The notes under the pieces were generated by a model, which was not told the DNA's origin, made no database searches, and saw nothing but the letters and a program-made list of their open reading frames with translations. The translations under genes were made by a program, and so were the position numbers. Source: a virus. Taken from it: a stretch of 37,839 nucleotides of DNA. Of the stretch, positions 1 to 37,839 are shown in pieces; positions within the stretch are counted from its first letter, which is position 1; every line of letters starts with the position of its first letter. The stretch lies in IMG/VR virus record IMGVR_UViG_3300034062_002287, positions 1-37,839 of that record. One strand, written 5' to 3'.

Positions 1-96
1 ATTGAATTAAAGGATTCCTACTATAAGCAAATGAAAATAAATATTAAGGAAGTTAAAAGTAGATTTGTAGAAAAGAAACAAATTTCTGCATTCTAA
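1..96 (+). CDS. DNA methyltransferase, C-terminal fragment (duplicate of the gene ending at 37808)
   Basis: The window opens in frame inside the methyltransferase gene. Codons 1-31 followed by TAA at 94-96 encode the same C-terminus as 37713-37808, beginning IELKDSYYK. It is not a second gene. On the circular map the methyltransferase ends here and is followed by the leader of the replication operon. Confidence 0.9.
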   Translation: MELKDSYYKQMKINIKEVKSRFVEKKQISAF

Positions 97-127
97 TTCA
101 TTTGCAGATTAAAAAAATAATCCGTAA
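1..127. repeat. Terminal direct repeat, left copy (circular-contig overlap)
   Basis: Bases 1-127 are identical to 37713-37839. The repeat covers the last 32 codons of the DNA methyltransferase plus 31 non-coding bases. A length of exactly 127 matches a common assembler k-mer size, so this is most simply the uncollapsed overlap of a circular contig and not a biological terminal repeat. The genome is then either circularly permuted or has unresolved ends. Confidence 0.9.
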
Positions 128-162
128 CATTGCAAAACCGTTCTTAAAATTTACAATTAATA

Positions 163-256
163 GTTGTCGGCATACAACGAATAGAAATAAGCAATAGCAA
201 TATTGCATATACATCAAACCCTCATATTTTCAATGCCGTGAAAATATCGAGGGTTT
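163..256 (+). ncRNA. Structured leader element B: two hairpins with complementary (kissing) loops
   Basis: Hairpin 1 has stem GTTGT (163-167) with ACAAC (174-178) and loop CGGCAT (168-173). Hairpin 2 has arms 216-232 and 239-256, 17 bp with one bulged C at 248, and loop ATGCCG (233-238). The two six-base loops are perfect reverse complements of each other, four of the six pairs being G-C, so they could form a TAR/TAR*-like kissing complex. The strong hairpin ends 17 nt before the ATG at 274. It starts AAACCCTC and ends GAGGGTTTT, resembling the element before 35435. No TANNTTTG promoter is seen upstream, so the RNA is probably reached by read-through from the methyltransferase gene. A bidirectional terminator is the main alternative for hairpin 2, but its T-run (TTTTG) is short. 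Confidence 0.5.
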
Positions 257-273
257 TGACGTTAATAAACATT

Positions 274-468
274 ATGGAAGATATTACTTGGAACATTGAT
301 AACAATGACAATTTTAAAGTATCAATTAAATTAGGCTCGGGGAAAGAGATAACCATTGAGGATTCTACACCTTGTGCAATTGTTAAAGATTTAAGTTTGG
401 AAGAACTTGAAGAAACTAACAAAAAACTATCAAAAGTAATTTCACAACTAAAAAAAATTAATAACTAA
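274..468 (+). CDS. Hypothetical protein (64 aa), first gene of replication operon
   Basis: I do not recognise this protein. It starts MEDITWNIDNN and is acidic, with an N-terminal half that looks like beta strands (FKVSIKLGSGKEITIED) and a C-terminal amphipathic helix rich in Leu, Glu and Lys (SLEELEETNKKLSKVIS). The frame is open back to a GTG at 238, but that start lies inside the leader hairpin, so the ATG at 274, just after the A-rich AATAAACATT, is preferred. It is followed 12 nt later by another small gene and then by the replication genes, suggesting an accessory early function. Confidence 0.6.
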   Translation: MEDITWNIDNNDNFKVSIKLGSGKEITIEDSTPCAIVKDLSLEELEETNKKLSKVISQLKKINN

Positions 469-480
469 AAATTATATTTT

Positions 481-687
481 ATGAAAAACCCAAGATTTAT
501 TAAAGAGTATTTAAGTGACAATGATTTATTTACTATTAAATCATTTAAAACAACCAACAATCAAATTGTAATTGAAACAAAAAACAACTCAGCAAATGAC
601 TTGTTTTCTACACAAATTATAATTAGCAAAGAAACTGCCATTGATATGGCTAACGACTTATTACAAAAAGCCAATCAATTAGAATAG
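481..687 (+). CDS. Hypothetical protein (68 aa)
   Basis: Small unrecognised protein beginning MKNPRFIKEYLSDNDLF. It has an N-terminal basic segment, a beta-like middle (NNQIVIETKNN) and a helical C-terminus (AIDMANDLLQKANQLE). It sits between another small gene and the replication initiator, with one base between its TAG and the next ATG, so it is almost certainly co-translated with the replication genes. No motif suggests a function. Confidence 0.6.
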   Translation: MKNPRFIKEYLSDNDLFTIKSFKTTNNQIVIETKNNSANDLFSTQIIISKETAIDMANDLLQKANQLE

Positions 688-688
688 T

Positions 689-1336
689 ATGGATGGATGG
701 ATAAAATTAGAACGCAGTTTGTTAAATCATTGGATTTTTCAAGACCCAGTTAAACTTAGAATTTGGATTGGTTTGCTATTAATAGTTAATCACTCAGACC
801 AAAAAGTAAACATTGGACAAAACATTTATGACTGCAAAAGAGGTCAATCTGTACGCAGTTTATTAAGTTGGGCAAACACATTTAAAGTGTCAAAAGACTA
901 CATAAGGAACTTTTTTAAACTTCTTGCAAAGGATGGTATGATTACAATTGAAAATATTCAAATTTCTACACGGATAACTATTTGTAATTATGATACTTAT
1001 CAAGACACTTCAAACGCAAAACAAACGACTTCCAAACGCAAACCAAACGCAAACCAAACGCAAAGTCACACAAACAAGAATGATAAGAATGATAACAATG
1101 AAAAGAATGAAATAAAAATATACAAATCATTTCTGCATCTTTCAATAACAAATGAAGAAGTACATAAACTAAATTTAGCGGGTTACACTAAACAACAGAT
1201 TGACGATGTATTGGAATCAATAGAAAACTACAAAAAAAATACAAGTTATGTAAGTTTGTACTATACCGCCAAAAAATGGCTTCAAAAAGAACAAGCAGAA
1301 AAAAGTAAAACAACCGAAAGACCAATGGTACATTAA
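689..1336 (+). CDS. Replisome organiser / replication initiation protein (winged-helix, DnaD-like architecture)
   Basis: A 215-aa protein. Residues 1 to about 110 look like the winged-helix N-terminal domain of phage replication initiators: MDGWIKLERSLLNHWIF, then a GQSVRSLLSWANTFKVS helix-turn-helix region, then the wing ISTRITICNYDTYQ. A low-complexity Asn/Thr/Lys linker follows (about 110-145), then a helical C-terminal domain (NEEVHKLNLAGYTKQQIDDVL) that would contact the helicase. It lies 2 nt before the primase-helicase gene, the usual initiator-helicase pairing. The DNA coding the linker holds an 11-bp tandem repeat array (1010-1064) followed by AT-rich repeats, as in lambda O, so the gene may contain the origin its product binds. 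Family assignment is by architecture. Confidence 0.72.
   Translation: MDGWIKLERSLLNHWIFQDPVKLRIWIGLLLIVNHSDQKVNIGQNIYDCKRGQSVRSLLSWANTFKVSKDYIRNFFKLLAKDGMITIENIQISTRITICNYDTYQDTSNAKQTTSKRKPNANQTQSHTNKNDKNDNNEKNEIKIYKSFLHLSITNEEVHKLNLAGYTKQQIDDVLESIENYKKNTSYVSLYYTAKKWLQKEQAEKSKTTERPMVH
1010..1064 (+). repeat. Five tandem 11-bp iterons inside the replication initiator gene; candidate origin
   Basis: Five contiguous 11-mers run TCAAACGCAAA, ACAAACGACTT, then three perfect copies of CCAAACGCAAA (1032-1042, 1043-1053, 1054-1064). Eleven bases is about one helical turn and not a multiple of three, so successive copies are read in different frames and the peptide is not conserved copy by copy. The repetition is therefore a DNA-level property. 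Directly downstream (1078-1130) is an AT-rich stretch with GAATGATAA repeats, which could be the unwinding element. Slippage in a low-complexity linker is the alternative. Confidence 0.6.
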
Positions 1337-1338
1337 TT

Positions 1339-3174
1339 ATGACAATAGCAGTAATAGAAAAGGAATCAAAGCGTGAATATCAAATTGATATTTCCAAAGG
1401 TGGCGAAAACAAACAGACTTGCCCAGCTTGTTCTCACGAACGAAAAAAGTCAAAAGATAAATGCTTTAGCTACAACGCAACAAAGGAAGTAGGAAGTTGC
1501 TCTCATTGTGGTAAGGCTTTTTACAAGAAGTTAGAGAAATTAGAAAACAACTACCAAAGGATTGAATATAAACGACCTATTTGGAAAAACGAAACAACAC
1601 TATCTGAAAAGTTGGTTAAGTGGTTTGAAACAAGGAAGATTAGCCAAAAAACATTATTAAAGGCAAAGATTACAGAGGGATTAGAATGGATGCCACAAAC
1701 AAACGGAAACATCAACACCGTACAATTTAACTACTTTAGAGATGGTGAATTGATAAACGTAAAATATCGCACTGGCAACAAACAATTCAAATTGGCAAAA
1801 GATGCTGAGTTGATTTTTTATAATTTGGATGCAGTAAAAGACCAAAAAGAAATAATAATTGTTGAAGGTGAAATTGATTGTTTAACATTAATTGAGTGCG
1901 GAATTGAAAATGTTATTAGCGTTCCAAATGGTGCTACAATAGGCAGAAACAATCTTACTTACTTAGACAATTGCATAGACCTATTTGATGAAGATACAAG
2001 GTTTATATTGGCCTTAGATAACGACCAAGCTGGAAATAGTTTAAGAGATGAATTTGCCCGAAGATTAGGGGTTGAAAATTGCTCAAAGGTAGCGTTCAAA
2101 GATTGCAAAGATGCAAATGAATGCTTGGTTAAATACGGAATGGATGGGATTTTAGAAAGCATAAACAACAAAATTGAATATCCTTTAGTCGGCATATTTA
2201 CCTCCACAGACTTAAACGAAGAGATAGATAATTATTACAACAACGGATTGCCACAAGGCGAAACAATAGGCTTAGAAACATTTGATGAAAACCTTAAATT
2301 TCATTTAGGATACATCACAACGATTACAGGCATCCCAAATCACGGAAAGTCGGAGGTATTAGATTTTATTTGTGCATCATTAAACATTCGTGCCGGGTGG
2401 AAGTTTGGTTTATTCAGCCCTGAAAACTATCCTTTAGAACTTCACTTTAGCAAGTTTGCTGAGAAATTAATAGGCAAAGCATTTGATGGAAATTACAAAA
2501 TGAATAAAATGGAATTGGAATTGGCCAAAGATTACTTTTCAAAAAACTTCTTTTTCATAAAACCCGAAAATGATTTTAAACTTGAGGATATTTTGCGGAT
2601 GGTAAAAAGTTTAATTAGAAAATACGGAGTAAATGCTTTTGTAATTGATGCTTGGAATAAGTTAGAACACAATGAAGATTCAACACACTATGTTTCAAAA
2701 CAATTGGATATATTAGCAACATTTTGTGAAAGAAATATGGTACATTGCTTTTTAGTGGCTCACCCAACTAAGATTATGAAAGATAAAAAAACGGGTTTAT
2801 TTGAAGTGCCAAACCTTTACAACATAAATGGATCTGCAAACTTCTTTAATAAAACTCACAACGGATTAACCGTATATCGCAACTATGATTCCAAGAAAAC
2901 AGAAATATACATACAAAAAGTAAAGTTTAAACACTGGGGACAGTCAGGCACAATGTGTTCATTGGGATGGCACTTTATTAATGGAAGATATTATACATTT
3001 ATCCCCGACAATACCAATTGGATATTAGGAGAAAAGAAACAAGTAGAAGCATTTGAACTACCACCAACCCCAATAAAGCCCAACGGAGCATTCGACACAC
3101 CAATAAACAAAAAAGATAATTGGGACTTTATCCCAAAGAATGAATTTACAGACATAGGCAACGATGCCTTTTAA
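1339..3174 (+). CDS. Bifunctional DNA primase-helicase (zinc finger, TOPRIM, RecA/DnaB-like)
   Basis: A 611-aa replicative primase-helicase of the T7 gp4/Twinkle type. An N-terminal zinc-binding domain has C28, C31, C54 and C57 in two CxxC pairs. The TOPRIM domain shows VEGEID (E176) and ALDNDQAG (D227, D229), the metal-binding residues of primases. The C-terminal RecA-like helicase has Walker A GIPNHGKS (331-338), a Walker B-like strand FVIDAW (about D437) and VAHPTK, the H3-like motif of DnaB helicases. It would make RNA primers and unwind DNA at the phage fork. The ATG lies 2 nt after the initiator stop. All expected domains are present and full length. Confidence 0.92.
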   Translation: MTIAVIEKESKREYQIDISKGGENKQTCPACSHERKKSKDKCFSYNATKEVGSCSHCGKAFYKKLEKLENNYQRIEYKRPIWKNETTLSEKLVKWFETRKISQKTLLKAKITEGLEWMPQTNGNINTVQFNYFRDGELINVKYRTGNKQFKLAKDAELIFYNLDAVKDQKEIIIVEGEIDCLTLIECGIENVISVPNGATIGRNNLTYLDNCIDLFDEDTRFILALDNDQAGNSLRDEFARRLGVENCSKVAFKDCKDANECLVKYGMDGILESINNKIEYPLVGIFTSTDLNEEIDNYYNNGLPQGETIGLETFDENLKFHLGYITTITGIPNHGKSEVLDFICASLNIRAGWKFGLFSPENYPLELHFSKFAEKLIGKAFDGNYKMNKMELELAKDYFSKNFFFIKPENDFKLEDILRMVKSLIRKYGVNAFVIDAWNKLEHNEDSTHYVSKQLDILATFCERNMVHCFLVAHPTKIMKDKKTGLFEVPNLYNINGSANFFNKTHNGLTVYRNYDSKKTEIYIQKVKFKHWGQSGTMCSLGWHFINGRYYTFIPDNTNWILGEKKQVEAFELPPTPIKPNGAFDTPINKKDNWDFIPKNEFTDIGNDAF

Positions 3175-3239
3175 CGACAAAACAAAAATAATAGATTTGA
3201 TTTTCAGCAAGTTATAAAAAATAAGCAAAATATTATTGA

Positions 3240-3276
3240 TTGCGTGGTACAAAATAAAAATAAGTGTGTACATTTG
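3240..3276 (+). promoter_or_regulatory. Bacteroidetes-type promoter (weak)
   Basis: The -7 element TACATTTG (3269-3276) matches TANNTTTG exactly. The best upstream TTG is at 3240-3242, giving a long 26-nt spacer. The ATG of the next gene is 25 nt downstream of the -7 box. Confidence 0.45.
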
Positions 3277-3300
3277 TCAAAGAAATAACAATTAGGAATC

Positions 3301-3756
3301 ATGACAAACGCAACCAATTTTCACTTAATGACAAAAGGAACATTCTCAAAATGTGATTTGCCTACAACCGCACCCGATTATATTTCTTTAGATAAATTTG
3401 GCAATGTATCTTCTAAATATTGGTACACGACAGAAGGGGTTGTCAGACAATCTAACCACTGGGGTAGAGTTGCTTCTTGTATTTGGACATTGAAAGGGTT
3501 TTCGACAACAATAAATGATTGCGAGGTTTCAAAAAACGAATTAGTCGGTTATATTTCATTTGCAGATTTAGACAACTCTACAAGCAAATTTCAATTAATT
3601 GTTGATGAGCAAGCAAAAGTAATAGCAAAAGAAGTTGAAAATTTAACCGCTATTTTAGAAAGAACACCAACTTTTAGAGATGGAATGGCAACAGAAAAAG
3701 GAATTGAGGCAAATGATAAATTTAAAGAACAATTAAAAAAATTATTTAATTTATAA
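3301..3756 (+). CDS. Conserved-looking hypothetical protein (151 aa)
   Basis: Function unknown. The middle of the protein, with KYWYTTEGVVRQSNHWGRVA followed by SCIWTL (about residues 40-65), recalls a family I associate with Bacteroidetes phages and plasmids, but I cannot name a function. The rest is mixed alpha/beta, with an acidic helical C-terminus from about residue 100. It follows a 126-nt gap holding a promoter-like site, so it probably begins a transcription unit, and it is followed one base later by a 55-aa gene before the terminase genes. Confidence 0.7.
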   Translation: MTNATNFHLMTKGTFSKCDLPTTAPDYISLDKFGNVSSKYWYTTEGVVRQSNHWGRVASCIWTLKGFSTTINDCEVSKNELVGYISFADLDNSTSKFQLIVDEQAKVIAKEVENLTAILERTPTFRDGMATEKGIEANDKFKEQLKKLFNL

Positions 3757-3757
3757 A

Positions 3758-3925
3758 ATGGCAACTAAAACAACCCAAAACCCAAAAGGAGCAGGAGCAA
3801 AACAAAAATACGGAGAGCCTACAGAAGTTCTCCGTTTTCGAGTGCCTCAGTCAAAAAAAAACATATTCCGGGCTAAGGCCAAAGAAATTCTAAAAGTTTG
3901 GGAAACAGATTTGACAATTAAATAA
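3758..3925 (+). CDS. Small NPKGAG/KYGEPT-type protein (55 aa), possible ribbon-helix-helix-like
   Basis: The ATG follows the previous TAA by one base, and the frame ends in TAA at 3923-3925. The sequence (QNPKGAGAKQKYGEPTEVLR then FRVPQSKKNIFRAKA) matches a short family I recall from Bacteroidetes phages, where a basic NPKGAGRKPKYGEPT stretch precedes one beta strand and a helix, a layout like ribbon-helix-helix DNA-binding proteins. DNA binding is an inference. The gene contains a 7-bp hairpin (ACGGAGA 3810-3816 with TCTCCGT 3829-3835) followed by TTTTCG, which could also act as a weak intragenic terminator. Confidence 0.6.
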   Translation: MATKTTQNPKGAGAKQKYGEPTEVLRFRVPQSKKNIFRAKAKEILKVWETDLTIK

Positions 3926-3937
3926 TTTGTATATTTG
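3911..3937 (+). promoter_or_regulatory. Promoter for the terminase genes
   Basis: TTG at 3911-3913, a 16-nt spacer, then TATATTTG (3930-3937), matching TTG/TANNTTTG. It overlaps the 3' end of the 55-aa gene and lies 37 nt before the small terminase ATG. An 8-codon micro-ORF (3942-3968, MAIADKYD) lies between and may be a leader or nothing. Confidence 0.55.
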
Positions 3938-3974
3938 CACAATGGCAATAGCCGATAAATACGATTAAATACGA

Positions 3975-4223
3975 ATGGCAAAATTTGAGAAAGGCAATTC
4001 GGGAAAACCGAAAGGAGCAAAAAACAAAATAACTAAATCAGTTAAAGAAGTAGTTTTTGATGTATTTGAAAAGCTACAAGCAGACCCAAAAGCAAATTTA
4101 TTAATTTGGGGTAGAAACAACACAACTGAATTTTATAAGATTGCTGCCAAGCTAATTCCAACAGACATAAAAGCAGACATTGAAAGTAAAAGTGATTTAC
4201 TTATAAAAGTAGTCCGTGAGTGA
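3975..4223 (+). CDS. Terminase small subunit (probable)
   Basis: An 82-aa protein starting MAKFEKGNSGKPKGAKNK, a basic N-terminal signature common in small phage DNA-packaging proteins, followed by a helix (TKSVKEVVFDVFEKL) and the segment TTEFYKIAAKLIPTDIKA, typical of Bacteroidetes-type TerS-like proteins. It would recognise phage DNA and hand it to the large terminase. It overlaps the large-terminase start by 8 bp, the classic terS-terL arrangement. It is short for a TerS, so assignment rests mainly on position plus the KPKGAKNK and FYKIAAKLIP motifs. Confidence 0.7.
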   Translation: MAKFEKGNSGKPKGAKNKITKSVKEVVFDVFEKLQADPKANLLIWGRNNTTEFYKIAAKLIPTDIKADIESKSDLLIKVVRE

Positions 4224-5460
4224 GGTAATAATTAAACTCCAAAAAAGGCATATCAACCAAGAGTTGATTATGCAAACAAAAAGGCGATTCAATGTTTTGA
4301 AGTGTGGTAGAAGATTTGGAAAGACCTCCATAGCCAAAGAACTAATTATTGAACCTGCATTGGATGGATTTCCAGTAGCTTATTTCTGCCCTACATACAA
4401 AGACCTTAATGACTTTTGGATTGACATTGTCAAAATACTTGGCGATGCCATCAAGCAGAAGAATGAACAATTAAAGCAAATTAGATTGATAACGGGAGGT
4501 GTTATTGATATGTGGTCATTAGATGAACCCGACTCTGGTAGAGGTCGAAAATACAAACGAGTAGTTATTGACGAGTGCGAAAAAGCTAAAAAACTTAAAA
4601 CCGCTTGGAACGGAACAATAAGAGCAACCCTAACAGATTACATTGGGGATTGTTGGTTTTTATCTACACCTCAATTCGGTAAGACTTACTTTAAAGAGTT
4701 GTTCAAAAGGTCAACCGATGAAAAGTATCAACACGAATGGCAAGGATGGAAGTTTACAACATACGACAACCCATTTATGGATGCTCAAGAGATAGATTCA
4801 GCAAAGGCAACACTTGATCCGATGTACTTTAATTGTGAGTATCTGGCTGAGGATGTTACCCTTGACACTATGTTATGGGCTTATGCTTTTGAGCCTAATA
4901 AACATTTGCAGAAAGTTGAGATACTAAAAAACTTAGAGATAATTTTATCATTTGACTTTAACAAAAACCCAATTAGTTGCTCAGTTTTACAAATACCATC
5001 CTTTGACACTATTCGAGTAATCGAAACGATTAAACTTGCTAATTCAGATATTTATGAACTTTGCGATGTGATTAAGACCAAGTATGGAAACACACTTTAC
5101 TTGGTTACTGGCGATGCAAGTGGTTCATCTACCTCAGCGATGGTTCAAGACAATATGAACTATTACAAGATAATCAGAGCCAAATTAAATCTATCAAATA
5201 ATCAAATGATGGTGCCGGTAGTTAATCCGAGATTAGCGGATAACCGAGTATTGGTTAATAGCTTATTGAGTAGAGGGAATGTTCTATTGGATAAGGACAA
5301 CACAAAGCCATTGCAATTCGACTTTGAGAATGTTACGGTGTTGCCTGATGGCTCAATTAAGAAAGCAGATAGAAACGACCCTGCCCAACAATCCGATGCC
5401 TTAGATACTTTTAGATACGCTTGTAATACATTTTGTTCAAAGTTTTTGGTTAGAGATTAA
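4216..5460 (+). CDS. terL: Terminase large subunit (ATPase-nuclease)
   Basis: Packaging motor of 414 aa. Walker A is GRRFGKTS (31-38) and Walker B is VVIDECE (D119, E120). The C-terminal RNase H-like nuclease shows three acidic clusters: SFDFN (D247), TGDASG (D300) and SDALDTFRY (D394, D397). All catalytic elements are present. The frame begins at a GTG (4216) inside the small-terminase stop region; an ATG at residue 19 (4270) is possible but leaves little before Walker A. It is at the compact end of the family, as in many Bacteroidetes siphoviruses. Confidence 0.95.
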   Translation: MSEVIIKLQKRHINQELIMQTKRRFNVLKCGRRFGKTSIAKELIIEPALDGFPVAYFCPTYKDLNDFWIDIVKILGDAIKQKNEQLKQIRLITGGVIDMWSLDEPDSGRGRKYKRVVIDECEKAKKLKTAWNGTIRATLTDYIGDCWFLSTPQFGKTYFKELFKRSTDEKYQHEWQGWKFTTYDNPFMDAQEIDSAKATLDPMYFNCEYLAEDVTLDTMLWAYAFEPNKHLQKVEILKNLEIILSFDFNKNPISCSVLQIPSFDTIRVIETIKLANSDIYELCDVIKTKYGNTLYLVTGDASGSSTSAMVQDNMNYYKIIRAKLNLSNNQMMVPVVNPRLADNRVLVNSLLSRGNVLLDKDNTKPLQFDFENVTVLPDGSIKKADRNDPAQQSDALDTFRYACNTFCSKFLVRD

Positions 5461-5478
5461 AAAAAATTAGTAAGTTTG
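5446..5478 (+). promoter_or_regulatory. Promoter upstream of the 5498 gene
   Basis: TTG at 5446-5448, a 22-nt spacer, then TAAGTTTG (5471-5478). The ATG at 5498 follows 19 nt after the -7 element. It would drive the glycosyltransferase-methyltransferase group. Confidence 0.5.
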
Positions 5479-5497
5479 CAAACAACAATTAAAAACT

Positions 5498-5935
5498 ATG
5501 AAAACAATTAAGCACAAAAATTTAACAATAACATTTTATAAACAAAAGCCTATTTTAAAAAAAGGTGATTTAGTAATGTACGTTAATGATAGATTTACTT
5601 ATAGTATAGATTTTATAAAAGAAGTAAAAATGTTTGATGCCAATAATTCTTTCGAAATTGAGGATATTATTGAAATGTACGAAAAAAGGTTAGAATTGGG
5701 AGTTTATAAAAAAAACGAAAAAGTAACAGAACGCCTTTATTTAAATTACTTTACATACTCAACTAATGATTGTATAGATGTTCAATGTACAAAATTTCAT
5801 GCAAAAGGTATTAAAGGTATAAACGAAGCTTTATTGTTACATGAACTTAAAGAAAAAAAAACATTTAAAAAGTTAGCGAACAAAATACAAGAATTACAAA
5901 GCCAATTAAATAATAGAGTGTTATGTTCAGTGTAA
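5498..5935 (+). CDS. Hypothetical protein (145 aa)
   Basis: Not recognised. The N-terminal half alternates short beta-like stretches (NLTITFYKQKPILKKGDLV and ERLYLNYFTYS). The C-terminal half is a helix (LHELKEKKTFKKLANKIQEL) that may form a coiled coil. It has its own promoter-like site and overlaps the downstream glycosyltransferase by 13 bp, so translation of the two is probably coupled. It might be a late virion-associated or modification-accessory protein. Confidence 0.65.
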   Translation: MKTIKHKNLTITFYKQKPILKKGDLVMYVNDRFTYSIDFIKEVKMFDANNSFEIEDIIEMYEKRLELGVYKKNEKVTERLYLNYFTYSTNDCIDVQCTKFHAKGIKGINEALLLHELKEKKTFKKLANKIQELQSQLNNRVLCSV

Positions 5936-6540
5936 TCATACCTACCCTTTGGAAATCTGACAAGATAAAGCCATTAATTCAATCGCTAATTGATTGCGAG
6001 TTGGTAAATGATATAACTATAATTTCAAATGAAAGAAGCGAGTTAGAAAAAGAGTTATTGATTTACAACACCAAACTTTATATTGATAAAAGGGTTGAAA
6101 ATTTATTTGTAAATGAGTCGTGGAATTATGGAGTTAAACTTGCCGACAATGATAACATTGCCATCCTTAACGATGACATCCTAATTGACACTAATGTTTT
6201 TAGCTTCTTAAACGATAAGTTAACAGATGTTGGAGTAGTTGGTATGTGTTTTGAGAATTATGCCTTAAAACAATCCGTATCAATGAACCTTACCGATGTA
6301 GTTGAACGACCCTATGGATATGGATGTGCAATGTTCATCCACAAATCTAACTATGTAGATATTCCATTTGAGTTAAAGATTGCTTGTGGTGATGACTACC
6401 TAATCAAATACGCTAAAGGCAAAGCCAAGAAGCTATACGGATGCAAGATTGAAAGTGATATAAGCACCACAACAAGACTTCCTGAATTTGGACTTATACA
6501 AGCAGAAGATTATAAAATATTTACCGAAAAATATAAATAA
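5923..6540 (+). CDS. Glycosyltransferase, GT2-like (GT-A fold)
   Basis: A 205-aa protein beginning FSVIIPTLWKSDKIKPLIQS, the nucleotide-sugar-binding opening strand and helix of family 2 glycosyltransferases. The metal-binding DxD-type motif appears as ILNDDILID (D84, D85). A later YGYGCAMFIHKSNY followed by ACGDDYL resembles the acceptor/catalytic half of the fold. It would transfer a sugar from a nucleotide donor, most plausibly onto virion protein or a host surface glycan; the acceptor is unknown. It overlaps both neighbours and is followed directly by a SAM methyltransferase, a pairing often seen in glycan-modifying cassettes. Confidence 0.8.
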   Translation: MFSVIIPTLWKSDKIKPLIQSLIDCELVNDITIISNERSELEKELLIYNTKLYIDKRVENLFVNESWNYGVKLADNDNIAILNDDILIDTNVFSFLNDKLTDVGVVGMCFENYALKQSVSMNLTDVVERPYGYGCAMFIHKSNYVDIPFELKIACGDDYLIKYAKGKAKKLYGCKIESDISTTTRLPEFGLIQAEDYKIFTEKYK

Positions 6541-7091
6541 TGGCCCATCAAGAGCAAATAAACTTCTGCAAATCAGTTAAAGAATTTATGCCTGACTTTT
6601 TTAAAGGAGTTAGCGTTTTAGATATTGGTAGTTTAGATATTAATGGAAACAACCGATATTTATTTGAGAATTACGATTACACTGGCATTGATATTGGAGA
6701 AGGTAAGAATGTTGATATTGTTTGCAAAGGCCACGAATTTAAACCTGCTGAGAACCACAAATTTGATGTTGTTATTTCTACTGAATGCTTTGAACACGAT
6801 AAACATTGGAGAGAAACGGTAAGAAATGTAATCGACAATCTATTAAAGAGTGGAGGTTTATTTTTATTTACTTGTGCAACCACAGGCAGACCTGAACACG
6901 GAACAAAACGAACATCGCCAAGCGATTCACCATTTACAAGTAAAGCCGAAGATTGGGAAGATTACTACATGAATTTAACTGAGGGCAATTTCTTTGGCAA
7001 CTTTAACTTTGAAAAAGACTTTTTAATTTATCAATTTAAAACACGATTAGAATTTCCTCAAGATTTGTACTTTTGGGGAATAAAAAGATAA
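6540..7091 (+). CDS. Class I SAM-dependent methyltransferase
   Basis: A 183-aa Rossmann-fold methyltransferase. Motif I is VLDIGSLDINGN (26-37), motif II is the acidic strand end YTGIDIGEG, motif IV is FDVVISTECFEH, and SGGLFLFTCATTG is the following strand. It lacks NPPY/DPPY, so a DNA-amine target is unlikely; small-molecule, sugar or protein methylation is favoured. TAATG overlap with the preceding glycosyltransferase indicates translational coupling, so the most economical role is methylating the glycan that enzyme builds. Confidence 0.82.
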   Translation: MAHQEQINFCKSVKEFMPDFFKGVSVLDIGSLDINGNNRYLFENYDYTGIDIGEGKNVDIVCKGHEFKPAENHKFDVVISTECFEHDKHWRETVRNVIDNLLKSGGLFLFTCATTGRPEHGTKRTSPSDSPFTSKAEDWEDYYMNLTEGNFFGNFNFEKDFLIYQFKTRLEFPQDLYFWGIKR

Positions 7092-7094
7092 AAT

Positions 7095-7469
7095 ATGGCA
7101 CTACTTAATTGCAACGCAACATACAAACAAGATGTACCGGGATGTATTGATTTCATCGCCTTAAACTTAGATTTAGAGGCAACAACAATTTATGAAGTAA
7201 GGTTTACCTTTGCCAATGGGATGGTCTTAAAGACAAGGCTAACAACTAATGCAGGAGGCACTCTATCACTATCTAAAGATGGATTGTTGAGTGGATTTTG
7301 GAACGATGGAACGGGAGAGATAATAGTTCAGATATTTGAATTAACTGACCTATGTACACCAGTTATTTTAACACTATGTGAAAATGATTATTCTCAAATA
7401 GTTTTAAACTTTACTAAGGTATTAATAGATGCAGCAATAAGAACAGAAAATGTGCCTTGTTGCTCATAA
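7095..7469 (+). CDS. Hypothetical beta-rich protein (124 aa), possible virion component
   Basis: Starts MALLNCNATYKQDVPGCIDF and reads as an all-beta domain (TIYEVRFTFANGMVLKTRLT, IIVQIFELTDLC), with five to six cysteines and a CC pair near the C-terminus (NVPCCS). The cysteine/beta style matches the structural proteins at 10989, 13172 and 20346. I do not recognise the family. Placement in the late region suggests a decoration, tail or adhesion role, which is inference. Confidence 0.6.
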   Translation: MALLNCNATYKQDVPGCIDFIALNLDLEATTIYEVRFTFANGMVLKTRLTTNAGGTLSLSKDGLLSGFWNDGTGEIIVQIFELTDLCTPVILTLCENDYSQIVLNFTKVLIDAAIRTENVPCCS

Positions 7470-7489
7470 AAACCAAAATAAACAACACA

Positions 7490-7837
7490 ATGGAAGAACA
7501 ACTATGGATTCTAAACACAAAGATTGAGGCATTTCAAGTCTTTATGTTACTTTTTTTTAACTCACTTGCAATAATTGGTATTCACAACATCTTTGCAGGG
7601 GAAGGAATGATTTTTAAGCCCATAACAGAACGATTTGAAAAGTTCATTGGCGATGAATGGTTTTGGATAACAAAGCCACTTTATAACTGCCCTCCTTGTA
7701 TGATACTACTCTATGGATTTCCATTTGCTTTCTTTGTTTACGATGGTCAGCCTTACGGTTACTTTTGGATGTTTGCCTATTGTATAGCTTTGAGTGGGCT
7801 TAATAAAATATTAACCTCAATAATTTACCGAGATTAA
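7490..7837 (+). CDS. Membrane protein with CPPC motif (115 aa)
   Basis: Hydrophobic protein with three probable membrane segments (FMLLFFNSLAIIGIHNIF; MILLYGFPFAFFVY; FWMFAYCIALSGLNKIL) and a conserved-looking LYNCPPCMILLYG. I recall a similar CPPCM-containing membrane family in Bacteroidetes phages, without a known function. The frame is open from 7457, but the ATG at 7490, after AAATAAACAACACA, is the better start and avoids overlapping the previous gene. A redox-active or metal-binding CxxC in a membrane setting is possible. Confidence 0.65.
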   Translation: MEEQLWILNTKIEAFQVFMLLFFNSLAIIGIHNIFAGEGMIFKPITERFEKFIGDEWFWITKPLYNCPPCMILLYGFPFAFFVYDGQPYGYFWMFAYCIALSGLNKILTSIIYRD

Positions 7838-8041
7838 ATGAATTGGTTGCTAATCTTAAACAATAATGGATTTGTTGCTCAAGGGCATTCTTGTGGATGC
7901 CAAGGCAACAACCAATATCATAGATTTGCAAACGGATCAACAGAAGTAAAAGTTTACAAGAAATTAAACCAATATCAAATAAAAATAAATAATGTTTGGA
8001 GCGATAAAAAAGCAATTACAGAACTTAGCACCGAGTTCTAA
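7838..8041 (+). CDS. Hypothetical protein (67 aa)
   Basis: The ATG abuts the preceding TAA. The sequence has HSCGCQGNNQYHRF followed by a beta-like STEVKVYKKLNQYQIK stretch. The CGC and flanking His could bind metal. Its last 50 bp overlap the start of the tail assembly chaperone gene in another frame. No function can be assigned. I remember similar short proteins upstream of tail genes in Bacteroidetes phages, but this is weak. Confidence 0.55.
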   Translation: MNWLLILNNNGFVAQGHSCGCQGNNQYHRFANGSTEVKVYKKLNQYQIKINNVWSDKKAITELSTEF

Positions 8042-8603
8042 TGTAATCGTAAAGGATGGATTTACTTTAGAGTTTGCATTTGAATGTAATAAAGTAAAAT
8101 ACTACGAGTTTAAAGATAAAAATTCAATGCCATTCCAACGTGGATTGGATGCCTTAATATTTTTTGAAGAACTTCAAAATGGAGTTACAAGAGATTACAT
8201 TCTCAATCACATCGAAGTAATGAAAAAATGCACTGAGGTAAAGAATGGTAAATCTTTGGACTTAAAAAATATGTTCATTGAGATAGCACGATTTGAAGAA
8301 CGATTGAAATACATCATAAGCCCAGAGATTATCTATAAGGTTGCCTCAGTAGCCTTTATTGATGACAAAGAAAGCGTATTGAGATACGACCACGAATACA
8401 ATAAGCATAAGATTGAAAGTTGGAAAAAATATGGAGATGGTTTTTTTTTGCACGAACCTTTAAAGAAATTGATACCGTTTTTAAATACATACGCAGACAG
8501 TTCCCTAACGTATTTGAGGGTGGTGGACAAAATAGAAAGTTTGCAGAAAGTGGCTCATTCATTGATTCTGTTAGAGGAGGAATTGAAAGCCGAGAACGAT
8601 TGA
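7992..8603 (+). CDS. Tail assembly chaperone, short (gpG-like) product
   Basis: A 203-aa protein ending in zero frame at 8603. It lies immediately before the tape measure gene, where siphophages encode the gpG/gpGT chaperones. The N-terminal part is alpha/beta (NVIVKDGFTLEFAFECNKV) and the middle is helical. At codon 153 the gene contains nine consecutive T residues ending in the -1 slippery heptamer T TTT TTG. A second ORF in the -1 frame continues from there to the tape measure start, so a minority of ribosomes should make a longer protein. Sequence similarity to known chaperones was not checked; position and frameshift layout make the case. Confidence 0.75.
   Translation: MFGAIKKQLQNLAPSSNVIVKDGFTLEFAFECNKVKYYEFKDKNSMPFQRGLDALIFFEELQNGVTRDYILNHIEVMKKCTEVKNGKSLDLKNMFIEIARFEERLKYIISPEIIYKVASVAFIDDKESVLRYDHEYNKHKIESWKKYGDGFFLHEPLKKLIPFLNTYADSSLTYLRVVDKIESLQKVAHSLILLEEELKAEND
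8444..8450 (+). promoter_or_regulatory. Probable -1 ribosomal frameshift site (T TTT TTG)
   Basis: In the 7992 frame the codons read GGT TTT TTT TTG (8439-8450). The last seven bases fit X XXY YYZ as T TTT TTG. Slipping back one base moves ribosomes into the frame that runs uninterrupted to 8728. A weak downstream stem (AAATAC at 8484 onward with GTATTT near 8510) might stimulate it. A homopolymer assembly error is the alternative. Confidence 0.7.
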
Positions 8604-8728
8604 AATTAATAGTAATGAAATTTCTTCCACCAACATTTCAAATAAATTCATTAAATTTGTACGATTTCTTTTTTTTCGCAAACGAAGCGAAGAGCCAACA
8701 ACTAAATAGAACCGCTAATAAGAAATAG
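8450..8728 (+). CDS. Tail assembly chaperone, -1 frameshift extension (gpT-like)
   Basis: Part read only after the -1 slip: 92 residues beginning ARTFKEIDTVFKYIRRQF and ending at TAG 8726-8728. The fusion would be 153 + 92 = 245 aa. This frame has no ATG near its beginning (only a TTG at 8420 upstream), which argues against an independent gene. Its stop overlaps the GTG start of the tape measure (TAGTG), the usual tight arrangement. In lambda the gpGT fusion coats the tape measure and recruits major tail protein; the same role is inferred. Confidence 0.7.
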   Translation, partial: ARTFKEIDTVFKYIRRQFPNVFEGGGQNRKFAESGSFIDSVRGGIESRERLKLIVMKFLPPTFQINSLNLYDFFFFANEAKSQQLNRTANKK

Positions 8729-10992
8729 TGGAAAACGTAATTATCAAGTTTACTGCCGACACCACAGGATTACAACCTGCGGTTGAACAACTAAAACTTA
8801 TTGGAAAGATTACTGAGGAAGATGCAAGAAAGATTGATGAAATAAATCAATCCCAAGCCAAATATCTTAACACATTAAAAGCCACAACAAAGGAAGCAGG
8901 AAACTTTGGTGATGAAATGGCAAGTATTAAAGCAGAAATTCAAGCAGGAATATTAGAAGGAGTTGCTGAACACTTTGCTGAAATGGGTAAGGAGATGGAA
9001 GGGGCAGGAAAGAAAAGCAAAACCCTAAAACAAGAGTTAAAAGAATTAAAAACACAGATTGCAAGTGGTGGATTGGATGCAAAACAATTATCTGAAGCCA
9101 CAAAGAGAGCGGCAGAACTTACCGACCATTTAGGCGATGTAAATCAAAAGATTAAGGCATTATCAAGCGACACAAAGAGGATTGATGCAGTAGTTGAAGG
9201 ATTCAGAGGATTAGCTGGAGGTGTTTCAGTTGTTACAGGTGCAATGGGTTTGTTGGGTAGTGAAAATAAGGAACTTGAAAAGACATTGCTAAAAACTCAA
9301 AGTGCAATGGCTTTACTGCAAGGTGTTCAGGAGTTGGCAAACTTGGCAACGGGTGAGGGAATTGTAAAAAATTATGCCTTAGCAGCGAGTGAAAAAGTTG
9401 CAGCAGTAGCAAGTAAAGCATTAGGAGTAGAAATTACTGCATCAATGGCAATGGCAACGGGTGGCATATCTTTGTTAATTGCAGGACTTGCCTATTTAGT
9501 TGTTGAAATGAATACCACAGAGCAATCAACTAAACAGATTCAGGAAAGATTATCCAAGATGTATGAAAAGGATAAAGATGTTTATGAAAAAGTATTGCAA
9601 AAGCGATTAGAGTTATTAAAAGGAAATAAAAAAGGTGAGTTAGATGCCTTGAAGATTGCCTATGATTATGAGTTTAAACAAAGAGAAAAGGCAAGAAAAG
9701 AAACAGGTCAAAGCCAAGCGTCATTTGATGCAGAAACAGTGCTTAATTTTGAACTTTATAATAAGCAAAGGGATGAAATAAATAAAAAGTGGGATGAAAA
9801 GGAAAAGAAAGATTTAAAAGACCAACAAGAGAAAAAAGCAAAAGTAAAAGCAACAGCAGACGCAGAAGCCTTAAAAAAGGCAGAAGAAGAAGCACGAAAA
9901 AGAGCAGAGGCAGAAGCCAAAGCCACAGAAGAAGCCAACAAAAGAGCAATGGAGGATGTTGATTCAACCTCACAACTCAAAAAGAATTACTATAGGCAGT
10001 TAGACATTCAAAAAGAATATCAAAAAAGCAGTCTTGAAATTGATGAAATATACAGCAGGATTGCATCAGAAGGTCGTTATAAAACTTCCGAAGAAATCTA
10101 TGCCCAAGTAGAAAAAGAGTTAAAGGATTACGAGGATTTAAAGAAAAAGCAAACTGATATTGATACAAAATACTTAGAAGAAAAGGCAAAGAAAGAAGAA
10201 GAGTATAGGCAATTAGCACAGCAGACAGCCATACAGATATTGGAAAATACTGCTTCATTTGCCTTTAGCCAAATTGAACAAAACCTCCAACAAGAAACAG
10301 ATTTAAAAGTTGCCGCAGCAGAAGAAGAACAACGCAAACAATTAGAAGGTCGTGAGCTTTCAGCATCACAGCAACAAGCAATCGAGAGGAATACCCAAAG
10401 AGAAATAGCAAGAATAAAAACTGAGGCGGCAAGAAAGCAAAGACAAGCGGATGTAGTTCAAGCAAGTATCAATGGAGCAATAGCAATTACAAAGGCATAC
10501 GCAACAATGGATCCGATTTCAGCAAGTATTGCCGCAGTAGGAATAGCAACATTGACAGCCTTACAAATTGCATCCATCAAGAATCAACCGATACCAAAGT
10601 TTGCCAAAGGAACAAAAGGAGTTGAAGGCCCGGGAACAGATACAAGCGATTCAATACTTGCCTATCTATCCAAAGGAGAAATGGTTATCCCTACAAAGAC
10701 AAAAGAAAGCTATTTCCCTGCCTTAGATTTAATCTTTGATAAAAAGGTAAGCCCAAGTATTGCCAATGAATTATTATTGGAGGCATCAAAAGGAAACTAC
10801 AATATTTCTCACGATTATAATAGCCCAGTGTATGTTAATAGTTCAGTAGCCATTGACTATGATAAGTTAGATAGGTTATTCAGCAAAAACAAAAGCACCA
10901 CAAACATAAATATGGATGAAAGTGGATTCAGAAAATTTTTGATTACTGAGAATGGCAAGAATGAGTATCTAAATAAAAAATTTAGGAAATGA
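8728..10992 (+). CDS. Tail tape measure protein
   Basis: A 754-aa protein, the longest in the genome. The N-terminus (FTADTTGLQPAVEQLKLIG) is followed by long heptad-rich helices. A hydrophobic segment (about 228-262, GGISLLIAGLAYLVVEM) could form the membrane-active part. A charged Ala/Glu/Lys coiled coil spans about 350-410 (residues like EEARKRAEAEAKATEE). The C-terminal signature FAKGTKGVEGPGTDTSDSI followed by AYLSKGEMVIPT is one I associate strongly with tape measure proteins of Bacteroidetes phages. It sets tail length and is released for DNA entry. The GTG start overlaps the chaperone stop by 1 bp. Its length implies a comparatively short siphovirus tail. Confidence 0.9.
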   Translation: MENVIIKFTADTTGLQPAVEQLKLIGKITEEDARKIDEINQSQAKYLNTLKATTKEAGNFGDEMASIKAEIQAGILEGVAEHFAEMGKEMEGAGKKSKTLKQELKELKTQIASGGLDAKQLSEATKRAAELTDHLGDVNQKIKALSSDTKRIDAVVEGFRGLAGGVSVVTGAMGLLGSENKELEKTLLKTQSAMALLQGVQELANLATGEGIVKNYALAASEKVAAVASKALGVEITASMAMATGGISLLIAGLAYLVVEMNTTEQSTKQIQERLSKMYEKDKDVYEKVLQKRLELLKGNKKGELDALKIAYDYEFKQREKARKETGQSQASFDAETVLNFELYNKQRDEINKKWDEKEKKDLKDQQEKKAKVKATADAEALKKAEEEARKRAEAEAKATEEANKRAMEDVDSTSQLKKNYYRQLDIQKEYQKSSLEIDEIYSRIASEGRYKTSEEIYAQVEKELKDYEDLKKKQTDIDTKYLEEKAKKEEEYRQLAQQTAIQILENTASFAFSQIEQNLQQETDLKVAAAEEEQRKQLEGRELSASQQQAIERNTQREIARIKTEAARKQRQADVVQASINGAIAITKAYATMDPISASIAAVGIATLTALQIASIKNQPIPKFAKGTKGVEGPGTDTSDSILAYLSKGEMVIPTKTKESYFPALDLIFDKKVSPSIANELLLEASKGNYNISHDYNSPVYVNSSVAIDYDKLDRLFSKNKSTTNINMDESGFRKFLITENGKNEYLNKKFRK

Positions 10993-13172
10993 ATTGGAAG
11001 TTTACAATAATTGAAAGTAACTTAGATGAAACGATTATTATTGAGCCTATTGGATGGGATGGATTAACAATTGGATTAACAAGAAACTTTGAGAATCATG
11101 GAATTATTAAGACCATTGAGAATACAGACTTTCAATTTATTGAGGATGCCTATGTATTATTAAAGTCAATTTATGATACTACGGGAGCAGATTCAATAGC
11201 TTTTTTAAAAGTAGAGTATCAATGTGAATCAGAGGCATATCAGTTGTTAGATACGTTTAAATTCGATTTTAATACCTATAAGAGAACTTGTGGTGATATG
11301 TGTATGATTGAGATTGCTGTAAATGCCAATAGTTGTTTGAATGATTTAATGGTGAGGATGTCGCAAGATATAGACTTAGCAACTACAACGGATATAGATG
11401 GAAACGAAATAACACCACTTGCAGAGGTAGATATTACATTGGGAGGTCAAGATATAGTTATTAGGAATAGGGCAGTTCCTGACCCAAGTTTAACCTATCA
11501 ATTGTCAATTACATTATCAACAAGAAACTTTGATGCCTTTCCTGCTATTGGTTGGTTGTATCATTCTTTAGCATTAAGAGTTACTGAAATTCAAGAAATA
11601 CCTGCTTTTAATTTTCTCAGCCCAACGGGAGAAACATTTGAATGTGCAACAGAACAAATGAATGATCAACCTAATTGGGAAACTGATGAAATTTTAGCTT
11701 ATACTATTTGGGAAAGAGATTTAGAAAATATTAACTTAACCGAGTTATGTCTTGAAAGAGGTTATGAGTTTAGTTTAGATGTTAACATTAGTGGAACTAT
11801 TGTAGTTCAATCAACACTTGATGCAAGTATTGTGAGTATAGATTATCAATTATATGAATTAGACGTTGTTAATAATATAAATTTGATTTATTCAGTTAAT
11901 ATGTTAACTACATCGTATGCAATTCCTGATGATATGACTCCTGTATCAATTCCTTTTTCTTATGCCAACTATTCACCTCCAAGCTTTGCAAATACAAGAA
12001 AGTTATTTGTTGTTTTTGAAACTAACTATGGTACTCCTGATGGAGTAAATGAAGATTGTAAAAGTATGCAGTTTGATTGGCAATATGATGCAGGTTCTTA
12101 TGTAGAAATGGCAATAAACACAAGTTGCCCTGACACAACTATCAAAGGGGTAAACTTAAAAGATACATTTGAATTTTTGCCAACAGCACTTGTAGGAGAT
12201 TGCTACGATGTACAATGCAATGATGAATGTATGGCTGACCATATTTTAACAAATGGTTTAAAGTTAAGAAGAAAACCCGATACAAGCAACCTATTCCTTA
12301 GCTGGGAAAATCTATTTAGAAACACCTCAAAAATATTTAATTTAGGTTGGGGAATATCTGGCAGCGACTTAATAATTGATAAGGCTAAAAAGTTCTATCA
12401 ACAAACAAATACAATATCGTTAGGAGCAGTTGATGAAGTAAAGATTAGCCATGCAAAAGAGTTTTTATTTGGGAAAGTAAATGTAGGTTATAGCAAGTGG
12501 GAATCTGAAGAGTACAATGGACTTGACGAGATGAATACAATGAGAAAGTATTCAAGACAAGGCAGTAATTCAGATAAAACACTTGACTTAGTAAGCCAAT
12601 TTATCACCGCAGGATATACCATTGAGATAACAAGGCGAAAAAGTCCATTTTCAAGCGATTGGAGATATGATAGTGATACATTTGTAATAAACATTGATGG
12701 CTCAAATGCAGTGCAAGGAGTAACATCTCCAACAAATATTGTAAGTCCATCAACAAGATACAATTACAGATTAACACCAATTAGAAATTTATTAAATTGG
12801 TTTAATCGTTTGTGCCTTTATTCACCTCAAGAATTAGTATTTAATTCATCAAACGGTAACTTTATTGCAAGTGGTAGAATGACTGGGCAATGTGATTTAG
12901 AGGATGCAGCAATAGCCGAAAATGATAACATAGTAACAGCAGATTTTGATGTAAGTGCAAATGCAGCACCTTATTTTTTGCCAATTATTTATGAATTTTC
13001 AATACCTTTGACAATGAATCAATTTATGAATGAAATGTTGGTTGACATTTATGAAAATATTTATTCATTTGAATGCAACGATATTACATTTAATGGTTAT
13101 TTATTAACCGCTACTTATGACCCGAATCAAGGAATGGCAAAGTTTACGCTGCTCCACGCAATTATGGAATAA
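10989..13172 (+). CDS. Distal tail / tail-tip structural protein (727 aa)
   Basis: Overlaps the tape measure by 4 bp (ATGA) and follows it directly, the position of distal-tail (Dit) and tail-associated proteins. The protein is mainly beta strand, with many cysteines (TCGDMCMIE, CYDVQCNDECMAD). The N-terminus (WKFTIIESNLDETIIIEPIG) resembles the opening of tail-tip proteins I have seen in Bacteroidetes phages. The middle (about 250-400) looks like a beta-sandwich, possibly carbohydrate binding. Whether it is Dit, Tal or a fusion of both cannot be decided by eye. Confidence 0.7.
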   Translation: MNWKFTIIESNLDETIIIEPIGWDGLTIGLTRNFENHGIIKTIENTDFQFIEDAYVLLKSIYDTTGADSIAFLKVEYQCESEAYQLLDTFKFDFNTYKRTCGDMCMIEIAVNANSCLNDLMVRMSQDIDLATTTDIDGNEITPLAEVDITLGGQDIVIRNRAVPDPSLTYQLSITLSTRNFDAFPAIGWLYHSLALRVTEIQEIPAFNFLSPTGETFECATEQMNDQPNWETDEILAYTIWERDLENINLTELCLERGYEFSLDVNISGTIVVQSTLDASIVSIDYQLYELDVVNNINLIYSVNMLTTSYAIPDDMTPVSIPFSYANYSPPSFANTRKLFVVFETNYGTPDGVNEDCKSMQFDWQYDAGSYVEMAINTSCPDTTIKGVNLKDTFEFLPTALVGDCYDVQCNDECMADHILTNGLKLRRKPDTSNLFLSWENLFRNTSKIFNLGWGISGSDLIIDKAKKFYQQTNTISLGAVDEVKISHAKEFLFGKVNVGYSKWESEEYNGLDEMNTMRKYSRQGSNSDKTLDLVSQFITAGYTIEITRRKSPFSSDWRYDSDTFVINIDGSNAVQGVTSPTNIVSPSTRYNYRLTPIRNLLNWFNRLCLYSPQELVFNSSNGNFIASGRMTGQCDLEDAAIAENDNIVTADFDVSANAAPYFLPIIYEFSIPLTMNQFMNEMLVDIYENIYSFECNDITFNGYLLTATYDPNQGMAKFTLLHAIME

Positions 13173-14017
13173 TGGCCACAAGCCTTATAGATTTACAGAA
13201 TAGCTTTGTAAGATTTAATGAGCAAGAATTTATTACTGACAATGATTGCGGAGTTGTTGTTGATACTTGTTTACCAATATGTGAAGCAGGAGATTTAAAG
13301 TTTCAGTTTAAAGTTATTTCAAATGATTATGCAACCTCAGCTGATTTGTTAAGTGCTTTTCAAGTAAGGAGGCAAACAAGTAGCGGATTGACCACAATTT
13401 CAACAGTGGGCAAGGATATTGCAACAATATCAACCAATACTTACATAATGTTTTTGCAATTTGACATTTCAAGTTTATTAAATGGATTGAATGATGGAGA
13501 TTGCTTTACATTACAATTTAATTTTTTAAAAGATGAACCACCTGCATATTTGTCAATAGAATCAATAACTTGTTTTAAATACTCAGTTGATAAATGCTTT
13601 ACAAGTAGGATTACTTACACTAACAATGAGGATGCTTTTGGATTTTATTATCCCAATGCTGAAAATAGAAGAAATGCAATTAGACTTCCAATGTATGCTT
13701 CTAATCCTGCCTTTGACATTGAACAAAAAACATACGTTAGAAGCAATGGAGAAAGAACAAAAGTATTTGCACGATTAGCAAAGAAATATAAGTTTGTTAC
13801 AGATTTTTTGACTGAGGAATTGCATCAAAAGTTAGTAGTTGCATTGAACCACGACACCGTGCTAATAGCAACATCAACAGACTATCAATTAGAGTGTACT
13901 TTTGAAAACGAATACAACCAAGACTTTCCAAGTATTATGCAAGGGATGAATGTATGGCCAGCAGATTTTCAAGTCTATGAAACACCATTTAACGAAATAA
14001 ATAATAATTGTGGATAA
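13172..14017 (+). CDS. Tail-tip associated protein (281 aa)
   Basis: Starts at an ATG overlapping the previous stop (TAATG). It is beta-rich with cysteine clusters (NDCGVVVDTCLPICEAGDL; CFKYSVDKCFTSR). The N-terminal half looks like a binding domain. The C-terminal half (IRLPMYASNPAFDIEQKTYV, ERTKVFARLAKKYKFVTDFL) resembles the conserved part of Bacteroidetes tail proteins. A receptor-binding or tail-tip role is inferred from order: tape measure, 727-aa tail protein, this gene. Its stop codon lies in a perfect 9-base DnaA-box-like string (14009-14017), probably by chance. Confidence 0.62.
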   Translation: MATSLIDLQNSFVRFNEQEFITDNDCGVVVDTCLPICEAGDLKFQFKVISNDYATSADLLSAFQVRRQTSSGLTTISTVGKDIATISTNTYIMFLQFDISSLLNGLNDGDCFTLQFNFLKDEPPAYLSIESITCFKYSVDKCFTSRITYTNNEDAFGFYYPNAENRRNAIRLPMYASNPAFDIEQKTYVRSNGERTKVFARLAKKYKFVTDFLTEELHQKLVVALNHDTVLIATSTDYQLECTFENEYNQDFPSIMQGMNVWPADFQVYETPFNEINNNCG

Positions 14018-14018
14018 T

Positions 14019-14870
14019 ATGAACACAGGAATACTTTTAATCGCCATAGGCCATAAAAACTATGGAAGTATGGCAGCAAATTTAGCAATGTCAATTCGTG
14101 CAAACAATTGCAACTTACCAATTACATTAATTACTCAAACCGATACAATTAGTAGGTTAGATGATAATTATAAAGCATTGTTTACAGAAATAAAAGAGAT
14201 TCCAAAACATTGCTATACATTAAAAGATAATGAAACGTGCTACATTAAAGCTAAAGCACACATGGATGAACTAACTCCGTATGATTACACTTTGTTTATT
14301 GATGCCGATGTTATTTTAATCAACAACTTTGTTATAAATGATGAAATTGAAAAATTAAAAGAGTTAGATTTCACAATAAAAAACAAAGGCAAAAACAATA
14401 AGTTTTCTATTTGGGCAGATATGAATGAAGTTGTGAAACAATACAACTTAGAAGATAAAGAAATTTATGAAATACATTCAGAATTTATATGGTGGAAAAA
14501 AGGTCAACCAGCAATGGCTAAATGGGCAGAAAACTTTGAAACATTAAAAGTACAACCTACAAATTTTGCAGGATGTGTTGCTGATGAATTGCCTTTATTT
14601 ATATCGATGGCTCAAACAAACACAAAGCCACATTTAGAAGGTTACAACCCTATTTATTGGTATAATCAAGATTCCAAAAACCAAAAAAGGATTAAAGATA
14701 TGCGAGATGATGGTTATTGCGGATTAAGTATTGGAGGCAATGCAATATCAGAACTCCAAAGAACAAGTTACGATATATTGACAACAATTTATAGTAAAAT
14801 GTTTAATATGCACTATGTTTTAAAGGCACAACAAAAGAAAAAATGGGATGCTAATAGGTCAAATATGTAA
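14019..14870 (+). CDS. Glycosyltransferase, GT-A fold (GT8-like)
   Basis: A 283-aa protein. The opening strand ILLIAIGHKNYGSMAANLA and the central DYTLFIDADVILINN with DAD (D95-D97) are the nucleotide-sugar and metal-binding DxD features of GT-A transferases, closest in style to family 8. Later motifs FIWWKKG and CVADELPLF (about 160-200) fit the acceptor region. The frame could start at GTG 14010, but ATG 14019 directly after the previous stop is preferred. It sits between tail-tip and portal genes, so its target may be a virion protein. It is unrelated in sequence to the GT2-like enzyme at 5923. Confidence 0.78.
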   Translation: MNTGILLIAIGHKNYGSMAANLAMSIRANNCNLPITLITQTDTISRLDDNYKALFTEIKEIPKHCYTLKDNETCYIKAKAHMDELTPYDYTLFIDADVILINNFVINDEIEKLKELDFTIKNKGKNNKFSIWADMNEVVKQYNLEDKEIYEIHSEFIWWKKGQPAMAKWAENFETLKVQPTNFAGCVADELPLFISMAQTNTKPHLEGYNPIYWYNQDSKNQKRIKDMRDDGYCGLSIGGNAISELQRTSYDILTTIYSKMFNMHYVLKAQQKKKWDANRSNM

Positions 14871-14879
14871 AAGTATTTT

Positions 14880-14891
14880 GCATAATTATGC
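14880..14891. promoter_or_regulatory. 12-bp perfect palindrome before the portal gene
   Basis: GCATAATTATGC is a perfect dyad in the 57-nt gap between the glycosyltransferase and the portal gene. It could be an operator. A 9-codon micro-ORF (14908-14937, MVRYLLKWN) overlaps the portal start. No matching -7 box is present. Twelve-base palindromes do arise by chance in AT-rich DNA. Confidence 0.3.
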
Positions 14892-14927
14892 GATACAATA
14901 AATAAAAATGGTTAGATACCTACTAAA

Positions 14928-16892
14928 ATGGAATTAGAAAAAAACTACAAAATAATTGATGCTAATGCAATAGCAGAGATTTATAAAAAACCTCACATGG
15001 AGGATGAGGAATATACAAACTTTAAATACTATTCAGACAACGAATATCCTAAAAAGCTAATTGATGAACGTAGGCCAAACGAAGCTCAAATGGTTAAAGA
15101 GTATCGTGAAAAAACGTATCAACCCGTATTTCAAGAAGTATTTGATAGGGTATTAGCTTCCTTAAATAAGATTCACAGAGCCGATGGATTTTTCATCAAA
15201 TATCCCGACCAAAAAGAATTTACACAAATTGCAGATGGCGAAAAATTGCCAGAGTATTTAGAAACAGATTTTAAAGGAAAGCAGTCAATAATGAACTATA
15301 CTTTTAGCACATTGCTAAAGCAGTATATAATTGATGCTAATGGCATTTGTTTAATTTGGGGATATCAACCTATAACAGAAGAAGGAAACGAAGACAACAC
15401 TAATTATATTGAGCCACATCCATACATAATCAACACCGATAAAATCATTTATTTTAGTGAAGGAGAATCTTTTGTTTATAGAGGTGAACATTCAAGAGAA
15501 CTTTACTCAGTAGATAAAATTCAATGGGCAAAGTGGGTAATGGATAAAAGAGGTGTATGGAGAATTGAAAAGTCTATCCCTAATTTAAGTGGGGAGGCGT
15601 GTTTTTTTAGATTGGGAGGTTTAGTAGAGTCCACAGAGGATTTAGGAACTGAATACCAAAGCAGATTAAAGGCGATGTTGCCATGGTTAAATGTTGCAAC
15701 GGTTGAATTTTCAGACTTACAAGCTGAGATAGTTATGCACATCCATAGTCAACAATGGATTTATCAAAGTGAGGAGTGTGGTACTTGTAATGGCAATGGA
15801 TATTTAATGAAAGACCAACAGAAAGTGCCTTGTACTAATAGCAGTTGTAAAGGTGGTTATGTTTCTTTTAGTCCTTATGAACCATTAAGAATAAGACCTG
15901 CAAAGGTTAATATGGGTGAAACGGCAGCACCAACACCTCCAATGGGCTACGTTCAAAAAGATACTGAGATAGCTAAGTTGCAAGATGCAAGAATTGACAG
16001 ACATAGGAATAGGGCATTAAGTGCTATTAATATGCAGTTTTTGGAGGTTATTCCTGCTGCTGTTAGCGGAGTATCTAAGGCTTACGATAGAGATGAAACA
16101 AATAATACATTTTATGCAATTGCTAAGGACTTAGGCCGAATAATAGAATTTAGTGCTTACTATGTTGCGGTGTGGAGGTATAACCAAATTTACAGCAACG
16201 ACATTATAAAAATGATGTGTCCAATCGTTATTGTGCCAAATACATTTGACATCCTTAGTTCAGATTTTTTAATTCAAGAAATAAAGGCGGCAAAAGATTC
16301 AGGATTAAATGATTCAGTACTTTCAGAAATGGAAATTGAATTTATTAAAAAAAGATTCCCTAACGACCCTACATTGCAAAATATAAAAATTGATGCAATG
16401 AATTTAGACCCATTGAGTGGATTGTCAGCAGAAGAAAAAGCATTGATAATATCTAACAAGGGTGCATCAAAACAAGATTATATTATTTCAACTTATATTC
16501 AAGATTTTATTGCAAAAGCATATCAAGAAAATAAAGATTTTCAAAGTAAAACAATTGACCAAAAATCAAAAGTATTGTATGACTATGCAAATCAAAAATT
16601 AAAAGATATTAATACTAAAGAAATATTAGCATCTAAAATATTTGGATTAGATACATTAACTGCTAATGATTCAGGCAAAGGCCCTGCCGATTTAAAATAT
16701 ACCGTTGGAGGATTAACGGGAATTATTGAAATTGTAAAAGCAGTATCAAGTGGAGTCTATGATTTAGAAGCTGCAATTAATATGGTTATGGATAGATTTG
16801 GTTTAACATACGAACAAGCCAAAGCACAATTGGGAACACCTGCAATTATTTCAAGCGAAGCAGAATTAGACAAAGTAACTAAATTGACTTAA
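14928..16892 (+). CDS. Portal protein (probable), with zinc-ribbon-like insert
   Basis: A 654-aa protein directly upstream of a MuF-like gene, scaffold and major capsid, the normal portal position. The body is mixed alpha/beta with features reminiscent of Bacteroidetes phage portals (EYREKTYQPVFQEVFDRVL near residue 65; a long helical stretch with DRHRNRALSAINMQFLEVIP near 360; VYDLEAAINMVMDRFGLTYE near the C-terminus). An unusual insert has C284, C287, C302 and C307 as CGTCNGNGYL then CTNSSCKGG, like the CxxCxGxG zinc motifs of DnaJ. The portal would form the dodecameric DNA gate. It overlaps the next gene by 1 bp. Confidence 0.75.
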   Translation: MELEKNYKIIDANAIAEIYKKPHMEDEEYTNFKYYSDNEYPKKLIDERRPNEAQMVKEYREKTYQPVFQEVFDRVLASLNKIHRADGFFIKYPDQKEFTQIADGEKLPEYLETDFKGKQSIMNYTFSTLLKQYIIDANGICLIWGYQPITEEGNEDNTNYIEPHPYIINTDKIIYFSEGESFVYRGEHSRELYSVDKIQWAKWVMDKRGVWRIEKSIPNLSGEACFFRLGGLVESTEDLGTEYQSRLKAMLPWLNVATVEFSDLQAEIVMHIHSQQWIYQSEECGTCNGNGYLMKDQQKVPCTNSSCKGGYVSFSPYEPLRIRPAKVNMGETAAPTPPMGYVQKDTEIAKLQDARIDRHRNRALSAINMQFLEVIPAAVSGVSKAYDRDETNNTFYAIAKDLGRIIEFSAYYVAVWRYNQIYSNDIIKMMCPIVIVPNTFDILSSDFLIQEIKAAKDSGLNDSVLSEMEIEFIKKRFPNDPTLQNIKIDAMNLDPLSGLSAEEKALIISNKGASKQDYIISTYIQDFIAKAYQENKDFQSKTIDQKSKVLYDYANQKLKDINTKEILASKIFGLDTLTANDSGKGPADLKYTVGGLTGIIEIVKAVSSGVYDLEAAINMVMDRFGLTYEQAKAQLGTPAIISSEAELDKVTKLT

Positions 16893-17824
16893 TGGCAACT
16901 AAAGGAGATAAAGAAATAAAAGCTATTTTAGAAGCGATTGACAAAGGGATAATTGACTTTCAAGAAGCAATACCTAAAATTCAAGAACGTATCTACAATA
17001 AGCTATTATTATTCCAAAAAGAGTTATCTGTACAAGGTGAAACAATAACCAACACGGTTAAAAATGTTAAGTTACTTGGCAGTTTAAAAAACGAGATTGA
17101 AACAATAATTTTAGACGATACTGATTACTTAGAAGCGGTTGCAAAGTTTAGTAAATTGTATGACTTAGTAACAAAACTAAACAACAATTATTTTAAGGCA
17201 ATAGAATCAAAATTTACTCCATCAAAAGTTATTGATGAAGTAAGGAAGCAGTCAGTATCTTTAGTTATTGATGGACTTACTGAATCAGGGTTGCAATCAA
17301 ACTTTATTAATCCAGTTCGTGAAATAATAAATACCTATGTAACAACGGGAGGAAGCTACTCTAAGTTAAGTGGTGAACTTAACAACTACATAAATGGATA
17401 TAGTTCAGATGCAGGGCCTATTGATGGCAGTTTTGTAAAGTTTACTAAACAGATAACAACCGATGCCTTAAACCAATACAATGCACAAGTAAACGAAATT
17501 ACAAGTTTAGATTTAGGATGGGAATGGTATAGGTATGTAGGAAGTAACATCAAAACTACTCGTACATTTTGCGAGGCACTAACAAAAAAAGAATACTATC
17601 ATAGGTCAGAGTTGGCACAAATAATAAAAGGAAACTTTGCAGAGTTTAAAGAGATGAAAGGTCAAATATACGATAAAACAGGATTGCCACAAGGTATGTA
17701 TGACGATACTAACACAAGCAACTTTGCAATATATCGAGGCGGTTACAACTGCGGACATCAAGCGTATGCAATCCCGACATACTTAGTGCCTCAATCAATT
17801 AGAAAGTCAATTGGGAAAAATTAA
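16892..17824 (+). CDS. MuF-like minor head protein
   Basis: A 310-aa protein following the portal with TAATG overlap. The C-terminal region shows the phage Mu F-type head morphogenesis signature: TTRTFCEALTKKEYYHRSEL (about 230-250) and YRGGYNCGHQAYAIP (about 280-295), whose Cys/His pattern matches the NCRH-type motif. The N-terminal two thirds are helical. It probably attaches to the portal inside the procapsid and may be ejected with DNA. No toxin or effector domain is appended at the C-terminus. Confidence 0.82.
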   Translation: MATKGDKEIKAILEAIDKGIIDFQEAIPKIQERIYNKLLLFQKELSVQGETITNTVKNVKLLGSLKNEIETIILDDTDYLEAVAKFSKLYDLVTKLNNNYFKAIESKFTPSKVIDEVRKQSVSLVIDGLTESGLQSNFINPVREIINTYVTTGGSYSKLSGELNNYINGYSSDAGPIDGSFVKFTKQITTDALNQYNAQVNEITSLDLGWEWYRYVGSNIKTTRTFCEALTKKEYYHRSELAQIIKGNFAEFKEMKGQIYDKTGLPQGMYDDTNTSNFAIYRGGYNCGHQAYAIPTYLVPQSIRKSIGKN

Positions 17825-17825
17825 T

Positions 17826-17855
17826 TTGTACTTATAGATAATATCAATAACTTTG
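17826..17855 (+). promoter_or_regulatory. Promoter for scaffold and capsid genes
   Basis: TTG at 17826-17828, a 19-nt spacer, and TAACTTTG (17848-17855), with the next ATG 22 nt downstream. Spacing and both boxes fit the Bacteroidetes sigma factor consensus. It is well placed to raise expression of scaffold and major capsid proteins. Confidence 0.65.
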
Positions 17856-17877
17856 GCAAAACTTATAAATATAATTT

Positions 17878-18240
17878 ATGACACAAACAAAAGAGCCTAC
17901 ATTTATGAGGCTAAAGATTACAGACACCAAAGGAATAGTTAATTATGTTCCTTTAAACAAAACAAATCGTGACTTTTATTCTGAACACAAAAAGAAACTT
18001 TCAAACGAAAAAAGAGAAAAGTTTTTGATTGAGGAAGTAGAATTAAGTTTGCACGATGCCGCAGAGTTAGGGATTTATGAAGCCCATGAAATTTTAAACC
18101 CACCTAAAAAGAAAGGTCAAGTAAGCCAACAATCAAATGATGTAATGGCTATGCTAATGAGCCAAAACCAAGCACTAATGGAACGCTTGGCAGTATTGGA
18201 AAGTAAGGAAACAACCAAAAAAGAAACCTTAAAAAAATAG
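17878..18240 (+). CDS. Hypothetical head-region protein (120 aa)
   Basis: First gene after the capsid-operon promoter. The N-terminal half is mixed alpha/beta (FMRLKITDTKGIVNYVPLNK). The C-terminal third is a Met/Gln-rich amphipathic helix (NDVMAMLMSQNQALMERLAV), likely to oligomerise as a coiled coil. Similar small genes between MuF and scaffold are usual in Bacteroidetes phages, but I cannot give a function. A capsid assembly cofactor is plausible. Confidence 0.65.
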   Translation: MTQTKEPTFMRLKITDTKGIVNYVPLNKTNRDFYSEHKKKLSNEKREKFLIEEVELSLHDAAELGIYEAHEILNPPKKKGQVSQQSNDVMAMLMSQNQALMERLAVLESKETTKKETLKK

Positions 18241-18242
18241 TT

Positions 18243-18296
18243 ATGAAATATCCAGTTAAAAAACCCAAAGGCGGCTGTAAAGGTTGCGGAAAATAA
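18243..18296 (+). CDS. Micro-protein MKYPVKKPKGGCKGCGK (17 aa)
   Basis: ATG 2 nt after the previous stop, TAA at 18294-18296, ending 23 nt before the scaffold start. The peptide is very basic and ends GGCKGCGK, with a CxxC. I have an impression of similar short Lys/Gly/Cys peptides at this place in related phages, but it is not a named family. Its codon-tight spacing and non-random composition support translation. It could instead be a leader that couples translation to the scaffold gene. Confidence 0.4.
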   Translation: MKYPVKKPKGGCKGCGK

Positions 18297-18319
18297 TTAC
18301 TAACCAATACAAAAAAACA

Positions 18320-19210
18320 ATGATTATAACAGATTATTTTGTTCAATTATGCGAAAAAGCAGGGATTGATACCAAAGACACAGACTTGATTGATTTACTC
18401 TCTAAATCTGATTTGTCAAAAATTCAAATATCGGATTCTTTGATTGAAAAAATTAACAAAAATGTATTGACTAAAGAAGAAGCAAAAAATTCTCCTGAGT
18501 TAAAAAAACATTTTTACGGAAATGCACTTGATCCAATAAATAAAAAGATTGCTGCTTTTTTTGATGAGTACGGATTTGACGATGGAATGAAAGCCGAAGT
18601 ATTAGCCGACACATCTACCTATTCACAATTTGAAAAGACCGTTAAAAAGATTGCAGAGCTAAAAGAAAAGCAAAGCACAAGCGGAAACAAAGGCGAAAAA
18701 GCAGACTTAGAAAAAAAGATAAATGAGTTAGCGGCTGAACTTTCAAAGGTTGCAAAACAAAAGGAAGATGAAAAGATTGCAGCAGTAAATGAGGTTACTC
18801 AAAAATATGAAAATCAATTTTTAGAAATGAACATAGATTCTATTATTGGTTCAAAAAATTTGCCCGGACAATTTGCAAAAGAGATTGAAATAAAAATTGC
18901 AAAGGAATTTGTCAATAAAAAACTTGCTGAAAAGAATGCAGTTTTAAAAAATATTGAAGGAAAATTAAAACTTGTTTCAAAAGATAACGAAGATTTACTT
19001 ATCTTTGACGCAGGGAAAGAAATTTCCTTTGATTCTCTCACAGAAATGGCTTTGGCCGAAAACAAATTTTTAAAAGTAAGTGGCGGAAATCCACCTACTA
19101 ACAATGGTTTTAACCGAAACAACGGAGGCCAAAATCCTCCAAAACAGAACGCAGCTACAAATTTGGCCCTAAGCGAAATTGATATTGCTTTAGAAGGTTT
19201 CAAAGAGTAG
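18320..19210 (+). CDS. Capsid scaffolding protein (probable)
   Basis: A 296-aa protein immediately before the major capsid gene. It is highly charged and helical, with a central coiled coil (ADLEKKINELAAELSKVAKQ, about 140-175) and a flexible Asn/Gly/Pro-rich C-terminal stretch (GNNPPTNNG-like, about 265-285) ending in a short helix (ALSEIDIALEGFKE) that could bind the capsid protein. This is the usual design of scaffolding proteins. The frame extends to 18284, but the ATG at 18320 after AATACAAAAAAACA is chosen. No protease motif is apparent. Confidence 0.75.
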   Translation: MIITDYFVQLCEKAGIDTKDTDLIDLLSKSDLSKIQISDSLIEKINKNVLTKEEAKNSPELKKHFYGNALDPINKKIAAFFDEYGFDDGMKAEVLADTSTYSQFEKTVKKIAELKEKQSTSGNKGEKADLEKKINELAAELSKVAKQKEDEKIAAVNEVTQKYENQFLEMNIDSIIGSKNLPGQFAKEIEIKIAKEFVNKKLAEKNAVLKNIEGKLKLVSKDNEDLLIFDAGKEISFDSLTEMALAENKFLKVSGGNPPTNNGFNRNNGGQNPPKQNAATNLALSEIDIALEGFKE

Positions 19211-19227
19211 TTTAATACTACAACAAA

Positions 19228-20340
19228 ATGGCTTTAGGTTATTGCCCAGCGGTACTCCAACACATGAAATTTATCATAGGAGAAAACGCACCAGAACACA
19301 AAATAACTCCATCAGGTTTTCTAAAAGCAAACCTTGAGAAAGGAGCAAACGCAACACCAATTCAAGATTCACTTAGTTTAGCAAATACTGCTGGACACAT
19401 CAAAGATTTGAGATTAAAATACTACAACAGAACAGTACCTTCTCAAATGGCAACTGCTGACAATTGTGATATTGACTTGGTTCAAGCATATTCAGAAATA
19501 ACAATTGATACAACTTCAATAGTTAAATTTGGATTGCATTTTAACGATTCCACAATTGCAAAATATTGTGATGAAGCATCTCGTTCAGTAGCAATTGGTT
19601 CAGCACCAACTCCATTTATGGAAGAACACTTAGCTGGATTAATGGCCGCAATGAATGGATTTGTAAGCAAAATTGACCAAACATTGTTAGGTCAAGTAGT
19701 TTGGGGTACAAACGCTGTAACAGGAAACAATACTGCGGTATCAGTAAACTTTAATGACGATTCAACAGTTAATCTTTTTACTGAAGGTTATACTAAATTG
19801 TTGAACGATTACGCTTTCAATGAAGGTCAAGGAACTCCAATTGTTGTTGGTAGTGGATTGATAAATGCCGCAATGATTCAATCAAAGATTCCTGCATTAA
19901 CTCAATACTCACCATTAAACAATGGTGCAGGTGCTAATCAATTTGATTACTACCACGACATCAATGCTGCAACATCATTTGGAACAAATCAATTCGGTGT
20001 GTTTATGCCGGGTACATTTGGAATGGTTGAATTAGACAGATACAGAGGTTTTAGAGCTAAGAAATTAGGCACTTCAACATTCTGGAACATGGCTATTCCA
20101 TTAAATATGCCGGGTGCTGATGGTTTACTTCCATTAATGCACATTGACTTCCAATTAAAAGAATTGGATTGCCCACAAGAATCAACAGTTGGTTACGAAA
20201 CAGTAACACTTGATGCAGGTTATTCATTAATCATGTCTAAGAGATTTGCTTTATGGCAAGTTCCAAGCGATGCTTTCCAATCGTCAGACAGATTAACTGG
20301 TAACAATGGTGCATTACGTTACACAGCAGCTAATTCTTAA
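19228..20340 (+). CDS. Major capsid protein
   Basis: A 370-aa protein in the canonical slot after the scaffold. It looks like an HK97-type coat protein in length and composition: an N-terminal arm, a helix (EEHLAGLMAAMNGFVSKIDQ) and mixed beta segments (GTPIVVGSGLINAAMIQSKI; FGVFMPGTFGMVELDRYRG) and a C-terminal QVPSDAFQSSDRLTGNNG tail typical of Bacteroidetes phage coat proteins. It shows a more regular codon use and slightly richer GC than its neighbours, as expected of a highly expressed gene. I assign it by position and overall resemblance. Confidence 0.85.
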   Translation: MALGYCPAVLQHMKFIIGENAPEHKITPSGFLKANLEKGANATPIQDSLSLANTAGHIKDLRLKYYNRTVPSQMATADNCDIDLVQAYSEITIDTTSIVKFGLHFNDSTIAKYCDEASRSVAIGSAPTPFMEEHLAGLMAAMNGFVSKIDQTLLGQVVWGTNAVTGNNTAVSVNFNDDSTVNLFTEGYTKLLNDYAFNEGQGTPIVVGSGLINAAMIQSKIPALTQYSPLNNGAGANQFDYYHDINAATSFGTNQFGVFMPGTFGMVELDRYRGFRAKKLGTSTFWNMAIPLNMPGADGLLPLMHIDFQLKELDCPQESTVGYETVTLDAGYSLIMSKRFALWQVPSDAFQSSDRLTGNNGALRYTAANS

Positions 20341-20345
20341 TCTCT

Positions 20346-21362
20346 ATGAGCTGCTTTGATGGTTTAATAAATCTAAAAGGATGCTCAGTTACTGAAACTC
20401 CGGGTAGTGTTTATTCTTTGAATAGCCTACCCGGTATTTCACTAAAAGCATTTGAGGATGTTGCGAATAGTGAACAAGGCACTTATTTAGGTGTTTGGGA
20501 TAATGTAAATGAACGTGCAGAAGCAGCGATAAAAAACAACATCATTTCTTATTTATCGACAAGGTATAAGCTAAGGAGAGTAATAAGAACGGTTGACATA
20601 TCTGATATAAATAATACTTCAATTGTTGCGGATTCTTTATTTAAAGGGATTCTAATTAATTTAAGTTGGAGCAATACAGAAAATTGGAGGTTAAGCCCTT
20701 TTCAAAATATATCAATTCAATCTGTAAGATATTACAAGGTTGGAGGAACAGCAGAAACAACTCAAAATATTGTTTTCTTTAACTACTTGACAAAAGAAGT
20801 TTTATTTACAAAAACAATTGATGTTACTGCAATGACTACGGGATGGAATAATGTTCCAATCAACAAGACATTTGATGTTGCACAATTAGGAATAGGATTT
20901 AGGCAAGTTGCTAATTCACTAAGTTACTTGAGCAATGATTCCAATGGACTTTATGCAGAGGCTTGTGATTATTGTTATAGTTCAGAATGTGGGCAGATAA
21001 ATGGATTTGTAAGCACAGATGACAAGGTAAGTGGCACATTAACTTACAACAATTTAATTGTAGGTTTACAAGCAGTAATTACGGTTGGATGTTCATTTGA
21101 TGCAGCGGCTTGTAACAATAAACTTTTATTTGCAGAAGCCTTTTGGTATTTGTTGGGAGTTGAATTTATGGTTGAAAGGCAATATTCTGAAAGAATAAAC
21201 TTTATGACAACCGTTTTAAAAGAGGAAGCAAACGAACTTCAAGCATTGTATCAAACAAGGTATGAAGAAGCCTTTAAAAATGCTTTAAGCGGGTTGCAAT
21301 TCGATTGTGATGGGTGCTTACAATGTGATAACCAAATTCAATTCTTTCCACAGCTACCATAA
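20346..21362 (+). CDS. Head-tail connector/adaptor-like protein with inserted beta domain (338 aa)
   Basis: Directly follows the capsid gene. The N-terminal segment (ISLKAFEDVANSEQGTYLGV then NVNERAEAAIKNNI) and the C-terminal helices (LFAEAFWYLLGVEFMVERQY; ELQALYQTRYEEAFKNAL) fit a helical head-tail adaptor. Between them (about 75-240) lies a beta-rich domain of the Ig or carbohydrate-binding type, with cysteines. That suggests a connector decorated with an exposed domain. It ends in a Cys cluster (CDGCLQC). Family assignment is uncertain. Confidence 0.55.
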   Translation: MSCFDGLINLKGCSVTETPGSVYSLNSLPGISLKAFEDVANSEQGTYLGVWDNVNERAEAAIKNNIISYLSTRYKLRRVIRTVDISDINNTSIVADSLFKGILINLSWSNTENWRLSPFQNISIQSVRYYKVGGTAETTQNIVFFNYLTKEVLFTKTIDVTAMTTGWNNVPINKTFDVAQLGIGFRQVANSLSYLSNDSNGLYAEACDYCYSSECGQINGFVSTDDKVSGTLTYNNLIVGLQAVITVGCSFDAAACNNKLLFAEAFWYLLGVEFMVERQYSERINFMTTVLKEEANELQALYQTRYEEAFKNALSGLQFDCDGCLQCDNQIQFFPQLP

Positions 21363-21803
21363 ATGGAAATAACATCAAATCTTACTTCTATAATTGGCGA
21401 AATTTTGGGCAAGTTTGAACAACTTGCAAATCCTCAAACGGTATCGAGGGCGGTAGCAACTGCCTTAATGCCTGAAATGAGAAAGAGGATTCACGTAGAT
21501 GGCAAAAATTCAAAAGATAGTCAGATAGGTGTTTACTCAAATTCTTATTTAAAGTTAAGACAAAAAAAATACAATAGAACAGCCGATTCAGATGTAGTAA
21601 TTTCTTTAACAAGGCAATTAGAAAATAGTTATGTTTTAGGAGGCACACAAACATCTTATAACATTTCATTCTCTACTCCATTGTCATTTGACAAAGCTAC
21701 TTGGATGGAAGAAAAGTATGGTAAGATTTGGGATTTGACAATCAAAGAACAAGACATTGCTCAGTTAGTAGCAAACGAAGAAACTAAATTAATAATGCAA
21801 TGA
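21363..21803 (+). CDS. Tail completion / HK97 gp10-like morphogenesis protein
   Basis: A 146-aa protein whose ATG abuts the preceding stop. The pattern AVATALMPEMRKRIHVDG ... YSNSYLKLRQKKY ... SLTRQLENSYVL recalls the phage virion morphogenesis (Mu gpG / HK97 gp10) family, in which a basic helix is followed by a tail-completion fold. It lies between the adaptor-like protein and the putative tail terminator, which fits a neck or tail-completion role. It overlaps the next gene by 4 bp. Confidence 0.68.
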   Translation: MEITSNLTSIIGEILGKFEQLANPQTVSRAVATALMPEMRKRIHVDGKNSKDSQIGVYSNSYLKLRQKKYNRTADSDVVISLTRQLENSYVLGGTQTSYNISFSTPLSFDKATWMEEKYGKIWDLTIKEQDIAQLVANEETKLIMQ

Positions 21804-22375
21804 ATTTAAAAAATTTAGTTGAGTTAATTGATACAAAAATAGTTTCACAAGTTGAAATGATAACAACATTGCAACCGATTAAAGCATTTGGATTGGCGGA
21901 ATTTTATTATGACCAAGATACATTTTATCCGGGAATAATAAATGGAGGTCAAATCGAAGAAGTGTTTTTAAAAGACAATTTTAATTTAAGTTGGTACTCA
22001 AGAAACACCAACGGAAGTTATACTAACATAGAAAATAATTTCGGCAATAAAAATAACAAAGTTGAAGAAACAACGGAAATTAAATTGGTTGCCTATACAA
22101 ATAGAATTAAAACAGGATTCTCTTTAGAAACAATAAAGGATATTTTTGTGAGTTCAATTCCAAGCGTATTATCAAAATCAGAGTGTGAGAGCAATGAAAT
22201 TGATGGATGCCAAATAGAATTAATCTCACACGAATTAGACACTTATAAAGTCTATAAAGAGGAAACAAACAGCAATGCCAAGGTGAGAGTTGGTGTTGAA
22301 TTTGGATTAATTTCAATCCGATATAATATTAAAGCCACCTATCGCAGAGGGTGTCGTGTTATTTGCGAATGTTAA
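21800..22375 (+). CDS. Putative tail terminator/neck protein (191 aa)
   Basis: Mixed alpha/beta protein: N-terminal helix (LKNLVELIDTKIVSQVEMIT), beta hairpins (TEIKLVAYTNRIKTGFS) and a C-terminal strand plus Cys-rich end (RRGCRVICEC). Siphophages normally place the tail terminator exactly here, just before the major tail protein. I recognise no decisive motif, so the call is positional. It is linked to its upstream gene by an ATGA-type overlap and to the major tail gene by a 9-nt gap. Confidence 0.55.
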   Translation: MNLKNLVELIDTKIVSQVEMITTLQPIKAFGLAEFYYDQDTFYPGIINGGQIEEVFLKDNFNLSWYSRNTNGSYTNIENNFGNKNNKVEETTEIKLVAYTNRIKTGFSLETIKDIFVSSIPSVLSKSECESNEIDGCQIELISHELDTYKVYKEETNSNAKVRVGVEFGLISIRYNIKATYRRGCRVICEC

Positions 22376-22384
22376 TTTAAAAAA

Positions 22385-22924
22385 ATGGCTTATTATCCAT
22401 CAAATTGCGATGAAAATATTCAAGAGCATAGTTGTGGTGGTTGTGGTGTAGAGTTAGCTCGTGTAAGAAGAGCAGCCTTCATCAATAAAACATACTACCC
22501 AACATTAATTGCTGATGCTGAAAATCCAGCAGTATGGAACGCAGGAATAGCGAGTGGTGCAATCATTGTAATACCTGAAACACAAGGTGAGTACGATGGC
22601 GGAGCTCCACAAATGGGGCAAGGTTATGGCGATTCAGAGGAAACTCTAAACGCTTACTTGTTTACTGCTATGATTAAAGATCCAAACTATGCAGGAAATA
22701 GAAATTTTTACAATTCTATCAAAGGAAGTAGAAATTTTCATTTTGCTTATGCTTCAGAAACTATTTTGAGAATATCAGATGAACCTGTTACAATTATACC
22801 AACCAATCCAATTGCTAACGATTTAAAGCAAGAAGTTGTGTGGGATGTTCAAGTTAAATGGACATCAGATAATTTTTCTGACGAGTTTGATACTCCAGAT
22901 GTTTTTACTTGTTATGTTCCGTAA
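22385..22924 (+). CDS. Major tail protein (paralog 1)
   Basis: A 179-aa protein starting MAYYPSNCDENIQEHSC. It has the right size and place for the tail tube protein and is followed at once by an intrinsic terminator, a common device for overproducing tube subunits relative to downstream fibre genes. It is homologous to the next gene: both share YYPSNC, a CxxCxxEL(A/G)RVR segment, YY.TLIAD.EN, a G(D/A).EETL.AY stretch, a GSRN(F/Y) and a DLKQEV(V/I)W...KWTSDNF block. The N-terminal cysteines (CGGCG) may bind metal or crosslink. Confidence 0.75.
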   Translation: MAYYPSNCDENIQEHSCGGCGVELARVRRAAFINKTYYPTLIADAENPAVWNAGIASGAIIVIPETQGEYDGGAPQMGQGYGDSEETLNAYLFTAMIKDPNYAGNRNFYNSIKGSRNFHFAYASETILRISDEPVTIIPTNPIANDLKQEVVWDVQVKWTSDNFSDEFDTPDVFTCYVP

Positions 22925-22927
22925 ATT

Positions 22928-22955
22928 AAAGGGGTATTTATTTACCCCTTTTTTT
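22928..22955 (+). terminator. Intrinsic terminator after major tail protein
   Basis: Stem AAAGGGGTA (22928-22936) with TACCCCTTT (22943-22951), loop TTTATT, continuing into a T-run to 22955. It begins 4 nt after the tail-protein stop and stands before the paralogous gene, so partial termination would set the ratio of the two products. Confidence 0.88.
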
Positions 22956-22967
22956 AATTAAATTAAT

Positions 22968-23561
22968 ATGTACTATCCATCAAATTGCAATGAAATATCT
23001 ACTCACGATTGCGAGAGTTGTGAGATTGAATTAGGCAGAGTAAGGTCAGTTGCATTTGTGCATAGGAGTTATTATTCTACATTGATTGCAGACATTGAAA
23101 ATGTAAATTTATGGGTAGATGGCAGGGAAGACAATAAGATATTTGTTTATCCATTTGTAAATGGAGAGTTTAGTGGAGGTGCAGCAATTACTGGAAGAGG
23201 ATTTGCTAAGGCAGAAGAAACATTGATGGCTTATAACTTTAGTTTGGACTTTTTTATTCCAAATTATGAAGGCAACGTATCACATTGGAACGCTTTGCGA
23301 GGTTCAAGAAATTACTATGTGATTTTTTGCACAGAAACACAAATGCACGTTACTAATAGAGTTTGTTCAATAGTTCCCAAGAATGAAATTAAAAATGATT
23401 TAAAGCAGGAGGTTATTTGGAGTTGCACGAGTAAGTGGACTTCTGATAACTTTCCGACAATATACGAGATTGCGGATGGTATATTTGAGTGTGTATCAGT
23501 TCCACCAATCACAGAGGGAATAGGAGTTATGATAATAGAAAGTACATTCATAGTAGGATAA
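22968..23561 (+). CDS. Major tail protein paralog 2 (197 aa)
   Basis: Tandem duplicate of the preceding gene with clear similarity along the whole length, plus about 15-18 extra C-terminal residues ending in IIESTFIVG. Even the DNA at the start is similar (TACTATCCATCAAATTGC in this copy). It lies beyond the terminator, so it should be made in smaller amounts. It might be a minor tube ring, a tube-initiator or an adaptor to the fibre encoded next. Conserved blocks include DLKQEVIW and KWTSDNF. Confidence 0.72.
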   Translation: MYYPSNCNEISTHDCESCEIELGRVRSVAFVHRSYYSTLIADIENVNLWVDGREDNKIFVYPFVNGEFSGGAAITGRGFAKAEETLMAYNFSLDFFIPNYEGNVSHWNALRGSRNYYVIFCTETQMHVTNRVCSIVPKNEIKNDLKQEVIWSCTSKWTSDNFPTIYEIADGIFECVSVPPITEGIGVMIIESTFIVG

Positions 23562-23571
23562 AAATAAAAAT

Positions 23572-25194
23572 ATGGCACAACAAAATAGGACAACAATAAA
23601 AACATTTTTTGAAACGGGGGATATTCCAACAGAAGCACAATTTGGAGATTCATTCGATAGTCAAGTATTTTGGGTTGACGATGTAGAAACGGATTTAACA
23701 AGTAATTCGGATGACAAAGTTCCAACGGTTAAGGCGGTAGTTGATGGGATTGCAGCGATACCAAATGAATTAACGACAGATGAATTAGCAGCGATTAACG
23801 GGGCAAATTCACCCGATGCAACGAATGTATTTTTAACCGAAGATGACGAAGTTTACACCAAAGATGCTAATGATAATATTTTTTACAAAGGAGTTACTCC
23901 GACATTGGGAACAAGTTGTAGTAAGAACATATTTCATAAAACAGGAGGTGCAATAACATTGGGAAATGCTGCTATTGGAAATATTTTTGAGCCAACTGAA
24001 AACACAACTAATTTTGTTTTTGGTGCTAATTTAAGAAATGTAACAATTAAGGCAGGAAATTATCCATCAAGTCCATCGGCAGGAACATTAAATTTAACAG
24101 CAGGTGGATATGCTTTTCTTTACAACAAAGATTATCCTTCTGAAATATTTGTTGGTGCTAATGGTGCAGCGTTACATTCTTATTATGATAGTGCAAATGA
24201 TAGATATGTAGTTACTAATTTAGTTACATTAGTAAGCATAAATAGCGGAACGGTTACCTCAGTAAATGCAGGAACAAACATATCAGTAACAGGCACAGCA
24301 GCAGCACCTATTATTAATTCATTATCGGATAGATATAAGACCACATCAACAACAAGCAATACAATAGGCAACGGAAGTAGAACATTCACCGTTGATGCTA
24401 ACTTATCTTATATTCCTTTGCAAGAGGTGTTGATAGTTTATGATGCAAGTAACCACATGCACGGAAGTGTAACAAGTTATAATTCTACAACTGGGGAACT
24501 TATTGTTGATGTCAAACATAACACAGGTAGCGGCACTTATAATGTATGGAGTATTAACTTAGATGGCACACCCGTAGATGCAATAACAGGAGCAGGAACA
24601 GCTAATAGATTAGCATACTTTACCGCAACACAAGTAATTGACGATGTTGCAGCAATAACCGCAAGTAGGGCATTGATTAGCGATGCCAATGGATTGCCAA
24701 CACATTCAGCAACAACATCAACAGAATTAGGATATGTAAGTGGCGTTACAGGTGCAATTCAAACACAAATAGACATAGCAAGAAGGGCAACTATATTTTT
24801 CACGCCAGCTCAAATTAATCCAGTAGATTCTACTACTTATTACTTTTCTTCTGCATTAATTATATCAACAACAGCAACAGCAGTAGATATGAATGTTGGT
24901 TATGCTTTTAAAGTTATTGGAGCAATTATACAAGCGGTAAATAGTGGAGGAACGCAAGGCAGTAGCGAAAATTCAACATTGCAATTAAAAAATACAACAG
25001 CAAACACAAGTACTTCAATAGGAACATTTAAAACAGATGCAACGACAGGAAATCAAACAGAGGTAACTTATACAGGATTAAATATATCAGTAGCAGCAAC
25101 AGATTCCTTTGCTTTGCAATGGGATTTTCCTGCTCCAAATCCCAATCCAACAAACGTATTTTTAAGGATAACATTAATAGTAGAATTTACATAA
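23572..25194 (+). CDS. Tail fibre protein
   Basis: A 540-aa protein. The N-terminus NRTTIKTFFETGDIPTEAQF is a virion-attachment segment I associate with Bacteroidetes phage fibres. The shaft is rich in Gly, Ser, Thr, Asn and Ala with repeat-like pieces (GTVTSVNAGTNISVTG; GTANRLAYFTATQVI; ELGYVSGVTGAIQTQID), typical of trimeric fibres. The C-terminal 130 residues form a beta-rich, Thr-rich tip that likely binds the receptor. No endosialidase or other intramolecular chaperone signature is evident. It is followed 1 nt later by a small gene that may assist assembly. Confidence 0.85.
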   Translation: MAQQNRTTIKTFFETGDIPTEAQFGDSFDSQVFWVDDVETDLTSNSDDKVPTVKAVVDGIAAIPNELTTDELAAINGANSPDATNVFLTEDDEVYTKDANDNIFYKGVTPTLGTSCSKNIFHKTGGAITLGNAAIGNIFEPTENTTNFVFGANLRNVTIKAGNYPSSPSAGTLNLTAGGYAFLYNKDYPSEIFVGANGAALHSYYDSANDRYVVTNLVTLVSINSGTVTSVNAGTNISVTGTAAAPIINSLSDRYKTTSTTSNTIGNGSRTFTVDANLSYIPLQEVLIVYDASNHMHGSVTSYNSTTGELIVDVKHNTGSGTYNVWSINLDGTPVDAITGAGTANRLAYFTATQVIDDVAAITASRALISDANGLPTHSATTSTELGYVSGVTGAIQTQIDIARRATIFFTPAQINPVDSTTYYFSSALIISTTATAVDMNVGYAFKVIGAIIQAVNSGGTQGSSENSTLQLKNTTANTSTSIGTFKTDATTGNQTEVTYTGLNISVAATDSFALQWDFPAPNPNPTNVFLRITLIVEFT

Positions 25195-25195
25195 G

Positions 25196-25534
25196 ATGAA
25201 AACATTCACATACAAATTACAAAACAATGGAGTTGATAGTTGGATAGTAACCGACACCAACGGAGAAAAGTCAATGAGTTATATTTCACCGATAGAAATG
25301 TACAAAAAAGAAGTTAACGATTTTCATAACACTTTACTTGAAAACGTATTAAAACAACACAATTATATTAGTATAGGAGAGGTTGCATTGTGGCTACAAA
25401 CTGACTACAACGATGAGGCTCATAGCATTATTAATTGGTGGAAGTTATCGAGTGAGCAGGTTATGGCACATTTGGAAACAATTACTGAATATAAAGATAG
25501 TTTAGATTTTTGTTTGACAATAACAAAATTTTAA
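25196..25534 (+). CDS. Hypothetical protein (112 aa), possible fibre accessory
   Basis: Starts MKTFTYKLQNNGVDSWIVTD, a beta-hairpin, followed by helices (EMYKKEVNDFHNTLLENVLK; HSIINWWKLSSEQVMAHLE). Only one base separates it from the fibre gene, so co-translation is likely. Small genes after fibres are often assembly chaperones or tip attachments, but I see no motif proving this. Confidence 0.6.
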   Translation: MKTFTYKLQNNGVDSWIVTDTNGEKSMSYISPIEMYKKEVNDFHNTLLENVLKQHNYISIGEVALWLQTDYNDEAHSIINWWKLSSEQVMAHLETITEYKDSLDFCLTITKF

Positions 25535-25542
25535 TATTTTTG
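25514..25542 (+). promoter_or_regulatory. Promoter for the lysis cassette, flanked by an inverted repeat
   Basis: TTG at 25514-25516, an 18-nt spacer and TATTTTTG (25535-25542), with the next ATG 12 nt downstream. The inverted repeat TTTGACA (25513-25519) with TGTCAAA (25541-25547) encloses both promoter boxes, which could be a repressor site. The -33 box lies inside the end of the upstream gene. Confidence 0.65.
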
Positions 25543-25554
25543 TCAAAAAAAACT

Positions 25555-25725
25555 ATGAAAACTTGGAGAACATATCAATGGGAAATATTAATAGCGATAT
25601 TGTTAATATTTGCAATCAACTTAGTTATAACTAAGGATGCCTTTGGAATTACAGCTTTACTAATAGCATTTGCATTAGTGCTACATTTGTTTGCAATGGT
25701 ATTATACGCTATAATCAATGATTAG
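25555..25725 (+). CDS. Small two-TM membrane protein, holin-like (56 aa)
   Basis: MKTWRTYQWEI followed by two hydrophobic helices (LIAILLIFAINLVI and FGITALLIAFALVLHLFAMVL) separated by a short TKDA turn, with a charged C-terminal end (IND). This is the layout of small class II holins, and it opens the lysis cassette right after a good promoter. The frame is open from a TTG at 25510, but that start would lie upstream of the promoter, so ATG 25555 is chosen. Other membrane proteins in the cassette are rival holin candidates. Confidence 0.6.
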   Translation: MKTWRTYQWEILIAILLIFAINLVITKDAFGITALLIAFALVLHLFAMVLYAIIND

Positions 25726-26107
25726 CCACATCTACATACTTATAATAGTTTCAGCGATTGCCAAAGCAGCGATGGACAAATTAAACTTTCATTTTTATGA
25801 GAGTATATTTTCTAAGTTAAATCATAGATTTTGGAACTCAGAATATAGTTGGCAAAACAAATGGCGAGATGGAAAGCCTGAACTTGGAGAAGATTATCCA
25901 TTCAGTTCAACATTGTTTGTTTTTCTCACCGATGGATGGCACTTATGTCAATTCATATTTTTAAACACTATTTTTTTAGCATTATTTTTTGTTTCCTTGC
26001 AAGATTTTAGTCTTAGGGAGGCAATCGTACATCTTATATTATTAAGAGCCTTATTTGGGGCTACATTTGAGTTATATTTTAAATACATTTTTACTCTTAG
26101 ATTATGA
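25718..26107 (+). CDS. Membrane protein of unknown function (129 aa)
   Basis: N-terminal hydrophobic segment (MISHIYILIIVSAIAKAAMD), a polar middle with aromatic residues (HRFWNSEYSWQNKWRDGKPE), and two further hydrophobic stretches (LCQFIFLNTIFLALFFVSLQ; FGATFELYFKYIF). I recall similar WRDGKP-containing membrane proteins in Bacteroidetes phages. The role is unknown; it overlaps both neighbours in the lysis cassette, so an effect on the envelope or exclusion of other phages is conceivable. Confidence 0.6.
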   Translation: MISHIYILIIVSAIAKAAMDKLNFHFYESIFSKLNHRFWNSEYSWQNKWRDGKPELGEDYPFSSTLFVFLTDGWHLCQFIFLNTIFLALFFVSLQDFSLREAIVHLILLRALFGATFELYFKYIFTLRL

Positions 26108-26469
26108 TTACATCCTCAATAGCATTTGGTATTGTTGCCTTGATTTTAGGCATTACTTTTGGCTTAGTAAAAATTATTTACGACATCATAATTAGAAGAG
26201 TTGAAAAACTTGAACAAAATGGATTAATAATTCACGATAAAGTTAAGGAGTTGGAAGCATTCAACACTTATAAGATTGACCAACTAATCAAAGATTTTGC
26301 AGAGTTTAAAGCGGTGGTAACACAAAAATTACACAATGATGCCGGGTTTATTAGCGACACGAAAAATGCTATCAAAAGGATGGAGCCGATTATGCAACAC
26401 TTTGAAAAAATTCAAGACGAACATGAAGAAATGAAATTAACAATAAAACAATTAACAAAACAACTATGA
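26104..26469 (+). CDS. Membrane-anchored coiled-coil protein (121 aa), holin- or antiholin-like
   Basis: One N-terminal membrane helix (SIAFGIVALILGITFGLVKI) followed by a long amphipathic coiled coil reaching the C-terminus (VEKLEQNGLIIHDKVKELEA; DEHEEMKLTIKQLTKQL). The layout recalls XhlA/BhlA-type lysis proteins, or the inner-membrane half of a spanin, but the coiled coil would be on either side of the membrane depending on topology. It overlaps both neighbours by 4 bp. Confidence 0.55.
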   Translation: MITSSIAFGIVALILGITFGLVKIIYDIIIRRVEKLEQNGLIIHDKVKELEAFNTYKIDQLIKDFAEFKAVVTQKLHNDAGFISDTKNAIKRMEPIMQHFEKIQDEHEEMKLTIKQLTKQL

Positions 26470-26696
26470 AAATTGAACCAAGAAACTACACACAAGGGCC
26501 ACAGGCAATCTACAAAAACGGAACTTATAGAGTAATTGCCAACTATCCCGAAAAGAGGGAGGCAAAGCTAATATTAAATGGAGTTACAAAAAATATTTCA
26601 TACGATGAATTATTTGAAGTATTATCTGAGAGTGAAGCCAATTTGAGGATGTTGGAGGAGGAGGCAAAACAAATGAACGCTAAAACTAATTTATGA
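26466..26696 (+). CDS. Hypothetical protein (76 aa)
   Basis: Small soluble protein: beta-rich first half (GPQAIYKNGTYRVIANYPEK; EAKLILNGVTKNISY) and an acidic C-terminal helix (LSESEANLRMLEEEAKQMNA). It lies between the coiled-coil membrane protein and the endolysin with 4-bp overlaps on both sides, so it is made with the lysis proteins. It is not recognised. Confidence 0.6.
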   Translation: MKIEPRNYTQGPQAIYKNGTYRVIANYPEKREAKLILNGVTKNISYDELFEVLSESEANLRMLEEEAKQMNAKTNL

Positions 26697-27175
26697 AACA
26701 ATCCCAATTAATCGCACGTTACGGAAACCCTTTAGCCTCAGCAGATGAAAGAGGAAAATTTGAAAAGGCATTTATGACTATTTGGAATTATCCTTTACAA
26801 ATAAGAGAGTTAATACCAAGTTTGGGAAAATCAATTTACATAAATAGAGATTTTCAACCAACTTATGAAAAGTTTTTAAATGAGTTAATTCGTAAAGGAT
26901 TGCACAAAGAAATAAATTCAAATGATGAATGTTTTATGCCTCGATTAATTAGAGGTAGCAAAAAAGATATTTCAATGCACACTTGGGGAATAGCGGTTGA
27001 TTTAAACCCTACACAAAACCCATTAGGATTAACAAGAACACAAGCTATACATAGAGGATTGAAACCATTTAGCGAGTTATTTCAGCAAACTGCAAGGGAT
27101 AGTGGATTGATTGCTGGATATGATTTTGGTCGTTGCGATGGAATGCACTTTGAAATGTCTAAATTTCCTGCATAA
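26693..27175 (+). CDS. Endolysin: M15-family (VanY-like) zinc peptidase
   Basis: A 160-aa enzyme with the M15 zinc signature. SMHTWGIAVDLNP supplies H96 and D103 (SxHxxGxAxD), and GMHFEMS supplies H152 with E154, the catalytic/zinc-site arrangement of D-Ala-D-Ala carboxypeptidases and L-Ala-D-Glu endopeptidases. It would cut peptidoglycan crosslinks or stem peptides at the end of infection. There is no signal peptide, so it needs a holin, and several candidates surround it. It overlaps the upstream gene by 4 bp and the next membrane protein by 1 bp (TAATG). Confidence 0.88.
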   Translation: MKQSQLIARYGNPLASADERGKFEKAFMTIWNYPLQIRELIPSLGKSIYINRDFQPTYEKFLNELIRKGLHKEINSNDECFMPRLIRGSKKDISMHTWGIAVDLNPTQNPLGLTRTQAIHRGLKPFSELFQQTARDSGLIAGYDFGRCDGMHFEMSKFPA

Positions 27176-27459
27176 TGTGGCGAACATTCATAAAAAATAT
27201 AAGCCTAAATACTTTAAGAGATTTTTACAGAACTTTTAGCAGTGAAAAAAGTTTCCTTAGTAGCAAAAAAATTGAGCGTAGTTTATTCGTTACCTCCATT
27301 CTTGCTATGTATTGGACTTTCTTTATTTTGGTGGTTCTCAAGGCAACTATTACGGATTTTATTTTATTTATTTCGCCTCTTTTTATTGCGGCAGGATTTA
27401 ATTTACTTCAATCAGAAAAAAACAAAAAACAAGACAATCCACCAAATGAAAACTTATGA
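27175..27459 (+). CDS. Two-TM membrane protein (94 aa), holin candidate
   Basis: A basic N-terminal region is followed by two hydrophobic helices (LFVTSILAMYWTFFILVVLK and ITDFILFISPLFIAAGFNLL) and a charged C-terminal tail (SEKNKKQDNPPNE). Its ATG overlaps the endolysin stop. The topology fits a class II holin, and adjacency to the endolysin makes it the strongest positional candidate. The gene at 25555 is the alternative. Confidence 0.62.
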   Translation: MWRTFIKNISLNTLRDFYRTFSSEKSFLSSKKIERSLFVTSILAMYWTFFILVVLKATITDFILFISPLFIAAGFNLLQSEKNKKQDNPPNENL

Positions 27460-28511
27460 AATTCAAAGAACAAATTTTAGGTGTATTAGCAAAAAAACCG
27501 AATCTATCACCGGGACAAGTAGCTAATGAGTTAGGAGTGTATTGGACATCCAATAGGGATGAATACAATCAGATTAGATGTGCTGCAAAAAGATACTGCA
27601 ATCAAAGTAGTTCGGAAAAGCCAAACAACTCAAAAAAACAAGTTGAGAGTTTTGTAAAGGAAATTAAAAAAGAATTTGACAATCAAAATGAGTTTTTATC
27701 GTTAGCTGAAAATGTTACAGGTAAGCAAAGAAATACTTACAACCTCCCCAATTCATTAGAAACACACTACGAAGCATACAAACTACCAAAAGAGTGCAAT
27801 GACATCTTATTTATTAATGATATTCATTTACCATATCATTCATTAACTGCCCTTAATATTGCTTTGAAGTATGGCTTTGAAAAAAAAGTAAATACTATTT
27901 TTATAAATGGAGATTTGATTGATTTTTATGCAATTTCAAGATTTCAGAAAGATCCACGCAAACGAGATTTAGGCAATGAAATAAAAACTACAAGAGATTT
28001 TTTAAGCATCCTCAGAAAAATATTTCCACTTGCAAAAATATTTTATAAGTTAGGAAACCACGATGTGAGATGGGAACATTATTTGATTGAAAAAGCACCA
28101 GACTTATTAGGATTGAGTGAGTTTAATTTGGAGAGTATATTGAAGTTAGCAGACCACGATATAACAATGATACCCGATAAGCAGATAGTTCACATAGGCA
28201 AGTTGACTGCATTGCACGGCCACGAATTAGGCACTTCGATAATGTCGCCAGTAAACATTGCAAGAGGGTTGTATCTAAAAGCCAAAGACAATGCTATTTG
28301 TGGCCATCATCACCAATCAAGTGAACACACAGAGCCTAATATTAACGGAAAAGTTGTTACTTGTTGGAGTGTTGCTTGTTTGAGTGAATTGCACCCTGAC
28401 TATGCACCAATCAATAAATATACTCACGGATTTGCCCACGTTAGAGTTGTGGATGAAGAAGGAAATTTTGAAGTAACAAATTTAAGAATTATCAATGGTA
28501 AAATTAGATAG
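27456..28511 (+). CDS. Metallophosphoesterase with N-terminal winged-helix-like region (351 aa)
   Basis: The calcineurin-like phosphoesterase core has all metal motifs in order: NDIH (D122, H124), NGDLID (D153), LGNHD (N201, H202), HGHE (about 254) and GHHH (about 283). The first 60 residues (EQILGVLAKKPNLSPGQVAN then ELGVYWTSNRDEYNQIRCAA) look like a winged helix, followed by a charged linker. The fused region suggests a DNA-acting enzyme, perhaps an SbcD/Mre11-like nuclease, although the core is generic. It is embedded in the lysis cassette with a 4-bp overlap. A late role such as host DNA breakdown is possible. Confidence 0.82.
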   Translation: MKFKEQILGVLAKKPNLSPGQVANELGVYWTSNRDEYNQIRCAAKRYCNQSSSEKPNNSKKQVESFVKEIKKEFDNQNEFLSLAENVTGKQRNTYNLPNSLETHYEAYKLPKECNDILFINDIHLPYHSLTALNIALKYGFEKKVNTIFINGDLIDFYAISRFQKDPRKRDLGNEIKTTRDFLSILRKIFPLAKIFYKLGNHDVRWEHYLIEKAPDLLGLSEFNLESILKLADHDITMIPDKQIVHIGKLTALHGHELGTSIMSPVNIARGLYLKAKDNAICGHHHQSSEHTEPNINGKVVTCWSVACLSELHPDYAPINKYTHGFAHVRVVDEEGNFEVTNLRIINGKIR

Positions 28512-28513
28512 TT

Positions 28514-28750
28514 ATGGCGGTAACAACAAAACCAAGAAAGCCAAAAGAAAAAGCAAAGGCAGAGATTATTCCTATTGATGAAGTTCGGGAGTGGGTAGTG
28601 GTGCTTAGTAATTTATTGGAATCGCAAAAGGTTAATTTAGAAAGAACGGTTTTTGCATCAGAGCCATTTATGGAAAGTCCATTCACAAATGATGAATTGC
28701 AAAGAATAAAAAATAAAATATTTATTTTATCAAGTTGGATTAAAGATTGA
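28514..28750 (+). CDS. Hypothetical protein (78 aa)
   Basis: Basic N-terminus (KPRKPKEKAKAE) followed by a helical body (EVREWVVVLSNLLESQKVNL; NDELQRIKNKIFILSSWIK). It has no recognisable motif. It starts 2 nt after the phosphoesterase stop and overlaps the next gene by one base (TGATG). Confidence 0.6.
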   Translation: MAVTTKPRKPKEKAKAEIIPIDEVREWVVVLSNLLESQKVNLERTVFASEPFMESPFTNDELQRIKNKIFILSSWIKD

Positions 28751-28950
28751 TGAAAACAACAGTAACAACAGAATTTGAAAGTCAACAAGATTTGTTTGAG
28801 CATTTAGAATATGTGCAAAAAGCTAACTTGGGTTTTCAAACACAGCATAATTTAATTAAAGAAATGGAATGGTTTTTTGATAGTAATCCTGAAACATCTC
28901 CATCTGAAATAATAGAGTTTATTCAAGAATTTATAAATAAAAACTTATGA
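28750..28950 (+). CDS. Hypothetical protein (66 aa)
   Basis: Acidic helical protein (VTTEFESQQDLFEHLEYVQK; MEWFFDSNPETSPSEIIEFI). A TTG three bases earlier (28747) is an alternative start; ATG 28750 in the TGATG overlap is preferred. It overlaps the spanin-like gene by 4 bp. Not recognised. Confidence 0.58.
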   Translation: MKTTVTTEFESQQDLFEHLEYVQKANLGFQTQHNLIKEMEWFFDSNPETSPSEIIEFIQEFINKNL

Positions 28951-29477
28951 AAAAATTAATCCTGGTCCTACTTATAGCAACAACATTTAGTTGCAATGTC
29001 ATCAAGAATTTACGCAAAGAAAAAAGCAAAGAGGAAACTAAAACGGATCAAGAAACAAAAGTTGATTCAGTTGCTGAGGTCGAAATCGAAAAAGAAATAG
29101 TATCAACATTTACCACCGATACAAAGACAGAATTTTTTGATTTAAGCGAGGTTACAATCTTTGAGGTTATGAATGATAGTGGCAAGGTTATTAATCGCAC
29201 CACAACGACAAAAACCAATATCAAAGGCAATATAATTGCCAAAGGAAAAGAGGATAAAAAAGAAACCTCCGCAGAAAGCAAAAAAATAGATTTGTCAAAA
29301 GTTGACAAGTCAAAAGAAAGCAAGTCAAAAAGCGAGTTAGTAAAAGTTAAGGAAGTCAAAAAAACTCCAAGTTTTAAATTTTTATTGTGGATTATATTAA
29401 TTATTACAGGAGTAGTGTTTACCCTTGTTGCAATTTGGAAGGTAAAAAAAAATAATTTTACCCAATTTTTAAAATAA
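28947..29477 (+). CDS. Probable unimolecular spanin (lipoprotein with C-terminal TM helix)
   Basis: A 176-aa protein with a short lipoprotein signal peptide (MKKLILVLLIATTFSC) and lipobox Cys16, a long charged region rich in Lys, Glu, Thr and Ser (about 20-140) with heptad-like character, and a C-terminal membrane helix (FKFLLWIILIITGVVFTLVA) ending with a basic cytoplasmic tail. An outer-membrane lipid anchor plus an inner-membrane helix in one polypeptide is the definition of a u-spanin, as in phage T1 gp11, and it lies at the end of the lysis cassette. It would fuse inner and outer membranes in the final step of lysis. Confidence 0.75.
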   Translation: MKKLILVLLIATTFSCNVIKNLRKEKSKEETKTDQETKVDSVAEVEIEKEIVSTFTTDTKTEFFDLSEVTIFEVMNDSGKVINRTTTTKTNIKGNIIAKGKEDKKETSAESKKIDLSKVDKSKESKSKSELVKVKEVKKTPSFKFLLWIILIITGVVFTLVAIWKVKKNNFTQFLK

Positions 29478-29594
29478 ATGGCTTATCAACTGACAGATTC
29501 AGTTGGACTGCTATTTTTGCCTCAATTAATATTGGGGCTTTTTTATTTAAAAATAATTCCTACATTTGTGCAATTAGTTTTCATAGACTGGTAA
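29478..29594 (+). CDS. Tiny hydrophobic protein (38 aa), possible membrane peptide
   Basis: ATG directly abuts the spanin stop (TAAATG) and the frame ends in TAA at 29592-29594. The peptide is hydrophobic from residue 9 (VGLLFLPQLILGLFYLKIIP; TFVQLVFIDW). It could be a small lysis regulator. Its DNA contains a 7-bp hairpin (CAACTGA 29487-29493, TCAGTTG 29499-29505), so a non-coding role is also possible. It ends 14 nt before the terminator stem. Confidence 0.35.
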   Translation: MAYQLTDSVGLLFLPQLILGLFYLKIIPTFVQLVFIDW

Positions 29595-29607
29595 TTGATT
29601 GTTCGAG

Positions 29608-29634
29608 AAGCCCACTTTAATAGGTGGGTTTTTT
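29608..29634 (+). terminator. Intrinsic terminator closing the late region
   Basis: Stem AAGCCCAC (29608-29615) with GGTGGGTT (29623-29630), a short AT loop and a run of six T (29629-29634) followed by CG. It separates the lysis cassette from the early operon that starts 100 nt downstream. One G-T wobble is in the stem. Confidence 0.85.
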
Positions 29635-29683
29635 CGTTTCTACAAAATTAATCTATTTGTATATCAGTTAATTAAAAATAATT

Positions 29684-29714
29684 TTGTTTATATTAATATA
29701 TTTGTATATTTTTG
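29684..29714 (+). promoter_or_regulatory. Early promoter 1
   Basis: TTG (29684-29686), a 20-nt spacer, TATTTTTG (29707-29714), followed 22 nt later by the first early gene. The spacer contains the palindrome ATATTAATAT (29690-29699). The whole promoter is nearly identical to the one at 32799-32828. Confidence 0.75.
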
Positions 29715-29736
29715 CAAACAACAAATCACAATTAAT

Positions 29737-29904
29737 ATGAAAAAACTAAATCAATTTACAGACTACCTAAACAATTTATTGCTAAAGTATGAATGGTGTA
29801 CATCACACCGAGATAGATACTCAATTCAAGAGCCAAAGCAAGAAGAAAAAAAGATTAAAATTTGGCAGACTACTCACAACGGAATAACCACAAAACACAA
29901 TTAA
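29737..29904 (+). CDS. Hypothetical early protein (55 aa)
   Basis: First gene after early promoter 1. It is a basic, Gln- and Lys-rich protein starting MKKLNQFTDYLNNLLLKYEW, with a central segment EPKQEEKKIKIW. The frame is open further upstream, but those starts precede the promoter, so ATG 29737 is chosen. Small first genes of phage early operons often counter host functions; nothing in the sequence shows which. Confidence 0.6.
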   Translation: MKKLNQFTDYLNNLLLKYEWCTSHRDRYSIQEPKQEEKKIKIWQTTHNGITTKHN

Positions 29905-29905
29905 T

Positions 29906-30100
29906 ATGTCAAAGAAAAAAATTCAATACATCATTTCACCGATGCAAATGGCATTTGTGAACTCAATTATCTACAAGGCAACAGAGCCGAGCAGTAGTCT
30001 GAAAAAAGGAGAGGCATTTGGCAAGATTTTTATCGAGAGCCATCCTGAGTTCAAATCGTTTAAAAAGAAAAATGCAGATATAGAGTTGGATGGTGAGTAA
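29906..30100 (+). CDS. Hypothetical early protein (64 aa)
   Basis: Very basic protein beginning MSKKKIQYIISPMQMAFVNS, with FGKIFIESHPEFKSFKKKNA. Possibly helical and nucleic-acid binding, judged only from charge. It starts one base after the previous stop and is followed by a 181-nt non-coding stretch. Confidence 0.6.
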   Translation: MSKKKIQYIISPMQMAFVNSIIYKATEPSSSLKKGEAFGKIFIESHPEFKSFKKKNADIELDGE

Positions 30101-30117
30101 ATCATTCATTAACTATG

Positions 30118-30132
30118 ATTATAGTCTATAAT
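30118..30132. promoter_or_regulatory. Operator-like palindrome
   Basis: ATTATAGTCTATAAT is a 7-bp dyad around one central T, lying 17 nt after the 30100 stop. It might be a binding site or short hairpin. Low information content because it is AT-rich. Confidence 0.25.
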
Positions 30133-30150
30133 GTATGATAAGTCAATCTG

Positions 30151-30232
30151 ATAACGTTTTGCAGATAAGCGAAGGCACAAATAGCGTTGGCATTGTGCGG
30201 TGGGATTTGGGCTTTTGCTTATTTGCTGTTAT
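30151..30232 (+). repeat. Long imperfect hairpin resembling an integron attC / cassette recombination site
   Basis: The left arm ATAAC...GCAGATAAGCGAAGGCACAAAT (30151-30182) pairs with ATTTGGGCTTTTGCTTATTT then GCTGTTAT (30205-30232). There are about 27 pairs; three departures are G-T wobbles and one is a mismatch. A 5-nt versus 1-nt asymmetric bulge lies near the foot, and the 22-nt apical region is GC-rich. The ends ATAAC/GTTAT, asymmetric bulge and large apex recall attC sites. GTTATGTG (30228-30235) recurs inverted as CACATAAC (31127-31134) after the next gene, and GTGCGGTGG occurs on both sides (30195-30203; 31093-31101). A second complete hairpin is missing, so this may be a relic or an RNA structure. 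Confidence 0.4.
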
Positions 30233-30281
30233 GTGTCTGTAATTTTTTTAAACTTTTGTGCGTGGGCTTTTAAATTATAAT

Positions 30282-31091
30282 ATGAAAACAATAACATCAA
30301 TTTCAGGAGGCAAAACTTCTGCTTACTTAGCGAAACACTATCCAACCGATTACAATGTATTTGCATTGGTAAGAATTGAAGATAGTCGATGCACTCCAAA
30401 AGATAAAACATTGGTGCAAAAGATAAGCGATAAAATAGGAATGGATTTTATTGCTACTGCTGAAAGTGATACTACATTGACCTTAATGTTTGATTTGGAG
30501 CAGTTACTTGGTAAAGAGATAATTTGGGTTACTGGAGATACTTTTGAGCAAGTGTGCTTAAAAAGAAAAGCATTGCCAAACTTAATGATGAGATTTTGCA
30601 CAACTGAAATGAAAATGAAACCAATATTTGAATTTTGCAATAATCATTTTGGAATGGTTGAAATGAATATCGGTTTTAGGTTTGATGAAAAAGAACGTGC
30701 CAATAGCCAAAATACAAAGTTTAAAACTATTACAGGGCAAAGTGCTAATGGTAGAAATAAATGGACAGAAATTGAATGGAGAACTTGTAAATATCCATTG
30801 ATTGAAAATAGAATAAGCCATTACCAAGTAGCACAATGGGCAAATAAAACAGATTTGATATTTCCACCTGATAGTAATTGCGTTGGTTGCTTTTGGAAAA
30901 ACCCACAACAACTTAGGAAAAACTTTGATGATGAAAGTTTAAAGATGCAATGGTTCGCAGATATGGAAATAACACTAAAACGTAAATGGAAAAAAGAAAT
31001 GAGTTATGAGAAAATTAAAACTATTGGACTGCAACAAGATTTTTACTTCGGAACTGGAAGCGGATGTCAAGCAGGATTTTGTACCGACTAA
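30282..31091 (+). CDS. PP-loop / PAPS reductase-like protein (269 aa)
   Basis: The N-terminal ISGGKTSAYLAKHYPTDYN carries the PP-loop SGGKTS, the ATP/PAPS-binding motif of the phosphoadenosine phosphosulfate reductase and adenine nucleotide alpha-hydrolase superfamily. Cysteines in RFCTTEMK, WRTCKYP, NCVGCFWK and GCQAGFC suggest an Fe-S cluster or redox centre. Phage members are often called PAPS reductases, but thiolation or modification of nucleic acid (as for DndC/TtcA relatives) is equally possible. A GTG at 30258 is in frame; ATG 30282 leaves the PP-loop near the start as usual. It stands apart from its neighbours, bounded by cassette-like repeats, which hints at acquisition as a single gene. 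Confidence 0.78.
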   Translation: MKTITSISGGKTSAYLAKHYPTDYNVFALVRIEDSRCTPKDKTLVQKISDKIGMDFIATAESDTTLTLMFDLEQLLGKEIIWVTGDTFEQVCLKRKALPNLMMRFCTTEMKMKPIFEFCNNHFGMVEMNIGFRFDEKERANSQNTKFKTITGQSANGRNKWTEIEWRTCKYPLIENRISHYQVAQWANKTDLIFPPDSNCVGCFWKNPQQLRKNFDDESLKMQWFADMEITLKRKWKKEMSYEKIKTIGLQQDFYFGTGSGCQAGFCTD

Positions 31092-31132
31092 GGTGCGGTG
31101 GCAAAAAAAGTTTAAAAAAATTATTGCACATA

Positions 31133-31162
31133 ACTACTCAATTAGTAGTATTAATTATTAAT
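31133..31162. promoter_or_regulatory. Hairpin and ATTAAT repeats before the XRE gene
   Basis: ACTACT (31133-31138) and AGTAGT (31144-31149) form a 6-bp hairpin with loop CAATT. ATTAATTATTAAT (31150-31162) follows, 9 nt before the regulator ATG. ATTAAT also forms the core of the palindromes in both early promoters, so this could be an autoregulatory operator. AT-richness weakens the case. Confidence 0.3.
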
Positions 31163-31171
31163 CAACAACTT

Positions 31172-31405
31172 ATGAATAAAAATGTAACCGAAAGTGTACA
31201 AGGGCTGCAAAACTATCAGTCAATTGTTTCCATTTTGATACAAGAGAGAAAAGAGTCAAAATTCTCTCAAGAGTTTATGGCTGACTGGCTTGGAGTAAGC
31301 AGAAAGAAATTGAACGAATTTGAACAAGGTAAAATTGACTTTTTTTTAATGTGCCATTATGCAGACAAATTAAGCATAGACATACAACTAACAATGAATT
31401 ACTAA
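31172..31405 (+). CDS. XRE-family helix-turn-helix regulator (77 aa)
   Basis: A single HTH domain: SIVSILIQERKESKFSQEFM then ADWLGVSRKKLNEFEQGKID (about 18-60). It has the Q-x3-A-x3-G-x5 spacing and the trailing F-E-Q-G-K of Cro/CI proteins. The first ten or so residues are polar. It is the only clear transcription factor in the genome. A long upstream extension of the frame overlaps the PAPS-like gene and is ignored; ATG 31172 is preferred. With no integrase or CI-type partner, a Cro-like timing role for early promoters is more likely than lysogeny control. Confidence 0.8.
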   Translation: MNKNVTESVQGLQNYQSIVSILIQERKESKFSQEFMADWLGVSRKKLNEFEQGKIDFFLMCHYADKLSIDIQLTMNY

Positions 31406-31423
31406 CAATCAAAAACAAAAAAA

Positions 31424-32056
31424 ATGAAAACAAATTTTTATTTAACAGACAGAACAGACCGCAGAGAATTAGACATTGATAAATTTATCAACTCTGTTTG
31501 CCTTGAATTTGGAGCAGAAAAAAGCAAGGTATTATCGGTTGCAAGAAAAGGTGAAATTATCTTAATTCGCAAAGTATTAATTTATTTTATTCAAAAGAGG
31601 TCATTGATTAATAACATACCTCCGACATTAAATAAAACAGCAAGTTATTTTAATGGTGAGAAAATCATTAAAGTTGGAGGATTAAGAAAAGTTGATGCTC
31701 CAAAGGGCAGACCGAAAAACCACGCCACAATAATCAATTCAGTCAATAGGCACATTGAATTAAGGGAGGTAGGAGATTTAGATTATCACCATTGCTATTG
31801 TAGCGTAGAGGCAATATTTAACAGATTAACTAACTTTAGGGAGCATCAAGAACAAGAAATGTTGCTATTGGCAAATCATTTTTTTAACAGTTCCAAGTTA
31901 ATAAAATTGGGCAGATACATTGGCGAAAATTATTCATTTAGAGAACAATTAAAGGAGTTATTGAGCAAGGATAGAGAAATTGATTTATTGGCTAAGGAAT
32001 TAGAAAAATCTACTTTGGACAATGAGCCATTTAATAGTTTATTAGTAAGTGCTTAA
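31424..32056 (+). CDS. DnaA domain IV-like DNA-binding protein (210 aa)
   Basis: Residues 21-112 resemble the DNA-binding C-terminal domain of DnaA: FINSVCLEFGAEKSKVLSVA, then RKGEIILIRKVLIYFIQKRS, and finally GRPKNHATIINSVNRHIEL, which matches the DHxTVxxAxxKIE signature with N99 H100 A101 T102 I103. About 15-20 extra residues (GEKIIKVGGLRKVDAPK) sit before that signature. There is no AAA+ domain. The C-terminal half is helical and unknown. It may bind DnaA-box-like sites to start or regulate phage replication, or sequester host DnaA sites. It lies 18 nt after the XRE gene and 2 nt before ninG. Confidence 0.7.
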   Translation: MKTNFYLTDRTDRRELDIDKFINSVCLEFGAEKSKVLSVARKGEIILIRKVLIYFIQKRSLINNIPPTLNKTASYFNGEKIIKVGGLRKVDAPKGRPKNHATIINSVNRHIELREVGDLDYHHCYCSVEAIFNRLTNFREHQEQEMLLLANHFFNSSKLIKLGRYIGENYSFREQLKELLSKDREIDLLAKELEKSTLDNEPFNSLLVSA

Positions 32057-32058
32057 CT

Positions 32059-32757
32059 ATGGCAAAAAGTAAGATATGTAATTGTGGTTGCGGTGCTGAG
32101 TTTGTTCCTACCAAATTAGGGCAAAAACAAGTCAATCAATCACATTACATAACTTGGTTAATCAATACACCAGAGGGGCAAAAAAAACAAGCTGAGGCCA
32201 AAGAAAAGGCAAAGAAGATAATTGAAAAGAAAGAAGCAAAAAACAAATCTGCAATTGAATGGCAGCAAAAAGCTAATGCTAATTGGCCTAAATTTAAACG
32301 TGAGCAAAAAAAGGAAACACGATCCTACCAACAAGAATTAATCTTGACAAAAAAACCATTTCAAAGGTGGTGTGTACTACGAGATAAAGCAAATAATATA
32401 AATACTTGCATAGCCTGTGAAAAGCCTTTTAATAACAATAAAATAGACGGAGGACACCATTTTAAATGTGAAATATTTAGCGGTGTTATATTTCACCCAT
32501 TTAATGTTTCAGCAGAGTGTGTAAATTGCAACCAATATAACGATGGAAATCTTGCTGAGTACACACCAAATTTAATTAAAAAAATTGGCCTTGATAATTT
32601 TAACAATCTAAAGAAATTGAGTTTAGATTATAAGGTATTTAGTTATCCTATTAATTGGCTGAGAGAGTTTAGGGCCATAGTAGAAAAAAAGATTAGAAGC
32701 AATGATTTTGATAACAATTCTATCTTAGATAAATTAGCTGAGTTAAAAATTAATTAG
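32059..32757 (+). CDS. ninG: NinG-family recombination protein
   Basis: A 232-aa protein with the NinG (Rap) layout. An N-terminal Cys cluster is CNCGCGAEF, followed by a Lys-rich helix. The zinc/HNH-like core contains TCIACEKPF, GGHHFKCE, HPFNVSAECVNCNQYNDGNL and a C-terminal helical part. Lambda NinG is a structure-specific factor for RecBCD/Red recombination that acts on branched DNA. Here it lies upstream of an ERF annealing protein and a NinB-like protein, forming a recombination set. Confidence 0.85.
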   Translation: MAKSKICNCGCGAEFVPTKLGQKQVNQSHYITWLINTPEGQKKQAEAKEKAKKIIEKKEAKNKSAIEWQQKANANWPKFKREQKKETRSYQQELILTKKPFQRWCVLRDKANNINTCIACEKPFNNNKIDGGHHFKCEIFSGVIFHPFNVSAECVNCNQYNDGNLAEYTPNLIKKIGLDNFNNLKKLSLDYKVFSYPINWLREFRAIVEKKIRSNDFDNNSILDKLAELKIN

Positions 32758-32798
32758 CTTGATTAACAATTATTTGCAATTTATTTTTATCAATAGTA

Positions 32799-32828
32799 TT
32801 GATATATTAATATATTTTTATACTTTTG
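32799..32828 (+). promoter_or_regulatory. Early promoter 2
   Basis: TTG (32799-32801), a 19-nt spacer, TACTTTTG (32821-32828), then ATG 32 nt downstream. ATATTAATAT (32804-32813) lies in the spacer in the same place as in early promoter 1, and the sequence between boxes is almost the same. Confidence 0.75.
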
Positions 32829-32860
32829 CATTCAACAATTAACAATTAAAAAAAACAACT

Positions 32861-33211
32861 ATGAACACATTAGAAAAAACACAAACACAAACAACAGTTG
32901 ACCCATTCTTGCCATTGGTTACATTTGCTAAGATAGAAATGTTCAGACAAGCAAGAGTTATGAACGGATTTTACTTTAAAGATAATCAGCATGTAGATTA
33001 TTGGGTTAAGGATGGTATCTTAACTTTTCAGTACATTGATAGGATTGACCGCCTTACTCAATTTGATGGCGAACCAATAGAAGAAGATAGACATAGCTAC
33101 ATGACTATTAATTTACTTGAGAATGCAAGGATTGAGCAATTATACGACAAATTAGAGCAAGTTTTTGAAGTCATTGAAGAACACGAAGTATATTACAACA
33201 CACGTAAATAA
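32861..33211 (+). CDS. Hypothetical early protein (116 aa)
   Basis: First gene after early promoter 2 and therefore probably abundant. Starts MNTLEKTQTQTTVDPFLPLV, with a beta-rich centre (YWVKDGILTFQYIDRIDRL) and a helical acidic C-terminus (LLENARIEQLYDKLEQVFEV). Not recognised. The setting (before DUF3127-like and ERF genes) suggests recombination or replication support. Confidence 0.65.
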   Translation: MNTLEKTQTQTTVDPFLPLVTFAKIEMFRQARVMNGFYFKDNQHVDYWVKDGILTFQYIDRIDRLTQFDGEPIEEDRHSYMTINLLENARIEQLYDKLEQVFEVIEEHEVYYNTRK

Positions 33212-33228
33212 TCACAAAAAAAAACAAA

Positions 33229-33480
33229 ATGGAATTAAAAGGAACAATTGTAAAAATCGGAGATATTGAGTATATCTCCGATAAATTCACAAAAAGAGAA
33301 ATCGTAATCGAAACATCTGGCGAATATCCTCAGAAGATAAGTTGCCAAGTATCTAACAAAACTATTGATTTGTTTAATAGCAAATCTGCAGGTGAAGAAG
33401 TAACTGCCCACATCAACATTAGAGGTCGTGAACACAACGGAAAATATTACAACACAATCGAAATTTGGAAAATCAACTAA
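33229..33480 (+). CDS. DUF3127-like, OB-fold/SSB-like protein (83 aa)
   Basis: MELKGTIVKIGDIEYISDKF, then KREIVIETSGEYPQKISCQV, then VTAHINIRGREHNGKYYNTI, matches the Bacteroidetes family DUF3127: a five-strand OB-like barrel of the single-stranded DNA binding type. The closing Y.NTIEIWKIN resembles the family's C-terminal strand. No acidic SSB tail is present. It lies 11 nt before the ERF gene, where phages often encode an SSB used with the annealing protein. Confidence 0.72.
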   Translation: MELKGTIVKIGDIEYISDKFTKREIVIETSGEYPQKISCQVSNKTIDLFNSKSAGEEVTAHINIRGREHNGKYYNTIEIWKIN

Positions 33481-33491
33481 CAAAAACAACT

Positions 33492-34025
33492 ATGAAACTA
33501 ATCGCAACCGCCTTATTAAAGGCTCAAAAAGAAATGGGAACGGCCAAAAAAGATGCTAAAAACCCTTTTTTCAAATCAAACTATGCAGACCTAAATTCAA
33601 TTAGGGAGGCATCAATGCCACACTTAAATAACAATGGTATTGTGGTACTTCAGCCAACTGCCTTTATTGATGGCAAAAACTTTATTAAAACAATCCTTTT
33701 GCACGAATCGGGAGAAAGTATCGAAGCACTAACAGAAATCATTTACAGCAAACAAAATGATGCTCAATCGCAAGGCTCAGGGATAACCTATGCAAGAAGA
33801 TACGGTTTGCAATCTTTGGTAAATGTTGGAGCAGAAGATGACGATGGCAACAAAGCAAGTAATCCAACACCACAACCGGCACAAATAGAAAAGGCATGGT
33901 TAAATAAAGATAGTGAACAATTTGCAAAGGCAAAGGAATGGTTGCAAGGCGATGGCACTATTGATAAAATCAAAGCCAAATATCGTTTATCTAAAGAAGT
34001 AGAAACCCTTTTAACAACTTTGTAA
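33492..34025 (+). CDS. erf: ERF-family single-strand annealing recombinase
   Basis: A 177-aa protein with the ERF core: KKDAKNPFFKSNYADLNSIR (about 17-36), HLNNNGIVVLQP, then NDAQSQGSGITYARRYGLQS and NVGAEDDDGN (about 90-125). These match P22 Erf/Sak-type annealing proteins. A short linker with Pro-rich NPTPQPAQ leads to a small helical C-terminal domain. It would anneal complementary single strands in phage recombination. The ATG 33492 start follows AACAAAAACAACT; nine more codons upstream are in frame but overlap the previous gene. Confidence 0.86.
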   Translation: MKLIATALLKAQKEMGTAKKDAKNPFFKSNYADLNSIREASMPHLNNNGIVVLQPTAFIDGKNFIKTILLHESGESIEALTEIIYSKQNDAQSQGSGITYARRYGLQSLVNVGAEDDDGNKASNPTPQPAQIEKAWLNKDSEQFAKAKEWLQGDGTIDKIKAKYRLSKEVETLLTTL

Positions 34026-34026
34026 A

Positions 34027-34524
34027 ATGAGCAACCTAAACATTTACCAAATAGAAAAAGAGTATTTAGAACTTGCAAATCAACTAATCGAATCGGGAGG
34101 AGAATGTTCTCCCGAACTCGAATTGCAACTTACAATCAATCAGGAGCAGTTAGAACAAAAAGCAAGGGGCTACGGATTTGTAGTTAAGCAAATGGAAAGT
34201 GATGTATCAATCATTGATGCCGAAATTAAGCGATTAGGCGAACTAAAAAAGGCGAGGCTTAAAACTATTGAGAGATTAGAAACAACTGTAAGTAATGCGA
34301 TGCAATTGTATCAGATTAATAAGTTAGAAACTCCGACCTTAAAGATTAGCTTCCGCAAAAGTGAATCAGTTGAAATTGATAATGAGGCTGATATTCCTGC
34401 ACAATTCTTAAAGGAAAAAACAACTTATACAATTGATAAAACTGCCATTAAAGAAGCCATCAAGAAAGGCGAGGTAGTTATTGGTGCAAGGTTGCAGATT
34501 AATCAAAACATTCAAATCAAGTAA
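34027..34524 (+). CDS. Gp157-like protein (165 aa)
   Basis: Resembles the siphovirus Gp157 family: an N-terminal YQIEKEYLELANQLIESGGE, a long helical middle (FVVKQMESDVSIIDAEIKRL then GELKKARLKTIERLETTVSN) and a beta-like C-terminus with TPTLKISFRKSESVEI. The family is often found in early regions near recombination genes and has been linked to phage-resistance phenotypes in lactic phages. It overlaps the next gene by one base (TAATG). Confidence 0.78.
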   Translation: MSNLNIYQIEKEYLELANQLIESGGECSPELELQLTINQEQLEQKARGYGFVVKQMESDVSIIDAEIKRLGELKKARLKTIERLETTVSNAMQLYQINKLETPTLKISFRKSESVEIDNEADIPAQFLKEKTTYTIDKTAIKEAIKKGEVVIGARLQINQNIQIK

Positions 34525-35018
34525 TGAAATCAACTTTTTTCAGCACGGTCAAAGATGGCAAGTTGCAAAAAAATACTACTCAAAATATCCTCCAAGAATT
34601 AGCACACTTGGAGGGTAAAAGAGTGGTTATTACAATCGAAAAGCAAAAGAGTTCAAGAAGTTTGCAGCAGAATAGTCTGTATTGGGTTTATATCGACATT
34701 TTGAGCCAAGAATTAGGCCATAGCAAGGATGAAATGCACGAGTTGGTAAAATATAAGTTTTTAAAATTAAAACGCTTTATATCGGTTGTAAATGGAAAAT
34801 CAGTAATCTTAGCATTGGAGGATGGAATCTATGTTGATGTATCTACCGGAGAAATTCACGACATTGAAAAAGTTGAGCCTTATGATAAGATTGGATCAAC
34901 TGCTACCTTAACCAAATCTGAGTTTATTGATTTTATTGACAGCCTTATTACTTGGGCTAAAGACTTTCTTGGAATTACTTTGCCATCACCAGAAGAACAA
35001 CAAACAATTAATTATTAA
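34524..35018 (+). CDS. NinB-like recombination protein (164 aa)
   Basis: The block RSLQQNSLYWVYIDILSQEL (about 45-65) and a C-terminal helix (LTKSEFIDFIDSLITWAKDF) recall NinB/Orf-type recombination mediators, where an R-S-x2-Q-N-x3-Y segment is characteristic. The N-terminal half is beta-rich (KRVVITIEKQK). Lambda Orf assists RecFOR-like loading. Placement after ERF and Gp157 fits, but the call rests on one motif. Confidence 0.6.
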   Translation: MKSTFFSTVKDGKLQKNTTQNILQELAHLEGKRVVITIEKQKSSRSLQQNSLYWVYIDILSQELGHSKDEMHELVKYKFLKLKRFISVVNGKSVILALEDGIYVDVSTGEIHDIEKVEPYDKIGSTATLTKSEFIDFIDSLITWAKDFLGITLPSPEEQQTINY

Positions 35019-35020
35019 TT

Positions 35021-35302
35021 ATGGAAAACTACCCACAAAAATTTATTGACTATCACGCCAAATATCCAAAGGTTTACGAGTATTACAAAGGAGTAATTGC
35101 TCAGCTAATCAATCGAGGATTTAAGAAGTATTCATCCGATGGAGTTCTGCACATTGTTAGGTTCACAAAGCACGATGAAATTAAGAAAGATGGATTCAAG
35201 GTCAACAACAATTATACTCCTTACTATGCGAGGTTGTACGAGGCTGAACATCCTGAGTTGAAGGGATTTTTTGCAAAAAGAAAAGTTAAACAAATTTGTT
35301 AA
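35021..35302 (+). CDS. Conserved phage protein of unknown function (93 aa)
   Basis: The segment FKKYSSDGVLHIVRFTK, then DGFKVNNNYTPYYARLY and HPELKGFFAKRKVK, matches a small family I have seen in many phage early regions, in which hydrophobic/aromatic residues and the DGFKxNNNxTPxYAR block are constant. No function is known to me. It begins 2 nt after the NinB-like gene and ends its operon, since a promoter and structured leader follow. Confidence 0.72.
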   Translation: MENYPQKFIDYHAKYPKVYEYYKGVIAQLINRGFKKYSSDGVLHIVRFTKHDEIKKDGFKVNNNYTPYYARLYEAEHPELKGFFAKRKVKQIC

Positions 35303-35324
35303 TTAAAAAATAATATTACATTTG
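35296..35324 (+). promoter_or_regulatory. Promoter of the structured leader and helicase-methyltransferase operon
   Basis: TTG (35296-35298), an 18-nt spacer, TACATTTG (35317-35324). Transcription would begin near 35330, just before the first arm of the pseudoknot (35335). The -33 box overlaps the end of the preceding gene. Confidence 0.75.
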
Positions 35325-35334
35325 CCAACGAAAT

Positions 35335-35418
35335 AACCGCCAAGATGAAAAGAAATTTAAAAAATAACCCTCTATTGATGTTGCTTAACTTGGCGGTTGA
35401 CAGCATTGATAGGGGGTT
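35335..35418 (+). ncRNA. Structured leader element A: hairpin whose loop pairs upstream (pseudoknot)
   Basis: Stem 2 pairs AACCCTCTATTGATGTTG (35366-35383) with 35401-35418, 18 bp including four G-T wobbles. Its 17-nt loop CTTAACTTGGCGGTTGA contains CTTGGCGGTT (35389-35398), the perfect complement of upstream AACCGCCAAG (35335-35344). The order a-b-a'-b' defines a pseudoknot. With only two loop bases between arms a' and b', full pairing of all 10 bp may be strained, so partial pairing or a switch between the two stems is possible. The structure ends 16 nt before the helicase ATG (35435) and starts about 5 nt after the expected transcription start. Its AACCCTC stem and 3' tail resemble the element at 163-256. 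Confidence 0.6.
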
Positions 35419-35431
35419 TAACTATTTATAA
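35345..35431 (+). CDS. Possible leader peptide (28 aa) within structured leader A
   Basis: ATG begins immediately after the first pseudoknot arm. The frame encodes MKRNLKNNPLLMLLNLAVDS and eight more residues, and ends in TAA 3 nt before the helicase ATG. It is leucine-rich. Translation through this frame would unwind both stems, so it could be a regulatory leader peptide. It may equally be a chance frame in a non-coding RNA. Confidence 0.3.
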   Translation: MKRNLKNNPLLMLLNLAVDSIDRGFNYL

Positions 35432-35434
35432 ACT

Positions 35435-36805
35435 ATGCAAAACTATTTAGAGTTTTTAGAAAAAAAGAAGCACTCAATAGGAAACTTTGGATTTGAAGCA
35501 AATTATGTTCCTGAAATTGCTTTTGACTTTCAAAAATTTATTATTGAGAAAGCAGTAAAAAAAGGTCGGATGGCAATTTTTGCCGACACTGGATTAGGTA
35601 AAACCTTAATTCAATTATCAATTGCCAAAAACATTATTGAACACACTAATAAAAAGGTTTTAATTTTAACTCCTTTAGCGGTTGCATTTCAATTTATTTT
35701 AGAAGCTGAGAAACTTGGAATTGATGACATTGAGTATTCCAAAGATGGTAAGCACACTAAAAAGATTGTTATTTGCAACTATGAAAGATTGCACTATTTT
35801 GATTCATCTGATTTTGTAGGTGTTATTTTAGATGAAAGTTCAATACTTAAAAACTTTGATGGTAAAATAAAAAGTCAAGTAACTGCTTTTGTAAAAAAAA
35901 TTCCTTATAGATATTTAAGCACAGCAACTCCATCTCCAAACGATTTTATAGAACTTGGAACCAGTTCAGAAGCATTAGGATACATGGGGTACATGGATAT
36001 GCTAACAAAGTTTTTTAAGAATAACCAAAACTCAGTAGATTCAAATAATAGAAATATTGGTGAAAAATTTTATTTAAAACCACACGCTGAAACAGATTTT
36101 TTTGCTTGGGTAAATCAATGGGCAATAATGGTAAAAATGCCTTCTGATATAGGATTTTCAAATCAAAGGTATAATTTGCCTGAGTTAATTGTCAATAAAC
36201 ATATTGTAGAAAATCAATCTATGTTTGATGTAAATGGGCAAGTAACAATGTTCACTCCTATTGCTAAATCAATGACTGAGGTAAGACACGAACAAAAACA
36301 AACAGAAGAAAAAAGATGTGTAAAGGCTATTGAATTGGCAAAAGATAAAACTTCTGTTTATTGGTGCAATACTAACAATGAGAGTGCTATTTTAAAAAGT
36401 TCAGATAAAGAAGCAGTCGAAATAATTGGAAGTCAAACTATCGAAAAAAAAGAGGAAATACTTTTGGCTTTTGCTAATGGTGAAATAAAAAGATTAATAA
36501 CAAAGGCAAAAATGACTTCAATGGGATTAAACTGGCAACACTGCAATCATTCAGTATTTTTTCCTACTTGGAGTTATGAGCAATACTACCAAGCTATTCG
36601 TAGATTTTGGAGGTTTGGACAAAAAAACAATGTTGTTATTGATATGGTTATTTCCGATGGACAAACAAGAGTAATTGAAGCACTACAACAAAAAACACAA
36701 AAAGCAATTGAATTACATAAAAATCTAACTAAAAATGTAAATCAAGTATTTGAACATAAAACAAAACAATTTAACAATCAAATAATCACACCTAACTTTA
36801 TTTAA
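35435..36805 (+). CDS. SNF2-type DEAD/DEAH helicase (456 aa)
   Basis: Superfamily 2 helicase with Walker A ADTGLGKT (50-57), motif II DESS (133-136), motif III STATP (162-166), and a C-terminal motif VI QAIRRFWRFGQ near residue 390, all typical of SNF2-like translocases. It lacks a recognisable nuclease. It is followed one base later by a DNA methyltransferase, a pairing seen in many phages and similar in parts to restriction-like defence (for example DISARM also joins SNF2 helicases to methylases). It may remodel DNA for methylation or assist replication, which is inference. Its start is 16 nt after the leader structure. Confidence 0.85.
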   Translation: MQNYLEFLEKKKHSIGNFGFEANYVPEIAFDFQKFIIEKAVKKGRMAIFADTGLGKTLIQLSIAKNIIEHTNKKVLILTPLAVAFQFILEAEKLGIDDIEYSKDGKHTKKIVICNYERLHYFDSSDFVGVILDESSILKNFDGKIKSQVTAFVKKIPYRYLSTATPSPNDFIELGTSSEALGYMGYMDMLTKFFKNNQNSVDSNNRNIGEKFYLKPHAETDFFAWVNQWAIMVKMPSDIGFSNQRYNLPELIVNKHIVENQSMFDVNGQVTMFTPIAKSMTEVRHEQKQTEEKRCVKAIELAKDKTSVYWCNTNNESAILKSSDKEAVEIIGSQTIEKKEEILLAFANGEIKRLITKAKMTSMGLNWQHCNHSVFFPTWSYEQYYQAIRRFWRFGQKNNVVIDMVISDGQTRVIEALQQKTQKAIELHKNLTKNVNQVFEHKTKQFNNQIITPNFI

Positions 36806-36806
36806 A

Positions 36807-37808
36807 ATGGTAAAAGAACAAGAAGTAAAAGAAAATTATGCAATCTATAATGGCGATTGCATGGAGGTCGTAAGCACCTTAAAAACAGAATCAATTGACT
36901 TAGTAATTTATTCACCTCCGTTTGCAGGTTTATACAATTATTCAAGTAGTGAAAAAGATTTTTCTAATTGTGAAAACAAAGAACAATTTTTGCAACAATA
37001 TGAATTTTTAGTAGAGCAATTGTCGAGGGTAACAAAGCCGGGCAGAATAAACGCTGTTCACGTTACAGATGTTTTTGATAATACTTGTAGGCTTTGGGAT
37101 TTTCCACACGAGGTTATTAAGATTCACGAAAAGTTTGGATTTGAATACAGAAACAGAATAACTATTTGGAAAGAGCCTTTAAAAGTAAGAATGAGAACAA
37201 TGGTTCAATCTTTAATGCACAAATTTATAGTTGAGGATTCAACAAAATGTTTTACTGCTATGCCTGATTATGTTTTAGTATTTACAAAAAAAGGTGAAAA
37301 TGAAGTACCAGTAACACATCCATTTGGAATAAATTATTATGCAGGCGAAATTCCAATTTTGCCAAACATTTTAAGGGCTTGGAACAATGCAAATAACTCA
37401 GACTTAAACGAAGAACAACTTTGGGAACATTTAAACAACATAAACAAAGAAGATAAAATCACAAAGTTAAATCACTACATTTGGCAAAGGTATGCTTCGA
37501 GTGTTTGGGATGATATTAGAATTGATAATGTTCTACCTTTTAGAGATTCCAAAGAAGAAGATGACGAAAAGCATGTACACCCTTTACAATTAGATGTAAT
37601 TGATAGATTGGTAGAATTGTATTCAAATCCTAATGAAGTTGTTTTAACTCCTTTTGCAGGGGTTGGAAGTGAGGTTTATTCTCCATTGTCTTTAGGTCGC
37701 AAAGCTATTGGTATTGAATTAAAGGATTCCTACTATAAGCAAATGAAAATAAATATTAAGGAAGTTAAAAGTAGATTTGTAGAAAAGAAACAAATTTCTG
37801 CATTCTAA
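36807..37808 (+). CDS. DNA methyltransferase, beta class (N4-cytosine/N6-adenine)
   Basis: A 333-aa enzyme. YNGDCMEVV (14-22) resembles the motif III region, the catalytic motif IV is SPPF (36-39), and motif I FAGVG (283-287) lies near the C-terminus. The order IV then I marks beta-class amino-methyltransferases. SPPF rather than DPPY favours N4-cytosine, though N6-adenine is possible. A long middle region (about 100-270) likely contains target recognition. No restriction partner is present, so it probably protects phage DNA from host restriction or regulates it, with the adjoining helicase as partner. The last 96 bases are repeated at the left end of the window. Confidence 0.88.
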   Translation: MVKEQEVKENYAIYNGDCMEVVSTLKTESIDLVIYSPPFAGLYNYSSSEKDFSNCENKEQFLQQYEFLVEQLSRVTKPGRINAVHVTDVFDNTCRLWDFPHEVIKIHEKFGFEYRNRITIWKEPLKVRMRTMVQSLMHKFIVEDSTKCFTAMPDYVLVFTKKGENEVPVTHPFGINYYAGEIPILPNILRAWNNANNSDLNEEQLWEHLNNINKEDKITKLNHYIWQRYASSVWDDIRIDNVLPFRDSKEEDDEKHVHPLQLDVIDRLVELYSNPNEVVLTPFAGVGSEVYSPLSLGRKAIGIELKDSYYKQMKINIKEVKSRFVEKKQISAF

Positions 37809-37839
37809 TTCATTTGCAGATTAAAAAAATAATCCGTAA
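37713..37839. repeat. Terminal direct repeat, right copy (circular-contig overlap)
   Basis: Identical to bases 1-127. Joining 37712 to 1 makes a seamless circle in which the methyltransferase is followed by leader element B and the replication genes. Confidence 0.9.

Follow-up and report, generated by a model that had tools for sequence, protein, structure and literature searches.

The PR'-tR' 6S leader of lambdoid phages is controlled by Q, has no loop-loop pairing, and occurs as one such leader per late operon. In the plasmid Rep leaders PK-repBA and PK-repZ, the loop of hairpin I carries UUGGCG upstream and CGCCAA lies downstream, beside the rep start. Lambdoid phages are known to have early genes situated behind promoter-proximal terminators (PMC9378689), and the put RNAs, of which there are two sites per phage, contact the zinc-binding domain of the RNA polymerase beta' subunit and bring about antitermination (PMC9378689). 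The leader of gene 32 in phages T4 and RB69 illustrates that the sequence of such an RNA may diverge while its structure is kept (PMC535899).

Here we analyze a leader at positions 35335-35418 of a 37,839-nt stretch of viral DNA (IMG/VR record IMGVR_UViG_3300034062_002287; hereafter the window), and compare it with what is apparently a large and undescribed class of ~90-base phage leader RNAs in which two loops pair just 5' of a gene start. Like the 6S (Q) and nut/N leaders of lambdoid phages, members of this class have a phage promoter followed by a close intrinsic terminator before genes; they differ in that their loops kiss and that they occur as several short cassettes directly before single genes. 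The put RNAs of HK022 and the class share a size of ~70-90 nt and a pair of stem-loops close to where early phage transcripts begin, but the class has kissing loops and a U-run after hairpin 2, and to our knowledge neither HK022 put hairpin is a terminator. The gene 32 leader resembles the leader reported here in that each is a 5'-terminal pseudoknot and precedes a DNA-metabolism gene of a phage; it is, however, ~28 nt long and serves translational repression by gp32, whereas the class has terminator form and many target genes. The pairing letters in the window, UUGGCG and CGCCAA, are also those of the IncI/IncB/IncL-M plasmid Rep leader pseudoknot, although the strand order is reversed, the window has no rep gene, and the score falls below cut-off. 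The pT181-type antisense transcription attenuators (PMC3753616) likewise combine, within one leader, an intrinsic terminator and a loop-loop contact, but with the partner loop on a separate antisense RNA, whereas in the class it lies in the same leader.

Neither the window nor 17 further leader-bearing loci gave a match to any Rfam family at its gathering score; the nearest matches below gathering by cmscan were PK-repBA (RF01089; 26.6 bits, E 3e-4, cut-off 45) and PK-repZ (RF01087; 19.3 bits versus 44). A search of the open-access PMC literature likewise returned no description of kissing-loop or pseudoknot leaders in such phages. Kissing loops and terminator leaders are known kinds of element; their combination in a portable, multi-copy, allelic phage cassette appears to be new.

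Fold and setting of the reported leader

The window carries a 127-base direct terminal repeat (1-127 = 37713-37839), which indicates that the phage genome is complete and either circular or circularly permuted; through this repeat the window start carries a second copy of the methylase gene's end. The closest cultured relatives of the window are Flavobacterium phages, and a few cultured phages suggest flavobacterial hosts for the leader-bearing phages. The features at the reported locus are as follows.

35296-35324, + strand: predicted promoter of the reported leader, of good Bacteroidetes type (TTG at 35296-35298, spacer of 18 nt, TACATTTG at 35317-35324)
35335-35344, + strand: arm a, AACCGCCAAG, with its partner at 35389-35398 and without a surrounding P1 hairpin
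35345-35431, + strand: overlapping 28-codon ORF, MKRNLKNNPLLMLLNLAVDSIDRGFNYL, covering the whole hairpin
35366-35383, + strand: 5' arm (b) of the 18-bp terminator-like stem
35389-35398, + strand: arm a', CTTGGCGGTT, inside the 17-nt loop, a perfect complement to arm a
35401-35418, + strand: 3' arm (b') of the stem; the tail including the next U is UUUAACUAUUUAU, a weak U-run
35435-36805, + strand: DEAD/SNF2-type helicase, the first gene behind the leader (Pfam Helicase_C 4e-10, DEAD 7e-7)
36807-37808, + strand: N6/N4 DNA methylase, the second gene (Pfam N6_N4_Mtase 1e-22)

On rechecking, the coordinates given in the initial annotation for the stem, the loop complement and the promoter were all correct, as was the distance of 16 nt from the stem to the helicase ATG (35435). 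That annotation had not noticed a 6-pair extension of the hairpin, the 28-codon ORF, the terminator-like end of the stem or a second element at 163-259, nor that the usual form of such leaders has a 5' hairpin and an intrinsic-terminator end.

The promoter box begins 18 nt 5' of arm a (35317 versus 35335), and the arms follow one another as a, b, a', b', giving an H-type pseudoknot in which the linkers measure 21, 5 and 2 nt. The stem (35366-35383 with 35401-35418) consists of 18 uninterrupted pairs, 14 Watson-Crick and 4 G-U; the G-U pairs are possible in + strand RNA only, where the minimum free energy (MFE) is -28.9 kcal/mol, as against -17.6 kcal/mol for the - strand. This stem is the strongest in the window, and none other equals it. 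The leader folds with z = -4.06, an equally good fold occurring in 0 of 200 shuffles. A pseudoknot score of 62.5 was obtained for the real sequence and 42.5 for the best of 3000 dinucleotide-preserving shuffles of the 160 nt 5' of the helicase ATG; since none of the 3000 reached the real score, chance pairing is ruled out, as the initial annotation had anticipated in calling chance unlikely. A DNA inverted repeat is disfavored by the four G-U pairs, by the strand-specific stability, and by the covariation described below for subfamily A2. Another unusually strong hairpin, of 16 bp and followed by a T run, lies at 30161-30226 between the ORF at 29906-30100 and the gene at 30258.

Pairing between a and a' extends over 10-11 bp, although its end pairs may not all form, a linker of 2 nt being short for a 10-bp helix. 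The pseudoknot-free MFE fold adds 6 pairs to the hairpin and consumes part of a'; this extension is worth -6.4 kcal/mol and the a:a' duplex -16.0 kcal/mol, the latter figure including no pseudoknot penalty. The 3' end of the stem reads GGGGGUUU, like a weak intrinsic terminator: the tail UUUAACUA has 4 U in the 8 nt past the last G-C pair, compared with a class median of 6. At the same place the relative L172 has UUUUUUAUUU.

Relatives of the leader and of the helicase

Besides the window, 18 IMG/VR loci carry window-type leaders, in three sequence variants; the genes they precede include a minimum of two helicase types, along with several others. A seven-row alignment that includes L051 has an invariant a:a' core and a stem with three double changes. 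The helicase itself has homologues on IMG/VR contigs that are 84-91% identical and whose upstream DNA is unrelated; several of these unrelated upstream regions share the order a-b-a'-b', the U-run, and a promoter just 5'. Of 63 distinct sequences upstream of homologous helicases, only 10 carry a promoter-positioned element; as most lack one, a special tie to the helicase is not supported. OP947161 (L196) encodes, at 9218-11873, a helicase 79.5% identical to that of the window; the record is named as a Rhodobacteraceae phage, a host label that may be wrong, and our element scanner gave one lower-confidence match in it.

The initial annotation had read the locus as a cis-regulatory leader controlling a helicase and a DNA methylase. 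What stands of this is a structured leader, most likely acting in cis, with loop-to-leader pairing; a specificity for helicase and methylase is not supported, as the same leaders precede homing endonucleases, replication-type genes and small genes.

A class of kissing-loop leaders

From 5' to 3', the class layout comprises a TAnnTTTG promoter, a hairpin P1, an A/U-rich linker, a terminator-like hairpin, a U-run and the start codon. P1 begins ~5 nt past the promoter box, and its loop is complementary to the apical loop of the second hairpin. P1 measures 4-9 bp, its loop 6-18 nt (median 8.5), and the kissing helix a median of 7 bp; the first ATG stands at a median of 18 nt past the last G-C pair of the stem. 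Most copies have, by eye, a short inner stem P3 under the apical loop, and the loop sequences vary among copies within one genome.

With a scanner and cut-offs that were devised after the first examples had been seen, a scan that left the 5' hairpin optional placed arm a mostly within the loop of a short hairpin, P1. Where P1 was required, the scanned loci yielded 42 promoter-positioned matches on the helicase strand versus 2 in shuffles, and the promoter box starts 13 or 14 nt 5' of P1 in 26 of the offsets listed. A stricter scan, in which the U-run was not required and loci obtained by a T-rich pattern were excluded, returned 43 non-redundant elements versus 1.5 per shuffled pass. A U-run (five or more U among the 8 nt past the stem) is present in 40 of these 43, which have the promoter-stem-U-run-gene order of an intrinsic-terminator attenuator; the reported copy has that order weakly. 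A TTG lies 17-22 nt 5' of the TAnnTTTG box in 20 of 44 elements, where 5.9 are expected.

The reported leader has no clear P1 hairpin at 35335-35344, and P3 is absent too. With P1 missing its 5' strand is free, and it would thus form a pseudoknot. Because P1 and P3 are missing and the a:a' core is invariant among its relatives, we assign it by layout and position, rather than by full membership, as a probable divergent, P1-less member of the class.

The genes behind the leaders include helicases, NUMOD4-type HNH and GIY-YIG endonucleases, replication-type genes (MSGWIKV..., MAKNFPYFKF...) and small proteins, as named from recognizable motifs and from annotated relatives in NC_048841 rather than by a family search for each gene. 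Homing-endonuclease genes stand directly behind leaders at loci L208, L210, L211, L217, L222, L232, L259, L282 and L309, as if the selfish endonuclease gene traveled with its own promoter and attenuator.

Class copies are present in the cultured phages snusmum6-1 (at 13660-13747), 11b and FCV-1; the scanner found no elements in Cellulophaga phi38:1 or crAss001 (first 50 kb of each), phi12:1 or Nonlabens P12024L. The motif pattern of a single subfamily gave zero matches in 396 bacterial genomes of the phylum and 400 of the family, and 32 distinct matches among the fetched loci, many of which had been fetched via an overlapping pattern; the absence of this one subfamily's motif from ~790 bacterial genomes suggests a phage element. 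Searching 301 family genomes with a covariance model gave no match, but only 14 candidates were scored in each, which makes the result uninformative.

Covariation in subfamily A2

A pattern search of IMG/VR produced 67 unique stretches, 43 of them with the kissing helix and P1 at the score cut-off; a few among the lowest scorers of the 43 resemble chance matches. In the A2 alignment of 29 sequences, whose rows were chosen by the scanner but whose covariation counts are independent of it, the P1, P2, P3 and kissing helices are 98.8% paired, compared with 27-39% in slid controls, and both partners have changed in 15 of 23 pairs. Pairing in the kissing helix is 100%, and 6 of its 7 pairs show compensation. 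Between P2 and P3, the internal loop GAGUAG / CGAAAGC hardly varies; it looks similar to the AGUA/GAA bulged-G (loop E) module. A covariance model built on A2 recovers the copies in FCV-1 (53.8 bits), snusmum6-1 (35.4 bits) and 11b (30.3 bits).

The initial annotation had pointed to covariation in related leaders as the check on its fold. The wider class supplies it, both in the compensated pairs of the A2 kissing helix and in the five allelic loop pairs described below. The window's own subfamily varies too little for such a check: 6 of its 10 a:a' pairs are invariant and 0 are changed on both sides. The two-state switch offered as a second possibility gains no support here: the loop-loop pairing can coexist with the outer stem, and, when a competing helix was sought in A2, the covarying columns were scattered and made up no contiguous helix. 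No alternative antiterminator helix was found.

A second copy in the window and its loop alleles

A further element lies near the start of the window.

163-178, + strand: P1 hairpin of the second element, GUUGU-CGGCAU-ACAAC (P1 of 5 bp; loop a at 168-173)
214-259, + strand: terminator-like hairpin of the second element (5' arm 214-232, 3' arm 239-259)
233-238, + strand: apical loop a', AUGCCG, complement of 168-173
274-468, + strand: gene for a 64-aa phage protein behind the second element

The element at 163-259 is a textbook copy of the class, with P1 present. The likely promoter of this copy is TAACATTG near 124, which matches less well and stands farther 5' than usual. The linker between P1 and hairpin 2 contains an extra small GNAA-type hairpin in L378-L380 and L386 (GGUG-GAAA-CACC or GGUG-GCAA-CACC) and a different short hairpin, AGCAAUAGCAAUAUUGC, in the window.

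Five loop alleles occur among the relatives of the 64-aa gene (CGGCAT, GGGCAT, GTGCCA, GTAGGAG and GTGGAAG), and in every case the second loop is the full complement of the first. A comparison of L378 with L380 shows 1 difference over 186 sites in the gene but 30 over 102 sites in the leader outside the loops, and their loops are different; genes that are 99.5% identical while their leader alleles differ point to cassette exchange. Between the window and L382 there are 18 differences over 186 gene sites and 0 over 103 leader sites. As judged from these comparisons, leader and gene recombine, and loop alleles are swapped among near-identical genes.

Function of the leaders

We favor, with a probability of roughly 55% and on the strength of sequence analysis, the reading that the helicase-methylase transcript has the reported feature as its folded 5' leader, one of a set of promoter-proximal attenuator cassettes that precede early genes. 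The leader would fold during its own synthesis, and the loop-loop pairing would brace the second, terminator-like hairpin. Host RNA polymerase would often stop at the U-run, freeing a compact ~90-nt RNA; expression of the gene would depend on read-through, and a factor from phage or host may increase this at the right moment. Given the weak U-run of the reported leader, its read-through should be high, and it may be leaky.

It is unlikely, in our estimate, that the leader is instead a put-like antitermination RNA, whose two-hairpin fold would bind the elongating polymerase and make it resist terminators, including the leader's own. The put RNAs, ~70 nt with two stem-loops near an early promoter, function without a phage protein (PMC9378689); the leader hairpins similarly start ~5 nt past the promoter box, and the near-invariant GAGUAG / CGAAAGC internal loop of one subfamily could be a recognition site. 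Outside that subfamily, however, most copies have no common conserved sequence, and the second hairpin of the leader is terminator-like, which that of put is not.

A 5'-end protector or insulator, which would shield the mRNA from RNases and keep the gene apart from the sequence upstream of it, with no regulated termination involved, is an improbable reading. The structure does sit at the extreme 5' end, the median of 18 nt between stem and start codon would leave the ribosome site open, and the element is portable and precedes unrelated genes; protection leaves unexplained both the U-run in 40 of 43 copies and the allele-specific variation of the loops.

That variation speaks for a specificity RNA acting in trans, a reading we consider quite unlikely, in which the terminated leader would meet the leaders of co-infecting phages and the loops would tell self from non-self, as when antisense RNAs control plasmid copy number. 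Leader alleles are swapped among near-identical genes (L378/L380 and window/L382), and loops differ among the copies of one genome. Yet the partner of every loop lies within its own RNA molecule, which favors pairing in cis, and ordinary recombination with compensation could yield the same pattern; antisense promoters were found at 6 of 43 elements versus 3.3 expected, with no clear excess. By extension, an allelic code in which phage populations would maintain several interchangeable cassettes with orthogonal loops in front of one and the same gene, whose terminated leaders would act in trans on co-infecting phages of the same allele as an RNA-only immunity or cross-talk, also strikes us as quite improbable.

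It is very unlikely that the leader is a translational operator to which a nucleic-acid-binding protein of the phage itself would bind: a 5'-terminal pseudoknot does precede a DNA-metabolism gene here, as in T4 and RB69 gene 32 (PMC535899), but the leaders precede functionally unrelated genes, so autogenous binding cannot be general, and the terminator form would be left unexplained. We dismiss as most improbable the reading in which a small peptide gene at 35345-35431 is the selected feature and the RNA pairing a by-product: all three window-type variants do retain both an ATG past arm a and a 21-28-codon ORF, with similar starts (MKxxLxNxPxLxLxxLAV), but the differences between window and L172 are nearly all nonsynonymous (one is synonymous), stem pairs are mostly preserved through G-U changes, ORF length is variable and the canonical class has no such ORF, so this ORF is probably not what selection has kept. 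A leader-peptide attenuator is ruled out, the ORF having no protein-level conservation.

Conclusions

If the attenuator reading is true, this group of phages uses a plug-in RNA module, made up of promoter, kissing hairpins and terminator, for early genes including homing endonucleases, and the leaders would provide a first RNA-level handle on the timing of gene expression in Bacteroidota phages. They would also supply naturally orthogonal cis attenuators for Bacteroidota synthetic biology, and would raise a testable question about the biology of these phages: why loops are exchanged among near-identical phage genes.
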